Assembly: GCA_024698715.1 (NCBI GenBank)
Contig: JAILRA010000006.1
Span: 1-64,000, forward strand
Direction of reading: 5' to 3'
DNA: 64,000 nt
Origin: Lachnospiraceae bacterium
GTDB lineage: Bacteria; Bacillota; Clostridia; Lachnospirales; Lachnospiraceae
Within the stretch, counting starts at the first letter, position 1. Each line of letters opens with the position of its first letter. Both the position numbers and the translations under genes were made by a program. The notes beneath the pieces are model-generated. The model ran no database searches, was not told where the DNA came from, and was given only the letters and a program-made list of their open reading frames with translations. This document shows positions 1 through 64,000 of this stretch, in pieces.

Positions 1-322
1 AGTAGAAGCAATCATGTCGGTGTTTCCACTGGATACCTATACAGATGATCCTGCCATTGTGATGGCTCTCACCGAATCAGATGTAAAGAAAGGGATGCGC
101 AGGCCGGTCATGTGGGATGATTACCAGAGTACAGTTGGGCATTTGAAGGAGATTGAGCGGTTCGAATTCTATGAGCGTGCAAAGAACGCATATGCTGTGA
201 TTGCCACTGGTGAAGAACGGCAGTACGCAAATCTGCTGCTGGTGAAGGGCGTTGTTCTCCCGGAAGAGGAGAAGAATAACGGCGCATTACTTCGTGGAGC
301 GGAATACTACAGAAACTTGTGA
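1..322 (+). CDS. fucU: L-fucose mutarotase (FucU/RbsD family), 5' end outside the window
   Basis: C-terminal ~106 residues of a RbsD/FucU-type sugar mutarotase; the frame is open to the window edge (first full codon at base 2), so the ATG at 14 is internal. Family knowledge: FucU interconverts alpha- and beta-L-fucose in the cytoplasm, feeding fucose catabolism. The segment RFEFYERAKNAYAVIATGEE followed by YANLLLVKG matches the conserved C-terminus of FucU (FYERA, TGE, Y-x-N-x-L-L-K-G). A hairpin terminator follows the stop directly, so this is the last gene of a transcription unit entering from the left. The next gene, gmd, starts the GDP-fucose pathway, so the two may be metabolically linked, but they are separate transcription units. 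Codon use here and in the first half of gmd looks more GC-rich than in the rest of the window. Confidence 0.85.
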   Translation, partial: VEAIMSVFPLDTYTDDPAIVMALTESDVKKGMRRPVMWDDYQSTVGHLKEIERFEFYERAKNAYAVIATGEERQYANLLLVKGVVLPEEEKNNGALLRGAEYYRNL

Positions 323-330
323 TACCCAGG

Positions 331-360
331 GGGAGGGCTTCGGCTCTCCCTTTTTCTTTT
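331..360 (+). terminator. Intrinsic terminator after fucU
   Basis: Eight-base-pair stem (331-338 with 343-350, one G-T pair) closed by a TTCG tetraloop and followed by TTTTTCTTTT. It sits 8 nt after the fucU stop, a textbook rho-independent terminator on the plus strand. Confidence 0.93.
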
Positions 361-392
361 GATCTATGAGTTAGCCGATACTAACTACAAAA

Positions 393-518
393 AGTCAATA
401 TAGTGTAAACGAAAGCCAATATACGGAATTCAATCTTCTTTCATGCAGCGCTAAAATGACCAAGGTTGGCCTGCAATGCCAGCCAATATAGGAGAAATCA
501 AGACCCGCGTAAGCGCGG
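393..518 (+). promoter_or_regulatory. gmd leader with repeated AGYCAATATA motif and an RBS-proximal hairpin
   Basis: The 211-nt gap between fucU and gmd holds three near-identical decamers: AGTCAATATA at 393-402 and AGCCAATATA at 414-423 and 481-490. A GC-rich hairpin CCGCG-TAAG-CGCGG lies at 505-518, only a few nt before the gmd ribosome-binding site (GGAGG, 523-527). The arrangement suggests regulator binding sites plus structure near the start codon. No regulator can be named and no clear -35/-10 pair was found. Confidence 0.35.
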
Positions 519-533
519 CATTGGAGGTAAAGC

Positions 534-1622
534 ATGAAGAAAGCATTGATCACTGGCGTGACGGGGCAGGACGGCAGCTACTTGTCTGAGTTTTTACTTG
601 AGAAGGGCTACGACGTACACGGGATTATCAGGAGAAGTTCTGTGGATTTCCGGGAGAGGATCGCACACCTCGAAGGTCATCCGAATTTTCATCTTCACTA
701 TGGCGATCTGGCCGATTCAATGAGCCTCGTTAAGGTAATCGGGCTGGTGAAGCCGGATGAAATCTATAACCTTGCCGCGCAGAGCCATGTCCAGGTGAGT
801 TTTGACGTTCCTGAGTTCACAGCCGATGTCGATGCTACTGGTGTGCTGAGAGTGTTGGAAGCCGTGCGTGTATGCGGTCTGGCAGATACCTGCCGGATTT
901 ATCAGGCGAGCACAAGCGAACTATACGGCAAGGTGGAGGAAGTGCCTCAGAACGAGAAGACGCCTTTCCATCCGTATTCTCCCTATGCCGTTGCCAAGCA
1001 GTACGGTTTCTGGATCGTAAAAGAATACAGGGAAGCCTACAATATGTTCTGCTGTTCCGGAATTCTCTTCAATCACGAATCCGAAAGACGCGGGGAAACA
1101 TTCGTTACCAGAAAGATAACACTTGCTGCATCACGTATCGCTCAGGGCAAGCAGGAAAAACTCTTCCTCGGAAATCTCGATTCTCTCCGTGACTGGGGAT
1201 ATGCGAAAGATTATGTGGAATGCATGTGGCTTATCTTACAGCATGACAAGCCCGAAGACTTCGTAGTAGCTACGGGTGTTCAGCATTCTGTCAGGGAATT
1301 CGCAACACTCGCATTCAAATATGCGGGCATCGATATAGAATGGTCGGGAAAAGGTATCGATGAAAAAGGTATCGATAAAGCAACAGGAAAAGTGATCGTG
1401 GAAGTCAGTCCCGATTTTTACCGTCCGACGGACGTAGTCAATCTTTGGGGCGATCCCACAAAAGCAAAAACAGAGCTTGGATGGAATCCCACCAAGACAA
1501 GCTTTGAAGAACTGGTTGAACTTATGGTAAAACATGATATGGAAAAAGTGGCCGTAGAAAGAGCCGATGAGCATATCAAGAGAAATCTTGCGGAATACCT
1601 TGAAAAGGGCGTTATCAAATAG
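534..1622 (+). CDS. gmd: GDP-mannose 4,6-dehydratase
   Basis: Cytoplasmic short-chain dehydrogenase/reductase that turns GDP-D-mannose into GDP-4-keto-6-deoxy-D-mannose, precursor of GDP-L-fucose and GDP-rhamnose. Length 362 aa is normal for Gmd. Visible: the NADP-binding GxTGxDG at residues 8-14, the active-site STSELYG at 126-132, the Tyr151-x3-Lys155 catalytic pair in YSPYAVAKQ, and the family signature [16 protein letters not shown]. Start ATG 534 has GGAGG at 523-527. No fcl/wcaG (GDP-fucose synthase) or rmd follows, so the second step must be encoded elsewhere. ManC and ManA at 14-16 kb could supply GDP-mannose. Codon choice appears to shift near position 1070: the first half resembles fucU, the second half resembles the other genes. 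Converges on the next gene with only 4 nt between the stops. Confidence 0.95.
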
Positions 1623-1626
1623 AAAA

Positions 1627-2223
1627 CTACTTGCCGCCCGTTCCGCCTTCAACCACACCGTCGTGTGTAAATACAGCACCTACGGTTTTAAAAAAACATT
1701 TAAGATCAAAACCGAAAGAAAGATTCTCAACATATTCCCCGTCAAGCTTTGCTTTGACGGGGATTTCAAGTTCATCCCTTCCGTTCACCTGTGCCCATCC
1801 GGTAAGTCCCGGAAGCACGTCATTCGCACCGTATTTATCTCTCTCTTCTATCAGATCAAACTGATTCCAGAGTGCCGGTCTCGGACCGATGATACTCATT
1901 TTTCCCGTGAAGATATTAAAAAGCTGCGGCAGTTCATCCAGACTGTATTTTCTGATAAATGCTCCGCTTTTTAAAATATACTGTTCGGGATTTTTAAGAA
2001 GGTGCGTGGGTGTATCGTGAGGAGTATCCATTTTCATACTCCTGAATTTGATGAGCATAAAATGTTCTTTATGAATACCCACTCTTTTCTGTTTGAAAAA
2101 AGCAGGTCCGGGATCCTCCGCCTTTATTATGATCGCAATAATGATCATAGGGATCCCCAAAACAAGAATCCCCATAAAAGACAGTATTATATCAAAAAAG
2201 CGCTTAAAAAAATGTTTGTACAA
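1627..2223 (-). CDS. Small monotopic phosphoglycosyl transferase (PglC/sugar transferase family)
   Basis: 198-aa bacterial sugar transferase (PF02397). The family moves a phosphosugar from a nucleotide sugar to undecaprenyl phosphate on the inner face of the membrane, the first step of a lipid-linked glycan. Seen: N-terminal reentrant hydrophobic helix (about 10-33) with the usual Pro, the basic KRVG and KFRSMK motifs, the catalytic Asp96-Glu97 in KYSLDELPQ, then GPRP and PGLTGWAQVNGR. The size is that of the minimal PglC catalytic unit without the four-helix N-terminal half. It lies 50 nt downstream of a full-length homologue on the same strand, probably in the same operon. The sugar substrate cannot be read from sequence. 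Confidence 0.9.
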   Translation of the reverse strand: MYKHFFKRFFDIILSFMGILVLGIPMIIIAIIIKAEDPGPAFFKQKRVGIHKEHFMLIKFRSMKMDTPHDTPTHLLKNPEQYILKSGAFIRKYSLDELPQLFNIFTGKMSIIGPRPALWNQFDLIEERDKYGANDVLPGLTGWAQVNGRDELEIPVKAKLDGEYVENLSFGFDLKCFFKTVGAVFTHDGVVEGGTGGK

Positions 2224-2273
2224 TTAATTGGTCTCCGTAAGGATATTCATCGCAAATGAAAATCCCCTATAAT

Positions 2274-3710
2274 CTATTTTGCTCCTTTTCGCATGATAAC
2301 GGTAAATACGGTCAGGAAAAGAATCTTGATATCTTTCCAGATGGTCCATCCGTCAATATAATCCATATCCAGTCTGATAACTTCTTCAAAATCCGTTATC
2401 TCGCTTCGACCGGACACCTGCCACATACCCGTGATTCCGGGAGTCATGCAGAGTCTGCATTTATGCTTGGGAGAATACTGCTCGTATTCCTGAACTGTCG
2501 GAGGACGTGTGCCGACGAGGCTCATATCACCTTTTAAAACATTGAAAAACTGAGGGAATTCATCCAGACTGGTCTTTCTTAAAAACTTGCCGACCCTTGT
2601 AACACGCGGATCGGAATCGCTCTTGAACATAAGACCGTCCATCTGATTCGAATCTTTTACGAGGTCCTGTTGTTCTTCCGCATCATTTAACATCGAACGG
2701 AATTTGTACATCTTGAAAATCCGGCCGTTTCTTCCGACTCTGTTCTGCTTAAAGATTACCGGTCCTTTTGAATCAAGCTTAATAGCAAGCGCAACAAAAG
2801 GAAAGATCAGTCCCGTGATAAACAGACCGACCAGCGAACCTGTTATATCCAGTGCTTTTTTAAGCGCCATCTGACGGACGGAAAAAATATTTCTCGCATA
2901 CTCAACGGTTGCATATTTGCCGACACGGTTGAGTGTTTTTTTGCCCGAATCGATGATATCAAACGACGAGATACATACATTCACCACGATACCCATATAC
3001 TGAAGTTCCGCAACCCAGTTGGTCAAAGTATCCGTGGAATCCAGTGCATTGTCATAGATAAAGACTTCGTCTATTTCATTGTGCGTCGCATACTCGATAA
3101 GGTTTTTGCCGCCGCATACAACGGGATATCCGTGAATCGTCTCTTCACAGTTGACCTCTTTGTTTCCCGTAATGTCATCCGTCAGCGCGATTCCTATTAT
3201 CTTACGGTTCCATTCCCTGTAATTGATTATATGTTCAATAACATTAAACGCATTATCCGAAGGCACGATAAGAAGGAGCTTGCTGCAGTTTCTTCCCGAC
3301 TTGTAAACCTTGAACATGTATGCCTTAAAAAGCAGTCTTTCCGCCCAGATAAGCAGGGTGTTGACCGCAAAGAAAATACCGTAAACAAGACGGGAGATCT
3401 CGGATGCACGATGGAGCATATAAATAAAGGCAATGATAATGCCCATGCATACCGCGCCCTGAACAAAAATGCTTCGAAACTCCGCAAACCAGCCACGTCT
3501 GAACATATTTCTGTACCAGTCATGAGCCAGTCCGACCGTCAGGTACGAAGCCAGGAAAATATACAGCACCCAATCCTGATCGAATGCATTGTAGATTCCG
3601 AATATCTGACGGTATCTTAAATAATAAGCGATAAAAAGGCTTACGAAAACGACCGTCAATTCGAGCATAAGCGAAAGCAACTGTTCTATTCGCTTTCTCT
3701 TTTCGTACAT
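2274..3710 (-). CDS. Full-length exopolysaccharide polyprenyl glycosylphosphotransferase (WbaP/WcaJ type)
   Basis: 478-aa membrane enzyme that starts synthesis of an exopolysaccharide or capsule by loading undecaprenyl phosphate. N-terminal ~130 residues contain four to five hydrophobic segments; residues ~150-270 form a CoA-binding-like Rossmann domain; the C-terminal ~200 residues are the PF02397 catalytic domain with KMYKFRSM, the Asp-Glu pair in TSLDEFPQF, and VGTRPPT and PGITGMWQVSGRS signatures. A good promoter lies upstream at 3854-3882. Downstream, 50 nt away, is a second, minimal enzyme of the same class. Having two initiating transferases in one operon is unusual and suggests either two glycans or alternative first sugars. 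Confidence 0.93.
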   Translation of the reverse strand: MYEKRKRIEQLLSLMLELTVVFVSLFIAYYLRYRQIFGIYNAFDQDWVLYIFLASYLTVGLAHDWYRNMFRRGWFAEFRSIFVQGAVCMGIIIAFIYMLHRASEISRLVYGIFFAVNTLLIWAERLLFKAYMFKVYKSGRNCSKLLLIVPSDNAFNVIEHIINYREWNRKIIGIALTDDITGNKEVNCEETIHGYPVVCGGKNLIEYATHNEIDEVFIYDNALDSTDTLTNWVAELQYMGIVVNVCISSFDIIDSGKKTLNRVGKYATVEYARNIFSVRQMALKKALDITGSLVGLFITGLIFPFVALAIKLDSKGPVIFKQNRVGRNGRIFKMYKFRSMLNDAEEQQDLVKDSNQMDGLMFKSDSDPRVTRVGKFLRKTSLDEFPQFFNVLKGDMSLVGTRPPTVQEYEQYSPKHKCRLCMTPGITGMWQVSGRSEITDFEEVIRLDMDYIDGWTIWKDIKILFLTVFTVIMRKGAK

Positions 3711-3853
3711 ATATTTTCAATCCTCTTATAAAAATCTTAAAATCCTGCATTTAGGGCACAAGCCCGAATGAATCCGTCTGCAGAAAACCTGAATAAAAAA
3801 GATATTTAAAAACTTTATCTGAAAAATAAATATCTGCTTTTAAACACGAATGA

Positions 3854-3882
3854 ATTTTATCACATTTTCGGTTAATTGTCAT
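3854..3882 (-). promoter_or_regulatory. Promoter for the phosphoglycosyl transferase pair
   Basis: Minus-strand ATGACA (3877-3882) and TAAAAT (3854-3859) separated by 17 nt. It lies about 145 nt upstream of the 478-aa transferase start and downstream of the convergent-free end of the flippase gene, so it can drive the two-gene operon. Confidence 0.6.
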
Positions 3883-3991
3883 TTTTTGTCCATCAAAGCA
3901 GACTAAGGCATTCAGTCCTTTTTTCGAAAATCCGATGTGTCAAAAAAAAGATTTAAAACCTGCTCACGAAACATTATCTTATCCGGTATGA

Positions 3992-5527
3992 TCAGCCTGT
4001 CTTTTTCCCGAAATGCAAAAATCTCGATAAAATATCCACTGTGAGTTTTTCTTTCATAAGACAGAGACAAGGTACATAGGCTATGCAATACACTATGAAA
4101 GGAACGAATATCCGAACAAGACATGCTCCTTTATGGTACCCGCTGAAAAATTCCGAAATGTTCAGTCCGAACATATAAAATTCAGGAAGTCTGAGATTCG
4201 AAATAAAGTTTCCCGTCAGTATGAATGCACCAAAACTAAAGAGGGATGCTATCACAAATGAAACAAGGATCTTTAGGATCTCAAGTTTCCCGAACACCTC
4301 TTTAAGATCTTTGGAAAGATATATCATGAGCGAAACCGTGACAAATATTTCCGCTGCCAGAGTACCTATCGCCGCACCGGAGGAGCGTAACCTCGGAATA
4401 AGCAAAATGTTGATCATAAAATCCAGCAAGCCTCCGCCTATCTCGATATATAAAAGTACCTTTTCTTTGCTCATCGGTACCAGAACCTGAATACCCAGAA
4501 GATTGCTTATTCCAATAACAAGCACTGTCGGAACAAGTATCTGCATGGGCAGTATCGCATCGTAAAAGTCTTCACCGGAAAGGAAAAGAATGCAGGGCTT
4601 TGCGGTCATTATAAAGAAGAAAACCGCGGGTGTCGAAACAATCAGTACGAATTTAAGTGCTAATGTTATCACATTCTTGAATTCGTCCATACGTTTTTTT
4701 TCAACATAATACGACACTCTCGGAAGAAGGACCGCTCCGAGCGATGTGATTATGGAAAGCAGAACATATTTAATCTTTATGGATGCGTAATAATATCCGG
4801 TATCCTCTTTGGTCGTCATGAGCCTTAACATGACCGTGTCAAGATTCGTGTAAACGGTAGTGGCGCAGGCCATTGCAAGAAACATCGCCGCCGGTTTCAA
4901 ATGCCTTTTGAAATCGTAACTCTGACGCGGTTTCATATCAATGTATTTATGGACGTTAATGAAATTGAGGATCATGGAGCCGGTAGTTGCCAGAACCGAA
5001 ATTGCACCGTAAATCAGATAATCATCTTCATTATGCACCAGAAGAAACATTGCAACCATTGCAATGATTTTAAAGATCACGGAACGAACCGTGATAAACT
5101 TATATTCTTCCAGAGCCTTGTAAAGCCACTCCATTCCGATGGTTGTAAGAAGCATCGAAAAAGAAGCGATTATAAAGAGCAATCTTTCATCTTTTAAAAT
5201 GGGAATCGTGCAGACCGCGATTGCGAAAACCACATAGGTCAATGCCGTCATGCAAAGATTGATAAAAAGAAGCTCGTGAGCCGTCTGAGTCAGTTTTTCC
5301 TTATCATCCCTGACCTGTGAACAGACTCTGATCCCGTAAGTGGGAATACCGAGCTGGGCAAAAATATTGAAATACTCTATGACCGAAAAAGCAAATCCTA
5401 CCTTACCCGTTCCTCCGGGTTTAATAACATCCGTAAGATACGGGAAAGTAATTATCGGGAATAATATATTTGTCACCGATAAGATCACATTCATTATAAA
5501 ATTGAATTTGATTGATTTTTGTTTCAT
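3992..5527 (-). CDS. Wzx-type oligosaccharide flippase (MOP/MATE superfamily)
   Basis: 511-aa polytopic membrane protein with about 12-14 hydrophobic helices. The opening (NFIMNVILSVTNILFPIITF, then PYLTDVI) is typical of polysaccharide-biosynthesis flippases that move undecaprenyl-linked oligosaccharides across the membrane. The GxGKVGFAFSVIEYFNIFAQ region fits the first loop of the family. The gene is read away from pflA, with a ~115-nt gap on its 5' side, and is followed by the two phosphoglycosyl transferases on the same strand, giving an initiation-plus-export group. No Wzy polymerase is visible in the window. Specificity is unknown. Confidence 0.88.
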   Translation of the reverse strand: MKQKSIKFNFIMNVILSVTNILFPIITFPYLTDVIKPGGTGKVGFAFSVIEYFNIFAQLGIPTYGIRVCSQVRDDKEKLTQTAHELLFINLCMTALTYVVFAIAVCTIPILKDERLLFIIASFSMLLTTIGMEWLYKALEEYKFITVRSVIFKIIAMVAMFLLVHNEDDYLIYGAISVLATTGSMILNFINVHKYIDMKPRQSYDFKRHLKPAAMFLAMACATTVYTNLDTVMLRLMTTKEDTGYYYASIKIKYVLLSIITSLGAVLLPRVSYYVEKKRMDEFKNVITLALKFVLIVSTPAVFFFIMTAKPCILFLSGEDFYDAILPMQILVPTVLVIGISNLLGIQVLVPMSKEKVLLYIEIGGGLLDFMINILLIPRLRSSGAAIGTLAAEIFVTVSLMIYLSKDLKEVFGKLEILKILVSFVIASLFSFGAFILTGNFISNLRLPEFYMFGLNISEFFSGYHKGACLVRIFVPFIVYCIAYVPCLCLMKEKLTVDILSRFLHFGKKTG

Positions 5528-5642
5528 GGAACAATTTTACATCAATTCAATGCCGTTAGGCAACATACCCGCCTGATGATTTGTTTCAAGCATTATCAGG
5601 CTGCCTTTTGGCAGTAATTTCAATCAGTCTCTATGGATTTTA

Positions 5643-6428
5643 TTATTTGGGATTCTGACTTTGTCGGGTTTCCTTCAATGCATCGAGGATGATTTGTTTT
5701 CGGGCACTGACATACGAAGGGGATGCGTCTTTTAGGCCTTCAAGTCTGTAGGGAATGCCGAGAGCATCGTATTTCTTAACTCCCATTGTGTGATACGGAA
5801 GAACATCCAAAGCCTCAACCGTCTTCAATGTCGACAAGAATTCTCCGTATTTTTTCAATTCCTCTTCGTCATCGGTAACACCCGGCACGCAAACAAAGCG
5901 GATCCACATCTTCTTTCCGATATCGGAAAGATATTTTGCAAATTCAAGTATACCGTCATTGTAATGCCCCGTAAGGTCTTTGTGTCCTTCTCTGTCAAAA
6001 CGTTTGATATCGAGCATAACAAGATCCGTTACGGCCATAAGACGCGAAAGTTTATATTCATCCTGTTTATCAGTTGACAAATCCGAGCCATGTTTTCCGA
6101 ATTTGTACATAATCCCTGATGTATCCAAACACGTATGCACACCTTCGGAATGAAATCTTTCAAAAAGAGCAGTCAGAAATTCAATCTGCATCATGGGCTC
6201 ACCGCCGGATGCCGTAATACCGCCCTTTTCGTAAAACTCCCTGTTTCTCTCGAACTTTGCATATATCTCATCCACAGACATTTCCGTACCGCGACCGGGA
6301 TCCCATGTATCCGGATTATGACAGTATGCACATCTCATCGGACAGCCCTGAAAAAAGACGACGAACCGTACTCCCGGTCCGTCGACTGCTCCGAATGTTT
6401 CTATTGAATGAATTCTTCCTATAACCAT
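5643..6428 (-). CDS. pflA: Pyruvate formate-lyase activating enzyme (radical SAM)
   Basis: Cytoplasmic radical-SAM enzyme that makes the glycyl radical on PflB. 261 aa. Visible: Cys29-x3-Cys33-x2-Cys36 ligands of the 4Fe-4S cluster in QGCPMRCAYCHN, the opening GRIHSIETFGAVDGPG characteristic of PflA, the GGEP motif for SAM binding, and DIKR further on. It lies downstream of pflB but two small genes intervene (6440-6974). ATG 6428 gives the correct family N-terminus, yet no Shine-Dalgarno sequence is recognisable before it: the 11 nt between the preceding stop and this ATG are ACTTTAGTTC-like. Translation may rely on coupling. Confidence 0.95.
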   Translation of the reverse strand: MVIGRIHSIETFGAVDGPGVRFVVFFQGCPMRCAYCHNPDTWDPGRGTEMSVDEIYAKFERNREFYEKGGITASGGEPMMQIEFLTALFERFHSEGVHTCLDTSGIMYKFGKHGSDLSTDKQDEYKLSRLMAVTDLVMLDIKRFDREGHKDLTGHYNDGILEFAKYLSDIGKKMWIRFVCVPGVTDDEEELKKYGEFLSTLKTVEALDVLPYHTMGVKKYDALGIPYRLEGLKDASPSYVSARKQIILDALKETRQSQNPK

Positions 6429-6439
6429 GAACTAAAGTT

Positions 6440-6718
6440 TTAACAAAAATATTTAATTTCGCCGAAATGTTCCAACCACTGACTAACTATTTCCTCGCTA
6501 TTTGCTTCCACAACTCTGATAATTCTCTTTAATATATTATCGGGAATTTTAGAATTATTATTGCATAAAATAGCCTTTCCCGTAGAAGTAATCCAGATTT
6601 TAGTTGAATTTGCTATTGCCCTTCCTTCTGCAACATGAACATGGATTGGCTCAAGCGGTTCAGATTCATTTGACCAAAAATAAACTATATACGAGCCAAT
6701 TCTAAAAATTTGAGGCAT
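6440..6718 (-). CDS. DUF4160-family small protein
   Basis: 92-aa protein beginning MPQIFRIGSYIVYFW, with the PIHVHVAEGRA segment diagnostic of DUF4160 (usual motif HxPPHFHV; here EPIHVHV). Function is not established for the family; members are frequently encoded beside another very small gene and have been suspected as toxin-antitoxin or regulatory pairs. GGAGG lies 8 nt before ATG 6718. Its start overlaps the end of the upstream gene by 17 nt, so the two are translationally coupled. It ends 11 nt before pflA. The pair interrupts the usual pflB-pflA adjacency. Confidence 0.7.
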   Translation of the reverse strand: MPQIFRIGSYIVYFWSNESEPLEPIHVHVAEGRAIANSTKIWITSTGKAILCNNNSKIPDNILKRIIRVVEANSEEIVSQWLEHFGEIKYFC

Positions 6719-6974
6719 TCATAACACCTCCGTCACGAGAAAACTCCAAAATTACATGTGCATTAAGCCTGATTAATTTCTTGAAATATGTCATTTCCGA
6801 TTCCGAATACCCCTGAATCTTTTCCCACCTGTATTCCGGCAACCAACATACAGCATTATGAAAGCCATCTTTTTCATTCGGGGTTTCAATATAAACTTTT
6901 ACGGTTCCGTCTTCTTTCATTTCGGAATGCGTAATCTCAGTATCATCATTTAATGTCATAAAAGGATACATCAT
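6702..6974 (-). CDS. Uncharacterised small acidic protein paired with DUF4160
   Basis: About 90 aa, starting MMYPFMTLNDDTEITHSEM. I chose ATG 6974 over the longer frame because a perfect GGAGGTGAT lies 10 nt before it and is itself inside the longer frame. The sequence contains HNAVCWLPEYRWEKIQGYSE and ends in FSRDGGVMNASNF. No catalytic motif, membrane helix or signal peptide is visible. I do not recognise a named family. The 17-nt overlap with the DUF4160 gene argues that the two proteins act together. It starts ~107 nt after the pflB stop and is probably co-transcribed with pflB. Confidence 0.6.
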   Translation of the reverse strand: MMYPFMTLNDDTEITHSEMKEDGTVKVYIETPNEKDGFHNAVCWLPEYRWEKIQGYSESEMTYFKKLIRLNAHVILEFSRDGGVMNASNF

Positions 6975-7081
6975 ATGAAGATCACCTCCCCACCACAAGA
7001 ACACTGTATTTATAATAAAATTTTAACATTTGGCTTAATGCTTTTCAACAACTGAAAATCGAATCCTGACATTCCCGATAT

Positions 7082-9472
7082 TTACAAAGATTCATGGAAT
7101 GTACGTGAAATAACATCCATCTGCTGTTCTCTCGTGAGTTTGATGAAGTTTACGGCATAGCCGGATACACGGATGGTAAGCTGAGGATATTTCTCGGGAT
7201 TCTCCATGGCATCAAGAAGCGTCTCTCTGTTGAGAACATTAACGTTAAGATGATGTCCGCCCTTTGCGGTGTAACCGTCGAGAAGCGAGATGAGGTTTTC
7301 AATCTGCGCTTCGCTTGCATCGGGAGCAACATAAACCTTATCGACTTCTTCGTTTATGCAGTCTTCGCCTGCAACTTTGTTTGCAGTATCGGAAAACGAA
7401 TTGTTTTCTTCGGCTGTCGCATTGATCGCGATTCCTGCACCCTTTTCATCATCGAATTTAATAAAATTGTCATCACCCTTGCCGAGTGCGGAAGGAATGA
7501 TGGAGAAAGTATTGGAAATACCGTCCTGTGCATCCTTGAAGGGAAGCTTTGCAACGGATGCCAGAGAAGCAACCGCACCGGATGAATCTCTTCCGTACAT
7601 TGGATTGGCTCCGGGTGCAAAAGGCGCGCCTTTAGGACGTCCGTCGGGCGTGGCACCTGTGTTCTTGCCGTATACGACATTTGAGGTGATCGTAAGAACG
7701 GAAGTCGTAGGTACGGAATTACGGTATGTCTGATGCGAACGGACCATATTCATGAAGCTCGAAACGATCTCTTTTGCGATCGAATCCACACGATCATCAT
7801 CGTTTCCGTACTTCGGATAATCACCCGTGATCTTAAAGTCAACGATTATATCATCATCGTCTCTGATGGGCTCAACCTTCGCATATTTGATGGCAGAGAG
7901 TGAGTCAGTAACTACGGAAAGACCTGCGATACCCGTAGCAAAAATTCTGGTCACATCCCTGTCATGCAGAGCCATCTGAGCACGTTCATAATTGTATTTG
8001 TCATGCATGTAATGAATAATGTTAAGCGTATTGACATAGATACCGGCAAGCCACTCCATCATAAACGTGAAGCAGTCCATTACGGTATCGTAATCAAGGA
8101 CATCGCCCTGATAACGTCTTAAAGCTATAGGGCCGACCTGCTTTTTGGTGATCTCATCCACACCGCCGTTTAATGAGTAGAGAAGACATTTTGCAAGGTT
8201 TGCTCTCGCACCGAAGAACTGCATTTCCTTACCGAGTTTCATGGAAGAAACACAGCATGCGATCGCATAGTCATCACCCTTGGTAACACGCATAAGATCG
8301 TCGTTTTCGTACTGAATTGCCGATGTCTTTATGGACATTTTTGCACAGTATTTCTTGAAAGGCTCCGGCAGTCTCTTTGACCAGAGGATAGTAAGATTGG
8401 GTTCGGGTGCCGGTCCTAAATTCTCAAGTGTATGAAGATATCTGTATGACATCTTCGTTACCATGTGGCGTCCGTCGATTCCGACACCGCCAATGGATTC
8501 GGTAGCCCAGATGGGATCTCCCGAGAAGAGTTCGTTGTATTTCGGCGTTCTCGCAAATTTTACGATACGGAGTTTCATGATGAAATGATCTACAAACTCC
8601 TGGATCTGACGTTCCGAGAATGTTCCGTTAGCAAGATCCCTGGATGCGTAAATATCCAGGAAAGTGGTAGTACGCCCGACACTCATCGCAGCACCGTTCT
8701 GCTCTTTTACAGCAGAAAGGTATCCGAAATAGATCGCCTGGATCGCTTCTTTTACATTGGTTGCAGGACGTGAGATATCGCAGCCGTAAGAAGCCGCAAG
8801 TTCTTTCATGAGTTCGAGAGCCTTAACCTGTTCGGTAAGTTCCTCTCTGGTTCTTATAACCTCGTCATTCATGACTTTACCGCATGTATGTTTCTGACGA
8901 AGCTTATCTTCTATAAGAATGTCAATCCCGTAAAGTGCTATACGTCTGTAATCGCCGATGATCCTTCCTCTGCCGTAAGCATCGGGAAGTCCCGTAATGA
9001 TATGCGACGATCTGCACGCTCTCATCTCGGTCGTGTAGGCGTCAAAACATCCGGAATTGTGTGTTTTTCTGTAATATGTAAAGAAATCCTTTACTTCCGG
9101 ATCTATCTCGTAGCCGTGCTCGGAAAGTGCCTGCTCAGCCATTCTGATCCCGCCGAACGGATGCATGGGACGTTTGAAAGGCTCGTCCGTCTGAAGACCA
9201 ACGATCTGTTCCCTGTCTTTATCAAGGTATCCCGGTTCGTGCGACATAATCATGGAAACAGTTCTTGTATCCATGTTGAGTGCACCGCCCGCTTCCCTTT
9301 CTTTTTTGGAAAGATCCAAAACCTGATTCCAAAGTGCCTGCGTATTCTTGGTCGCCGGTTCCAAAAAAGATTCGTCGCCGTCATACGGAACATAGTTTTC
9401 CTGAATAAAATCACGTACATTGATTTCGGTCTGCCATTTGTTGCCTTTAAAATCTCTCCACTGAGGAATCAT
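7082..9472 (-). CDS. pflB: Formate C-acetyltransferase (pyruvate formate-lyase)
   Basis: Glycyl-radical enzyme converting pyruvate and CoA to acetyl-CoA and formate, the central step of mixed-acid or butyrate fermentation in anaerobes. 796 aa, slightly longer than the E. coli enzyme (760). The adjacent catalytic cysteines Cys406-Cys407 lie in [11 protein letters not shown], and the radical glycine Gly771 in RVSGYAVNF near the C-terminus. ATG 9472 is preceded by GGAGG in the complement of 9477-9484. A strong promoter lies ~120 nt upstream (9599-9628) and a perfect 16-bp palindrome just beyond it (9648-9663). The activase gene is downstream but separated by two small genes. Confidence 0.97.
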
Positions 9473-9598
9473 TTTGCGCCTCCGATATTAATACGATAAA
9501 ACTTATAATGCATTGTCCTTTTCGCATAAAATATGTCCCAAAACAGTATTTTTCGATAAAGGGCTTTTGCTAAAACACATGCTGCTCAAGCATTATTT

Positions 9599-9628
9599 AT
9601 TATAAGAACTTTTTTCACATTAAGTCAA
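9599..9628 (-). promoter_or_regulatory. pflB promoter
   Basis: Minus-strand TTGACT (9623-9628) and TATAAT (9599-9604) with an 18-nt spacer, giving a predicted leader of about 120 nt before pflB. Confidence 0.7.
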
Positions 9629-9647
9629 TACCATAATTTGTTTTTGT

Positions 9648-9663
9648 ACACAATATATTGTGT
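9648..9663. promoter_or_regulatory. Perfect 16-bp palindrome, candidate operator between pflB and the cellulase gene
   Basis: ACACAATATATTGTGT is perfectly self-complementary. It sits centred ~63 nt upstream of the predicted pflB start site and ~185 nt upstream of the divergent cellulase promoter. The position fits an activator site for pflB. It does not match the FNR consensus (TTGAT-N4-ATCAA) or the usual Rex operator (TTGTTAA-N4-TTAACAA), so the regulator is unknown. Confidence 0.5.
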
Positions 9664-9827
9664 TTACCCTTTAACTCAATCACTATTTAATGTATTTTGG
9701 TCATTTCGCACAATTAACCGGCGATTCCCGTTCGCTAATCCGACATTTTTACTATGTTTATATGTGTTTTTTTGTTAATTGTCAAAACCTTATCAAATTT
9801 CACAAGACAATTCGTACTTTGATTTGG

Positions 9828-9833
9828 TATAAT
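9828..9833 (+). promoter_or_regulatory. Extended -10 promoter for the GH9 gene
   Basis: TATAAT preceded by TG with one base between (TGGTATAAT), an extended -10 element. A partial -35 (AAGACA, 9804-9809) lies 18 nt upstream. Start codon ATG 9908 follows ~68 nt later, with GGAGAGACGTT as ribosome-binding site. The remaining 435-nt intergenic region up to pflB also holds the pflB promoter and the palindrome. Confidence 0.6.
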
Positions 9834-9907
9834 GACTTTGTATGACTACGTCATATGAAACATTTTATTTTGTTCATTTTTGACCAATTACGATTCGGAG
9901 AGACGTT

Positions 9908-12232
9908 ATGAAAATGAAAAGATTTCTTTGTACGGTAATGACAGTTGTTTTGACGGCATCATTAATAGGATGCAATGTCGGTAACAAACCGGGAACCGAT
10001 CCCGCGACCGACCCCCTTCCCGAACCCGATGTCCAGCCTATCGAGAATCAGGCACAGAACACAGTCAGCGATCCTTTTCCCGATGCCGAGATCATAATAT
10101 TCGATACGTTTGAGGACGGTGAAGGCTTTGAATGGGGGACATATTCCAACGGAGGTACCTTCACTCTCGCCTGCGAAAACGGAGAAATGGTGGCAGACAT
10201 ATCAAAAGTCGGAAATCTGGATTATTCCTGTCAGATTTCCAGAGACGGATTTGAACTCAACCAGGACGCCGTTTACGGTATATCCTTTGACATCAGAAGT
10301 GATATCGACCGTGCTATGCAGTGGAGATTCCAGTTAAACGGCGGTGACTATCATGCATATTACATGGAAGACAATGTTCCAATAGGTCCCGAAGCCAAGA
10401 CCATCAGTGCGACTTTCACAATGGAAGAAGCCACGGATCCCGCACCCAGATTCTGTTTCAATCTCGGTATTTTCGACGGCATGGATGCTGATGCGGCGCA
10501 TAAAGTTTATATTGATAATTTCAAATTCGTACTTGTGGACGGAAGCAACGCAAAGGAGGCGGAAGGTTTGGCTAAAGCTGTTACTCTCAAGGTTAACCAG
10601 GTAGGATACAAACCCGATGATGTTAAAAAGGTTGTTGCTACCATTCACGATCCCGTAGAATCTTTCGACATCTGCGATGCAGCTACCGGCGAAGTTGTAT
10701 ACACCGGCAAATTTGCAACGGATTACGTCATGTCAACAAACGGTGACGGAAGAACGTTTACAGGAGACTTTTCGGATTTCAATACAGAAGGCGAATATTA
10801 TATAAGCGCAAACGGAATCGAAGATAATTCCTACAATTTCACTATCGGCAAAAACGTATTTGACGATGTTGCAAAGAGTACTGTAAGAATGCTTTATCTG
10901 CAGCGCTGCGGATGCGAACTCGACAAGGAACTCGCAGGAAAATTTGCCCACAAAGAATGTCATACGGGCAAAGCTAAAATATACGGAACCGAAGACTATA
11001 TCGACGTATCGGGCGGATGGCATGATGCAGGCGATTACGGAAGATATATCGTAGCGGGTGCAAAGACCGTAGCCGATCTTTTCCTTACATATGAAGACAG
11101 CAGCAGATCCAGAGGCGATGATTACGATATACCCGAAAGCGGTAACGGTATTCCCGACATTCTTGACGAAGCAAGATACGAACTTGATTTCATGCTCAAG
11201 ATGCAGGCTGCAAACGGTGGTGTATATCACAAGGTGACCTGTGCCGTATTCCCCGGAACCGTAATGCCTGAGGAAGAAACCGACGAACTCATCGTATGTC
11301 CGATCTCCACAACTGCTACCGGAGATTTCGCAGCGGTTATGGCAAAAGCAAGTGTTATCTACAAAGATATCGATGCTGATTTTGCCTCCGAATGTCTTGA
11401 AGCATCCAAGAAAGCATACGCATATCTTGAAGCAAATGCAGGTGCCGACAAAACAGGTTTCATCAATCCTTCGGATATCTCAACCGGTGAATATCCCGAC
11501 GATCATATAAGCGACGAATACCTTTGGGCTGCAGTCGAACTTTATCTCGTAACAGGTGATGCATCATATCAGGATAAGATAATCGACCTTATTAATACAA
11601 CCTTCAGAGCAGGTCTCGGATGGGCTGACATGGGTCATTACGCAATGTACGATTACCTTAAAGCCAAAGGAATCTACGGTGCAGGTGATGCCGTCAGAGT
11701 CAAGAATGAAGAGACCAATGTCAACGAAAGCGATGAAGATTTTATAAGAAGAACCTTTACGGAAAAGATGACTTCGTTCGCTGAAGATGCCCTCGAAAAA
11801 TCCAAGTCCGATCCATACTTCTCATGCATGAGAGTCTATCCTTGGGGAAGTAACATGACAATAGCGAACACCGGTATCCTTTACAGGATGATGTACAACA
11901 TGACTGGTGATGAGATCTATGATCAGTATGCACGTCATCAGATCGACTATCTGCTCGGCATCAATCCTACCGGATACTGCTACGTAACCTCGGCAGGTAC
12001 TCTTTCACCCGAACATCCTCATCACAGACCTTCGCAGTTCGTCGGTGAGGTAATGCCCGGTATGCTCGTAGGCGGTCCCAATTCCGAACCTGCCGATCCT
12101 TACGCAAGCATAGTTCTTAAGGATAAAATAAACGGAAGCTGCTATGTGGATAACGATACGGCATATTCCATCAACGAGATCACGATCTACTGGAACTCAC
12201 CTCTTATCTACCTTCTTCAGGTATACAGATAA
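9908..12232 (+). CDS. Cell-surface lipoprotein cellulase, glycoside hydrolase family 9
   Basis: 774-aa secreted enzyme predicted to cleave beta-1,4-glucans. Order of parts: lipoprotein signal peptide with lipobox SLIGC (Cys22); Pro/Asp-rich linker; beta-sandwich carbohydrate-binding-like module (about 58-215, CBM4/9-like); Ig-like N-terminal GH9 domain starting VNQVGYKPDDVKKVV (about 225-310); catalytic (alpha/alpha)6 domain to the end. Catalytic features: GGWHDAGDYGRY near 368-379, HHRPSQF near 704, and the C-terminal acid in DNDTAYSINE near 747-757. The lipid anchor implies it stays on the cell, as expected of a non-cellulosomal fibre degrader. It has its own promoter (TATAAT at 9828) and a bidirectional terminator at 12314-12350. 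Exact substrate (cellulose, glucan or cello-oligosaccharide) is not certain. Confidence 0.93.
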   Translation: MKMKRFLCTVMTVVLTASLIGCNVGNKPGTDPATDPLPEPDVQPIENQAQNTVSDPFPDAEIIIFDTFEDGEGFEWGTYSNGGTFTLACENGEMVADISKVGNLDYSCQISRDGFELNQDAVYGISFDIRSDIDRAMQWRFQLNGGDYHAYYMEDNVPIGPEAKTISATFTMEEATDPAPRFCFNLGIFDGMDADAAHKVYIDNFKFVLVDGSNAKEAEGLAKAVTLKVNQVGYKPDDVKKVVATIHDPVESFDICDAATGEVVYTGKFATDYVMSTNGDGRTFTGDFSDFNTEGEYYISANGIEDNSYNFTIGKNVFDDVAKSTVRMLYLQRCGCELDKELAGKFAHKECHTGKAKIYGTEDYIDVSGGWHDAGDYGRYIVAGAKTVADLFLTYEDSSRSRGDDYDIPESGNGIPDILDEARYELDFMLKMQAANGGVYHKVTCAVFPGTVMPEEETDELIVCPISTTATGDFAAVMAKASVIYKDIDADFASECLEASKKAYAYLEANAGADKTGFINPSDISTGEYPDDHISDEYLWAAVELYLVTGDASYQDKIIDLINTTFRAGLGWADMGHYAMYDYLKAKGIYGAGDAVRVKNEETNVNESDEDFIRRTFTEKMTSFAEDALEKSKSDPYFSCMRVYPWGSNMTIANTGILYRMMYNMTGDEIYDQYARHQIDYLLGINPTGYCYVTSAGTLSPEHPHHRPSQFVGEVMPGMLVGGPNSEPADPYASIVLKDKINGSCYVDNDTAYSINEITIYWNSPLIYLLQVYR

Positions 12233-12313
12233 TGTTAAGATCCATTTAAAATAACCGAACATATTCAGTTTGAAGATTCACACATTCGGACATTAATCAA
12301 ATACAAAAAAACG

Positions 12314-12350
12314 ATCCCGCATTTCAATACAGAAACGCGGGATTTATTTT
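12314..12350. terminator. Bidirectional terminator between the cellulase and GGDEF genes
   Basis: ATCCCGC (12314-12320) pairs with GCGGGAT (12337-12343), extended by TTTC/GAAA inside the loop. An A-run lies on the left (12304-12311) and TTTATTTT on the right, so the hairpin can end transcripts from both convergent genes. Confidence 0.9.
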
Positions 12351-12376
12351 ACTCATACATATTTACGGATTCATGA

Positions 12377-13675
12377 TCACAGGAAACGAATGCAGTTTCT
12401 ACCTTCGTTCTTAGCCTTGTACAAAGCCTTGTCCATACGTTCGAAAGCTGATTCGAATTGATCTTCCTTGTTGATCTCCGTAAATCCTATACTGCAGGTG
12501 ATCTTGCCTGCAACCCTGAATTCTTCTTCGGAAATCTTTAAGCGGATATCCTCGGCGTATTTTTTAGCCTTTTCAATATCGGCATCATAGCAAACGGCAA
12601 CAAATTCCTCGCCGCCCCATCTTCCGACTACCGAGTTGATATCCTTGAAGTATTCCCTGATAAGGTATACGAAATGCTTTAATGTCATATCGCCTACAGC
12701 ATGTCCGAACTCGTCATTAACATTCTTAAAGAAATCGATATCAAACATCATTAATGAAACTTTTCTGTCCGTACGTGAAACGATCTCAACGGCATTTAAT
12801 ATTTCAGTCTCGATTCTTCCGTGATTGAATACATCGGTAAGAGTATCCTTGGATGCAAGTTCCTCGTATTTCTTAAGTGTGGACATAAGCTGAACCGAGT
12901 TCTCGTGAATATCCTGAACCATAAAGACATATCTGAAGTCTTCTTCGACGTTATTAGTCTCGGCACGTGAGAAGATCAGTTTAACCCAGATGAATTTGCC
13001 CTCAAGGTTCTGCATTAGGCAGTCAAATGAAGAAGTACGTCCCGGCATAAGATTTTTCTTAAGATACTCGGGATCCGTTCTTTCCATAAATGTTGCCTGA
13101 TCATCCGGCCAGATCATATTGACGATCATATATCTCCACTCGGAATACTTGATGCTCGAATGGATGGTTTCGTCGGATATTTCGGTAACACTGATACTGC
13201 TCGTGGAATCCTTGAAAAGATCTATATACATTGAGAAAAGATATGTATTCTGGATCGTGGATACCTTCTCGTTGGTGAAGGAATCCTTCAAATATTCGCT
13301 GATATCAAGTTCATCAAGCATCAGAAGGTAATAATTCTCCTCAATAGGATAGATCGTCATCTGAACGGCATGCTGTGTTTCATTTACTTCAATCTTAAGC
13401 CTGTTGCTGTATTTACCTGTATACTTGCCGTAAGTGGGAATGAACACCTGATAGCCTTCGGATATCTTATCCATTCCTTCGTTAAGATGGAACCAGAGCT
13501 TTTCTATCAGTTCGTGATAACTTCCGTTTTCTTCAATGAAATCAAGAAAAATGCCTTTTCGCGAAATAGCTTTAAAAGTATCAGCCTGTTCATCGATCAA
13601 TAATAATGCATCAACATTTTTCTCAATAAATTCTGCTATATCTTTTAAATCAAAATCGTTGACAGCCTTTCCCAT
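12377..13675 (-). CDS. Diguanylate cyclase with a PAS-like sensory region (GGDEF)
   Basis: 432-aa cytoplasmic protein predicted to make cyclic di-GMP. The C-terminal ~165 residues form a GGDEF domain: DTLTDVFNHGRIE, then FDIDFFKNVNDEFGHAVGD, and the active-site RWGGEEF (GGEEF variant, normal for active enzymes). The upstream ~270 residues have alpha/beta features compatible with PAS-type sensing (YVFMVQDI just before the linker helix), with no membrane helix. ATG 13675 is preferred to a longer frame because GGAGGC lies just upstream and inside that frame. No clear RxxD inhibitory site is seen before GGEEF. It could link c-di-GMP to the surface-polymer functions nearby, but nothing in the sequence proves this. 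Confidence 0.88.
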   Translation of the reverse strand: MGKAVNDFDLKDIAEFIEKNVDALLLIDEQADTFKAISRKGIFLDFIEENGSYHELIEKLWFHLNEGMDKISEGYQVFIPTYGKYTGKYSNRLKIEVNETQHAVQMTIYPIEENYYLLMLDELDISEYLKDSFTNEKVSTIQNTYLFSMYIDLFKDSTSSISVTEISDETIHSSIKYSEWRYMIVNMIWPDDQATFMERTDPEYLKKNLMPGRTSSFDCLMQNLEGKFIWVKLIFSRAETNNVEEDFRYVFMVQDIHENSVQLMSTLKKYEELASKDTLTDVFNHGRIETEILNAVEIVSRTDRKVSLMMFDIDFFKNVNDEFGHAVGDMTLKHFVYLIREYFKDINSVVGRWGGEEFVAVCYDADIEKAKKYAEDIRLKISEEEFRVAGKITCSIGFTEINKEDQFESAFERMDKALYKAKNEGRNCIRFL

Positions 13676-13755
13676 GATGCCTCCTTTACACATTTTAATC
13701 ACATAATTATTTTATCGACCGATTTTTGAAAAATTTAACCCTTAAATAAAAACCT

Positions 13756-13784
13756 TTGCCACTTTATTCAAACTGTGCTATTAT
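13756..13784 (+). promoter_or_regulatory. Promoter of the ACT-domain gene
   Basis: TTGCCA (13756-13761), 17-nt spacer, TATTAT (13779-13784); start codon at 13819 with AGGAGA in between. Confidence 0.65.
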
Positions 13785-13818
13785 ACAGAAGTTAACAGAG
13801 AAAAGGAGACTTGAAAAA

Positions 13819-14226
13819 ATGTTAAAACAAGTATCTATATATGCAGAAAACGTTAAGGGCAAAATGCTCGAGATCACGAGTATTCTTGCCGAAGAAAATA
13901 TCAACATACTCGGTTCGGTAACCAACGACTCGGCCGAATACGGTATCGTAAGAATGGTGGTAAGCGACCCCGCAAAGGCATATGAGAAACTTTCCGAAAA
14001 AGGGATTCTCTGCAAACTTACCGATGTTATCGCTGTTGAGATCCTCGATGAGGTAGGTAATCTGCAAAAACTTCTTAAAGCTTTGGATGACGCCAATATA
14101 AGCGTTAATTACCTTTACCTTTCATTCAACCGTGAAAGCGGATGCCCCATCATGGTTCTTCATACCAATGACGCAAGAGAGGTTGAAAGCAGCTTAAGAA
14201 GCAAAGGATTTTCGCTCTGCAGCTAA
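13819..14226 (+). CDS. Tandem ACT-domain protein (amino-acid-binding regulator)
   Basis: 135 aa, two ACT domains in tandem: the first from KQVSIYAENVKGKMLEI, the second from EILDEVGNLQKLLKALDDAN. Stand-alone double-ACT proteins of this type are common in Clostridia; they bind amino acids and are thought to regulate enzymes or transport, but no partner is known here. ATG 13819 is chosen because AGGAGA lies 8 nt before it and a good promoter overlaps the longer open frame. The gene is monocistronic, with its own promoter and a strong bidirectional terminator (14254-14300). Confidence 0.82.
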   Translation: MLKQVSIYAENVKGKMLEITSILAEENINILGSVTNDSAEYGIVRMVVSDPAKAYEKLSEKGILCKLTDVIAVEILDEVGNLQKLLKALDDANISVNYLYLSFNRESGCPIMVLHTNDAREVESSLRSKGFSLCS

Positions 14227-14253
14227 ACAATCAATCAACATTTAAAGAAAAAT

Positions 14254-14300
14254 AAAAGTGTAACGGCAGAAATCAGATATTTCCGTCATTACACTTTTTT
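14254..14300. terminator. Bidirectional terminator between the ACT gene and manA
   Basis: AAAAGTGTAA (14254-14263) pairs with TTACACTTTT (14289-14298), with a further CGG/CCG inside. It has T-runs on the right and A-runs on the left, serving the convergent ACT gene and the manA operon. Confidence 0.92.
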
Positions 14301-14307
14301 ATTACCT

Positions 14308-15279
14308 TTAAGCCCTGATATCAAGAAACTCTGCTTTTCCTTTTATCCTGAAATCCGTTCCCGCGGGAATGAAAACGCAGTCTCCCTTTTTTATGGATTC
14401 TGATTGCATTTCGGCATCTCCTTCTATGCAAAGAAGTATGCGAAAACTCAGTTCATCCGATGAATAATCCACAAAAGAAAGATCGGATTCCACGGTGTTT
14501 ATAAGCATTCGATGAACTTCAAAATATTTGCATCTGCAAAGGAATTCCGTTGCACAGCCGTTTTTATATCTTAAAACTCTGAGAGGCTGACGAGGCGAGC
14601 CCGTTCTTTCGAAAGAAAGCGTTTCCATCGCCTTATCTATATGAAGCTCTCTCTTTTTGCCGTTTATATCCGTTCTGTCGTAATCAAAGAGCCTGTATGT
14701 CAGATCCGAACTTTCCTGTATTTCCGCGATCAGGACTCCATCTCCTATTGCATGGACCATACCCGGCTTTACCAGGAGCACATCGTCTTTTCTGACTTTT
14801 ACCTTATTCAGATACTTTTCTATATTACCCTTTTCTATGGATCTTCTTATCTTAACCTCATCGGTATCGTGTGAGAATCCGTAGATCACTTCCGACCCCG
14901 GGGCGGCGTCAAGAACATACCACATCTCGATCTTGCCGTGCTCTCCGTTTTCATTGGCAAGAGCATATTCATCATCCGGATGAACCTGAACCGAAAGTTT
15001 CGACCTGGCATCGATCAATTTCACAAGGATCGGAAAACCGAATTTCCTGTCAGGATGCGTTCCCATAAAATCGGGATGTTTTTCAAGAACCTCTTTTAAA
15101 GACATACCGGAAAAATCCCCGTTTGCAATGATGCTTTCACCCGAAGGATGCACACTGCATTCCCAGCTTTCCGCCAGCGGACTGATGTCGGTTTCTTTAT
15201 TGAATTCTGATTTCAGTCTGTCCCCGCCCCAGAGATAATCTTTATACGCGGGACGAAGAATCATGGGTTCTTTTTTCAT
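14308..15279 (-). CDS. manA: Mannose-6-phosphate isomerase, class I
   Basis: Zinc enzyme interconverting fructose-6-phosphate and mannose-6-phosphate, the entry to GDP-mannose. 323 aa, the short Firmicutes class I form. Visible: LWGG near the start, the metal-site QVHPDDEYA, GKIEMWYVL, and KPGMVHAIGDGVLIAEIQ. ATG 15279 lies 4 nt after the manC stop and lacks a clear Shine-Dalgarno sequence, indicating translational coupling (a TTG is in frame one codon earlier). It is the last gene of a probable operon K+ channel-LCP-manC-manA. Confidence 0.93.
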   Translation of the reverse strand: MKKEPMILRPAYKDYLWGGDRLKSEFNKETDISPLAESWECSVHPSGESIIANGDFSGMSLKEVLEKHPDFMGTHPDRKFGFPILVKLIDARSKLSVQVHPDDEYALANENGEHGKIEMWYVLDAAPGSEVIYGFSHDTDEVKIRRSIEKGNIEKYLNKVKVRKDDVLLVKPGMVHAIGDGVLIAEIQESSDLTYRLFDYDRTDINGKKRELHIDKAMETLSFERTGSPRQPLRVLRYKNGCATEFLCRCKYFEVHRMLINTVESDLSFVDYSSDELSFRILLCIEGDAEMQSESIKKGDCVFIPAGTDFRIKGKAEFLDIRA

Positions 15280-15283
15280 CAAT

Positions 15284-16594
15284 CTATAAATCGAACTTTT
15301 CCTTATCGGTTACACTGATATCTTTTCCGAGCTGAACTTCCATCATGATCAGCTTTGTGTCGGCGAAAACAGTATGTTTGCAGCCTGCGCTCATTGTTAT
15401 CACATCGCCCGCATTCACTTCCTGCTCCATTCCGTCCACAACGGTTCTTCCCGAACCGCTCAAAACCACCCATACTTCATCTCTGAACTTATGGGAATGA
15501 TAGTTCATGGAATGTCCGGGATTTAATGTTACCTTGACGGTCAGCGCTTCATTCTCAACATCTATAACTTTATAGCTTCCCCAGGATTTTTCCGCAAACA
15601 TGGTCTGCTGTACAAATTCATCCACATAGGGTTTGATGTGTGAACTCTCATGCTTGTCCGAAACAAGTATACCTTCCGCAGATGCGGAAATTATCACATC
15701 CGAAAGCCCCATTGCGAGGATCGGAACATCGGTTTCATTGACTATATTTACATTTTGGCAGTTGCTTCCGAGAACTCCCTTTCCGATGATATTGTCATTG
15801 ACGCTTTCAGCCAGTGTATTCCAGGTACCGATATCCTTCCATGTTCCTTTGAATCGCTGAACCTGTATCTTATCTTCTTTTTCAACTACGGCGTAGTCAA
15901 AAGAGATCTTGTTCAATGTTTCGTATTTGTCGAAAAGATCGTAATAATCCTCAAAATCCATCAGTTCATGAGCTTTGTTGATCACATACGAAAGTTTAAA
16001 AGCGAAAACCCCGCCGTTCCAGAGCGCGCCTTTGCTGATGTATTCCGCAGCCACTTCTTCCGTCGGTTTTTCTTTGAATGTTTTGACAAAAGAAGTATCA
16101 TCTTCGGTCTCCGGTATTATATATCCGTATTTTGCCGAAGGATAAGTGGGTTCGATGCCCATAAGAACCAGATTGGCTTCACCCTTATCGGCCTGAACGC
16201 AAAGACCTTTAACCGCCTTGAAATACTCGTCCTCAACATAAGGATCCACAGGACAGACTACAACGGATTCATTGATATCCGTCTTTAATACATCCACAAG
16301 ATACAAAGCCGCAAGAGCTATGGCGGGAAAAGTATCCCTTCTGCAGGGTTCCACGGAAATGCCTACATTGTCGCCCAGCTGATTGTACACAGCCGATACC
16401 TGACTTTTGGATGTGGCTATGGTGATCGTTGCGGATTCATCGACATTTTTTATCTGGCGATAAATCCTTTGAACCATGGATTCGTATTCGCCGTTTTCAT
16501 TTTTGAAGATCTTTATAAACTGCTTCGATCTGATATCATTCGAGAGAGGCCACAAACGCTTTCCCGAACCTCCGGAAAGTAGGATTATATTCAT
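15284..16594 (-). CDS. manC: Mannose-1-phosphate guanylyltransferase with C-terminal cupin (ManC type)
   Basis: Makes GDP-mannose from mannose-1-phosphate and GTP. 436 aa: nucleotidyltransferase domain with LLSGGSGKRLWPLS at the N-terminus and the sugar-binding KEKP motif in FVKTFKEKPTEE; C-terminal cupin (about 320-436) with NYHSHKFRDEVWVVLSG, typical of the bifunctional type II PMI/GMP family. Because a separate ManA follows immediately, the cupin may or may not be catalytically used. AAGGAG lies 6 nt before ATG 16594. Product feeds Gmd at the left end of the window and mannose-containing polymers. No phosphomannomutase (ManB) is present in the window. Confidence 0.94.
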   Translation of the reverse strand: MNIILLSGGSGKRLWPLSNDIRSKQFIKIFKNENGEYESMVQRIYRQIKNVDESATITIATSKSQVSAVYNQLGDNVGISVEPCRRDTFPAIALAALYLVDVLKTDINESVVVCPVDPYVEDEYFKAVKGLCVQADKGEANLVLMGIEPTYPSAKYGYIIPETEDDTSFVKTFKEKPTEEVAAEYISKGALWNGGVFAFKLSYVINKAHELMDFEDYYDLFDKYETLNKISFDYAVVEKEDKIQVQRFKGTWKDIGTWNTLAESVNDNIIGKGVLGSNCQNVNIVNETDVPILAMGLSDVIISASAEGILVSDKHESSHIKPYVDEFVQQTMFAEKSWGSYKVIDVENEALTVKVTLNPGHSMNYHSHKFRDEVWVVLSGSGRTVVDGMEQEVNAGDVITMSAGCKHTVFADTKLIMMEVQLGKDISVTDKEKFDL

Positions 16595-16619
16595 CGCAGT
16601 CTCCTTAGGATAAATCTAA

Positions 16620-17663
16620 TTATTTCTTTTCGTTCAATACTGCCGCGATCTTTTTCTTGGCTTCTTCAATATCTGCTTCGTTGGGGATCATAACATAAGC
16701 TGCCGAACCGGGTGTAGAATATGTATATTCGCTTCCGCCCGAACCTGTTACTGAATATGTATCAACAGTCCATTCTGTATCATCAAGCATCTGGTTTGTG
16801 ACAAATCCAAGCATCACATCTTCAGGAATATTGGTACGATAGAAGTCCGTAAGTTCTTCCATGATCGTAGAATAGTTAAGCAGGAAATCAGGTGAACAAA
16901 CCTTCTTTACCATCGCCTGAACCATGGCCATCTGATTACGTCCTCTCTGATTGTCACCGCTTGCAAAAGCATGACGTTCTCTGACGAAAGCAAGTGCTTC
17001 AAGGCCTGTCAGATGATTGTATCCCTGTGTGTAATGTTTGATGGGATCAACCGTGAAATCGTATTCGGAATAAACATCCACACCGCCCATTGTATCGATA
17101 ATCTTCTCGAATCCTGAGAAGTTCATTCGCATGTAATAATCAATCTGGATATCGTAAAGCATGTTGAGAGTACCCATGGAATTGTCTATACCATAAAGTC
17201 CTGCATGTGTGAGTTTGTCTTTCACACCGTTACTTATAGGCATTGCAACATAGTAGTCTCTCGGAGTATTAATAAGCTGAATATGTCTTGTATTGGTATT
17301 GACTGCAGCAATAATGTTAACGTCACTTCTGCTTTGTGTATCGGTCCATCCCCATACATCTATTCCGCTGAAGTAAAGGATAAATGTACCGAGTTCCTTG
17401 GGAACGAGAACTTCTTCGGGTTCTTCCTCAACAACCTCTGCCGGTTCTTCTTCAACTACTTCCTCTTCGACTTCTTCCTTAAGAGGAACCGGTTCTTCTT
17501 CAATCACCTTTTTTTCCTCGGTGATCTCTTCGACGGGTTCCATGTCGGTGTTATCATTCTTTTTGGTACATCCCGAAACCGGAAGAATAACCATCGAAAG
17601 TGCTGTCATGCATGCTACCAAAGAAGCCATGCACTTCTTAAACTTAATGTTACTCATTTTCAT
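16620..17663 (-). CDS. LytR-CpsA-Psr (LCP) family wall-polymer ligase with lipoprotein-like anchor
   Basis: 347 aa. LCP proteins transfer lipid-linked teichoic acids, capsule or other wall polymers to peptidoglycan on the outside of the membrane. N-terminus: positively charged, hydrophobic helix, then a lipobox-like VSGC (Cys32), so it may be a lipoprotein rather than the usual single-helix anchor. Next comes a strongly acidic Glu/Val/Pro repeat stretch (about 40-90), then the LCP domain with SGIDVWGWTDTQSRSDVN, the INTPRDYYV motif and the Arg-rich FVRERHAFASGDNQRGRNQ. It is 25 nt upstream of manC, linking polymer attachment to GDP-mannose supply. Confidence 0.88.
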   Translation of the reverse strand: MKMSNIKFKKCMASLVACMTALSMVILPVSGCTKKNDNTDMEPVEEITEEKKVIEEEPVPLKEEVEEEVVEEEPAEVVEEEPEEVLVPKELGTFILYFSGIDVWGWTDTQSRSDVNIIAAVNTNTRHIQLINTPRDYYVAMPISNGVKDKLTHAGLYGIDNSMGTLNMLYDIQIDYYMRMNFSGFEKIIDTMGGVDVYSEYDFTVDPIKHYTQGYNHLTGLEALAFVRERHAFASGDNQRGRNQMAMVQAMVKKVCSPDFLLNYSTIMEELTDFYRTNIPEDVMLGFVTNQMLDDTEWTVDTYSVTGSGGSEYTYSTPGSAAYVMIPNEADIEEAKKKIAAVLNEKK

Positions 17664-17714
17664 TTTTCCGACCTTTCTTTTTTATGTTTCTTTGTTTACA
17701 TTTACAGGGTAAAA

Positions 17715-18446
17715 CTAACTCTCTATATGCTTTTCTTCAATCTCTTTCATAAATCCCGCGGTAATGATACCGGAAGGCATCGCTATGATCGCAATTCCGA
17801 AAAATGATGAAAGAATGGTGATTATATGACCAATATTCGATGTCGGATAAATATCACCGAATCCAACGGTCGTAAGCGAAACCGCCGCCCAGTATATCGC
17901 ATCGAAGAACGTCCCGAAAGTCTCAGGTTCGGCATTAAATGCGATCATCGCCGTAATGACAATGTATTCCAGCGCAATGACACATACCGAAAGAAGCTGC
18001 TTTCTCTGCCGTTTCAAAACACGCACGAGCAATGCTTTGCTTTTCGTATACCGAAACAGCTTAAATGCTCCGAATATCCTAAGCATCATCATAATACGCA
18101 TATCATCAAGAATCGGAAGCGTAATCCAGACTACACTTACCACAGCAGCCGAGAGATCGAACAATGCCATAAGCGTTATCGGATAAGTCAAAAATGGATG
18201 TTTTGAAACTTCCGCTCCCGCTTTGATAAACTCCTGTTTATAATCTGCGGTAACCCACCTAAGAACATAATCCGTCACAAAAGCAATCGCCGCAACAACC
18301 TCAATAACCCGAAACCAGTCATATCTTTCTCTGACCGTTAAAGGGATCAAAAAAGCAAATATTATCAACACCATTACAATATTGTAAGGCGAGACTTTTC
18401 TGCTGTAGTGGTACGGCTCTATTAAATTGTATATTTTCTTTCTCAT
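17715..18446 (-). CDS. Voltage-gated-type potassium channel subunit
   Basis: 243-aa membrane protein with about six helices. The selectivity filter TTVGFGDIYP lies between the last two helices. A helix with regularly spaced basic residues (FRYTKSKALLVRVLKRQRKQ) resembles an S4 voltage sensor. No cytoplasmic RCK/TrkA domain follows. ATG 18446 is chosen: the longer frame begins with TTG and would overlap a minus-strand promoter (18487-18515). It lies 51 nt upstream of the LCP gene on the same strand, so the two are likely co-transcribed. The functional link to polymer synthesis is unclear. Confidence 0.88.
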   Translation of the reverse strand: MRKKIYNLIEPYHYSRKVSPYNIVMVLIIFAFLIPLTVRERYDWFRVIEVVAAIAFVTDYVLRWVTADYKQEFIKAGAEVSKHPFLTYPITLMALFDLSAAVVSVVWITLPILDDMRIMMMLRIFGAFKLFRYTKSKALLVRVLKRQRKQLLSVCVIALEYIVITAMIAFNAEPETFGTFFDAIYWAAVSLTTVGFGDIYPTSNIGHIITILSSFFGIAIIAMPSGIITAGFMKEIEEKHIES

Positions 18447-18486
18447 GCCAGTTTCTTCTTGTAATAAAAATCTTCCTAAATATTGT

Positions 18487-18515
18487 ATTATATCAAAGAA
18501 GATAAAAATGGGCAA
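18487..18515 (-). promoter_or_regulatory. Promoter of the K+ channel-LCP-manC-manA operon
   Basis: Minus-strand TTGCCC (18510-18515), 17-nt spacer, TATAAT (18487-18492), ~40 nt before the channel start codon. Confidence 0.6.
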
Positions 18516-18602
18516 ATTTGAATCCGCAATTCGAGATTTTGAGTAAATAAATATTCACTTCTCATTAAATTATATACGAAGAAATAAAATAATTAAATTT
18601 TT

Positions 18603-18674
18603 GTTTCCAAAAAGGTAACAAAAACTTGAATTAAAGATAAATATATGTTATATTTTTGTTACCAAAACAGTAAC
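18603..18674 (+). promoter_or_regulatory. Promoter flanked by two inverted-repeat operators of the higBA-like module
   Basis: Two related inverted repeats, GTTTCCAAAAAGGTAAC (18603-18619) and GTTACCAAAACAGTAAC (18658-18674), flank a promoter TTGAAT (18626-18631) - 17 nt - TATATT (18649-18654). The layout is that expected for autorepression by the downstream HTH antitoxin: the half-site GTTAC/GTAAC is shared by both operators. Confidence 0.75.
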
Positions 18675-18703
18675 GAAAAGCTTAGAGAATAAAAATATAT
18701 GGA

Positions 18704-19051
18704 ATGATAATAATATACAAAAGTGAAACCGTAAAAAAACAATTCTGCTCTGAATTTAAGAAAAAATGGAGATATCCGGAACAGGTCAAGAAAAAAATCG
18801 AATCAGCTGAGAATTACATTTTAAATGCCGGTTCTTTAGTAGACATTGCTAATTATCCTCCCTTTAGATTTGAACACTTAAAAGGAAATCGAAAAGAGGA
18901 ATGGAGTATCAGACTCGGAAATACCGGATACAGAGTCACTATGATCCCGTGTGATGATGACGGAAATGAAATAGTAGATGGCAACATAATGGCGCAATGC
19001 AAAACAATCAAAATTGTTAAAATTACGGAGGTATCAAATCATTATGAATAA
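18704..19051 (+). CDS. RelE/HigB-superfamily toxin
   Basis: 115-aa basic protein. Family knowledge: HigB/RelE-fold toxins cut mRNA on the ribosome. The segment FEHLKGNRKEEWSIRLGNTG followed by YRVTMIP corresponds to the conserved beta-sheet of HigB-like killer proteins (L-K-G...W-S-I-R....YR). It overlaps the antitoxin gene by 8 nt and is preceded by a promoter with two operators, the classical higBA order with toxin first. The ribosome-binding site is weak. Confidence 0.82.
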   Translation: MIIIYKSETVKKQFCSEFKKKWRYPEQVKKKIESAENYILNAGSLVDIANYPPFRFEHLKGNRKEEWSIRLGNTGYRVTMIPCDDDGNEIVDGNIMAQCKTIKIVKITEVSNHYE

Positions 19052-20132
19052 TATAGAAGAATATAAAAGTTTAGTTGCTTTTCATCCGGGATATTATATA
19101 GCGGAGATTATCGAGGATATGGGAATAACTCAGGCGGAATTTGCAACACGATTAGGAACAAATACTAAAACAATAAGTTATTTGGTTAACGGACAAGCCA
19201 ATATAACAAATGATTTGGCAAAGAAACTTTCTGTTATGATGGGAACCGGCGAAGATGTTTGGTTAAACCTTCAAAGCTCCTATGACCATAAATTAATTGA
19301 AATACAGAAGGAAAAAGATTTCGATGAACAGATCAGATTGGCCAGACTAATAGATTATAAGTTTTTTGTTGATAACGTCGGATTATCCGCAACAAAAGAC
19401 ACAAAAGAAAAAATTACGAATCTATGCAAATATTTTAAAATATCCGATTTAAGAATCATGTTGAAACCGGATTTTTTGGTAAACTACCGAACCGGAATTA
19501 ATGAAGTAAATGAAAAAAACATTGTTAATTCAAGAGCCTGGCTTCAAACAGCTATTAATTATTCTCAAAAAATAGAGACTAAAGCATATGATGCCGAAAA
19601 GTTAAAATCCTATTTACCTGAAATAAGAAGTATGACAGTTCAGACACCTGATGTATTTTTACCTCGAATCCGACAAATATTTGCAGAATGCGGAGTTGCA
19701 TTTGTTCTATTACCAAATTTGAAAAACTCCGATATTAACGGAGCTGTTAAATGGATGAACGAAAATCGTGTTGTTTTGGCAATGAACAATAGGAGGCTTG
19801 ATGCTGATATCTTCTGGTTTTCATTATTTCATGAAATAAAACATGTACTTCAAAAGAAAACCAAGACAACATTTATCAGCTACTCTGAAAATGAAATGAT
19901 TGAAGTAAACAGACAATTAGAAAACGATGCAGATGTTTTTGCTACTAATTATCTTATTTCTCCTTCCGCATTCAAAAAGTTTTCTCCTTCAAAATATACA
20001 TCCGATGATGAAATAATAGCTTTCGCAAAGTCAATCGGTATTCATCCCGGAATCGTTGCCGGAAGAATGCAACACGAAGGCATTATACCTCCCAACAGAT
20101 GTTCTGAGCTAAAAGAAAAATACCTTATATAG
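19044..20132 (+). CDS. HigA-type antitoxin fused to an ImmA/IrrE-like metallopeptidase
   Basis: 362 aa. N-terminal XRE helix-turn-helix of the HigA type (about 15-75; MGITQAEFATRLGTNTKTIS), preceded by FHPGYYIAEIIEDMG typical of HigA. The C-terminal ~170 residues form an ImmA/IrrE-like domain with the zinc motif His263-Glu-Ile-Lys-His267 in FHEIKHVL, and a second metal ligand candidate ENDADVFATNY. ATG 19044 is chosen because CGGAGG precedes it; the longer frame opens with TTG. It likely represses its own operon through the repeats at 18603 and 18658, and may be switched by proteolysis as in ImmA-controlled repressors. Confidence 0.82.
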   Translation: MNNIEEYKSLVAFHPGYYIAEIIEDMGITQAEFATRLGTNTKTISYLVNGQANITNDLAKKLSVMMGTGEDVWLNLQSSYDHKLIEIQKEKDFDEQIRLARLIDYKFFVDNVGLSATKDTKEKITNLCKYFKISDLRIMLKPDFLVNYRTGINEVNEKNIVNSRAWLQTAINYSQKIETKAYDAEKLKSYLPEIRSMTVQTPDVFLPRIRQIFAECGVAFVLLPNLKNSDINGAVKWMNENRVVLAMNNRRLDADIFWFSLFHEIKHVLQKKTKTTFISYSENEMIEVNRQLENDADVFATNYLISPSAFKKFSPSKYTSDDEIIAFAKSIGIHPGIVAGRMQHEGIIPPNRCSELKEKYLI

Positions 20133-20141
20133 ATCAGAAAG

Positions 20142-20175
20142 GCCATTCCGCAATGACGGAATGGCTTTTCTTTTC
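20142..20175. terminator. Bidirectional terminator after the higBA-like module
   Basis: GCCATTCCG (20142-20150) pairs perfectly with CGGAATGGC (20157-20165), followed by TTTTCTTTTC, with an AAA run on the left. It ends both the toxin-antitoxin operon and the convergent SLH gene. Confidence 0.9.
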
Positions 20176-20191
20176 AACAATCTTCTAATAA

Positions 20192-23100
20192 TCAATTATC
20201 ACCCATGAATTTCATTATCATTGTGGCACCTTCGGCTCTGGTGGCATTGCCTTTAGAATCGAGGCTTAATTCGGATTTGGGTGATCCTGACTTGCCTTTT
20301 CCACCCATAATTCCGTTTGTGATCGCCCAGTTCATGGCTTTTATGGCATATTTGCTGACTTTATCGGAATCCTTGTAGCCTTTATAGGCATTCTCATCGA
20401 TATTGTTCACGGAATCCATCTTGCAAACCTGTGCATATTTGTAAAGCATCAGAGCAAAATCTTCTCGAGTTACATTCTGTCCGACTCCGAATTTGCCGTT
20501 TCCTACACCGCCTACGATTCCGTTTTTCGAACACCACAGTATACCATTACAGTACCACGCACCTGACGGTACATCCGAAAACGGATTTTCTGTATTTGAA
20601 GATACTGCCGGTTTTCCTGCATGACTGTAGATTATCTGAGTGAGCTCCTCTCTCTTTATCTTGCCGTTAGGATCGAAGTTTCTTCCTTTTCCGCTCATAA
20701 TTCCGTGATCGTATACGAACTGAATATACGGAACAAACCACTCGGTTCCGTCTATATCATCGAATTCGTCTGCTACACTCTTGTTAACTATCTTGAATGT
20801 CGTACTCTTGCTTCCCGTATAGTTTCCTTTTCCGGTTATCTTCACTGTGGCTGTTCCGACATTAGTATTATTTGAATATGCTACAGTGTAGTCAGTTCCT
20901 TTGGTTAATGTCTTGCTTCCATCTTTAACAGTAACTTCAGGTGTAATGGCCGAACCCGTAAACTTCTGATCCGGAATTGAATCAATCGTAGCCTTGCTGA
21001 TTGCTTTTGCAACTATCTTAAATGTTACTTTTCTTGTTCCTGTATAGTTGCCTTTTCCGGTTATTGTAGCCGTTGCTGTTCCAACGTTTACGTTATTGGA
21101 ATACGATACTGTATAATCAGTTCCTTTAACAAGAGCAGTGCTTCCGTCTTTGATCGTTAAAGCAGGAGTTATCGCAGAGCCCGTGTATGTATGATTCGAT
21201 ATCGCATCGACAGTCAATTCGCTGACGTTTTTAGCAGTTTTAACAATCTTAAATGTTGTGCTCTTGCTTCCCGTATAGTTTCCTTTTCCGGTAACAGTCA
21301 CTGTAGCAGTTCCGACATTAGTATTATTTGAATATGCTACCGTATAATCGGTTCCTTTGGTTAATGTCTTGCTTCCGTCTCTAACTGTTACAGCAGGAGT
21401 TATTGCTGAACCGGTGTATGTTTGATCTCCTATCGAATCAATCGTAGCATTGATGATTGCTTTTGCAACTATCTTATACGTTACTTTTCTTGTTCCTGTA
21501 TAGTTGCCTTTTCCGGTTATTGTAGCTGTCGCGGTTCCGACATTAACATTGTTGGAATACGATACAATATAATCAGTTCCTTTAGATAACACTTTACTTC
21601 CGTCAGATACCGTTATGACGGGAGATATTGCGAAGCCGTCATAAGTTTGATCGCTGATTGAACTTATTGTCAAACCACTTACGGATTTGGGAACTATATT
21701 AAAATAGACGTATCTTGAACCGGTATACGCTCCCATTCCACCGATATATATACTGGCCACTCCAACATTGGTATTGCTAAAATATGCTACTGAATAATCT
21801 GTTCCTTTGGTTAATACCCGATTGCCATCTTTAATGGTCAAACTGGGTTTAATTGCCTCTCCTGTATATGTCTGGTCCGGGATTTCCAATACGGTCACAT
21901 CCTGAATGCTCTTAATATCCTGAGTAATACTAAAATGTGTTGTACGCGTTCCCGTATAATTTCCTTTTCCGGTTATCGTAACGGTTGCCGTTCCGGGATT
22001 TATATTATCGGAATATGCCACCGTATAATCAGTTCCTTTTACAAGGGTTTTATTTCCGTCTTTTACTGTAACAGTCGGAGTTATCGCAGAACCCGTATAC
22101 ACCTGAGAGGATATTGCATCTACAAAAAGATTAGCTAGCGATTTTGCATTAATCTTAAATGATACTGTCGCAGTTCCAATATAATTTCCTATTCCGGTAA
22201 TAGTTATGGTCGCCATTCCGGCATTCACATTATTTGAGTAGGATACAGTATAATCTGTTCCTTTGGCTAATAGATTAGTACCGTCATAAATAGTAACATT
22301 CGGAGTTATTGCAGAGCCTGAGTAAGTTTTATCCGAAATTGAGTCAATATCAGTACCACTTATCGATTTAGCTAATATATTAAATGTTTCATTTCTGGAA
22401 CCCGAATAATTGCCTTTTCCGGTTATGGTAACTGTAGCTGTTCCGGTATTAATGTTATCAAAGTATTCAATTGAATAATCTTTATTCTCAGTTAATAATT
22501 TATTTCCGTCTTTTACCGTAATATCCGGTATGATCGCAAGCCCATTATATGTATAATCTCCAATTGAACTTATCGTTAATCCATTTACCGATTTGGCAGC
22601 AATACTAAATGTCGCTGTTGTGGTTCCAACATAGTTTCCTGCACCGGTAACAGTAACAGTCGCTGTACCGGCATTAATGTTATTAGAATAGGAAACAGTA
22701 TAATCCGTTCCCTGGATCAATGTCGCACCATCATATTTTACAGTTACCTGAGGTGTAATCGGAGAACCTGTATAGGACTGTGCAGCAACTGTAACTGTAC
22801 AATCACTTATCGGTATCTGTCCGGCCTGAATTGTAAGCGTTTTCTTAGTGTATTGACCATCAAAAGGCGCTTTCTCCAAGTAATAATATAATTTATTTCC
22901 ATCACCAAGGAGACCATAAATATATCCAACTGAAAGTTCATTCGTACTGAGAGAGTAATACAGGGACGTACTGCCATCTGTTCCGACCTGATAAATAGCT
23001 TTAGGTGTACTCAGATATAACTGATTACCTACTTTGGCAAAATTGCCAAAATTGCCAACGTATGCTCCACTACCACCCCATACATACCATTTCATTTCTG

Positions 23101-24244
23101 CAGGGGCATTATAATATCTTTCAGAGCCATCATTTTGACGTATATAAAAGTATTTCTCATAATTATACCAATTGGGATCTTCACCTTCATAATCATGAAT
23201 ATAGGCCTGAATCCCATTTTTTTCTACTATAAAATGTCTAATCTTATTCCAATAATATCCATCATATTTTATTGAATTAAGCCCCCTGGTGTAAAAAACA
23301 TACTCACCGTCAATTTCCCAATCATCTGCATAAGCGTCATTGCCTGATGCATCTTCCCCTTCTGTATGTCCTGTATCAATCATTCCATCTCTGCTTCGTA
23401 AAAAATTGGTATGACCACAATAACTTTCTGTATCACCCCAAGGATCATCCCAAGTACAATCTACATAGTATTCAACTCCATCAAGAGTAATTAAGTTCCA
23501 AGCATGATTAAGATAATCACTAGTAACCATATTAACTTCAAATCCCTGTACTCTTGCCAGAAGGACAAAAGCCGAAGCATAACCCTGGCATACAGAAGAA
23601 TGTCTCACCATAGCACTATATGCATCATAATATGAAAATGTCCCATCATATTGGCAATGAGTAACCAGATAGTCATGAAGATATAATAGTTTTCTTTCGT
23701 TAGACCACGAAGGATTCAGTTCAGAAAAAGCCCTTTCGCAGGCATTCTGCAATTGTAAGGCTTCCTCAGCCGACAATCCGTAAATAATCTCCATTTTAGT
23801 ATAAGTTACAGTTCCATTCGTATTATTGTAAAACCACAAAGTTCCGCAACGAGGTTCAGAATACAAAATTTCGGGGTGTTCGACAGTCAATTCAGAAAAA
23901 ATCCTGTCAAATACATCGTGATCATGTATATCATATTCTCTGATCTCTATTATTTCTTCACGGGCAAGCATAGCCTGATAAACACGAGCCTTAAGGTCTG
24001 CCTCAGAAGTTCCTAGAGCATCCTCGATTTCATATTTCCACTCTTCAAGTTCGTCAGGAGCAAGGAAAATCGTAGAAGTATCAAGCGGATTACGATACTT
24101 CATCAAATCTATAGACCTAATCTCCTGATTTAATGCTTCAGGTTCGTCAGCCGATACCTTTCCGGAAGGCATTATAACTCCCGCAAGCAGAATTATAACC
24201 GACAGCATCAATACAAATCTGAAATTAAAGACTTTTTTCTTCAT
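20192..24244 (-). CDS. Giant S-layer-anchored protein: transglutaminase-like domain, nine repeats, SLH domains
   Basis: 1350-aa secreted protein. Order: signal peptide (1-~35); helical region; transglutaminase/protease-like domain (about 120-300) with a plausible Cys-His-Asp triad at about Cys218 (SSVCQGYAS), His248 (LNHAWN) and Asp262 (VDCTWDD); a beta region (~300-470); nine ~76-aa repeats (about 475-1157) of the pattern YTGSAITPxVTVKDGxK, GTDYTVxYSNN, GxATVTITGKGNYTG; then three SLH repeats (~1165-1350). SLH domains bind pyruvylated secondary wall polymer, so the protein should coat the cell. The repeats probably extend the enzyme domain outward. ATG 24244 is preferred because AAGGAAG lies just before it. 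The SLH part is nearly the same as in the protein at 61.4-64 kb. Confidence 0.9.
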   Translation of the reverse strand: MKKKVFNFRFVLMLSVIILLAGVIMPSGKVSADEPEALNQEIRSIDLMKYRNPLDTSTIFLAPDELEEWKYEIEDALGTSEADLKARVYQAMLAREEIIEIREYDIHDHDVFDRIFSELTVEHPEILYSEPRCGTLWFYNNTNGTVTYTKMEIIYGLSAEEALQLQNACERAFSELNPSWSNERKLLYLHDYLVTHCQYDGTFSYYDAYSAMVRHSSVCQGYASAFVLLARVQGFEVNMVTSDYLNHAWNLITLDGVEYYVDCTWDDPWGDTESYCGHTNFLRSRDGMIDTGHTEGEDASGNDAYADDWEIDGEYVFYTRGLNSIKYDGYYWNKIRHFIVEKNGIQAYIHDYEGEDPNWYNYEKYFYIRQNDGSERYYNAPAEMKWYVWGGSGAYVGNFGNFAKVGNQLYLSTPKAIYQVGTDGSTSLYYSLSTNELSVGYIYGLLGDGNKLYYYLEKAPFDGQYTKKTLTIQAGQIPISDCTVTVAAQSYTGSPITPQVTVKYDGATLIQGTDYTVSYSNNINAGTATVTVTGAGNYVGTTTATFSIAAKSVNGLTISSIGDYTYNGLAIIPDITVKDGNKLLTENKDYSIEYFDNINTGTATVTITGKGNYSGSRNETFNILAKSISGTDIDSISDKTYSGSAITPNVTIYDGTNLLAKGTDYTVSYSNNVNAGMATITITGIGNYIGTATVSFKINAKSLANLFVDAISSQVYTGSAITPTVTVKDGNKTLVKGTDYTVAYSDNINPGTATVTITGKGNYTGTRTTHFSITQDIKSIQDVTVLEIPDQTYTGEAIKPSLTIKDGNRVLTKGTDYSVAYFSNTNVGVASIYIGGMGAYTGSRYVYFNIVPKSVSGLTISSISDQTYDGFAISPVITVSDGSKVLSKGTDYIVSYSNNVNVGTATATITGKGNYTGTRKVTYKIVAKAIINATIDSIGDQTYTGSAITPAVTVRDGSKTLTKGTDYTVAYSNNTNVGTATVTVTGKGNYTGSKSTTFKIVKTAKNVSELTVDAISNHTYTGSAITPALTIKDGSTALVKGTDYTVSYSNNVNVGTATATITGKGNYTGTRKVTFKIVAKAISKATIDSIPDQKFTGSAITPEVTVKDGSKTLTKGTDYTVAYSNNTNVGTATVKITGKGNYTGSKSTTFKIVNKSVADEFDDIDGTEWFVPYIQFVYDHGIMSGKGRNFDPNGKIKREELTQIIYSHAGKPAVSSNTENPFSDVPSGAWYCNGILWCSKNGIVGGVGNGKFGVGQNVTREDFALMLYKYAQVCKMDSVNNIDENAYKGYKDSDKVSKYAIKAMNWAITNGIMGGKGKSGSPKSELSLDSKGNATRAEGATMIMKFMGDN
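20776..22820 (-). repeat. Nine tandem ~228-bp coding repeats
   Basis: Encodes nine consecutive ~76-aa units with recurring KGTDYTVAYSNNTNVGTATV-type cores. The last units (roughly 20776-21500) are also close at nucleotide level, for example repeated copies of AGTTCCTTTGGTTAATGTC-like and ATAGTTTCCTTTTCCGGTTA-like strings. This suggests recent duplication and potential for length variation by recombination. Confidence 0.85.
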
Positions 24245-24427
24245 AAATACTTCCTTTTTTGTTTTGTTCATAAATTTATCTTAATTTGTTAACAATTTAA
24301 AAATATTTTGGACAAACTGTTTTCATATTTATTTTTTAATATTAATACTGTAATAACAAAGCAACCAACCAAAAGTTTTAACAAACTTATAAATTTAGTT
24401 TTTTCATTTTCATTCCACCCTTTCACC

Positions 24428-24466
24428 ACTCATACAAACCGGAAACGGTTTGTATGAGTTTTTTTA
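24428..24466 (+). terminator. Strong plus-strand terminator with no upstream plus-strand gene
   Basis: ACTCATACAAACC (24428-24440) pairs perfectly over 13 bp with GGTTTGTATGAGT (24447-24459) and is followed by a T-run to 24466. On the minus strand no T-run follows. Both neighbouring genes are on the minus strand, so the transcript it ends is unexplained. The rest of the gap 24245-24582 is AT-rich and shows no gene. Confidence 0.85.
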
Positions 24467-24582
24467 TAAGTTAAGGATGAACGAATCAGCCGAGAATACA
24501 TGTTCCCGGCTGATAGATTTTCAAGTATTCACTTATTTAAATTATTATCAAATATTAGTCGAGAATCTTAATACATATACTC

Positions 24583-25383
24583 TTAATCCTTCATTAAAAG
24601 TTCAAATTTCTGCTGATCATGCATGCTGGTCACAACTTTTGAGATTTCATTGACAAGTTTCTCTATACGGTCATTTGCAATGGAGCTGCTCTCCGAAATC
24701 TTTCCGACCTCATTTGCCACAACGGAAAATCCTTTTCCATGTATTCCGGCTCTCGCAGCCTCAACATTGGCATTAAGAGACAGGATTTTTTGTCTGCTCT
24801 GTAATTTCTTTAATTCCTGTGTAGACTGTTTGATTTCGTTAACAATTTCCGAAGTCTTCTCAACGCCTTCTTTGAGGCCGATTACAATCGATTTGACATA
24901 TTTTCTTTCAAACTCGGCATTGATAAAATCGTTAAGAATCTTTCCGAGAAGGTTTGCAGAAGCATTTATTTCCTCTTCTGTACGTACTGTAACCTTATGA
25001 AGCGCATTAACATATGCATCAGGATTAACACCAATTTCTCCAGCGAGTTTTCGATAATAATCGTCATCGGGATTTTCAGGCAAAACCTGACCGCCGATAA
25101 CCGAGCCGAGTTTTTCTCCTTTTACAACAAGATCTATTCCAAAATCTATAAGTCCTGCATGGCAGTGATAAATGCCATGTCCTTCACGGTCACACTGAAC
25201 ACATCTTCTTAATCCTTCCGAACTGCCCCTGGTATATTTGATGCAAAAATCAGTAAAATTATAGCATTGGGATATATAATTCCCATCCATATCCACTGCT
25301 ACGGTAGCCAAACCTGTAGCTATTGCCCAATTGCTCATAATAGCTTCGAATTCTTTCATATCTACGAAATCCTGAATTTTCAT
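24583..25383 (-). CDS. Soluble PocR-domain sensor with a short chemoreceptor-type signalling segment
   Basis: 266 aa, no membrane helix. N-terminal ~160 residues match the PocR sensory domain, with clustered cysteines in FCIKYTRG, LRRCVQCDREG and YHCHAGLIDF. The C-terminal part contains a coiled coil and a compact methyl-accepting tip (ILSLNANVEAARAGIHGKGF followed by SVVANEVGKISESS). This could interact with CheA/CheW-type partners, though the signalling helices are much shorter than in true chemoreceptors. ATG 25383 is chosen for its GAAGGA 8 nt upstream. It lies 45 nt after rubrerythrin on the same strand, so it may sense redox or oxygen-related ligands; that is inference. Confidence 0.78.
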   Translation of the reverse strand: MKIQDFVDMKEFEAIMSNWAIATGLATVAVDMDGNYISQCYNFTDFCIKYTRGSSEGLRRCVQCDREGHGIYHCHAGLIDFGIDLVVKGEKLGSVIGGQVLPENPDDDYYRKLAGEIGVNPDAYVNALHKVTVRTEEEINASANLLGKILNDFINAEFERKYVKSIVIGLKEGVEKTSEIVNEIKQSTQELKKLQSRQKILSLNANVEAARAGIHGKGFSVVANEVGKISESSSIANDRIEKLVNEISKVVTSMHDQQKFELLMKD

Positions 25384-25428
25384 GGTCATCGTCCTTCTTT
25401 CTTCATTAATCAAACAAGCTTTATCATA

Positions 25429-25992
25429 TTAATAATTCTCAGCCTTTAACTGGAAATAATCTCTGGGATGGTTGCAGACGGGACAAACTTCCGGTGCTTC
25501 CTTGCCTACAACAATATGTCCGCAATTGCTGCACTGCCAGATGCATTCTCCGTCTCTTGAAAAAACAATTTTATCTTCGATATTTTTGAGAAGTTTTCTA
25601 TATCTCTCCTCATGCTCTTTCTCTATCTCCGCAACACCTTCAAAAAGCTCTGCTATATCTTCAAAGCCCTCTTCTCTGGCTGTTTTGGCAAATGAAGGAT
25701 ACATTTCCTGCCATTCATATGACTCACCCTCTGCTGCTTCTTTAAGATTCTCAACGGTACTTCCGATACCTGTTAAAATCTTGTACCATATCTCAGCATG
25801 CTCTTTTTCGTTGGCTGCTGTTTCAGCAAATATATTGGAAATCTGTACAAATCCTTCTTTTTTGGCTTTTGATGCGAAGAATGTATATTTATTTCTCGCT
25901 TCGGATTCGCCCGCGAACGCAGCTTTAAGATTCTCTTCCGTCTTGGTTCCCTTCAATGCTTCTGCCTGACATCTCCATTTGTTTTCTGCCAT
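25429..25992 (-). CDS. rbr: Rubrerythrin
   Basis: 187-aa non-haem iron protein that reduces hydrogen peroxide in anaerobes. The four-helix bundle carries the diiron ligands ([27 protein letters not shown]), and the C-terminal rubredoxin domain has two Cys-x2-Cys knuckles (CSNCGH and CPVCNH). GGAGGGG lies before ATG 25992. A good promoter is 320 nt upstream (26312-26340), ahead of a small gene, so the order is small protein-rubrerythrin-PocR protein on one transcript. Confidence 0.95.
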
Positions 25993-26031
25993 AATAACCC
26001 CTCCTATATAATTTTATTTGCATTTTTTTAC

Positions 26032-26256
26032 TTAATTTGTGTCATTATCATTATTTTTCTTATCCAAATCGGGAATAGAAAAGGGCAATTTTCCCGCTAA
26101 TTCAAACCCGTTTATTACACCGCCCTCTTTAACCTCACATTCAGGTGAATACAGCGGAAGATTATTAATCATCTCGGGTGGTCCGTATATGCAGGCAATT
26201 TCATTATCCCCCGGTTCGAATTTTCTTTTATCGTCTCTTTCGTTATTATCGTTCAT
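26032..26256 (-). CDS. Small hydrophilic protein of unknown function with an IYGPP motif
   Basis: 74 aa, highly charged at both ends, with a central CIYGPPEMINN and one cysteine. No family is named with confidence. Short proteins with a C-(I/V)-Y-G-P-P-E core occur in Lachnospiraceae, but this is from memory. It is the first gene after the 26312-26340 promoter and 39 nt upstream of rubrerythrin. A purine-rich AAAGGG/GAGGG element precedes the ATG. Its constant core within a low-complexity context could mean a modified peptide or a small partner protein. Confidence 0.5.
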   Translation of the reverse strand: MNDNNERDDKRKFEPGDNEIACIYGPPEMINNLPLYSPECEVKEGGVINGFELAGKLPFSIPDLDKKNNDNDTN

Positions 26257-26311
26257 AGCCCTCGCGCCCTTTCCAAACCATCAAAATCGCAGAAGAAAAA
26301 CTTCCCTTAAT

Positions 26312-26340
26312 AGTATAACACCGTAAACATACCTGTACAA
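26312..26340 (-). promoter_or_regulatory. Promoter for the small protein-rubrerythrin operon
   Basis: Minus-strand TTGTAC (26335-26340), 17-nt spacer, TATACT (26312-26317). It is divergent from, and about 35 nt apart from, the HipA-like promoter. Confidence 0.6.
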
Positions 26341-26371
26341 TCTGTCGATATCAATTTTTTATCTCCGAATT

Positions 26372-26431
26372 ACTTGACAATCGTCAAGTAATTTTCTAAA
26401 ATAACAGCAAAGAACTTGACGATTGTCAAGT
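26372..26431 (+). promoter_or_regulatory. Promoter and paired operators of the HipA-like module
   Basis: Two 18-bp inverted repeats, ACTTGACAATCGTCAAGT (26372-26389) and ACTTGACGATTGTCAAGT (26414-26431); each is the exact reverse complement of the other. A consensus promoter TTGACA (26374-26379) - 17 nt - TAAAAT (26397-26402) lies between them, with its -35 inside the first repeat. Binding at both would block initiation, as in autoregulated toxin-antitoxin operons. Confidence 0.85.
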
Positions 26432-26446
26432 AAATTGGAGAATTGT

Positions 26447-27268
26447 ATGGAAGATATTATTACAGAGCTTCAGGATATGAGATATCTAAATTGGACCAAA
26501 ACGCGAAAATCCTCGGGAACGGCCGGCTCCTTTTTAAAATCATATGATGAGGTCGAAAAAAAGAAAATATATTACAAGCTTTCAGACTATGATCTCGTTA
26601 AAGGAATCATCGGGCATGAATGCGTGAATGAGATTGTAGTGCAAAGGCTGCTCAGATTACTGAACGTAGAGCACCTTGAATATACTCTTGTGCATGCACT
26701 TGTCATTATTGATGAAAAAGAATATGAAACATATCTTTGCCAATCCGAGGATTTTAAAGAAAAAGGCGAAGCAAAAATCACCTTGGAAGATTACTATGCA
26801 ATGGAAAAAGAAAACAATGAATCTCCGCTTGATTTTTGCAAACGGAAAGGGTGGGAAAAATATATTTATGACATGCTTCTGGTAGATTATCTCGTTTTAA
26901 ACAGGGATCGTCATGGAGCAAATATTGAAGTTCTGAGAAATAAAAGGAATAAAAGCGATCGAATAGCCCCTTTATTTGATCACGGGCTCAGCCTTTTGTG
27001 CAGATGTCAAAGCAATGATGATTTGGCCATGTTTGATGTTATGGAAGACAAAAAAGTCCAGTGTTTTGTCGGTTCAAACAGTGCCGTGGAAAATCTAAAA
27101 CTTATCCCTGCAGATTTTTATAAAAATATTCCCGCTTTGAAAAAAACAGACTTGAATATTATATTTAAAGATTTAGATAAGGTTATCGGAAAAGAATATA
27201 TAAAATTGATGCGTAAAATGATTTGGGAGAGGTGGTGTTACATTGATAGCATTCGAAATTCGCAATAA
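26447..27268 (+). CDS. HipA-like serine/threonine kinase (toxin candidate)
   Basis: 273 aa. HipA-type kinases arrest growth by phosphorylating translation components. Visible: a glycine-rich nucleotide-loop-like TRKSSGTAGSFLKS (19-32), KLSDYD, the catalytic-loop motif Asn152-Arg-Asp154-Arg-His156 in LVLNRDRHGANIE, and the metal-binding Asp178-His-Gly in LFDHGLS. It lacks the N-terminal HipA_N region of E. coli HipA. ATG 26447 has GGAG 6 nt before it. The partner gene starts inside its 3' end (26-nt overlap), and the promoter carries twin operators. Confidence 0.72.
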   Translation: MEDIITELQDMRYLNWTKTRKSSGTAGSFLKSYDEVEKKKIYYKLSDYDLVKGIIGHECVNEIVVQRLLRLLNVEHLEYTLVHALVIIDEKEYETYLCQSEDFKEKGEAKITLEDYYAMEKENNESPLDFCKRKGWEKYIYDMLLVDYLVLNRDRHGANIEVLRNKRNKSDRIAPLFDHGLSLLCRCQSNDDLAMFDVMEDKKVQCFVGSNSAVENLKLIPADFYKNIPALKKTDLNIIFKDLDKVIGKEYIKLMRKMIWERWCYIDSIRNSQ

Positions 27269-28049
27269 AGCAGAAAAAGACCTGTTAATCGGCTATTTAT
27301 TTTATTATACCGGAAGCAAACGCTTTTATTCCGAAATCCTTTCCGACATGGATGAATGGAATGCCCCCTTCATTTTCGCAGGTCATATAAAAAGGGGAAT
27401 TTACAGCATAGATTCGATTTGGAGCAGAAAATTTGCAGAGCAACGAATTATTCCACCTGACAGACAGAACCTCGGAAGTATCCTGAAAGAAAACGGATTA
27501 AAAACATATGACGAGTTTAAACTCCTTCAACTGAGTGAAGGACGATGTGCTCAAGACGATTTGTATCTTGTAAGGATATCAGAGAAAGAAATAGTTCCGG
27601 AAATACAGACAAGACTCGATAAAAAAGTACTCGATGTTATGACATTAAAAGATTTCAACGCGTTAGTGTTTTTTAAAGACGGTTTAAGTCTTAAAGTAGA
27701 TATAAAAAGTATTTTCAAAGAAGACAGACTTTTTAATAATATTCTTAAGCATAACGAGATTTTTTCCAATATACGCGTATCGCCCGGCGGAAACGGAATC
27801 GAATGGAGTGAAGAACGTTTTATTTCTGCGGAAAAACTCAGAACGGTCGGTAAGAAGTCCGACATCACTTATGAAGATATCAAAGGATTTATCACAGAAC
27901 GTCTTTCAGACACTTCAGAAAGCTCAAGAATGCTTAATTGTTCAAGACAATACATAAACCAGCTTGTTGAAAATAAGCGCCTTATCCCCATTCGTATATG
28001 CGGAAATACAGGCCTATTTCCAAAGTGTATTGTTGAAAGAGAGGTATAA
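27243..28049 (+). CDS. DUF2442-HTH protein, probable antitoxin/autorepressor of the HipA-like kinase
   Basis: 268 aa. N-terminal ~120 residues are unfamiliar. Residues ~128-200 look like DUF2442 (VMTLKDFNALVFFKDGLSLK followed by VDIKSIF; ending GIEWSEERFISAEKL). The C-terminal ~45 residues form a helix-turn-helix (SRMLNCSRQYINQLVENKRL) with a wing-like LIPIRICGNTGLFPK. The start is probably TTG 27243: AGGTGGT lies 6-8 nt upstream and the first ATG is 36 codons later. Overlap with the kinase implies coupled translation. It most likely binds the two 18-bp operators. Order (kinase, then DNA-binding partner) is the reverse of E. coli hipBA. Confidence 0.65.
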   Translation: MIAFEIRNKAEKDLLIGYLFYYTGSKRFYSEILSDMDEWNAPFIFAGHIKRGIYSIDSIWSRKFAEQRIIPPDRQNLGSILKENGLKTYDEFKLLQLSEGRCAQDDLYLVRISEKEIVPEIQTRLDKKVLDVMTLKDFNALVFFKDGLSLKVDIKSIFKEDRLFNNILKHNEIFSNIRVSPGGNGIEWSEERFISAEKLRTVGKKSDITYEDIKGFITERLSDTSESSRMLNCSRQYINQLVENKRLIPIRICGNTGLFPKCIVEREV

Positions 28050-28061
28050 ACTTTCGTAGAG

Positions 28062-28490
28062 TTATCGATTCAGTTTTTCAATCTCTATATGGTCGAGATA
28101 AACTATTCGATTTTCCGGAATTTCATTATTCTCATGATACTCTTTATAAGCTTGAATAACATTTTGAAGTTTATTATTACTCAATTTATCTTTTTGTCTT
28201 CTGTACTTTTCAATGCCATCAAAATATTCAAGCATAATTGTATTATTCTTTTGAATAAAACTGTCTTTATCAATCACTGTTTCTTGCGGATTAGTGTTAA
28301 AAATAACCTTATTTTTATTATCTATTGCCTCAAACATTTTCCCTTCCAACGAATGAAGTTGTCCGACCTCGATAATATTATCTTCTTCTCTGATATCTAA
28401 AATCAGATATGGATGTTTTTCTTCAAAAACTCCAAAGTAATCTATACGTATGCGTAATGACAATACCTGTCCGATTTCTAAATCTTTCAT
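28062..28490 (-). CDS. Uncharacterised basic protein paired with a Panacea antitoxin (toxin candidate)
   Basis: 142 aa. The opening KDLEIGQVLSLRIRIDYFGV followed by FEEKHPYLILDIRE resembles the first strands of MazF/PemK-like SH3-fold proteins (G-x-V-x-x-x ... HPYLIL), but the similarity is faint. The C-terminal half is helical and rich in Lys/Asn. No membrane helix. Its ATG overlaps the stop of the Panacea gene (ATGA), so they are translationally coupled, as in known PanA-toxin pairs. It converges with the HipA-like operon with only 12 nt between stops. Function unproven. Confidence 0.55.
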   Translation of the reverse strand: MKDLEIGQVLSLRIRIDYFGVFEEKHPYLILDIREEDNIIEVGQLHSLEGKMFEAIDNKNKVIFNTNPQETVIDKDSFIQKNNTIMLEYFDGIEKYRRQKDKLSNNKLQNVIQAYKEYHENNEIPENRIVYLDHIEIEKLNR

Positions 28491-28987
28491 ATTGTCATAC
28501 CATCCATAATTCGGATTATATCTGCATATTGTTCTTTATAATCATTCAATCTTCCAACCGTATCCATGATCTGATCCTGTTTACGATAAAAAGCGTGTTT
28601 CGCTATCCATTCAGGATCTTCATGCGATAGTTCTATAAGTTTATTAATGTCAGCATTTTTTAATACTAAAAATAACTTTATAAGAAACTCTTTCACACTA
28701 TCGCTCAAATTTACTTCTTTATTATCCTTAATCTTGAGAAGCAATTCAAAATTCTCTCTGACAACCTCTACTACTCCTCCATTGTCATAAGCATATAAAG
28801 GTTCTTGAAATAATAATTTCGATGTTTTTGCATAATAAATATTCTGTGCCAAATGAAGATACTTATTAAGTCTGGCGCGTCCCACATAAAACATTCTTCC
28901 ATTACTCTCCAACAACGTTGTATCAGAAAACATACCGTTCTCATCTAATTGCATTAAATATATAGCTATTTCCTTTGCACTCGCCAT
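28487..28987 (-). CDS. Panacea (DUF4065/SocA-like) antitoxin
   Basis: 166 aa. The core ARLNKYLHLAQNIYYAKTSK followed by LLFQEPLYAYDNGGVVEVV is the Panacea domain signature (L-x-K-L-x-Y-x-A-Q ... L-x-x-E-x-x-x-A-x-x-x-G-x-V). Family knowledge: Panacea domains act as broad antitoxin modules against diverse toxins. GGGGAGA lies 6 nt before ATG 28987. The gene directly precedes and overlaps the 142-aa partner. The 299-nt gap upstream contains AT-rich sequence with palindromic ATACGTAT near 29062, a possible autoregulatory site. Confidence 0.72.
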   Translation of the reverse strand: MASAKEIAIYLMQLDENGMFSDTTLLESNGRMFYVGRARLNKYLHLAQNIYYAKTSKLLFQEPLYAYDNGGVVEVVRENFELLLKIKDNKEVNLSDSVKEFLIKLFLVLKNADINKLIELSHEDPEWIAKHAFYRKQDQIMDTVGRLNDYKEQYADIIRIMDGMTI

Positions 28988-29286
28988 AGTTCATCTCCCC
29001 GTTTTGATCTAAAATATCCAAAATATATGACCCTTAAGAGTAAAATATACCGATTTGCATACGTATAAATCAGCATAATACACCTCTTTCTTGATACTAT
29101 CTTAACACTTCCAAATCTGATTGGGAATAATGCATTTTACCTTAATCACAAATTCTTATAATACAAATCCCATTCTTTACTTTTTATTTGCCTTCTTATT
29201 TGATATAATACAGTTTGTTCGCTATTAAAGTTTTTTATTCAGATAGTAATAAATCAAAATACAGTTTCAAAAATAAGGAATCAAAA

Positions 29287-31404
29287 ATGAGTTTCAGAAT
29301 GCGTTTATACGGTTTTCTGGTTAACAGAGTTCCGGGAATCACTTACAAATATCACAAAGTACACGATGGTTCATTTGGTTTTTCCAAATTTCTTTCATAT
29401 GTGTATCTGATATGGCTTAATTTTGCTTATTATATTCTGTTTTGTCGTTTCATAGGCAAGTTGCCGAAACAGATAATGTTTGAAGACAAGAAAATCCCAT
29501 GTAAAACCAGTGAATCGGAAGCAAATCTTAAAGCCAATCCCAAACTTAAAGTCAGTGAATATGTTGAAAAAGCAAAGTCGTACGATTATGTTTCGTTCGA
29601 TGTTTTTGACACGCTTATTTTCAGACCGCTCTCACAACCGACTGATCTGTTTTATTTTATAGGCAAAGAGCTCGGGATAATGGATTTTAAGAATATCCGT
29701 ACCTGGGCTGAAGCTGATGCCCGATTTAAGTGCTACCTTCTTAACAAGCATTACGAAATAGGTCTGCCCGAAATCTGGGAAAACTTAAGCGAAGATCAGG
29801 GTACCGACGCCAAAAACGGTATGCTTGTTGAGGAAACTGTCGAGAAAAATCTCTGTTATGCAAATCCGTTTATGCTTAAAGTCTGGAATGAGCTTAAAAA
29901 ACAAGGAACGAAGATCGTAGTCGTTTCCGATATGTATCTTCCGGAAAGAATAGTACGCGAGATCCTTGAAAAGAACGGTTTCACGGGAGCAGAAAAGATA
30001 TATGTATCCAACGAGTATTCCAAAAACAAATATGAAGGAAAACTCTTCAAGTATGTCGCAAACGATTTATACGGAAATTCTTCCAAAAATAAAGACAATA
30101 ACTCAAATAATATAAAAATACTTCATATAGGCGATAATCCCAAAAGCGACAATGAAAGTGCAAAAAAAGCCGGTTGGGATGCTATGCCCTATATCCAGAC
30201 CAATAAATACATGATCCTTTACAGAGCTTTTGATATGTCATATATGGTTGGCAGCGCGTACAGAGCCGTTGTAAATAATTTCCTCTACAATGGTCTTGAA
30301 TCTCACTCAATGGAGTATGAATACGGTTTCGTTTACGGAGGTATATTTGTTCTCGGATATTGCAATTTCATTCACGATTACTGTCATAAAAACAATATCG
30401 ATAAACTGCTCTTCCTTTCAAGAGACGGAGATATTCTAATAAAAGCCTATGACTATATGTTCCCCGGTGAAAACACTGAATATGTCTACTGGTCCAGAAA
30501 AGCAGCTACAAAGCTTATGGCTGATTATGACAGACACGATTATTTCAGACGTTTTATTTATCACAAGATCAATCAGGACTATACGATAAAAGATATCCTG
30601 AAATCCATGGAAATAGAATTCCTTGTCGATGAACTTTCGGATTGGAAAGGCATATGGGAAAAATGGAACAAAGAACACTATAAAGGCAAAGACTACGAAG
30701 CCGTTGAAAAGAAATATATCGACCTTAAGCCCGATGACGAGTTGACCGAAAAGAACGGTTATCTTTTAAGACGTTTTATCGATGCAAAATGGGATAAAGT
30801 TCTGAAATACTATTCCGAACAGGAAAAAGCTGCCAAAGAGTATTGGACTAAACATACAGAGAACGCTTCAAAAGTTGTGGCTATTGATATCGGATGGGCA
30901 GGAAGCGGTGCTCTTGCTCTTTCATTTCTGATTGAAAAAGCATGGGATCTTCCCTGTGAGATTATAGGAATCATTGCAGGAACAAATACACTGTACAATT
31001 CAGAACCGGATGCATCCGAACCTTTCCTGCAAAGCGGAAAACTGGTGGCATATCTTTATTCACAGAGTCATAACAGGGATCTTTTGAAAAAACATGATCC
31101 TAATAAAGATTACAATGTTTTCTGGGAACTTCTTCTTTCATCTCCCAATCCCCGTTTTGAAGGCTTTTATGCAGACGGACCTCGATTCGGAAAAACCGAT
31201 GCAAATCCAAAGGGTATCCGAGAGGTTCAATTGGGAATTATGGATTTTGTCAGAGAATACACAGAACACTTCAAAGAATATCCGTATATGTTCAACATAA
31301 GCGGTCGCGATGCATATGCACCTCTTCTCGCAGCGAGCGGAAATAAAGAGAAATACCTTAAGACCATTGAGAAAAAATTTGATCTGAATATCAATGTAGA
31401 GTAA
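29287..31404 (+). CDS. Large HAD-superfamily protein of the polysaccharide-locus type
   Basis: 705 aa. HAD phosphatase domain (about 95-310): motif I Asp105-Val-Phe-Asp-Thr109 in VSFDVFDTLIF, motif II VVVSDMYLP, motif IV HIGDNPKSD, with an ER-KNGFTG cap region. The remaining ~390 residues form a conserved-looking C-terminal domain (LFLSRDGDI, YWSRKAATKL, VVAIDIGWAGSGALAL) seen in HAD proteins of capsule and glycan loci (COG5610 type); its activity is unknown. A short hydrophobic stretch at ~35-55 (LSYVYLIWLNFAYYILF) may bind membrane. ATG 29287 is chosen for AAGGA 7 nt upstream; a -10 TATAAT lies at 29204-29209. Ends in a hairpin terminator. Confidence 0.75.
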   Translation: MSFRMRLYGFLVNRVPGITYKYHKVHDGSFGFSKFLSYVYLIWLNFAYYILFCRFIGKLPKQIMFEDKKIPCKTSESEANLKANPKLKVSEYVEKAKSYDYVSFDVFDTLIFRPLSQPTDLFYFIGKELGIMDFKNIRTWAEADARFKCYLLNKHYEIGLPEIWENLSEDQGTDAKNGMLVEETVEKNLCYANPFMLKVWNELKKQGTKIVVVSDMYLPERIVREILEKNGFTGAEKIYVSNEYSKNKYEGKLFKYVANDLYGNSSKNKDNNSNNIKILHIGDNPKSDNESAKKAGWDAMPYIQTNKYMILYRAFDMSYMVGSAYRAVVNNFLYNGLESHSMEYEYGFVYGGIFVLGYCNFIHDYCHKNNIDKLLFLSRDGDILIKAYDYMFPGENTEYVYWSRKAATKLMADYDRHDYFRRFIYHKINQDYTIKDILKSMEIEFLVDELSDWKGIWEKWNKEHYKGKDYEAVEKKYIDLKPDDELTEKNGYLLRRFIDAKWDKVLKYYSEQEKAAKEYWTKHTENASKVVAIDIGWAGSGALALSFLIEKAWDLPCEIIGIIAGTNTLYNSEPDASEPFLQSGKLVAYLYSQSHNRDLLKKHDPNKDYNVFWELLLSSPNPRFEGFYADGPRFGKTDANPKGIREVQLGIMDFVREYTEHFKEYPYMFNISGRDAYAPLLAASGNKEKYLKTIEKKFDLNINVE

Positions 31405-31429
31405 ACTTTTCAATAGATATTTTAACCCA

Positions 31430-31460
31430 AAATCACTTGACAAACGTCAAATGATTTTTT
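31430..31460 (+). terminator. Terminator after the HAD gene
   Basis: AAATCACTTGAC (31430-31441) pairs with GTCAAATGATTT (31446-31457) with one mismatch, followed by a T-run. It resembles half of the HipA operator in sequence but its position 26 nt after the stop and the T-run favour termination. Confidence 0.8.
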
Positions 31461-31500
31461 ATAAAACCTGTCCATTAACCTGTTTCACTTTATTCGGTAT

Positions 31501-33684
31501 CTATCTTAAAGGAACAATAGTAAGTTCCTCACATTCTCTTTTGTTTTGAAAAACGGCTTTATCGGCGCAGAGGATCTGGAAGTTTGCATTTTTCTGATAC
31601 AAAAGGAAGATTTTATCATCGGAGAATTCCACATCCTCAATTTCAACCATATCATTTTCGGAAGCTTTGTAATAATTCTTATCTGTGACCTTTTTGATAT
31701 CTTTTGAATTCAAAATAATGAACTTCTTAAAATCACCGTTTTTCTTATCATAAACGACTATTACAGTGTCATCTGCCGCACAGCGTTCCTCGGCGTTTTT
31801 TAAACCCATATTCTCGTATTTCGCTGCCTGATCCGGATAATATGTTACCGAATAAAAACAATCACCATTCACCGTTCCGTCCTGATCAATATTGATTATT
31901 CCGAGAGCAGCACCATTGGGTGAATAGCTGTCCATACCTTTTGATCTGATAACTTTTCCGTTTGAAAAATTTTCATCGTACCTTAATAATCTGCTGCCGT
32001 CAGTTACATAAAAAGCAGCCTCGTTCTTATCATAAGTTACACTTCTTATTCCTCTCACAAACTCTTCGTTCAGCAATAATGGAATATAATCCGTTGAAAC
32101 AATACTTCCGTTATCCAGATTCATGCCGTATCTTACAAGAGAGTATTCTTTACCGTAAAACGGCGATGCTATTACCACATATGCCATACCGTCTTTTTCA
32201 TAATAAGTCGCTCCGTTCTGATGACCGTAAACGAGATCATATATGGTATTTAATTCTTCATATTCTCCGAATTCATTCTTTTTATATATGATCATGGTCG
32301 GAATTTCATAATCTTCCTCCTCGTTTTTTTCATGTTTTATCAGCATTACAAAAACATAAGATTCATCAAAGCTTAAAGCCATACTCTGTGCCGAATTGTA
32401 ATTCTGCAGTTCCGTATTCTCTTTATTAAAACATATTACAGGTGAGAAGAATGAAATAGGCTTAAACTCCGTCTGATCATTTCCGAACCCTGCCCGTAAC
32501 GCCTTGTCTGCAGCTTTTTTCTTTTGATGGTTGATTATAAGGTTAGCCAGTTCCGAGGAATTAAAAAATGAAAGACGGCTTATTTCCGCTCCTTCTTTAG
32601 TAAGTACTTTTTCTACATCACGCTCCTTGGAAGAGGCTAAAGAATCTTCAAGATCACAAAGATTCAATACTATAAGATCATTACGCGAATTTTTATATAA
32701 TGACAGCACTTCATTTATTTTCGGTATATATTTTTCTTCAGCACTATCTGAAATTCTAACAATACTGCTGTCGAAATCATATCCGAGAGAGTTAATGATC
32801 TCTCTCACATTTTCAACTGTTTCGTTAACAACTGAAGCATTACCGTCATTATACAAAACCAATAGTTGCGGTTTATCCAAAAACAAAATACAACTGTTAT
32901 CTACGGGATTTTCATTTCTGACTTCAAAAAAGAATTCTTCGTGAGCACTGTTTACGGTTTCTTTTCCGTACGCTTTACTAACCTCTTCAGAAAGGATTTC
33001 CTCCATTGAAACAACAGCCGAATACTTTCCAGCCCAGGGAGCTTCAAAAGAAAAACAATAATCGTCTGTCGGTTCGCTGAGCACCTCGGTTTCACATTCA
33101 CCGTCATCATTGTTATCATAAAAAACTTCCACAAAATAATTGCCTATTTCATCCCCATCAGGAGAATACGACAAATTCGCAAAAGTCACCTCCGCCGTAC
33201 TATCTTCAACTCCGATAAAATAATTTTCATCATAAATCACTATCGGGGTTATACCGTTATCATAAAGGATTTCTACACTTTTCGTTCCGGTAACTTTTTT
33301 TATTCCCGATCCTGCTTTGAACTTTAAATCATAAGTACCCTCTTGGGTAAATACCAGTTTCCAATTATATTTCGAACGCGTTAATATATAATAATCTTTT
33401 CCCTCTTCAAGAATACTTTTTCTGTCATTTAAAATTTTCAGTTCAATTTTGTCTTCTTCTATCTCTCTCAAACGCATATTATCGATAAGAGATACTTCAA
33501 AAACATGATTGGCTGCACAGCATTCGTCTGCCTCAATAAGAAACCCCTGTTTCTTGGCAAAACCGTACTTCATTGCCACAAACAATAAAACAAAAAATAT
33601 AATTATACTTAAAACCAAAAAAAGAGAAAGAATTCTCTTTTTATATTTCTTATATCCTTTAACGTTTTTTTCCATTTTTAACAT
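31501..33684 (-). CDS. Membrane-anchored extracytoplasmic protein of unknown function
   Basis: About 727 aa. A single N-terminal membrane helix follows a Lys-rich start (LSLFLVLSIIIFFVLLFV), so the bulk is outside. Residues ~50-230 look like Ig-like or beta-sandwich modules; ~290-400 alternates helix and strand; the C-terminal ~330 residues have repeated SFDESYVFVML, GATYYEKDGMAYVVI and EAAFYVTDGSRLLRYD-type strands suggesting a beta-propeller. No catalytic motif recognised. ATG 33684 is tentative because no clear ribosome-binding site is present and the open frame extends to a TTG at 33741. It follows the hydrolase-like gene by 16-70 nt and is probably in its operon. Confidence 0.6.
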   Translation of the reverse strand: MLKMEKNVKGYKKYKKRILSLFLVLSIIIFFVLLFVAMKYGFAKKQGFLIEADECCAANHVFEVSLIDNMRLREIEEDKIELKILNDRKSILEEGKDYYILTRSKYNWKLVFTQEGTYDLKFKAGSGIKKVTGTKSVEILYDNGITPIVIYDENYFIGVEDSTAEVTFANLSYSPDGDEIGNYFVEVFYDNNDDGECETEVLSEPTDDYCFSFEAPWAGKYSAVVSMEEILSEEVSKAYGKETVNSAHEEFFFEVRNENPVDNSCILFLDKPQLLVLYNDGNASVVNETVENVREIINSLGYDFDSSIVRISDSAEEKYIPKINEVLSLYKNSRNDLIVLNLCDLEDSLASSKERDVEKVLTKEGAEISRLSFFNSSELANLIINHQKKKAADKALRAGFGNDQTEFKPISFFSPVICFNKENTELQNYNSAQSMALSFDESYVFVMLIKHEKNEEEDYEIPTMIIYKKNEFGEYEELNTIYDLVYGHQNGATYYEKDGMAYVVIASPFYGKEYSLVRYGMNLDNGSIVSTDYIPLLLNEEFVRGIRSVTYDKNEAAFYVTDGSRLLRYDENFSNGKVIRSKGMDSYSPNGAALGIINIDQDGTVNGDCFYSVTYYPDQAAKYENMGLKNAEERCAADDTVIVVYDKKNGDFKKFIILNSKDIKKVTDKNYYKASENDMVEIEDVEFSDDKIFLLYQKNANFQILCADKAVFQNKRECEELTIVPLR

Positions 33685-33757
33685 AATTGTAATTGAATTC
33701 TTACGATACAAAATTGTCTGACTGAATAGCACACACACCAAAATCAGTATAAACGCA

Positions 33758-35086
33758 TTAAGTGTTATCTGCTTCAGATATTGATAAATACGTTACTTTA
33801 AGCGCTTTCATTTCCGTCTTCCCTCTTATTCCCGAATAGATCAGAAATGATACATCTTTATTTTCAAAATTTTCTCCGGTAATAAAAGAGATTTCACCAA
33901 CCTGATCAATCTTACATGTACGCTGATATAAAACCTTATCACTCCTAAAATCATATATGACTACGGAAAACTCATCAACATCTTCGCTTTGACACATAAA
34001 CTCTGCAGAATACAATTTGTTTTTTTCCAGATTATATCGGAAATAATTATATCTGCTGCTTTTTCGTTCCAAAACAATGTCATTCATTTTGGTAATATGC
34101 TTTAATACAGCTTCTCCGACTTCAAAACATATGTTGGTATCCCAAACGCAAACATTGGCTTTTTCATGTTTTTCGTTATATTTTTTTATCTCTGCATACC
34201 TGTCGTGAATCAGTAAATTCAAAAAAGCCACTTCCGAATCGGGGATGCGGCCATCATTCCAATATTCATTAAACGCATGCATTAAACAGGGTACAATTGC
34301 CCTCCAATCCATACACAGATGCGCATACTTTCCGTCATCGGCTTCATAAGCCCAAACAAGAAGGTTATCCGTAACATAATTTGCTCCGACTTCGAGCTTT
34401 TTATCGTATTTCTGCGCAATTAAATTGGCATAAATTAGATCCTTATTTGAAGAAAGATTCTCCATAAAAATATACTTTACCGAACTATCGTCCCTTATAT
34501 TATCAAGAATCGATGCATTTCTTCTTAAAGGGTCATTTTGAAGATCCGTTCCTATTACCTTCTCAATCGCATCAACCGCTTCAGGATAATGTTTCGAAAT
34601 ATCGGTCTGCGGGCACAAAGCAACGACATATCCGTATTTTAAAATATTAGCAACACGAATATTAGCGGTGGCCCCTGCACTGGACGAATAAAAGATCAGA
34701 TTCTTGATACCCAATTGCCGTCTGATAATATCTATAATCTCTGCAACATATACGCAATAATCTTCCTTTTCGTTTCCGAAAAACCATCCGGTGGGAACAC
34801 CATAAAGGCTATACATAGGATCTTCTATACAAATCTGAGTACAATCAAAAACATCATTGAATTTCCATCTGTTAAAAGTCGGACGATTCCCCCTGTCTCC
34901 GCCTCCGCTTAAAGAAACAACCATTTTGTCTCTTTTTCCGGGCATATATAAAATCGACCACGCTATTCCGCGATAATTTAATAGAAAATAACCTTTTTCC
35001 TCGTTTATATCCAGATTTTCTATATCTATTTGACGACCTTTGTCTGCAAGTAATTCTGCATCTACACTGCTGGTATAAGAATACAT
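33758..35086 (-). CDS. Alpha/beta-hydrolase-like protein with a C-terminal beta domain
   Basis: 442 aa, no signal peptide. KMVVSLSGGGDRGNRPTF looks like an oxyanion-region glycine turn, and LIFYSSSAGATANIRVA resembles a nucleophile elbow (S-S-S-A-G-A instead of canonical GxSxG). A late His such as in KYAHLCMDW could complete a triad. The overall layout recalls accessory-secretion Asp2-like or glycan-locus hydrolases, without certainty. The C-terminal ~100 residues form a beta-sandwich (FRYNLEKNKLYSAEF...). GGGAG lies 5 nt before ATG 35086. It is followed by the membrane-anchored unknown. Confidence 0.55.
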   Translation of the reverse strand: MYSYTSSVDAELLADKGRQIDIENLDINEEKGYFLLNYRGIAWSILYMPGKRDKMVVSLSGGGDRGNRPTFNRWKFNDVFDCTQICIEDPMYSLYGVPTGWFFGNEKEDYCVYVAEIIDIIRRQLGIKNLIFYSSSAGATANIRVANILKYGYVVALCPQTDISKHYPEAVDAIEKVIGTDLQNDPLRRNASILDNIRDDSSVKYIFMENLSSNKDLIYANLIAQKYDKKLEVGANYVTDNLLVWAYEADDGKYAHLCMDWRAIVPCLMHAFNEYWNDGRIPDSEVAFLNLLIHDRYAEIKKYNEKHEKANVCVWDTNICFEVGEAVLKHITKMNDIVLERKSSRYNYFRYNLEKNKLYSAEFMCQSEDVDEFSVVIYDFRSDKVLYQRTCKIDQVGEISFITGENFENKDVSFLIYSGIRGKTEMKALKVTYLSISEADNT

Positions 35087-35097
35087 AGAATCTCCCT

Positions 35098-35533
35098 TTA
35101 AATTGATTTTTTTCTAAAGTTTTTTCCAAAATCATTTTCTATCCATTTGTATTCTTTAAGTGATTTTGTAATCCACATTTTATCAAAATCTTTTTTCTTT
35201 TAGTTTTTTGTAAAGGCTTTTCTCCTAGTAAAGTTTTCTATAAATTCTTCAAGATTATCGCATTTGATTAAATCCTTTGCATCTCTAATATCAGTTAATC
35301 AAACAATTTTATCCTCGAAGTTTTTTAACTTGCATTAAATGAAACACCATTCTTTTTTGAATCTATTGCTTTTAAGCTTTTTCAAATCACCCTAGATAAT
35401 TACGTTTTTAAGTATCCCTATCAAGAATACAACATTATTGAAGAATTCACTCAGATTGATGATTATTGATGATTTTTCATATATCGTATTTTTCGCAACT
35501 GTAATCGAATGTTATCTGCCATTTTATCATAAA
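35098..35533 (-). pseudogene. Decayed gene remnant
   Basis: A continuous minus-strand reading frame from the TAA at 35098-35100 back to about 35520 reads like protein (for example NLEEFIENFTRRKAF and DKMWITKSLKEYKWIENDFG) but is broken by several in-frame stops and at least one frameshift. A start candidate ATG with MADNIRLQLRKIRYM lies near 35533. The codon pattern and lysine-rich helices indicate a former gene. Its identity is not recognisable. It ends exactly before the ribosome-binding site of the hydrolase-like gene. Confidence 0.5.
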
Positions 35534-35575
35534 TTTACCAACAACTAGTATAATACCTTTTACAAACCTCTTTCC

Positions 35576-36525
35576 TTATGTTTTATCCACTAAATGAGGA
35601 ATCACAATTTTCTCCCAAAAATCATCATATTCTTCTCTGTTAACCGCATTAAACAACGACATTCCCTTTTCGGTGAAAATAATGTTACCACACCTTATTC
35701 TTTTTACTTCTTTCGGCACAAAATATATATGATTGCCATACTTTACAATTATGTTTTTATTATAGTCCTCTGATTCACCAACATCATATCCAGACAAAAA
35801 ATCTTTTTCTATTAATCCAAGATTGTCGAGTTGAACAAGCATTTCATATTTTATTTTTTATTCCTTTTTTATCATAATAGTCTCGATAACTATTTAAGAA
35901 ATACGGAACAGGCTTGTCATTTACTAATACAACAAAAGATGCTAATTTCATAAAATTTTTGGCGTCATTATTGTTCATCTGTTCTAACGTATAAAGCAAA
36001 CTTCTGGGTACGCTTTCATTCTCGTTGCATTCCTCAGCCAATAATCTTGCCCAAATCAACTTGAATTCTTCATCTGATACCAATCCAACTTTATCAAAGA
36101 ATACATTCAACCAATACTCATTCATTTCAGATGGTTTAGCAGATTCAGATAAATAATCTATAGCTTTTTCTACAACATCCATTTTATTTGCATATTCTTT
36201 AATTATCTTTTTCGCACTACTTATCAAAGCACATTTTTCCAATTCTGGTAGATTGCTTTTCTTTAGGTATTCAATTAACTCTTCTTGAGCAATCTGTTTA
36301 CTACTTTTTCCTTTAAAACACAATCCCGTTGAATTATATACCTTGTCAATTAGATTATTTGATACTTCACCAATCCAATTGAAATCTAATTTTACCAACT
36401 CTCCCATAATTATTTGAATGATGTATTTTGAAGCAAAATGCACCACTTTCCTTTCATTTTCAATACTGTGGTTTAATATATTCAGATACTGTGGAAAATT
36501 CAGTTTTCTTATTTCAGAATAGCTA
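35576..36525 (-). pseudogene. DUF2806-like gene, 5'-truncated and frameshifted
   Basis: Minus-strand frame 35844-~36530 encodes NEYWLNVFFDKVGLVSDEEF followed by KLIWARLLAEE, the hallmark of DUF2806-like proteins. The next frame 35576-35842 encodes the matching C-terminus (LVQLDNLGLIEKDF ... GNIIFTEKGMSLF). A single extra A in the A-rich tract near 35848-35860 would explain the split: shifting by one joins KNK-YEMLVQLDNLGLI. The 5' end is lost at the nagB junction, because the frame simply runs into antisense-free nagB coding DNA without its own start. The family is of unknown function. The frameshift could also be a sequencing error. Confidence 0.6.
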
Positions 36526-37308
36526 TCAAATTCTTTCCTTCTTCTCAATGTCAAGGAAATACTTGTATGTATCAACCGTAAGTTCTCCGCATGCTTCTTC
36601 GTCGCAGGCGATGATCGCACCGTTATGCATCTGAAGTGCGGAACAGGTCCATTTCTGGCTTACGGCACCTTCAACGGTTGCTGCAAGTGCACGTGCTTTG
36701 TTGTGACCGGAAATAAGAACCAGTACTTCTTTGGAATCCGTAACCGTTCCTATACCTACGGAAAGTGCCTGTGCGGGAACCTTCTCGGGATCGTTTCCGA
36801 AGAATCTTGAGTTTACGATCCTTGTATCCGTTGTAAGATCTCTGACTCCCGTGCGTGATGCGAGTGATGTGTAAGGCTCGTTAAATGCAAGGTGTCCGTC
36901 AACTCCGATACCGCCCATGAACAGATCGATTCCGCCGTATGATGCGATCTTCTTCTCGTAGTTGGCGCATTCCTCTTCGGGATTGTCGGTCATACCATTG
37001 AGAATATTGATATTCTCGGGCTTCATATCTACAAGATGGTTGAAAAGATTGTCATGCATGAAATACCAGTAGCTCTGATCATGGTCCTTGGGAAGGCCGA
37101 GATACTCGTCCATGTTAAAAGTTACAACATTTGCAAAAGAAACTTCGCCGGCTTTATTGGCTCTGACCAATTCCTTGTAAACACCGATGGGTGAAGAACC
37201 TGTGGGAAGACCGAGTATGAAAGGTCTGTCCTCTTTGTGAGCATTGATCTTGGCAATGATATAATTTGCCGCCCACTTACACATTTTGTCATAATTATCC
37301 TGTATCAT
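36526..37308 (-). CDS. nagB: Glucosamine-6-phosphate deaminase
   Basis: Cytoplasmic enzyme converting glucosamine-6-phosphate to fructose-6-phosphate and ammonia. Seen: LGLPTGSSPIGVYKELV (phosphate loop), FNMDEYLGLPKDH with the catalytic Asp-Glu, GGIGVDGHLAFNEP with the catalytic His, and SRTGVRDLTTDTR. The start is uncertain. ATG 37308 gives MIQDNYDKMCKWAANYI, a few residues shorter than usual; ATG 37338 lies inside the neighbouring lipoprotein stop region and neither has a good ribosome-binding site. Codon choice is more GC-rich than in the flanking AT-rich genes. The gene is wedged between a truncated DUF2806-like gene and a lipoprotein, as if pasted in. Confidence 0.88.
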   Translation of the reverse strand: MIQDNYDKMCKWAANYIIAKINAHKEDRPFILGLPTGSSPIGVYKELVRANKAGEVSFANVVTFNMDEYLGLPKDHDQSYWYFMHDNLFNHLVDMKPENINILNGMTDNPEEECANYEKKIASYGGIDLFMGGIGVDGHLAFNEPYTSLASRTGVRDLTTDTRIVNSRFFGNDPEKVPAQALSVGIGTVTDSKEVLVLISGHNKARALAATVEGAVSQKWTCSALQMHNGAIIACDEEACGELTVDTYKYFLDIEKKERI

Positions 37309-37316
37309 ACTCTCAT

Positions 37317-37871
37317 TTATTCCCCATATGGTTTCCATTCCAAATTATCAATATAAACTTGATTTAACATAGGATATACCATAGTTTTTTCAAACTCCGC
37401 TCCTTCATATATATATATTTCTATTGTTATCCCGTTGTATTTTTCCGAATTTGAATCTAAATCAAAAAAACATCCTTCTCCAGCATCAGACTTATTTTCA
37501 TTAATATTCTTTCCATCTTTCCTATAGCAAAGAATTAATGAACACTTATTTTTAACGGCTCCAGTCAAAAGATATTTTCCGCTAAAATAATGATTTGTTT
37601 TTGAGTTTTCTGAATCAGGAGAAATAAAATAAAAATTTGTTGCCTTTAATGCTTTTCCATCAAGTGTAATACTTCCATCACCATTATCTGTTATTGTTAT
37701 TCCATTTTGACTTTTGGTGCTTTCAGAATATGGATATATAAGTTGATTCTTTGAAATGGTCAAAATTGTTTTTTGTTGAATTTCATTTTGAGATTCTTTT
37801 TCCCCTTGGCAACCTATAAGCATAGTTAATAAAATCATTAGACCAACAGTCAGTATTCTTTTTATTCTCAT
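37317..37871 (-). CDS. Small secreted lipoprotein, paralogue of the one at 49.7 kb
   Basis: 184-aa protein with lipoprotein signal peptide and lipobox LIGC. The mature part has YPYSESTKSQNGITITDNGD followed by GSITLDGKA, a pattern seen in small beta-jelly-roll modules. It ends IDNLEWKPYGE, closely matching the 49725-50279 protein (ESLEWKPYSK), and the two share FYF, YFSG, CYR-DG-NIN-NKSD and other blocks throughout. ATG 37871 is chosen for AAGGGA 6 nt upstream. Function unknown; a carbohydrate-binding or surface-sensing role is inference. Here it is isolated from a polymer operon, unlike its paralogue. Confidence 0.72.
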   Translation of the reverse strand: MRIKRILTVGLMILLTMLIGCQGEKESQNEIQQKTILTISKNQLIYPYSESTKSQNGITITDNGDGSITLDGKALKATNFYFISPDSENSKTNHYFSGKYLLTGAVKNKCSLILCYRKDGKNINENKSDAGEGCFFDLDSNSEKYNGITIEIYIYEGAEFEKTMVYPMLNQVYIDNLEWKPYGE

Positions 37872-37982
37872 ATAAAATCCCTTCATCAAATTATTTATCC
37901 ATATTATTCGTAAGTACTCTATTACCGATACCTTTTTATTATAACAAATCATGAGACAATACTATTATTACTTTTGAGGTTT

Positions 37983-37999
37983 TTGCGCGATTCGCGCAA
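37983..37999. repeat. GC-rich palindrome, copy 1
   Basis: TTGCGCGATTCGCGCAA, a perfect 7-bp inverted repeat around ATT. It precedes the IS66 tnpA ribosome-binding site. A near-identical copy with the same downstream context (CTCTAT...CTATA) lies at 38288-38308. Confidence 0.75.
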
Positions 38000-38028
38000 T
38001 TTGCTCTATCATCTATAAGGAGGTTCGC

Positions 38029-38411
38029 ATGAACGCTAAACAAAAACATCATCAATCCAATCTTGCCCTTTGGACTTCTCGTTTCAAAGAGCAAAAGGAA
38101 AGCGGATTGTCTATCAGATCCTGGTGTCTCGAAAACAACATCTCTATGTATGCTTTTAATTACTGGAAGCATCTAGCCAAAGAAGAGTATGTCGATTCAC
38201 TCCTTCTGGACATTGTTCCTCTCGCTTCTCCCAATACTCAGGTTTCCGTTCAAAATACCATTACATCTCTGCAAACTCTATATAGCGAATTGCGCGATTC
38301 GCACAATTCACACTCTATACTATCTCTATAGATGACATTCATATAGAAATAGGTCAAAACGCTTCTGATGAGATGCTCTTTTCCGTCATTAAGGCTGTGC
38401 GTCATGCTTAG
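38029..38411 (+). pseudogene. tnpA: IS66-family accessory gene tnpA, disrupted
   Basis: Starts with AAGGAGG before ATG 38029. ALWTSRFKEQKESGLSIRSW followed by CLENNISMYAFNYW is the IS66 TnpA helix-turn-helix region. The frame goes wrong after a palindromic insert (38288-38308). The true C-terminus (DDIHIEIGQNASDEMLFSVI followed by KAVRHA) continues in another frame to TAG 38409-38411. Normally TnpA, TnpB and TnpC are all needed for transposition. Confidence 0.8.
38288..38308. repeat. GC-rich palindrome, copy 2, inside tnpA
   Basis: AATTGCGCGATTCGCACAATT, one base different from copy 1 in the core. It lies exactly at the point where the tnpA frame is lost, so it probably arose by insertion or local duplication of the segment around copy 1. 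Confidence 0.75.
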
Positions 38412-38763
38412 AGACGCGGACCCTAAATCATTTGCCGCTATCTATGTTGTTTGCGGTTATACCAACATGCATTACGGCATTGACACTCTCGCCGCAATCA
38501 TAGAAAGCAAATATCATCTTCCTTTATTCAAACCAAACACTTTATTCCTTTTCTGTGGCAAGCGAGCCAGCAAGATAAAAGGACTTGTTTGGGAAGGTGA
38601 TGGTTTTCTGCTTCTTACCAAGCGTATTGAAGAAGTTTATTTCGTTTGGCCTTGAAATAGAAACGAAGCCAAGTCTCTTTCTCCCACTTAATTCGAATGG
38701 CTTATGAAAGGATTCCCGATTGTCCCTAAGATTAGGATGTCCAATCCGGAGAAATCCGCTTGA
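38404..38763 (+). pseudogene. tnpB: IS66-family gene tnpB, degenerate
   Basis: ATG 38404 overlaps the tnpA end by 8 nt as in intact IS66 elements. IYVVCGYTNMHYGIDTLAAI, NTLFLFCGKRASKIKGLVWE and GDGFLLLTKR are the TnpB signatures. Two premature stops (38653-38655, 38689-38691) interrupt the C-terminus, which continues in frame to 38763. The transposase gene tnpC is absent. Confidence 0.85.
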
Positions 38764-38988
38764 TCTTTTATGCAATACATAGAAAATTCTTTTAATCCTA
38801 ATTTCTTTAATTCGTTAGAAATATTACTATATAATTTCACATTTCTAGTGAATATTAGCACTTCCTCATATACAGAACCTACGTTCATTATTTCCGTCGA
38901 TTTATGTGCAACATTTTATTTCGTCATCAGTTTTTTTAATGAATTTCTCAACTTCCTTTCCGCAACCAAACAGTATTAATTTTGCCAT
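38764..38988 (-). pseudogene. N-terminal fragment of a sugar-modification-type protein, broken by the IS66 remnant
   Basis: AAAGGA precedes ATG 38988, which opens MAKLILFGCGKEVEKFIKKT, a nucleotide-binding N-terminus common to glycan-locus enzymes. Stops and a frameshift follow. The next block SNISNELKKLGLKEFSMYCI reads in another frame and ends at the IS66 boundary. Full identity cannot be assigned. Confidence 0.5.
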
Positions 38989-39024
38989 TATCTGTCCTTT
39001 CGCTAAAAATATATTATCATCTTA

Positions 39025-39894
39025 TCACAAACCCTTAGCAACCTCTAGTAAGTACTGTCCATAATTGGTCTTCATCAAAGGCTCTGCTAATTTTAACAAT
39101 TGATCTTTGTTGATAAATCCTCTCTTATATGCAATCTCTTCGATACAAGAAATATACAATCCCTGTCTCTTCTGGAAAGCTGCCACGAAATCAGAAGCAT
39201 CCAAAAGTGCATCATGATTACCGGTATCCAACCATGCGAAACCTCTTCCCAAAGTCTCTACCCGAAGAGTTCCTCTGTTTAAATATTCATTATTGATACT
39301 TGTGATCTCAATCTCACCACGTGCACTGGGTTTTACATTCTTAGCAATCTCTACTACATCGTTATCATAGAAATACAAACCGGGCACTGCGTAATTGCAC
39401 TTAGGTTTCTCAGGTTTCTCTTCGATGGAAAGTGCTTTGCCATTCTCATCAAATTCAACCACACCATATTCTCTGGGATCACGAACATAGTATCCGAATA
39501 TAGTCGCTCCGCTTTCTCTGGACGCAACCTCTATAAGAATTTTGGAGAAACTCTGTCCATAAAAGATATTATCTCCCAATACCAAAGCAACTCTGTCTTT
39601 ACCAATGAACTTTTCACCAATGATAAATGCATCTGCCAATCCTCTGGGTGTCTCTTGAACAGCGTACTCAATCTCCATCCCCAGCTGGCTTCCGTTTCCT
39701 AAAAGTTCTTTAAATACCGGAAGGTCTCTGGGAGTAGAAATGATCAAAATCTCTCTGATCCCAGCCAACATCAATGTGGAAAGAGGATAGTAGATCATGG
39801 GCTTGTCATACACCGGCATAATCTGCTTGGAAATTGCCTTTGTCAATGGATACAATCTAGTTCCTGAACCTCCTGCTAAAATAATACCTTTCAT
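39025..39894 (-). CDS. rmlA: Glucose-1-phosphate thymidylyltransferase
   Basis: Makes dTDP-glucose, first step toward dTDP-rhamnose and related deoxysugars. 289 aa, typical. Seen: [41 protein letters not shown], and [20 protein letters not shown]. The other genes of the pathway (rmlB, rmlC, rmlD) are not in this window, so the product must be used by enzymes elsewhere. It is 60 nt downstream of the GT61-SLH gene on the same strand. GAGGTAAGG precedes ATG 39894. Confidence 0.95.
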
Positions 39895-39954
39895 AACCTT
39901 ACCTCACTTATACGAACGATCAATATATATCCAAAACACCAGTAATACATGCGT

Positions 39955-41661
39955 TTATTTTGATGATATAATTTTATTCATCATTATACAAATGACTTTC
40001 ACCATTTGAGTATAATTCATTATCCCCTGAGGATTTAAACTTTTTATACCTCTAGAACAACTCCCTATAATGATTCCATTGGTCACAGCCCATTTCATAG
40101 GTTTCATGGCATAATCTGACACTTTGCCTTTATCAGAGTAATCTGTTAATACATTTTCTTCAATAAATGTCAAATAATTATGTTTCATTGAATATCTGTA
40201 CAAAAATGTAATACATTTTTCTTTCGTAAAAGCATTATTAGGTTGGAAAAAATCTGTATGCCCTGCGACTCCGTTCTCATACGCCCAGACTATAGCCTTA
40301 GCATGTTCATATTTCTGAGGCACATCCTTATATACAGATTTATAATTAACATTGGGCCTTCCTTCCAAAGAATATAATGCCTCCATCAATTCTGCTCGAG
40401 TAACCTGATTATCACTTCCAGATTGTGTATTACTCAACTGCTTAACTGATTTCATTTTTTTGCGTTCCAATTCTATTCCCAATAATTCATAACTAAAATT
40501 ATTCAATACATCAAACATATCCATATCTTTAATCTTTTTCCATACTGCACCCCCAGCTGAATATACTTGAGTCCACTTAATTAAATATGGTAATAATTCT
40601 TTTTCAATGTCATATTCTACCATATCTAATACCCCTAAATCATTAACATATTCTTTCCATTCATCTGTAGATGTAATCAAGAATACTCCCCCTGCGTGCG
40701 TAGTAGGCAAAAAATTATTCGAAATATTAACCCATGTACAATCAATTTTTTTCATTTGATTTATCATGAATTGTGGAGTAAGAGCACCTGGTTCATTACA
40801 TCTAATTAAGATTGTAGCTTTTGTTTTTTCTTTTGCAAACAAAAGTAAATGAGAGAGTGTTCCTGCTGTGCAAGCTACATCAGTAGCATTTCTTATAGCC
40901 GCTATTTGATCTTTTAACAATAATTGTTCTGGATATAATATTTCATAACCAAGTTTCTTATAAAAATTCTCGAAATACATCTCACCAAAACAGTCCTTTT
41001 TTTCAAATCTTGTTCTGCTCAAATATATTTTTTTTGAGAAATGCTGAGTTGCTATCATATTACACGAAATTTTATCATAAAGCTTTGCTATTTTATCACT
41101 ATATCCATAATATAATAGCCATCCCTGATCTGGCACAATCACATTTGCATATCGTGTAATATTTTCACATACTTCCCACTGATTATCTTCTATTCCTAAA
41201 GATTTCATAACTAAATTAAATGTTTCTGGAATAGGTTTTTGAATATCCTTACAAAAAACTATTTTATACCTTTGGGGGTTTTCCGCAAGGAACCATAATC
41301 TCGTTAATGAGTCGGTAATGCAATGACCAAATGCCTTAATAATCTCTCCACCGAATATCACTGTTTCATCGGATTCGATTACCTCTTCTGGCAAAAAGTC
41401 ATACGCTTCTTTACACTCATATGCCATGACTCCATCGCCCTTTCTTCGTTCCGTTCCAGTTATGAACTTACCATTTGAATCAAGAACACCTCCAGCATAG
41501 ACATCTCTTGATACTCTCTCTCGAGTCAGTGGAATTCTCTTATATGGTAATATATAACCATTGCTGATCACTCTTATTTGACATTGTTCCAAACGCCTAT
41601 AATCAGATTCTATCCTTTTTTTCCAATCCTCTAAAGCATGATTTATGTATATTGTTTTCAT
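39955..41661 (-). CDS. GT61-type glycosyltransferase fused to C-terminal SLH repeats, no signal peptide
   Basis: 568 aa. Residues ~95-330 resemble the GT61/DUF563 catalytic region: FGGEIIKAFGHCITDSLTRL followed by WFLAE, KKIYLSRTRF, and the late CTAGTLSHLLLFAKEKT. Residues ~410-568 hold about three SLH repeats: VTRAELMEALYSLEGR, YKDVPQKYEHAKAIVWAYEN followed by GVAGHTDFF, and YAMKPMKWAVTNGI. The start MKTIYINHALEDWKKRIES is not a signal peptide, so a wall-binding module sits on what should be a cytoplasmic enzyme. Neighbours are a pyruvyl transferase (upstream) and rmlA (downstream). An SLH domain inside the cell could bind nascent pyruvylated polymer; this is inference. Confidence 0.82.
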   Translation of the reverse strand: MKTIYINHALEDWKKRIESDYRRLEQCQIRVISNGYILPYKRIPLTRERVSRDVYAGGVLDSNGKFITGTERRKGDGVMAYECKEAYDFLPEEVIESDETVIFGGEIIKAFGHCITDSLTRLWFLAENPQRYKIVFCKDIQKPIPETFNLVMKSLGIEDNQWEVCENITRYANVIVPDQGWLLYYGYSDKIAKLYDKISCNMIATQHFSKKIYLSRTRFEKKDCFGEMYFENFYKKLGYEILYPEQLLLKDQIAAIRNATDVACTAGTLSHLLLFAKEKTKATILIRCNEPGALTPQFMINQMKKIDCTWVNISNNFLPTTHAGGVFLITSTDEWKEYVNDLGVLDMVEYDIEKELLPYLIKWTQVYSAGGAVWKKIKDMDMFDVLNNFSYELLGIELERKKMKSVKQLSNTQSGSDNQVTRAELMEALYSLEGRPNVNYKSVYKDVPQKYEHAKAIVWAYENGVAGHTDFFQPNNAFTKEKCITFLYRYSMKHNYLTFIEENVLTDYSDKGKVSDYAMKPMKWAVTNGIIIGSCSRGIKSLNPQGIMNYTQMVKVICIMMNKIISSK

Positions 41662-41690
41662 TAAAGTTTCCTTTCAAATAAAAAAGTTTA

Positions 41691-41717
41691 TTATAATGTC
41701 TCACATTATAATAAAGC
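41691..41717. promoter_or_regulatory. Perfect AT-rich inverted repeat upstream of the GT61-SLH gene
   Basis: TTATTATAATG, loop TCTCA, CATTATAATAA: 11 perfect base pairs. On the minus strand it is followed by CTTTTTTATTT, so it could end transcription from the pyruvyl transferase gene. It also contains TATAAT on both strands, so it might be a promoter or operator instead. Confidence 0.5.
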
Positions 41718-41739
41718 GCTTACAATTCACCACGTTCCC

Positions 41740-42140
41740 GTAGATTTCGATTGTCTTAAAAACTCGTTTAAGAATTTTTGCTATATCTCTTAGTGGAGAA
41801 GCATATTTTTTAAGTTTCGACTACCAATATAAGTCCCAATTCCAAGCAGAAAGCCAAGAACATTCTCAAGATATGTTTCAATTATAGCAGTCAATTCATT
41901 TATCAATCTGTATACCACTCAGCAAACTATTTTTCGCACATCAGTACTATTGCATCTACTTTTTCTCTAGGATTATACGTAGTCAATTATATACTCACTC
42001 TATATCACAACCTTCAGTGAATAATTCCAATATTTGCATTGGTTGCAACAACTTGACTAATCAGAAAATCCTCCTCATCAAAAACATCATACGTTACAAA
42101 CCATTCCATCAAATACCAAATTTATGCCATTCAATCAGTA
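41740..42140 (-). pseudogene. Possible decayed coding remnant
   Basis: The ~400-nt gap has short protein-like minus-strand stretches in different frames, such as YDVFDEEDFLISQVVATNAN near 42080 and ELTAIIETYLENVLGFLLGI near 41860, separated by stops. No identity assigned. No intact gene is present. Confidence 0.3.
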
Positions 42141-42147
42141 AACACGT

Positions 42148-43557
42148 CTATCGAATTATCATCTGGTAATCCTCAACGAATTCATCTACAAGTTTTTTTA
42201 ACACGATCTGTTTTTTTTCTTCTTTCAAAAAATGATCCAGCTTTCCTTTTACTTCTGTTTGCGACTTTTCTAATTTTTCAACTTTTTTCTTTAGTTCGTT
42301 AATCCGATTGACACGTTCCTGATCTTTATTCTTTAAATATGCATAATACTCTGTCAATCGATTATTAACTGTTTCTCCATTTTCACAATTCAAGCTCCTA
42401 ACAGGCTTATGGAATTCAACATTCTGAGTTAAAAGATCATAATAACGATTTGGATCATCAACAGGTTCTAAACCATTTTTCCTTAGGAAATTCCTAAATC
42501 TATCATATCGGTCACTATGACCATCCAGAACCTGATTGAAATCTATAGTATTATATATATCATCAATTGAAGAATAATTTTCAAGCTCTTTCACACTGAT
42601 ATGTGGAATATTATGATACTCAGCCAATTCCAAAACTCTCGCATCCGTAGCAACCAAACACGCCGGAGTACCAGCCAAAACAGCTACAACATTTCCGTGA
42701 ATTCGTGTACCAAACGAAAAATCCACTTCATTTTTCATATAATTTATCCAAGTATAAGTGTTCAAGAAAAATTGTGAAATAATCTTATCGTTTTTTTCGA
42801 AAAAGCTATGAGATAAATTCAAAGGAAATACATTCTTTGTAGAATCTATAGGAACTCCATAACACATCATCATTAATTCATTTGTTTCCTGTGGAATATA
42901 TGTAATCCTCTCTGCATTCTTCATAAATATTTTATCTGCGAAGAATTTTTCTTTCACTTCATCGTTATCACTTTTCTTCGCATTCAATGCAATTCTCAAC
43001 GTTTCTGCAGAAAGTTTTTTAGGCGACGGAAGATTACGTCCAAAAGTATACATGGACGGACATCCTATTACTTCCACATTTTTAGAAAAGCCGAGACTTT
43101 TAAGATAATTGTAAGTACACTCGCCCCTAACTCCAACTATTGCGCTCTTATCCAACACTGCTCTCATAAATTCAACGACAGAATCATCGAACGGAAAAGA
43201 TACTTCTTTTCCTATGCCTATAATCCCATGCTGCAACCCAACGCCCGATACTATGCAAGGAATCCTCAACTTCTTCACAAGTTCTGTAAGGACCTTCAAC
43301 GCTCCCATAAATGATGTTCTAAACGCATTCGCTAACGGAATCAAAAAAACATCATAGTTTTCATTAATGTAATCCGCATCTGACACTTTTATATCATAAT
43401 AAGGATCAATGCTAACCTCTTCAGAAGCAAGATTTCTCCACATACTGGTCGGAAATAATAAATTACCCACATTATTCCATATTCTGTTATTAATACAGGT
43501 TTCATAGGGCAACAAATTATCTATTGGCCCTTGCGGTGCTCTCATCAATATTTTCAT
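42148..43557 (-). CDS. Polysaccharide pyruvyl transferase family protein
   Basis: 469 aa, PF04230 family, whose members add ketal pyruvate to sugars of wall polymers or exopolysaccharides using phosphoenolpyruvate. Seen: IPLANAFRTSFMGALKVL, PCIVSGVGLQHG, IVGVRGECTYNYLKSLGF, VIGCPSMY, and the family-typical DFSFGTRIHGNVVAVLAGTP with the conserved Arg-x-His. A C-terminal coiled coil (~430-469, RVNRINELKKKVEKLEK) follows. In Gram-positives CsaB-type pyruvylation creates the ligand for SLH domains; three SLH-bearing proteins are encoded in this window. It lies 52 nt downstream of a GT2-TagF gene, in the same orientation. Confidence 0.85.
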   Translation of the reverse strand: MKILMRAPQGPIDNLLPYETCINNRIWNNVGNLLFPTSMWRNLASEEVSIDPYYDIKVSDADYINENYDVFLIPLANAFRTSFMGALKVLTELVKKLRIPCIVSGVGLQHGIIGIGKEVSFPFDDSVVEFMRAVLDKSAIVGVRGECTYNYLKSLGFSKNVEVIGCPSMYTFGRNLPSPKKLSAETLRIALNAKKSDNDEVKEKFFADKIFMKNAERITYIPQETNELMMMCYGVPIDSTKNVFPLNLSHSFFEKNDKIISQFFLNTYTWINYMKNEVDFSFGTRIHGNVVAVLAGTPACLVATDARVLELAEYHNIPHISVKELENYSSIDDIYNTIDFNQVLDGHSDRYDRFRNFLRKNGLEPVDDPNRYYDLLTQNVEFHKPVRSLNCENGETVNNRLTEYYAYLKNKDQERVNRINELKKKVEKLEKSQTEVKGKLDHFLKEEKKQIVLKKLVDEFVEDYQMIIR

Positions 43558-43609
43558 TTACATCCTGTATGACATTTTAACGTCATAATTCCTTTCCTTT
43601 TTTTAGTAT

Positions 43610-46240
43610 CTATATACTCAAAGCTTGATATATCTTATCCATACTATTGTCCATCGGCAAAAAGAATTTTTCCATTCTATCTAAATAGATGTCTTCAGGT
43701 AACATATGGGTAGCTATCGCTTTTTTAATTTCATCAATAGCATCATCTGCTTCCATAACCATTCTTCCAAATGCCTTTTCAAATGGCAAATCTAATTCAC
43801 GGTATTGATTCATTCCGGACTTAAATTCCATATAATCTGGCACAAAATACAATATCGTTCTTTTTAAATATGCAAAATCAAAAACGAATGAAGAAAAATC
43901 TGTTATGAACAAGCAGTAATCCTCATCTCTTACAGAATCTTCAGCAAATATAACTCTTGCATTTTTATGTTCATACATATGAAGATAGGGTTTAAAAATT
44001 GGATGAATCTTAAAATCCAAAAATAAATCATTATTTTCCAAAAGCTTTTCTAATTCTTCGCTATTTAAAAATTCATTTGTCTTGCGGAAATAATCAGAAT
44101 TAATGAATTTGCTTTCTGTAAGTTGCCAAGTATTATCTACTGTTGCACCCATCAGATAATTCCTCCAGGATGGCGCAAACAAGATTCGATTTAATGGTTT
44201 AGCATTTCGATCCATCATATTAAATCTAGGCATGCCTGACTTAATCAATCTATCATTACCAAATCCTAAATTCTCTGAAAAGTTTTGACACTCAAAATAT
44301 GAGGACGTAACAATCCTGTCACACTCTATTCTTCCCAATGCATATTTCCAAGGAAGATGTGCATGCAATATTCCATGCTGAAGATAAATAATTTCTGCCT
44401 TCAAAATATCCGCGTAATAAACTCTCTCTTTGGGTTCAAAAGGAGAGATATTTCTTTCCTCCACATATGCTGTAATTATTTTACTTGCTGAAACATATAA
44501 TGCCTTATGCCTGTTACTTCCAAACGCGACAACCTTATCTCTTATTTCCGCAGGGAACAATGCATCGTTCATTTCATCCGGATTAGCACTAATATAATAC
44601 CGTTCAATTCCATCATCTATCTGAATGTCATGCATAAATTGGTAATAACCATTATCTTTTTCAACGCCCCTGCAATCATAATACAGCCAAATCGTTTTTC
44701 CACACAACAAATCCGCTTTTTTTCTTGTTCTATATACTTCTGTATTATCGATCAGGCTATTGGTCTTTTCGCATCTTAATTCTAAATATTTATCAAAATC
44801 ATGTCCTGAAACCATAAAATTATTATGTCTGAAATCAATAACATATCTATCATAAATTGCTCTATATTGCTTCAAATCATTTGAATAGGGTGAACTTGGC
44901 ATGAAATAATAATATGTATTAAATTTTTGTCCATCCACTTCTAACCAAAAATAGATTCTCTTAACATTTTTCAATTGCTTTTTAAAATCAAATCCATAAA
45001 AACTATTGGTTTGAACTTTTGTTTTATAATAGCTAAAAGAAGATAAATACAATTCCTGTTTCTCATATTCAATCGTTCCGCCATTATACTCGATTTCAGC
45101 GTAAATCTTAGGTTGTTCAGCATAATTGAATAACTTGGATTTTACAAATGCAACAATATTTAATTGATCCTCTTCTACTCGTAATCGGTTAAGGATCATT
45201 TCAAATTTTTTCTCTTCTAAAACGCACTTTTCTTTCTTATATACTCTGACCGATTCTGCATTCGTATAAACAGTGCAAAAGCTTGCATCATGCTTCATAT
45301 TCATGAAGAAATGTCTATGGAAATTATCGGTAGAAGGATTATTTAAAATAACATCATCATCTACTCGATCCAACAAATTCTTGATTCTTTCTACTGCTCT
45401 GTCATACTCTTCTCCATCATAGTGAAAAGGGAACAAAATATTTGAAGTAAGTTTCCAACTCAGATCATGAATGTACATAGCTTGATAATACTTAGGTACT
45501 TCCTTTGAATAATTTCCAAATAAAGTTTCAAAATACCGCATGGAAGTTTCAAAAATATACATCGGATACATATAAAAGGCTACTATGGAAGTATCATTTC
45601 TAAGATACATATATTCACCCTTAGTACAATATCCAATTGTCATTTTTCGACTAACTACTCGATTATTATATTCCTGATCTTCCTGTCTGAAATTTGGTGT
45701 TTCATCAAATAAAACATTTTCTTCAAACTCGTTTTTAACACATACACTGACACGCGTCTGAAGGACATATGGGTACTCGTTCAGATCGTATACTTTCGAC
45801 TCTGTAAAATATTTATATCTGAAGTGAACCGGCATTTTTTTTCCATTTTTATATGGTTGATCTAAAAAAGTAACTAAGTCCGTTTGATTATACACTTTAT
45901 CAAAGAAATCTGTAACTTCTTTTACAGTTTCCGGTGTATACATATCATCACTGTCAATAAACATCATGTATTTCCCGGTTGCTCTTCTTATTCCATAGTT
46001 TCTGGTTGCAGAAAGGCCTTCATTCTCTTTTGAATAAAGTTTGAAGAAGCTGTACTCAGCAGCATATTCTTTGCATATTTCATAACTGCGATCTGTTGAT
46101 CCATCATTTACCAAAATAACTTCCATTTGATTCTTATCAATGGTTTGTTCGATCAACGAATCCAAGCAATCACGCAAATATGTTTCAACATTATAGACTG
46201 GAACTATCACCGAAACTTTATAATTGTATTTTCTATCCAT
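43610..46240 (-). CDS. GT2 glycosyltransferase fused to TagF-like glycerophosphotransferase (subtype A)
   Basis: 876 aa, cytoplasmic and membrane-peripheral. N-terminal GT2 domain: VSVIVPVYNVETYLRDCLDS, LVNDGSTDRS, and the DxD-type metal site in MMFIDSDDMY. Middle: beta-rich region. C-terminal CDP-glycerol glycerophosphotransferase domain (about 530-876): IYLQHGILHAHLPWKYALGR, ILFAPSWRNYLMG, FKIHPIF, and FITDFSSFVFDFAYLKR. Proteins of this plan build glycosylated glycerophosphate polymers from CDP-glycerol and a nucleotide sugar. Closest in motifs to the 58830-61328 protein and to the pseudogene at 48.1 kb. It is 18 nt downstream of the CWB-repeat protein. Confidence 0.9.
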   Translation of the reverse strand: MDRKYNYKVSVIVPVYNVETYLRDCLDSLIEQTIDKNQMEVILVNDGSTDRSYEICKEYAAEYSFFKLYSKENEGLSATRNYGIRRATGKYMMFIDSDDMYTPETVKEVTDFFDKVYNQTDLVTFLDQPYKNGKKMPVHFRYKYFTESKVYDLNEYPYVLQTRVSVCVKNEFEENVLFDETPNFRQEDQEYNNRVVSRKMTIGYCTKGEYMYLRNDTSIVAFYMYPMYIFETSMRYFETLFGNYSKEVPKYYQAMYIHDLSWKLTSNILFPFHYDGEEYDRAVERIKNLLDRVDDDVILNNPSTDNFHRHFFMNMKHDASFCTVYTNAESVRVYKKEKCVLEEKKFEMILNRLRVEEDQLNIVAFVKSKLFNYAEQPKIYAEIEYNGGTIEYEKQELYLSSFSYYKTKVQTNSFYGFDFKKQLKNVKRIYFWLEVDGQKFNTYYYFMPSSPYSNDLKQYRAIYDRYVIDFRHNNFMVSGHDFDKYLELRCEKTNSLIDNTEVYRTRKKADLLCGKTIWLYYDCRGVEKDNGYYQFMHDIQIDDGIERYYISANPDEMNDALFPAEIRDKVVAFGSNRHKALYVSASKIITAYVEERNISPFEPKERVYYADILKAEIIYLQHGILHAHLPWKYALGRIECDRIVTSSYFECQNFSENLGFGNDRLIKSGMPRFNMMDRNAKPLNRILFAPSWRNYLMGATVDNTWQLTESKFINSDYFRKTNEFLNSEELEKLLENNDLFLDFKIHPIFKPYLHMYEHKNARVIFAEDSVRDEDYCLFITDFSSFVFDFAYLKRTILYFVPDYMEFKSGMNQYRELDLPFEKAFGRMVMEADDAIDEIKKAIATHMLPEDIYLDRMEKFFLPMDNSMDKIYQALSI

Positions 46241-46258
46241 TTCTAAACCTCAAGCTTT

Positions 46259-48082
46259 CTAAAATTTATATTTGATCCAAGCGCCAAATGATTTAAAGAT
46301 TGTCTTCAATCCCAATTCACCGGAGGCATATTTACCAATTGTATAATTTGCTAATTCTTCACCAACCAGTTCTTGTTTAGATTCTGTCTGAATTTCAACA
46401 GATTGTTCTTGGCTTACATATGCCGTTGGTTGTTCTGGTTGCTGTTCAGATATTGTACCTGCTTTTACATAGTACCATCCAACTATATTTTTAGCATATC
46501 CTTCATATGCTGTATTGATTGTACCATTTTCTACATACCACCACTTATCACCATATTCTATCAACCCTTTAAATGAATAGTTTACGAAGCCATTTTCAAT
46601 ATAATACCATTTACCTTCACTCTGAATAAGTCCATTGGCAGAAGAATCAACTTCTCCTTTTTTATATACGATTAATGTATTGTTTGAAGAAATCAATCCG
46701 TTTTTAGAAGTATCAATTTTCCCGTTAACAGCAAATACTTCCCTGTTTCCTATCTTTTGATAACCATTTGCGTTTTTATTTATCGTTCCCTCTTCGATAA
46801 TCCACTCACCATATTTATTTGATGCTATACCGGAATATGTTCTGTCTAATACTCCCCTTCTGACATAAAACCATCCATATTCATTTTTGGCCAACCCATT
46901 GTACCACAAATCAACGGCACCGTTTTTATAGTAGTACCAAATAGCACCGATTCTTACTAAACCTTCCTGCTCGCCATTCAATATACTTTGTTGTTCAACA
47001 GAATTGCTAACTCCGTTAACTCCCAATGCCTTTTCTAATAAACTCTGAGATGATTTGATTGCTCCCAGTTTTTTTGAAATATAATCATAATTACCTTCAA
47101 TAGTTCTTGTTTCAGGATTGCTATCCTTAGTTTGTTCTATATAAAACAGAGCATTATGCAAATCATACTCTTTAATATACTTATACTGTTCCTTATACAT
47201 TCCGCAGCAATTAAGCAGAAGCTCCTGTAAATCTTGTTCTTCATCATATTTTCCCAGTAGACATCTCAATTTTTCATATGAATTAGTATTTTTGTACTCC
47301 TTAATCTCGTACCACCATTCAGCTACAACCTTTCTAGCAACCATGTATTGTATTGAAAAATATTTATGCAGATTTTCTTCTGTTATCCATACTAAGTCCT
47401 CAGATAAAACTGGACATTTCTCAACTTTCTTTCCCAAATCTTCAGAAAATAAAGCTGCTACTTCTTCATTCATTTTTTGAATATTCAGAGTTAATCTTTT
47501 CCACTCTGAAACTTCGATTGAAGCGAATCTTCCATCTATTTCATATTCTTCATCTGCCCCTTCGTAAACACAAGCTACATTAACATAAACTACATTATCA
47601 CATAATGAAACGTAATCACTCAAAAATCCTTCTTCAGCAAATACATTTTCCCTCTCGATTTGCACACTATGTTCCTTAATAATCTTTGTACTGAACACCT
47701 TATGATAAATAGACAAAAAATTCCCTCTATCACTCTCAAAACTATCTTCTATTTCCTTATAATAATTGAAATTGATATATGAATTAGGATTATTCATAAA
47801 TGTTTCATTCAAAGTTTGAAGTGCATTAGGTGCAAAAACAGATGATGGCGTACAAAACAGAACTGCATCCCCATGAACCAAATCAAGTGCAGCGTTTATG
47901 CTATCACAAACATTCTTCTCATTTATATATAATGTTCTAAATTCCAATTCCTTTACTGAATCGTACACCTTATCCGTCAACAAAATAACTTCAAAATTCT
48001 TGAATGATTGTCTTTTCAATGAGTTCATGCATCTAGTCAAATATGCATCATTCGTCGAACAAGTAACAATAACACTTATCAT
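46259..48082 (-). CDS. GT2-like protein lacking DxD, with C-terminal cell-wall-binding repeats and no signal peptide
   Basis: 607 aa. The N-terminal ~200 residues follow GT2 fold logic (MISVIVTCSTNDAYLTRCMN followed by SLKRQSF; ALDLVHGDAVLFCTPSSVFA), but TPSS stands where active enzymes have D-x-D, so catalysis is doubtful. The middle (~200-380) is helical. Residues ~385-565 hold about eight ~22-aa repeats of cell-wall/choline-binding type: WYYYKNGAVDLWYNGLAKN, WFYVRRGVLDRTYSGIASNK, WWYVENGTINTAYEGYAKN. A Gln/Glu-rich linker and an aromatic basic tail (GLKTIFKSFGAWIKYKF) end the chain. No signal peptide is visible. AGGAGA precedes ATG 48082. Confidence 0.8.
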   Translation of the reverse strand: MISVIVTCSTNDAYLTRCMNSLKRQSFKNFEVILLTDKVYDSVKELEFRTLYINEKNVCDSINAALDLVHGDAVLFCTPSSVFAPNALQTLNETFMNNPNSYINFNYYKEIEDSFESDRGNFLSIYHKVFSTKIIKEHSVQIERENVFAEEGFLSDYVSLCDNVVYVNVACVYEGADEEYEIDGRFASIEVSEWKRLTLNIQKMNEEVAALFSEDLGKKVEKCPVLSEDLVWITEENLHKYFSIQYMVARKVVAEWWYEIKEYKNTNSYEKLRCLLGKYDEEQDLQELLLNCCGMYKEQYKYIKEYDLHNALFYIEQTKDSNPETRTIEGNYDYISKKLGAIKSSQSLLEKALGVNGVSNSVEQQSILNGEQEGLVRIGAIWYYYKNGAVDLWYNGLAKNEYGWFYVRRGVLDRTYSGIASNKYGEWIIEEGTINKNANGYQKIGNREVFAVNGKIDTSKNGLISSNNTLIVYKKGEVDSSANGLIQSEGKWYYIENGFVNYSFKGLIEYGDKWWYVENGTINTAYEGYAKNIVGWYYVKAGTISEQQPEQPTAYVSQEQSVEIQTESKQELVGEELANYTIGKYASGELGLKTIFKSFGAWIKYKF

Positions 48083-48133
48083 TTCTAATCTCCTAACATA
48101 ATCTTTTTAAGAACGACTTCTCATTTAGTTATC

Positions 48134-48630
48134 TCAAAACCATATCGTAAGTGATTTAATCAGTTCCTCTACCTCCAAATTTACCCTTTCCCAATAGTAT
48201 TTTCTATAATATTCCAATATCCATTCATACCACATCTTAATTTCATCAATATCTGACAAATATATCGGAGTAGGTATATCTGCATGTATGAAATCAAAAT
48301 ATTAAGAAAAGAAGTCGGTAAAAAATACTTTATACTCTCCGATTTCCTCTATCTTGTCCACTATATGTATTCTAGCCTTTAATTTAACGAAATACTCCTG
48401 ATAGTACAGAAAAATCGGATGTAGTTTCACATCCAATTTCAAGCTATAAATTTACAACATACATTCTAGTGTATCACTTTCCAGTAGTTTCCGCTACCCT
48501 AAGTAATACTTGGACTTTATTTCTTCTCCCTCATACACCAATATGATACTCCATTTTGGGCGTATCGTTCAACATGAAATGCCGAAGAAAAAGCTCTTGG
48601 GGAAGTGCAAAATATAGTCATCTAAAAGAT
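48134..48630 (-). pseudogene. Decayed TagF-like glycerophosphotransferase C-terminus (subtype A)
   Basis: Minus-strand translation reads LKLDVKLHPIFLYYQEYFVK, then YKVFFTDFFS, stop, YFDFIHADIPTPIYLSDIDE, matching DVKLHPIF and FITDFSSYMYDFLYADIPVL in the 58830-61328 protein. Upstream in another frame are SKYYLG and LLESDTLECML plus an FCTSPRAF block resembling FAPSWR. Several stops and frameshifts make it non-functional. The 689-nt gap 48083-48771 contains nothing else recognised. Confidence 0.8.
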
Positions 48631-48771
48631 TCGGACACACTATATATAGAATATCACTATTTATAAAAAAAAACCATAAAAAACAAAATTCAGAATATAT
48701 AAGGTGTTTGACCAGCTTATAATACTTCATACTTATAAAAACCGTATAGGGTGCAATCCCCTGAATAAGTA

Positions 48772-49644
48772 TCAGTTTTCTTCAAGTAATAATTTATACT
48801 TCGGCAAAAGCCATCTGTAACCTTCCGGGCTGAAATGAAAATTTGATGAACCACCTAAATATATTCCTTCGTCAGCCCAGGAAATAAAATCTGGATCTTG
48901 GAAATCAACGCCGCTGTCATGAAAATTATCATAGCAAAAAACCTTTTTCTTTTCACACACCCTTTTCATGGCTTCTACATAATCAATGTCTCCAAATCCT
49001 AATGAATTATTATCTTTATACCTGTCATAATTGGTCATAAATATGATATGTGCTTCAGGCCAGTATTCCCTTACCTTGTCGATAATAGAATTAATTGCTC
49101 CGCAAAATGTTTCAATATCGGTACTGTCATCTTCTCCAATTGGAACATTCAGTCTTTTATCATTGGCTCCGCCTATAAGCACAAAGTAATCCGCTTGAGG
49201 AACTTCTTCGTATATTCCGTCAATCCTTCCCACCATACCGGTAACCGACGAAGAACTGACATTTGCCAACGGATTTCCGTTTTTGCCATAATTGAAAGTC
49301 ACTGCACCATATTCAGATTCTATTAAGCCAAGCCATGTTTGTGATGCGAGTAGCTTGTCGCCCCTCATAAGACTGTCTCCAACTCCGATTATTCTTTTAT
49401 TAAATAACGGTTCGTTTTCTTCGGTGTTTGATTGTTCTGTAATTTCGGATTCTTCTATCGGTACAGAACCGGCATAATTCTTCTCATTATCTTCAAAGTC
49501 AGAATCCGTAAAAGCGTTTTCTGATTCAAATGTACTGTTAAAATCCGGATCATTATGATCTTTATGCAATGAGACAGAAAAAGGAATAAACAGAATGAAA
49601 CAAAATGCAACGGCAGCTATTAAATTGATAAATACTCTTTTCAC
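48772..49644 (-). CDS. Secreted SGNH/GDSL-type hydrolase
   Basis: 290 aa. N-terminal signal or anchor helix (INLIAAVAFCFILFIPFSVS), Asp/Glu/Ser-rich linker (~28-80), then an SGNH esterase fold: block I IIGVGDSLMRG (Ser), block II Gly in NYGKNGNPLANV, block III VLIGGANDKRL (Asn), block V HFSPEGYRWLLPKY (His). Family members remove or transfer acetyl and other acyl groups on wall glycans; an O-acetylation role for the local polymer is inference. It lies downstream of the lipoprotein gene on the same strand with an 80-nt gap containing a hairpin. Confidence 0.82.
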   Translation of the reverse strand: MKRVFINLIAAVAFCFILFIPFSVSLHKDHNDPDFNSTFESENAFTDSDFEDNEKNYAGSVPIEESEITEQSNTEENEPLFNKRIIGVGDSLMRGDKLLASQTWLGLIESEYGAVTFNYGKNGNPLANVSSSSVTGMVGRIDGIYEEVPQADYFVLIGGANDKRLNVPIGEDDSTDIETFCGAINSIIDKVREYWPEAHIIFMTNYDRYKDNNSLGFGDIDYVEAMKRVCEKKKVFCYDNFHDSGVDFQDPDFISWADEGIYLGGSSNFHFSPEGYRWLLPKYKLLLEEN

Positions 49645-49672
49645 TCCTTTTCCTCCAAATTCAGACTAATAT

Positions 49673-49700
49673 AAACGCCCTGAATTACTCCAAGGCGCTT
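49673..49700 (-). terminator. Candidate terminator after the 49.7-kb lipoprotein gene
   Basis: AAGCGCC and GGCGTTT (minus strand; 49694-49700 with 49673-49679) form a 7-bp stem with a 14-nt loop, followed by a modest T-rich ATATTAG. It may be only a partial terminator or attenuator before the SGNH gene. Confidence 0.45.
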
Positions 49701-49724
49701 ATGTTAAAATTATAAATTACAACC

Positions 49725-50279
49725 TTATTTGCTGTAAGGTTTCCATTCAAGGCTTTCGGTATAAATCATGTTTAAAGACGGATAAACTGTCTCTTTATGA
49801 AACTCCGTTCCGGCGGGAATCCACATTTCAAAAGTCAATTCATTATATTTATCTGAATTAGTGTCTATTTTGAAAAAAACGCCGTCTCCTTTATCAGACT
49901 TATTGTCATTAATATTGGTGCCGTCCTGTCGATAACAGGCAATAAGTTGACACTTATCCTCTATTGCTCCTGTCATCATGTAATACCCACTGAAATAATT
50001 CCTCGATTTCGTATAGTCAGAATTCACGGAAACAAAATAAAAATTCACGTTTTTTTCTGCTTTTCCGTCAAGAGTAATACTTCCGTCACCGTTATCGGTA
50101 AATGTAACACCGTTCATGACTTTTGTCGTTTCGGAATAAGGATATACCAGCATATTCTTTGAAACAGATACTGTATCCAGTTCAACTTTATTGTCATTGC
50201 CTTTGTCTTTTATCTTAAAAGAGCATCCCGATAAAAAAACAAGTAAAAGTACCAAAAAAACATACGAAATTCTTTTCAT
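49725..50279 (-). CDS. Small secreted lipoprotein, paralogue of the one at 37.3 kb
   Basis: 184 aa; lipobox LSGC (Cys near 19) after a hydrophobic signal. The mature region YPYSETTKVMNGVTFTDNGD followed by GSITLDGKA and the C-terminal ESLEWKPYSK match the 37317-37871 protein closely. GGAGG lies 7 nt before the start. It sits directly (25 nt) after a GT2-TagF gene and before the SGNH hydrolase, so in this copy it is clearly part of the polymer operon. Unknown function; possibly binds or senses the exported polymer. Confidence 0.75.
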   Translation of the reverse strand: MKRISYVFLVLLLVFLSGCSFKIKDKGNDNKVELDTVSVSKNMLVYPYSETTKVMNGVTFTDNGDGSITLDGKAEKNVNFYFVSVNSDYTKSRNYFSGYYMMTGAIEDKCQLIACYRQDGTNINDNKSDKGDGVFFKIDTNSDKYNELTFEMWIPAGTEFHKETVYPSLNMIYTESLEWKPYSK

Positions 50280-50304
50280 TTTAAAATCCTCCAGTATTTA
50301 AAAT

Positions 50305-53300
50305 TTATATAATTTTTGCAATTCTGTCAAATACTCTTGAACAGTTATTTTGATCGTTATATGCAAAGAAATTGTCGATCCTGTTTCTGTATTTTTCTTT
50401 CAGCTCGCATCCGGATTGTATGTATTCAATGATCAGATCAACTATGTCTTCAAGCTCGTACACAACTTCTCCGAAACCGTCTTCTTCATATTCAAAATAG
50501 CCTTTATCGTATGTGTGCTCTCCGGAGAAGAACTGTTCCCTGTCAAACTGCACATACAAAACAGGTTTTCTCAAATAAGCAAAATCCATTGCCGTTGAAG
50601 AATAATCTGTAACAAGCAGATCCGCTTCTGCGAACGCTTCTCTGTATTTTTTCTCAAGTCCCAGATTTTCAACGCGTTCATCATTACATATCTTATCCAT
50701 GCAGTCTCTGAAATTCGTATGAGGCATAAAACATAACGTATATCCGAACTGTTCACATGCATCCAGAAGTCTTTCATTATTGAGAAGATCATGATAGAAA
50801 ATACCAAACTCTGTTTTTTCAATATCATCCCTGGCCTTTGTCGCATACTTATCCGATTTTGCGGCATTATAATCTTTCATGAGCCATTTTCTCCAGGTCG
50901 GCATTATCATTATTTTTTTCTTTTCGTCATGATAAAGTCTGTCATATCTGGGAAGTCCCGTCAGCCAGACATTTTTTTCATCATAATAGTATTTATAATT
51001 AAGTATTGACGCTGCTTCTTTTGGGGCGGAACAGATAAACCCTTCTATATTCTTGTTGTATCTGTTAAGCCACCTGCTAAGATCATCTTTTATAACTCCG
51101 TGTTGCAGGAATACAAACTTATGATCCGCATACATATCTTTAAATACATGCCCGGATATTCCTTTTCGCCATAAAGGATCTATTATGTATTCATCCGCCT
51201 GAGAAGAAATAATGACATCTGCGATCATATGAAGTATCAGGTGTTCGTCCGAATCCTGATCAAGTACGTTTCCCGTCTCCGTAAGACGTTCAAAATCGGG
51301 CGAATCCTTATCAATTACAAAATATACTTCCACATCCGGATTATCAAGTTTTGACAGATACCTGAAAAAAGCTTCACCGTTATCGTCAGCAACACTGTAT
51401 CTGTCCGAAACAAGCCATATCTTCTTGTTCTTTTTTAGATACCAGTTTTTTCTTGCCAGAGCCGCTCTTCTTATGTCCAGCGCCCTGATTATTTCTTTCT
51501 GCTTTCCTACGGCACTTTTTGAAACCTGCTCTTCAAAATCCTTTTCAAAATCCATGTATTCCTTCATCTGAACGACATTCCAGATATGAAGAGCATTTTT
51601 CTGAAGTCTGACCACCCAGTCCTCACACGAATAAAATGACCACGAAAACTGCCTTGTAATAGGCATAAACTTTCCTAACAGGATCTTTTTCCTTTCAAAC
51701 TCCATTCCTTCCGTTGAAGAATAAAAAGTAAGTGTTTCTTCCTCAGTGACTTTATCCAGCGGGATCTCCAGAATGAATGACCTGGTAAACAAAGCGATAT
51801 CACCCAGTACCTTAATGCTTTCATCCCTGTTTTTGGTCTCTTCCGATACATCATCCTTTAAATAGTATCTTTCGTCATTCAGACTTACCCATGTACTGAT
51901 ATCATCTTCAAGATCACTGCAGATTCCGCGAATGCTCAGAACTCCGTTTTCTATGTGCATAAATTCAAGTTTAATACTGCATTCCCCTGCATCTGCAACA
52001 TAATGACCGTCAAAGCTGTATTCGACATCATTTTTCTCTTCGTCATATTCTTTTTCAATCAGACCTGAATTTCTTAGTTTTGCTGCATAAAACAACTGCT
52101 CGGTCTTTAAACATCTCTGTGACAGGATAACTTCAATATCAATCTTTTTAAGAATTTCTTTTATGAGTCGGCAATATTCTTCAAAACCTTCTCTGCCGAT
52201 CACCTCATCCGCCTTTTCACCGTCTCCGTCCGAAAGAAGCCTCCACTGAAGTTGTCCCATAACCGTATACTGTATATACTTCGGAACATATCCGAACTTT
52301 TTTTCGGAACCCTCGATCAGATATTCAAGCATATCTTTAACATAAGGTATATAATATTTTTCCGTATTCTTACTCTGCTGAATTGCCGACAGAGAACCGA
52401 CACTTCTTCGTCTGTACCAGTATTTGCAGTCCGAAACGAGACCAACTGCAGGAATATCATCCATCATCACATCATTGACGAACTTTATATCTTCCCCATT
52501 GATCAGTTCGGGATCAAACTCAAATCGCTCCTTTATTTTTTCGGTTTTAAAAAAAGTTGCTGCGGTAAAGTACTGTGGTTTGTCCCACTCGTCAAGCATG
52601 TTAAGTATTCTGGTTCCGTTTTCAAACCGATATGACGTCCAGTGTTCATCTTTTTGAGCATCAAAAAACTGCAGAGGATACGTAACTACGGAAATTTTAT
52701 CCTCGTTTTCTTCAAAAAAGGTAAAACATTTTTCAAATACATTTTCAGATAGTTTGTCATCGGAATCCGGAAATGTAATATATTTTCCCGTAGCTATTTT
52801 TATTCCTGCATTTCGTGCCAAAGAAACGCCTTCGTTTTCTTTATGAAGAACCTTTATCCATGGGTATTTTGCAGCATACCTGTCGCATATTTCTTCCGAG
52901 CCGTCATCGGAACCGTCATCGATCAGGATCAATTCATATATATTGTCAAAAACATAATTATGATACACCGCTTCGGGATTCCTGCGAAGATATTTGGCCA
53001 GAATATCCTGTTTCTGAGAAAGGACACTCTCGATCATTTCCACAAGAAAATCCGCTGTGTTGTAAACAGCCACAACAACCGAGATCATATAGTTATATGA
53101 TCTCTGATAGTCGGGAAGCTCCCCGAATTTATATCTGTATCCTTTTATTTGTCTCGGAACGGCTGTAAGAAAACGGGCTATTTTGTAAGTCCTTGAATTA
53201 CGCGTTTCTGTCAATTCAAACAAAAACTTATCACGTTCCATGAGAAGTTTCTGTCTCTCTATTTCCGTTTCGGAAAGTTTTCGTTTGATTTTTTCCAATT

Positions 53301-53319
53301 CCTTTTGATCGTTTCGCAT
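50305..53319 (-). CDS. GT2 glycosyltransferase fused to TagF-like glycerophosphotransferase (subtype B) with N-terminal coiled coil
   Basis: 1004 aa. Residues 1-~45 are a charged coiled coil (KIKRKLSETEIERQKLLMER) followed by an amphipathic NSRTYKIARFLTAVPRQIKG stretch, common in glycan-locus GT2 proteins. GT2: YMISVVVAVYNTADFLVEMI, LIDDGSDDGSEE, YITFPDSDDKLS. C-terminal glycerophosphotransferase: KFVFLQHGVIKDDLSRWLNR, IMIMPTWRKWLM, FMPHTNF, LLVTDYSSTAMDFAYLRKPV. ATG 53319 is chosen for GGGTGA just upstream. It follows the 1207-aa paralogue by ~40 nt. Confidence 0.9.
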   Translation of the reverse strand: MRNDQKELEKIKRKLSETEIERQKLLMERDKFLFELTETRNSRTYKIARFLTAVPRQIKGYRYKFGELPDYQRSYNYMISVVVAVYNTADFLVEMIESVLSQKQDILAKYLRRNPEAVYHNYVFDNIYELILIDDGSDDGSEEICDRYAAKYPWIKVLHKENEGVSLARNAGIKIATGKYITFPDSDDKLSENVFEKCFTFFEENEDKISVVTYPLQFFDAQKDEHWTSYRFENGTRILNMLDEWDKPQYFTAATFFKTEKIKERFEFDPELINGEDIKFVNDVMMDDIPAVGLVSDCKYWYRRRSVGSLSAIQQSKNTEKYYIPYVKDMLEYLIEGSEKKFGYVPKYIQYTVMGQLQWRLLSDGDGEKADEVIGREGFEEYCRLIKEILKKIDIEVILSQRCLKTEQLFYAAKLRNSGLIEKEYDEEKNDVEYSFDGHYVADAGECSIKLEFMHIENGVLSIRGICSDLEDDISTWVSLNDERYYLKDDVSEETKNRDESIKVLGDIALFTRSFILEIPLDKVTEEETLTFYSSTEGMEFERKKILLGKFMPITRQFSWSFYSCEDWVVRLQKNALHIWNVVQMKEYMDFEKDFEEQVSKSAVGKQKEIIRALDIRRAALARKNWYLKKNKKIWLVSDRYSVADDNGEAFFRYLSKLDNPDVEVYFVIDKDSPDFERLTETGNVLDQDSDEHLILHMIADVIISSQADEYIIDPLWRKGISGHVFKDMYADHKFVFLQHGVIKDDLSRWLNRYNKNIEGFICSAPKEAASILNYKYYYDEKNVWLTGLPRYDRLYHDEKKKIMIMPTWRKWLMKDYNAAKSDKYATKARDDIEKTEFGIFYHDLLNNERLLDACEQFGYTLCFMPHTNFRDCMDKICNDERVENLGLEKKYREAFAEADLLVTDYSSTAMDFAYLRKPVLYVQFDREQFFSGEHTYDKGYFEYEEDGFGEVVYELEDIVDLIIEYIQSGCELKEKYRNRIDNFFAYNDQNNCSRVFDRIAKII

Positions 53320-53358
53320 TATTTCACCCATGCACTATAGTACCCAAACTCTGAATTA

Positions 53359-56300
53359 TTATCTGTCAAGTCCTTTTATCTTTTCGTATACTCTCTGACA
53401 GTTGTTCTTATCATGGAATTTAAAGAATCTGTCCATTCTTTCGGAGTAAGGTTCGTGAACTTTGCATCCGTTTTTCATATATTCGATAATAAGGTTTATC
53501 AAACTTTCCAGATCATATGTCACTTCACCGAAACCGTCTTTTTCATAATCAAAATATCCCGGAACATATACATGACCGTCAAAAAATTCATCCTTATCAA
53601 ACTGACAGTAAACCACCGGTTTATGAAGCAGCGCAAACTCCATTGCGGAAGATGAGTAATCGGTCATAACCAGACTGGCTTCCGCAAAAACATCTTTGTA
53701 TTCAACATCGAAATCAAAGAATTCCACGCGCTTATCATGCTTAAAACCATGAAGTCCGTGTAATTTTATGGAAGGATGCGGCATAAAGCAGATCTGATAA
53801 TCATATTTTGCCGCTTCCGAAAGAAGTTTTTCGTCAGTTATCAGAGCATTATAGAATCTGTAATATGCACTGTTCTCATATCCTTTAACAAGCATGTTTT
53901 CCGGACCGGCCATGCGCATAAGACTCCTTCTCCATGTTGGCATGATAACTATTTTTCGTTTCTCGTTATCATATAATCTGTCATGTCTCGGCAAACCGGT
54001 GAGCCATACATTCTCAGGTTTGTAGAAGTATTCGCAATCCAGTATTGACTGTGCTTCTCTTTCGGCTGTACAGACAAAACCTGCCATATTCTTACTATAT
54101 CTGTTCAGCCACTCTGACAGATCGTCTTTTATGATCCCGTGCTGAAGGAATACAAATTTCTTTCTCGCAAGAAGATCACATATAGTGTCCGTTTTCTTTT
54201 TATCACGATACCACGGATTAATGACAAACTCATCTCCCGCACTGGAGATCACGTAATCGGCAACCAGTTGTAAAAGATAATGCTGTTGCGAATTTCTGGC
54301 TACCGTTTTACCGATCTTCTTCATACGTTCAAAATCATCGGAATTACCGTCAATCACAAAATAAGCATCCACATCCGGATCCTTTTTTTCCGTTACAAAT
54401 CTGAATAAGGCTTCACCGTTATCTCCCGCAACATTTACCCGATCCGATATTAACCATATTTTCCTTTTATTGTCATTATACGCCAGATAACCAATTGCCA
54501 TCTGTCTTAATTCAATCATTTCCGAGAGTTCATTACCTCCCTTGGAGTTGAGGATCTCATTTTCAAATTCTCTTTCATAATTGATACCGGCAGACAATCC
54601 CACGGTTCTTCTTATGACGATTTCCCTGTCTTCAATTCTTGATGCCCATCCGTCCTTTTTATAATATGACTTTTTGTAAGTCTGAGTTATGGGCATGTTT
54701 TTTTTGCATCTTAGATCACGCTTCTGGACTTTTATTTCCTTTTCTTCGATTTCACCGAAAAAAGAAATCCTGTACTCTTCAATATCTCTGTCAAGCTTAA
54801 CCGTAATAAGAAATGTCTTGGCAAAGAAACAGATGTCATCCATGGAATACTTGTTTATATCCCTGTCAACCGTTGTATATTCGCATTTTTCTCCGTTAAC
54901 ATATATTGCAAGTCCGACATCCGAACAAAAATCCATACCATATCCTTCCAGTTTCAGGACCTCATCTTCTATTTCCATAAATTCGAATGCAATATAACTT
55001 CTCCCTATGGATGTACCTATACCCGTATTGCCGAAAAAATAGAACGCATCATCGCCTTCCCGGACTATTTCTGCCTGTTTCCCATATTTTTGGGCCAGCA
55101 TATAGTATTTATTTTCATCCCAGATCTTCTTCTGGTAAAGTATTACGTCGTCTTCAACATATTTTAATAATTCAATCGCCTTTTTCTTAAAAGCGGCAAA
55201 CCCGTCTTCTCCGAGAACTTTTTTTGCCTGCTCTCCCTTGTCGTTTGGTGAAAATCTCCACTGAAGCTGTCCCATCACATTATACTGGACATAAAGCGGA
55301 GGCATTCCATTCTCGTTGAGATTATCAAGAATGGTCTTTTCAAGAATATTTTCAAGGAAAAACAGGTAAGTCCCTGGCTTGGTTCTGCTCAACTGTATGG
55401 CAGATTGTTCGCCTGCGATCCTCTTCCTGTACATATATTTTGTTGTGCCGATAAGACCCAGTTTGGTCCCTTTCCTGAAAATGCTGCCGTATATATAATA
55501 TAAGTCTTCCCCGATCTCTATATTCTCATCAAACAGAATACTTTTGTCCGTTCTGAATGTCGATCCCGAGACGAATACGGTTACAGCCCTCGGATTTTCG
55601 ATCAGATCCACAACTTCCCTTTTCTTGGAAAACTTATTGTTTGTCCAGTGTTCTCCCGTATAAGCCTCAAAAAAATGTACCGGAACCGTTGTCATTACAA
55701 TCTCGGGGTTATTCTCAAAAAACTCTGTAGATTCGGCCATATGATTATTTAAAAGAACATCGTCGGAGTCAACATACAAAGTGTATTTTCCGCTTGATCT
55801 TCCTATGGCAAGATTTCTGGCGGACGAAACACCGCCGTTTGCTTTATGAAACACTTTAATTCTGTCATCAAATCCGGCATATTCATCCAGAATCCGAGAA
55901 GAACCGTCCGTTGACCCGTCATCAACAAGAATGAATTCAAAACACTTCAAAAAACATCTTCTTCCGTAATCATCGGAATCATTTCCTATTATGAACTTTT
56001 CGAGTTTTTGTGTATCCTGTTCCAACACGCTGTTTATCATTTCCGCAAGATAATACTGCGTGTTATATACCGCCGTAATGACAGAAACCATACAGTCATA
56101 AATCCTGTCACAGATCTGAAGTGAGAATGAATTGTCGGATTCGCATACGGGCGTTACTTCAAAGGAGACATCATTAATATCAATATGAATTATCTCAGGT
56201 TTTATTAAATCGTTTTTACAAACAACCGTACAATCTTCTTCATTTATCCGTACGATAAATTTATATGCATCGTTTTTATCAAAACAAAAATTCTTCAGAT

Positions 56301-56982
56301 CCCACTCGACTTTACATATTCTTCTTAAGCCGTTATCTGTTTTTTCAGTCAGGGATATTCCGGAATTTTTTATTTTTTCTCCTGAAGTCAAAGATACAAT
56401 ATTTACTTTTATATCACCGCATATCATCGGCAAATCAATATACGCGGCAAAAATACGATCAATAAACTCATATCCTGCAAGATGAGCACAGAACATATCT
56501 TTTTCAAAAAGTTCAAGCTGTCTGAATCTGGCAGACAATAAGCCTCCCTCCGTCCAAAATGCACAGAAAACCGATCTGTCATTTTCATCAATTATCAAAG
56601 GTCCGATCTGACGATAGGAAGAGTCCGTTCCTTCCGCTTTGGCGACTTTATTTCGGATAAAACACGACTTATTTCCGTCGGGAGTTTCCCATGCGACGGC
56701 AATTCTCGCCGACTGTTGATTGAGATGTTTCATCTGGAAAAGAACTGTATCATCAAAATTTACGGTAATACATCCGTTCTCAGGTTCAATCTTACGAACA
56801 TCTAATGCTTCTTCTTTGTCATATAGCCATAAAAACAAAGCCGCATCGCAATTCTCTTTCAACGAAATATTACCGTTGGTATTAATGGAAAGTCTGTTTC
56901 CGTCCATCCAGACCTGAGCATCAATTACGTCATTCGGTTTCAATTTTCCATCATATATTGTTTTGGTTAACTGCTCTATCAT
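53359..56982 (-). CDS. GT2 glycosyltransferase fused to TagF-like glycerophosphotransferase (subtype B) with extra N-terminal beta domain
   Basis: 1207 aa. The N-terminal ~290 residues are beta-rich and unlike the paralogues, with no signal peptide. GT2 domain from about residue 295: MVSVITAVYNTQYYLAEMIN, LVDDGSTDGSSR, TLYVDSDDVLLNN. Middle beta region. C-terminal transferase: KFVFLQHGIIKDDLSEWLNR, IVIMPTWRRSLMR, FMPHPSIK, LVMTDYSSSAMEFALLHKPV. It overlaps the upstream TagB/F-like gene by 32 nt, with AAGGA before ATG 56982, showing co-translation. Likely builds a repeating glycosyl-glycerophosphate unit together with its neighbours. Confidence 0.9.
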   Translation of the reverse strand: MIEQLTKTIYDGKLKPNDVIDAQVWMDGNRLSINTNGNISLKENCDAALFLWLYDKEEALDVRKIEPENGCITVNFDDTVLFQMKHLNQQSARIAVAWETPDGNKSCFIRNKVAKAEGTDSSYRQIGPLIIDENDRSVFCAFWTEGGLLSARFRQLELFEKDMFCAHLAGYEFIDRIFAAYIDLPMICGDIKVNIVSLTSGEKIKNSGISLTEKTDNGLRRICKVEWDLKNFCFDKNDAYKFIVRINEEDCTVVCKNDLIKPEIIHIDINDVSFEVTPVCESDNSFSLQICDRIYDCMVSVITAVYNTQYYLAEMINSVLEQDTQKLEKFIIGNDSDDYGRRCFLKCFEFILVDDGSTDGSSRILDEYAGFDDRIKVFHKANGGVSSARNLAIGRSSGKYTLYVDSDDVLLNNHMAESTEFFENNPEIVMTTVPVHFFEAYTGEHWTNNKFSKKREVVDLIENPRAVTVFVSGSTFRTDKSILFDENIEIGEDLYYIYGSIFRKGTKLGLIGTTKYMYRKRIAGEQSAIQLSRTKPGTYLFFLENILEKTILDNLNENGMPPLYVQYNVMGQLQWRFSPNDKGEQAKKVLGEDGFAAFKKKAIELLKYVEDDVILYQKKIWDENKYYMLAQKYGKQAEIVREGDDAFYFFGNTGIGTSIGRSYIAFEFMEIEDEVLKLEGYGMDFCSDVGLAIYVNGEKCEYTTVDRDINKYSMDDICFFAKTFLITVKLDRDIEEYRISFFGEIEEKEIKVQKRDLRCKKNMPITQTYKKSYYKKDGWASRIEDREIVIRRTVGLSAGINYEREFENEILNSKGGNELSEMIELRQMAIGYLAYNDNKRKIWLISDRVNVAGDNGEALFRFVTEKKDPDVDAYFVIDGNSDDFERMKKIGKTVARNSQQHYLLQLVADYVISSAGDEFVINPWYRDKKKTDTICDLLARKKFVFLQHGIIKDDLSEWLNRYSKNMAGFVCTAEREAQSILDCEYFYKPENVWLTGLPRHDRLYDNEKRKIVIMPTWRRSLMRMAGPENMLVKGYENSAYYRFYNALITDEKLLSEAAKYDYQICFMPHPSIKLHGLHGFKHDKRVEFFDFDVEYKDVFAEASLVMTDYSSSAMEFALLHKPVVYCQFDKDEFFDGHVYVPGYFDYEKDGFGEVTYDLESLINLIIEYMKNGCKVHEPYSERMDRFFKFHDKNNCQRVYEKIKGLDR

Positions 56983-58819
56983 TTTGTAATTCCTTTATCT
57001 TTTCATACACTCTTTTGCAATAATCCCCTTCAAACAGCCACAGTTTTTCAATCCTGTCGCGATATGACTGTTTCAGTTCAAAATCATTTTTTAAATAATC
57101 GTTCAATAATACAAGAAGATCTTTTTCCTTCAGACAGACTTCGCCCAATCCGTCACGGGTATAATCGAAATAGCCCTTTTTATACGTGTGTTCTTTATAA
57201 AAAGATTCCTTGTCAAAATGATAATATATGACAGGTTTTCTTAAATATGCGAAGTCAAATGCAACACTGCTGTAATCCGTAACAAGTAATGCACCCTGTG
57301 CAAATGCGTCCCTGTAGGTTTTGGTATAATTCCATATCTCAACCCCATCACGTTTTAATTCATCGAAATACCCTTTCATCAAAGGATGAGCCATAAAGCA
57401 AATCTTAAAGCCAAGTTTTCTGCATTTTCTTAATAATTGCCTGTTCGTCAGAAGACTCTTGTATTTCTTATAAAAATCACTCTTCTTAAAATCTTTCTTC
57501 ATAACCCATCTCATGGTATGGTGTTTTTCATCCCATACCTGTTCCATCAGACTTTTTCGCCAGCTGGGCATTATAAGAATAATCTTTTTTCTGTCATCAT
57601 AAAGTCTGTCATACCGTGGAAGTCCGGTAAACCATACTTCTTTTTCGGTATAATGATACGGATAATCCAATACGGACTTGTACTCATCTTTTGTACTGGT
57701 AACAAAACCGGTAAAATTGGTATTAAACCTTTCCAGAGTCGGGCTCATGTCATCCTTGATAACACCGTGCTGAAGAAAGATTATCTTCGGTCTGTGATAC
57801 AGATCCCTGAAGAATTCCGCATCATCCCAAAACGGATTCTCCACAACTCCGTTACACTGCGAAGAAATGATATAATCCGCAACAAGCGATAGCTTATAGT
57901 GTTCTTTCGAATATAATGGAATCACCTTGCCTATTTTACTCAGTTCGTTAAAATCTCTGGAATCTTCCGAAATCAGAAAAAAACAGTCCGCTTCATTTAA
58001 AGCTGATGCATACTCAAACAGTGTTCCGGCCGAATCATCCGCCATATCCGGTCGATCCATGAAAAGCCAGATCGGTCTTGACTTTCTATTTATTTTGTCA
58101 TAATAGAAATCCCTTAATTCATTAACCCATTCGGATCTGTCGGGAAAAGAATTTTTTATTTCCTCCCTGAATTTTTTTTCTTTAGTAATTATATATTCTT
58201 CATCTGCTTTTTTACATACTATATGATTTTCTTCGATAAAAAAAATCCATCCGTCTTTAGCAAAAAACTGTTCTTTGATGCAATCTGCGATCGGAGAAAA
58301 TCTCATTGAATTTATTCGACCGTATTCCGCTTCCAGTCCATTCACTTCATTGGAAAAATGTATTACGGTATTCTCAGAAAGCATGATATTAATTTTGAAT
58401 GCGGTTCTTTTTTCATATACAACGTCTTCATACGAAAGGTCGAAACCGGCTTCATACATTTCAACCGAAAGCAGATGTCCGCTTTCATATGCCTTAAATG
58501 TAAAATCACCCAGCACGGAAGGGAATGAAGTGTGGCCTTCAATAGTAAGACAACCCTTATTAAATTCAAAAAAGTGAATATAAACGGCAAGATATGACAG
58601 ATTGGCTGCATTGCATTCGCCAACCCTTATCATAATATCGTTCTCTATGGGTATCAATATCGGATCTGTCTCATATTTTAAAGACAAAAAGTATATTACG
58701 AGTGGCATTTCAGCCATGCCGATCTTATCTATTATTTCATCATCCGATAATGATTTCAGATATTCCGTTTTGGCCGGTATTTCCGTGTCATCCTGTGTTT
58801 TTCTGTTTGATCCGCTCAT
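56951..58819 (-). CDS. Stand-alone TagB/TagF-like glycerophosphotransferase (subtype B)
   Basis: 622 aa with no GT2 domain. The N-terminal ~230 residues are a beta-rich region similar to the middle part of the fusion proteins. C-terminal CDP-glycerol glycerophosphotransferase domain: PKIIFLQHGVIKDDMSPTLE, ILIMPSWRKSLMEQ, CFMAHPLMK, LLVTDYSSVAFDFAYLRKPV. Without a glycosyltransferase half it may act as a primase (TagB-like) or polymerase using the glycosylated acceptor made by others. ATG 58819 is chosen over an in-frame TTG at 58840; the start is 10 nt after the stop of the preceding gene, implying coupling. Confidence 0.85.
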   Translation of the reverse strand: MSGSNRKTQDDTEIPAKTEYLKSLSDDEIIDKIGMAEMPLVIYFLSLKYETDPILIPIENDIMIRVGECNAANLSYLAVYIHFFEFNKGCLTIEGHTSFPSVLGDFTFKAYESGHLLSVEMYEAGFDLSYEDVVYEKRTAFKINIMLSENTVIHFSNEVNGLEAEYGRINSMRFSPIADCIKEQFFAKDGWIFFIEENHIVCKKADEEYIITKEKKFREEIKNSFPDRSEWVNELRDFYYDKINRKSRPIWLFMDRPDMADDSAGTLFEYASALNEADCFFLISEDSRDFNELSKIGKVIPLYSKEHYKLSLVADYIISSQCNGVVENPFWDDAEFFRDLYHRPKIIFLQHGVIKDDMSPTLERFNTNFTGFVTSTKDEYKSVLDYPYHYTEKEVWFTGLPRYDRLYDDRKKIILIMPSWRKSLMEQVWDEKHHTMRWVMKKDFKKSDFYKKYKSLLTNRQLLRKCRKLGFKICFMAHPLMKGYFDELKRDGVEIWNYTKTYRDAFAQGALLVTDYSSVAFDFAYLRKPVIYYHFDKESFYKEHTYKKGYFDYTRDGLGEVCLKEKDLLVLLNDYLKNDFELKQSYRDRIEKLWLFEGDYCKRVYEKIKELQNDRAVNQNNI

Positions 58820-58829
58820 TCTACACTTT

Positions 58830-61328
58830 TCACTCTTCAATATATCCTGTTATTTTTTCAAGAAATATATTTTTATCCACAAGATCCGAATTGCCGTCTT
58901 CCAAAATTGTCTCTGTTTCGGAGACAATTCCTTTCGTATCGTATTTTACATTTCTCCAGTATGATTCATCGGTTAAATTTCTGTACCCGTTCATTCCGGA
59001 CTTAAATTCATCCGAATCCGGAAGGAAATAAAGAACCGGAATGTCAGCATAAAGAAAATCGTACATGTATGATGAAAAATCAGTAATGAATATCCTGTAT
59101 TCTCCTGTATCCACAGTACTGTCAACCAGTCTTACCCTGTCTGAGAGATTTTGGAAATATCTTTCGTAACATTTGAAGATCGGATGAAGTTTTACATCCA
59201 TTACCATATCATGCTTTTCCAGAAGATCCTCAAATTTTTTATCCGTCAGGAACTCTGTTAAACCCCTGAAATACGACGATGAAATGAATTTTCTGTCCAT
59301 AGGTTCCCATTTCCTGTCGATATATCTTCCCATCAGATACGATCTCCAGGATGGTGCAAAAAGTATTCTTTTCGCATTGGGCTTCTTCACTGGCTTGACT
59401 GCAAAACGCGGCATCCCAGTCTTTAGCAGATTTTCATCTTCATATCCGTATCGTTTTAATATTTTTTCTTCATTTAACGTTGAAATGACTATTTTGTCAG
59501 CAGGCAGTCTTTCAACCGAATACTTCCATGGCATATCTATATGTAGTACACCATGCTGAAGATAAATCACTTCGAATTTAAACTGTCCTGAATATAAATC
59601 ATATTCCGATTCTTCGAACGGAATGATATTCTTTTCTTCTATGAATGCGGTCAGAATTTTCCGGCATTTAAGAAACATCTCCTTATGTTTCTTACTTCCC
59701 CATACAATACCTGCCGTCGTCTTCGGAAGATGTTTTTTCTGACTGTCATCGGATATTATGTAATAACGCTTTATTCCGTCCTGCTTTGAATGATCATGCA
59801 GAAACTGAAGCATTCCGTTATCTTTTTCAACACCGGCACAGTCATAATAAAGCCAGATTTCTTCACTGATCGATTCATCTTTTATTTCAAAATGGATCGT
59901 ATTTTCAGGATCGATACCGATCTTCACATTGTTCATTTCATAATCGTATCTTTTAAGATCATGAGAAAAAGGAACGCACGGCATAAAATAGAAATGAGTC
60001 GGGAACCACCTGTTTTCAATCTTCATTTCAAATCTTACATTACGGACTTCTTCGGGATCGCACTCATATTTAAATGCAAAGAATCTTTGTGTGTCTTCAT
60101 GGGAAAGATAATAGTTATGTGTACTGGGAGAAAGCGGAAGTGTTCTGTTCATGTTTCCGTCATTTTCCACTGCCAGTAACATGGGTTTTTCCGGATAAAT
60201 CTGGAAGAAAACAGACTTAAGGAATCCGAATATATTAACTTTTCCGTCTGACACTTTGCATTTGGTCATTACGATCTCTATTGAATTCTCAAAGACCGTA
60301 CATTTTTCCTTATCAAAAAGCCCGAATCCGTACCCGTTAACCTGCCATGTCATTTTGTGATCATGTTTCATCCGAAGCATATAATACTTCTCAAAAAAAT
60401 CAATATTGGGATGATTCAGTATTATTTCGTTATCACATCTGTCAAGCAGTTTTCTCAGTCTTTCAACCGCCGATTCATATTTCTCTTTGGAATAATGATA
60501 CGGAAACAGCATATTGCAGCAAAGCTTCCAGTAAAAATCATTAACAAAGAGCCCCTGAAAAGCAGCCGGTACTCTTTCGTCATATCGTTCGAAGATCTGC
60601 TCGAACATATCCGTACACTGCTCGAATACAAAACATGCACCCGACATTCTTCCCGATGCAGAATTATCGCTTCTGTGATAAATATAGCAGCCTTCCGAAC
60701 AGAATCCCATTTTCAATTTATCATTAAGTACTTCGCAACAGTATTTCTGATCTTCTGAAAAAGTCTGATCTTCATCAAAGAGAATATTGTTCTCGAAACG
60801 GTTTCGAACAACAATATTCATGGTTGTCTGACCGATATAAGGATATTCCCTTAAATCATATACACCGGATTCTTTCAAATACATATATCTGAAATGCGGT
60901 TTTAATTCCCTGCCGTCATAGATTGTGTCAATTCTGTAGGTCACCAGATCCGTTTCGTCACATACGCTTTCAAAAAATTCTTTAACCGCCCACAATGTAC
61001 CGGGAGAAAGATCGTCATCCGCATCGAGATACAGAATATACTTTCCTCTGGCATTCCTGATCCCGGTGTTCCTTGCGGCGGATACCCCCTTATTCTCCTG
61101 ACTGAAAAAACGGACCTGCGAGTATTTATCCGAAAGTTTACTGCAAACTTTTTCGGATTCATCCTCAGATCCGTCATTAATAAGTATTATTTCAATATTC
61201 ATTTTGCGAAGGTTCTTTTCATGTTTCAGAAGATTCCCCACGCATTCTTTGATCCTGTCAGACTGATTGTATACAGGGATAATGATCGAAATATCCGTAT
61301 TCATTTTTCCGTTTTCTTTTCCGATCAT
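58830..61328 (-). CDS. GT2 glycosyltransferase fused to TagF-like glycerophosphotransferase (subtype A)
   Basis: 832 aa. GT2: ISIIIPVYNQSDRIKECVGN, LINDGSEDESEK, YILYLDADDDLS (D-x-D). C-terminal transferase: VIYLQHGVLHIDMPWKYSVE, RILFAPSWRSYLMG, DVKLHPIF, FITDFSSYMYDFLYADIPVL. It shares subtype A motifs with the 43610-46240 protein (LQHG-LH--PWKY and FAPSWR-YLMG) and is the best match to the pseudogene at 48.1 kb. GAGG lies 8 nt before ATG 61328. It is 33 nt downstream of the beta-helix SLH gene, so the surface protein and polymer genes may share a transcript. Confidence 0.9.
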   Translation of the reverse strand: MIGKENGKMNTDISIIIPVYNQSDRIKECVGNLLKHEKNLRKMNIEIILINDGSEDESEKVCSKLSDKYSQVRFFSQENKGVSAARNTGIRNARGKYILYLDADDDLSPGTLWAVKEFFESVCDETDLVTYRIDTIYDGRELKPHFRYMYLKESGVYDLREYPYIGQTTMNIVVRNRFENNILFDEDQTFSEDQKYCCEVLNDKLKMGFCSEGCYIYHRSDNSASGRMSGACFVFEQCTDMFEQIFERYDERVPAAFQGLFVNDFYWKLCCNMLFPYHYSKEKYESAVERLRKLLDRCDNEIILNHPNIDFFEKYYMLRMKHDHKMTWQVNGYGFGLFDKEKCTVFENSIEIVMTKCKVSDGKVNIFGFLKSVFFQIYPEKPMLLAVENDGNMNRTLPLSPSTHNYYLSHEDTQRFFAFKYECDPEEVRNVRFEMKIENRWFPTHFYFMPCVPFSHDLKRYDYEMNNVKIGIDPENTIHFEIKDESISEEIWLYYDCAGVEKDNGMLQFLHDHSKQDGIKRYYIISDDSQKKHLPKTTAGIVWGSKKHKEMFLKCRKILTAFIEEKNIIPFEESEYDLYSGQFKFEVIYLQHGVLHIDMPWKYSVERLPADKIVISTLNEEKILKRYGYEDENLLKTGMPRFAVKPVKKPNAKRILFAPSWRSYLMGRYIDRKWEPMDRKFISSSYFRGLTEFLTDKKFEDLLEKHDMVMDVKLHPIFKCYERYFQNLSDRVRLVDSTVDTGEYRIFITDFSSYMYDFLYADIPVLYFLPDSDEFKSGMNGYRNLTDESYWRNVKYDTKGIVSETETILEDGNSDLVDKNIFLEKITGYIEE

Positions 61329-61361
61329 TATCCCTTCCTCGTTTACAGATCACTACGTCAA

Positions 61362-64000
61362 TTAATTGCCCTGAAGCAGTTTCATTATCATCGTTGCGCC
61401 TTCGGCTCTTGTTGCATTTCCTTTAGGATCAATGCTTAATTCCGATTTGGGAGCTCCGCTCGCTCCTTTTCCTCCGATGATGCCGTTGGTGATTGCCCAG
61501 TTCATTGCATTTATGGCATATTTACTTACTTTATCGGAATCCTTATAACCTAAATATGCATTTTCATCCACATTATTTACAGAGTTCATATTGCAATACT
61601 GTGCATACTTGAAAAGCATTAAAGCTAAATCTTCTCTTGTTATATTTTGTCCTACGCCGAATTTGCCGTTTCCCACACCGCCTACAATTCCGCTGTTCGC
61701 GCACCAAACTATGCCCTTACAGTACCATGCGGTATCAGGTACATCAGAAAACGGATTTTGAACATCTGCGGATATAGCGGGTTTACCTGCATGGCTGTAG
61801 ATTATCTGAGTGAGTTCTTCTCTCTTTATCTTACCGTTCGGATCGAAATTCCTTCCTTTTCCGCTCATGATCCCGCGATCGTAAACAAACTGGATATACG
61901 GAACAAACCACTCGGTACCGTTTATATCATCAAAAAGATCGCTGACATCCGTGGCCTCTTTAATACCTATAGGGAATCTGGTGGAATCATATGTATACAC
62001 ACCGTTTGCCCCGACAACATTGTCTTTCCCGCTTCCGGTACTTTCGTTCATGGCAGTTATTTCTTTTTTGCCGTTTTCCTTGGAAGTATTATAATCCACC
62101 GTAACATTCTGACTGTTTTCTATGTAGATACCGTGTTCAGTATTCATGCGTACATTATTATTGTTTATTGTAATATTCTTACATCCATTGGTTACAGCAA
62201 TACCCTGCATCGAATTTCCTGAAGTGGTATTCTCGTTAACAGTAACATTTTCAGACATTTCAACCTTGATTCCTCTTCCTTTGCATCCCGAGACTTTATT
62301 GGAATCAGCCTTGGAAGGATTACCCGATGAAGCCTTGCTCGCATAGAGGTATATTCCGCTGTCACCGGCGCCCGAAATCGTGTTGGATACAGCACGTATA
62401 GTAGAATCATTTGCATGAATTCCCATCTTAGCCGTACCGGAGATAGTATTGCCCTGAACACTTGCATCGGATTTTTCCAGAAGCCAAATACCTCTTTCGG
62501 AAGTCGATTTAATGCTATTATTCTCAATACTTCCGGAACTCTTGCTGAAAAGTATTCCGTTTTTGACTCCTTCCACAATATTTTTTGATACCGAAGCACT
62601 CTGAATTTCTGTCAGAGCAATGGCATTGGCGGGATACGCAATACCGCTTCCCGGTATAACGGTATTATTCTTAACCTGTACATTTTTACCTGCAAATACA
62701 TAGATTCCTTCAGCCCCGTTTGCACTTACCTTATTGTCATTGATATTGACGTTATCGGTCTGATAAACATGGATTGCTTTGGAATCCGTTCCCTTGATCT
62801 CATTACCCGTAATATTCAGATATTCCGAACCGGCAGATCTGACACCGAATTCCCCTGCATTGGAAATTACATTTTTTTCAATACTGCTGTATTTACCGCT
62901 TGTTCCCTTGGCATTATACATGAATACACCGGTTCCTCCGGGACTGGTTATCGTATTACCGATAATATTTCCGGTAGAATCGACGGCATGTACGCCCAGA
63001 GTCCCTGGATTGCTTATGGAATTCGACTTAACTGCGACATTAGCTCCGTCCGTCAGCCAGATACCCTTTTGGGAAATGGTTGTCAGAGTATTCTTTTCCG
63101 AATTACCCGAGGATTTGCTGAACAGTATTCCGGTTTCCGTTCCGTCAATCTTATTATTTTTGACGTCAGCATAATAAACTTCGGTAACCCTGACACCGTA
63201 TTTCTTGGCATTTGTGATCGTATTACCGTCTACAGTACTGTATTTGTTATCCGATTCTTTGCCGTAAAGATAAACCCCCGCCTCTCCGGGACCGGTTATT
63301 GTGTTACCGGATATATAACCTATCGCACCTACGGCATGAACACCATGCAAACCGGGCGAAGTGATCGTATTGCCTTTTACCGTTGCATCTGTGCCTTCCG
63401 TCAGCCAGATTCCTCTTTGGGTAATGGTTTTGATCGAGTTTTTTTCGACATTACCGGATGTAAAATTCAAAACGATTCCGTTATCCACTCCTTCAAGCGT
63501 ATTCGAGGATATCGTTGCCCCAGTAATCTGATAAAAACCTATTCCGTTCGCGTATGTATTTACACTGCTGCCGGGTTTCACACCGTTTTCTGTTGCCGTG
63601 ACCGTGCTGCCCTTATACGCATAAATACCTTCCTTTACATTTCCTGTGACATTATTCTTCTGAACATCCGAATTGTTCGTTTCCATCAGATGAATGGCTC
63701 TGTCACCGGGTGAAGAAACCTTATTACTGATTAAAACTACATATTCACTTTTATCTGCTCTGATGCCGTGTGCTTCCGGCGCACTTATAACATTATTGTC
63801 CACCGAAACTTTTGAGTTTGCTGTACCGATGACTTTATATAGATATATGGCAGTTTTTCCGGCATTTGTAATTGTATTTCCGCTTGCGCTTCCTGTAGCT
63901 TCATAAATATGAATTCCGTTTTCACCGGTTTTTATGATCTCGTTGTCGGTAATAATTGCATTGGATTTGCTCAGAACCCATATGCCCCTGTTTTTCACAT
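61362..64000 (-). CDS. Secreted parallel beta-helix protein with C-terminal SLH domains, 5' end outside the window
   Basis: At least 879 aa; the frame is open to the window edge and the apparent first codon (GTG) is internal. About 690 residues of right-handed beta-helix (PbH1/NosD-like) repeats with recurring GIWL, NTI, GNTI, GIHA and NNSI-type rungs, e.g. SITQRGIWL-like steps in TITQRGIWLTEGTDATVKGN. This fold usually binds or cleaves polysaccharide. C-terminal ~185 residues are three SLH repeats (DINGTEWFVPYIQFVYDRGI, VWCANSGIVGGVGNGKFGVG, KYAINAMNWAITNGI), about 85% identical by eye to the 20.2-kb protein. No catalytic residues of a known lyase or hydrolase family were recognised in the visible part. 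Confidence 0.88.
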   Translation of the reverse strand, partial: VKNRGIWVLSKSNAIITDNEIIKTGENGIHIYEATGSASGNTITNAGKTAIYLYKVIGTANSKVSVDNNVISAPEAHGIRADKSEYVVLISNKVSSPGDRAIHLMETNNSDVQKNNVTGNVKEGIYAYKGSTVTATENGVKPGSSVNTYANGIGFYQITGATISSNTLEGVDNGIVLNFTSGNVEKNSIKTITQRGIWLTEGTDATVKGNTITSPGLHGVHAVGAIGYISGNTITGPGEAGVYLYGKESDNKYSTVDGNTITNAKKYGVRVTEVYYADVKNNKIDGTETGILFSKSSGNSEKNTLTTISQKGIWLTDGANVAVKSNSISNPGTLGVHAVDSTGNIIGNTITSPGGTGVFMYNAKGTSGKYSSIEKNVISNAGEFGVRSAGSEYLNITGNEIKGTDSKAIHVYQTDNVNINDNKVSANGAEGIYVFAGKNVQVKNNTVIPGSGIAYPANAIALTEIQSASVSKNIVEGVKNGILFSKSSGSIENNSIKSTSERGIWLLEKSDASVQGNTISGTAKMGIHANDSTIRAVSNTISGAGDSGIYLYASKASSGNPSKADSNKVSGCKGRGIKVEMSENVTVNENTTSGNSMQGIAVTNGCKNITINNNNVRMNTEHGIYIENSQNVTVDYNTSKENGKKEITAMNESTGSGKDNVVGANGVYTYDSTRFPIGIKEATDVSDLFDDINGTEWFVPYIQFVYDRGIMSGKGRNFDPNGKIKREELTQIIYSHAGKPAISADVQNPFSDVPDTAWYCKGIVWCANSGIVGGVGNGKFGVGQNITREDLALMLFKYAQYCNMNSVNNVDENAYLGYKDSDKVSKYAINAMNWAITNGIIGGKGASGAPKSELSIDPKGNATRAEGATMIMKLLQGN

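Follow-up and report, generated by a model that had tools for sequence, protein, structure and literature searches.

The current work describes a gene in which a GT61 glycosyltransferase is joined, in one reading frame, to part of an SLH trimer. The window, that is, the whole stretch of DNA analysed, covers 64,000 nucleotides of a contig from a Lachnospiraceae bacterium. In our preferred reading, to which we give a probability of about 0.5, the product is a cytosolic GT61 enzyme of surface-glycan synthesis with a captured SLH tail; the tail has mostly lost its grip and would act as a folded accessory module, not as a wall-polymer lectin. SLH modules are regarded as outside anchors. An inside enzyme with such a tail, in which the grip is worn and the hydrophobic pattern is kept, amounts to a natural experiment on a ligand-less fold. 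An earlier note on this DNA is partly supported by the analysis: its observation is confirmed, but its interpretation is mostly not supported. The features concerned are listed below, with the sources of each assignment.

39955..41661, reverse strand: GT61-SLH fusion gene, 568 aa, ATG start, stop codon included
40552..41661, reverse strand: GT61 catalytic domain, about residues 1-370 (Pfam PF04577, alignment A4, AlphaFold, POMGNT2 fold)
40417..40551, reverse strand: helical linker, about residues 371-415 (BLASTP to L212, full-length model)
39958..40416, reverse strand: SLH module, about residues 416-568, comprising the second half of SLH1, SLH2 and SLH3 (Pfam, own-genome search, alignments)
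40396..40398, reverse strand: Arg422, SLH1 position 43, in the motif VTRAE, kept (alignment)
40258..40260, reverse strand: His468 at SLH2 position 29, where 23 of 23 other trimers have Gly (alignment)
40222..40224, reverse strand: Lys480 at SLH2 position 43, where 23 of 23 other trimers have Arg (alignment)
40063..40065, reverse strand: Gly533, SLH3 position 29, kept (alignment)
40012..40014, reverse strand: Tyr550 at SLH3 position 43, where 23 of 23 other trimers have Arg (alignment)
42148..43557, reverse strand: PF04230 polysaccharide pyruvyl transferase other than CsaB; its C-terminus is coiled-coil-like (Pfam, TIGR03609)
39025..39894, reverse strand: nucleotidyltransferase, the next gene downstream (PF00483, 257.6 bits), which we take to be RmlA-like
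46259..48082, reverse strand: GT2-like protein in which a choline-binding-type repeat of 22 residues occurs eight times (Pfam, sequence reading)

The fusion gene is a single uninterrupted frame. The fifth codon ahead of its ATG is an in-frame stop, and a purine-rich stretch, gaaaggaaac, plausibly a ribosome-binding stretch, lies immediately 5' of the ATG. Thus no upstream signal peptide has been overlooked, a candidate that the position of the stop rules out. The highest Kyte-Doolittle mean over 19 residues is 1.09, so that no membrane helix is expected in the protein, and none was found. Tested as an SLH-anchored secreted protein, the product shows neither a signal peptide nor any other export signal, as had been read from its start, and it is likely cytosolic. 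Lacking an export signal, its SLH module should be located at the inner side of the membrane, where the earlier note had placed it.

The assignment of the N-terminal part to the GT61 transferases, made at first from the sequence alone, was upheld by both profile and fold. Pfam Glyco_transf_61 (PF04577) matched residues 111-281 with 37.9 bits, above the cut-off of 27, and the best 16 PDB matches of the predicted structure (Foldseek) were all POMGNT2 (E 2.9e-08 to 4.9e-07), with TM-scores of 0.29-0.39 normalised by whole chains and identities of 9-12%. A PDB sequence search with the GT61 profile returned neither POMGNT2 nor any relevant match. In the full-length AlphaFold model, made with 13 GT61 rows, the pLDDT per ten residues is mostly 70-94 up to about residue 370, with three blocks at 52-66 in this part, and the model is unreliable beyond it. 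According to PMC13123520, GT61 enzymes have a catalytic His and two UDP-binding Arg, in an N-R-R constellation of which only R-R is present in Proteobacteria. His113, Arg121 and Arg216 are invariant in 13 of 13 GT61 rows of alignment A4, an agreement within the alignment and not a residue-by-residue mapping to POMGNT2.

Such genes are rare in this group. The fusion gene is the only GT61 match in its own genome; with this genome counted, matches were found in 9 of 397 family genomes and in 3 of 369 genomes drawn from the class, two of these three above the cut-off. G120, the single further genome of the genus that was searched, gave neither GT61 nor SLH matches. The 17 homologue loci include four duplicates (L075 at 100% identity; L084, L085 and L090 by eye) and three that are cut or broken (L080, L081, L089). 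Alignment A4 and the first Pfam scan cover 12 of the 17, and L083 and L091 were inspected by eye only; L213, which is below the cut-off, and the plasmid matches H2-H8 were left out. SLH was found in none of 18 distinct homologues, read in two overlapping Pfam scans of 12 and 10. So far, the fusion is a singleton among the homologues examined. Single-protein scans of genome contigs and viral contigs confirmed nothing, a PHROGs search gave no match, and by title and abstract opening no report of cytosolic glycosyltransferase-SLH fusions was found in the literature on these and on cell-wall-binding repeats.

Bacterial GT61 proteins of relatives (L048, L212, and WP_151625910 of the Pseudobutyrivibrio plasmid pNP95) have the catalytic domain in common with the fusion at 23-27% identity (A4), and several of their genes are near other glycan genes, but the proteins end without SLH. 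The highest-scoring homologue found, by searches that were not all scored alike, is L212 (116 bits), from another family of the class. It carries a coiled-coil-like tail at the place where the fusion has SLH; the tails of GT61 proteins thus seem exchangeable.

The comparison with L212 also defines the border of the tail. GT61 homology reaches residue 390 (BLASTP, 26% identity), and the two local scores were equalled in 1 of 500 shuffles and in 4 of 1000. The SLH module must therefore start later, with the first helix of SLH1 missing, and the linker up to residue 390, which aligns with the GT61 side of L212, is not that helix. The full-length model places helices at residues 352-378, 382-394 and 398-411, with low confidence from 372. 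MAFFT suggested that residues 380-405 are a remnant of the first helix of SLH1, which was rejected: the GT61 homology to L212 spans through 390, and the likeness of these residues to the SLH1 starts of 23 other trimers is not convincing, its best score being reached by 5 of 100 shuffles.

Pfam PF00395 recognises one repeat in the tail, at residues 508-533, with a narrow pass (21.3 bits, cut-off 20.8). With residues 408-568 as the query, 23 other SLH places were found in the same genome, the best at E 4.8e-26 and 35% identity, which rules out a likeness by chance. A ligand-binding SLH trimer has three repeats; here the first half of SLH1 is absent and about 2.5 repeats are left. The SLH fusion as originally described thus stands in its SLH homology and its single frame, and falls short of a full trimer. 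Among the 24 SLH modules compared, the tail diverges most from the rest, with a median identity of 0.29 against medians of 0.38-0.52 for the others, and yet 37 of 39 hydrophobic columns are kept at about 30% identity to the other trimers, which suggests that the SLH fold is retained. AlphaFold gave a mean pLDDT of 38 for the SLH part alone (three rows) and values nearly all below 50 for it in the full-length model; a PDB sequence search with the tail gave no match. The GT61 homology up to residue 390, the SLH homology from about 416 and the missing first helix of SLH1 show that the C-terminus of a GT61 protein was extended by part of an SLH trimer, namely its last two and a half repeats.

The grip of the tail was judged from its ligand positions. 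In the solved SLH trimers of PMC6081394, a groove takes its Gly29 from SLHn, its Trp13 from SLHn+1 and its Arg43 from SLHn+2, all three being required, and Lys replaces Arg in one groove of Sap. The tail shares homology and the hydrophobic pattern with the SLH trimers of secreted proteins, namely SpaA and Sap (PMC6081394) and the 23 own-genome places found with residues 408-568, all of which were aligned with it. Unlike these, the fusion has no export signal, lacks half a repeat and keeps only 2 of the 6 Gly29/Arg43 positions, which are invariant in the 23 own-genome trimers (138 of 138). Complete grooves (Gly29, Trp/Tyr13, Arg43) number three in 15 of the 23 trimers and two in the other 8, in which the alignment has Gly at one Trp13 position with Tyr adjoining; in the fusion tail, none of the three is complete, and the half of SLH1 bearing Trp13 and Gly29 is absent. 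Groove 2 is nearest to complete, with Arg422, Tyr517 and, directly preceding His468, Gly467 beside the lost position, and some ligand binding may persist there. Groove 3 passes when Lys is allowed for Arg, only by counting Tyr391 as the Trp13 of SLH1, and by the comparison with L212 this residue lies on the border of the GT61 domain side.

The alignments show a hydrophobic pattern that is kept and ligand residues that have mostly been lost since the fusion; these are the residues that would have held pyruvylated wall polymer. With the wall-gripping parts mostly gone, the tail probably has a role other than anchoring. Among invariant columns after the first half of SLH1, 2 of 5 ligand columns are kept, compared with 13 of 24 others (Fisher p 0.65). 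Faster loss at ligand positions than at other invariant positions was not found in this comparison, and the data therefore fit general drift as well as a specific loss of binding.

This bears on the possibility that the tail is a neutral relic: a GT61 gene would have been joined by chance to the 3' portion of an SLH gene, and the tail would be drifting, tolerated by the cell but without a function. The broad loss at invariant positions, the truncated SLH1 and the lack of a second example among the homologues would all agree with it, as would possible signs of rearrangement, an insertion element remnant and 486 frameless bases upstream. These bases (41662-42147), directly 5' of the GT61 gene, are low in G+C, have no convincing frame, and are perhaps a decayed gene. 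However, the retention of 37 of 39 hydrophobic columns with no stop over about 150 residues, at only about 30% identity, is hardly to be expected from drift alone, and a tail without any role is considered possible but less likely.

In the preferred reading, that of a folded accessory module, the enzyme would work at the inner face of the membrane, transferring a sugar onto a lipid-linked precursor, and the tail would aid self-association or present the acceptor. This role is the most likely one by analogy with the FnIII domain of POMGNT2, where the acceptor is held between two protomers by the catalytic and C-terminal FnIII domains, as described in PMC13411425. POMGNT2, an animal GT61 enzyme (PDB 7E9J, 7E9K and 8KB7), shares with the fusion the GT61 catalytic fold and a C-terminal accessory domain, but has FnIII where the fusion has SLH and, unlike the bacterial protein, is an endoplasmic-reticulum enzyme acting on protein O-mannose.

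The earlier note proposed that the tail might dock, on the inner face of the membrane, to pyruvylated polymer that is nascent or still linked to lipid, and that the neighbouring pyruvyl transferase could make the ligand. The likely cytosolic location would suit such a dock, as would the retained Arg422 and Tyr517 of groove 2, and Gly533 together with Lys480 in groove 3, Lys standing for Arg in a groove of Sap as well (PMC6081394). Moreover, a pyruvyl transferase gene adjoins the fusion gene, and a neighbouring GT2-like protein has wall-module repeats too. The absence of any complete groove, with SLH1 lacking its Trp13/Gly29 half, speaks against it.

The type of the neighbouring pyruvyl transferase also speaks against it. 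The product of 42148-43557 belongs to PF04230 as CsaB does, but scores only 22.3 bits against the CsaB profile (TIGR03609, cut-off 213.1). Of 26 genomes searched, namely the present one and 25 family genomes (15 of the 40 others with SLH-tail matches and 10 without), none gave a CsaB match above the cut-off. The control genomes met expectation, in that CsaB above the cut-off was found in exactly the four that have SLH matches. Among the 15 SLH-bearing family genomes, 8 have a weaker pyruvyl transferase match no more than about 4 kb away from an SLH match, 3 have one elsewhere, and 4 have none.

The best TIGR03609 score of the present genome, 65.1 bits, belongs to a gene on contig C93 (C93:18182-19681; L036:1183-2682, forward strand) that adjoins two secreted SLH genes. 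It matches 8 of 8 pyruvyl transferases beside SLH genes in relatives (E 3e-23 to 3e-08), and similar genes are found at L122-L129. The product of 42148-43557 shows no clear similarity to those eight, with a best E of 0.009. Furthermore, of five SLH-less GT61 relatives searched, three (G388, G395, G109) have a pyruvyl transferase no farther than 10 kb from GT61, so that such a neighbourhood needs no SLH. For these reasons the docking of the tail on wall polymer appears improbable, and the ligand is not likely to come from the adjoining gene, whose product is taken to modify the glycan of its own gene region.

Although its members score far below the CsaB cut-off, the C93-type group is thus a candidate for making the SLH ligand in Lachnospiraceae, a family in which none of the 26 genomes searched gave a CsaB above that cut-off. 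Genomes without SLH can have members of the group too, as the pyruvyl transferase of G395, which has no SLH match, belongs to it.

An artefact of assembly or sequencing that merged two genes would be conceivable in a draft of 2.93 Mb in 108 contigs, 89% complete, in which a fusion so far seen once was found. Both halves of the gene are nevertheless alike in G+C (0.322 and 0.327), the frame is continuous, and the tail is not closely duplicated elsewhere in the genome; these features argue for a genuine fusion, as had been assumed, and make an artefact very unlikely.

Export was compared in 84 SLH frames, consisting of the best 60 places in other family genomes and 24 in the present genome. In total, 78 look exported, which agrees with the expectation that SLH is normally carried by secreted proteins: 73 passed a threshold (a hydrophobic stretch of set strength after one of the first 12 possible starts), including C58, in which the stretch is a membrane helix, and in five (L148, L163, L174, L177, L196) the signal peptide is evident by eye. 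Four of the remaining six are cut or broken. L139 is truncated by the end of its contig, L191 lacks a start codon, L033/L197 (C3:129256-129678 of the present genome) lies behind an in-frame stop within a repeat protein, and L159 has protein-like sequence ahead of its first start codon. The other two are the GT61 fusion and L165 (L123:4053-4883, reverse strand, in relative G237), a 277 aa protein with an ATG start, Big_2 and three SLH repeats, in which neither a signal peptide nor an enzyme domain was found. SLH without a signal is thus rare but not unique to the GT61 fusion; in none of the other five frames was a glycosyltransferase recognised. Nucleotide-sugar enzymes depend on cytosolic donors, and this general knowledge, the missing signal and membrane helix, and the eroded binding positions leave hardly any credit for a non-classical export in which the tail anchors the protein in the wall, even with most other SLH modules on exported-looking proteins.

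The domain, fold, absent export signal and neighbours of the GT61 gene show a surface-glycan context. The same window contains Bac_transf-family sugar transferases, large GT2/glycerophosphotransferase-like proteins and one LytR-CpsA-Psr protein. The GT2-like protein at 46259-48082 (reverse strand), about 4.6 kb upstream of the GT61 gene, has no evident export signal. Three of its eight repeats look degenerate by eye. A DxD-type motif is usual in GT2 proteins, and none was seen at the usual place (GDAVLFCTPSS). With the limit set at E 0.001, Choline_bind_4 was detected in this frame alone within the genome. No match of similar strength to its GT2 part turned up outside the present genome among 394 family genomes (best other E 5.8e-10), and its repeats gave no match against plasmids.

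What is most intriguing about this neighbourhood is the proximity of two enzymes, both apparently cytosolic, that are fused to wall modules, and the second fusion keeps a bolder reading alive. The SLH tail, through a remodelled groove (Arg422, Tyr517 and the Gly467-His468 loop), and the eight repeats of the GT2-like protein might bind the lipid-linked glycan while it grows, ordering or measuring it ahead of its export; this is a long shot. It would be an intracellular re-use of wall-binding modules in one gene region. The two fusions raise the testable question of whether biosynthetic enzymes of surface-glycan gene regions in gut Lachnospiraceae acquire wall-binding modules as accessory domains.

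Two further observations concern the surrounding DNA. At 50305-61328, four successive proteins of 629-1207 aa are CDP-glycerol glycerophosphotransferase-like, and three of them also have a GT2 domain. The insertion element remnant at 38029-38650 (forward strand), presumably of the IS66 type, lies 1.3 kb past the 3' end of the GT61-SLH gene and consists of a small accessory gene and a broken second gene.
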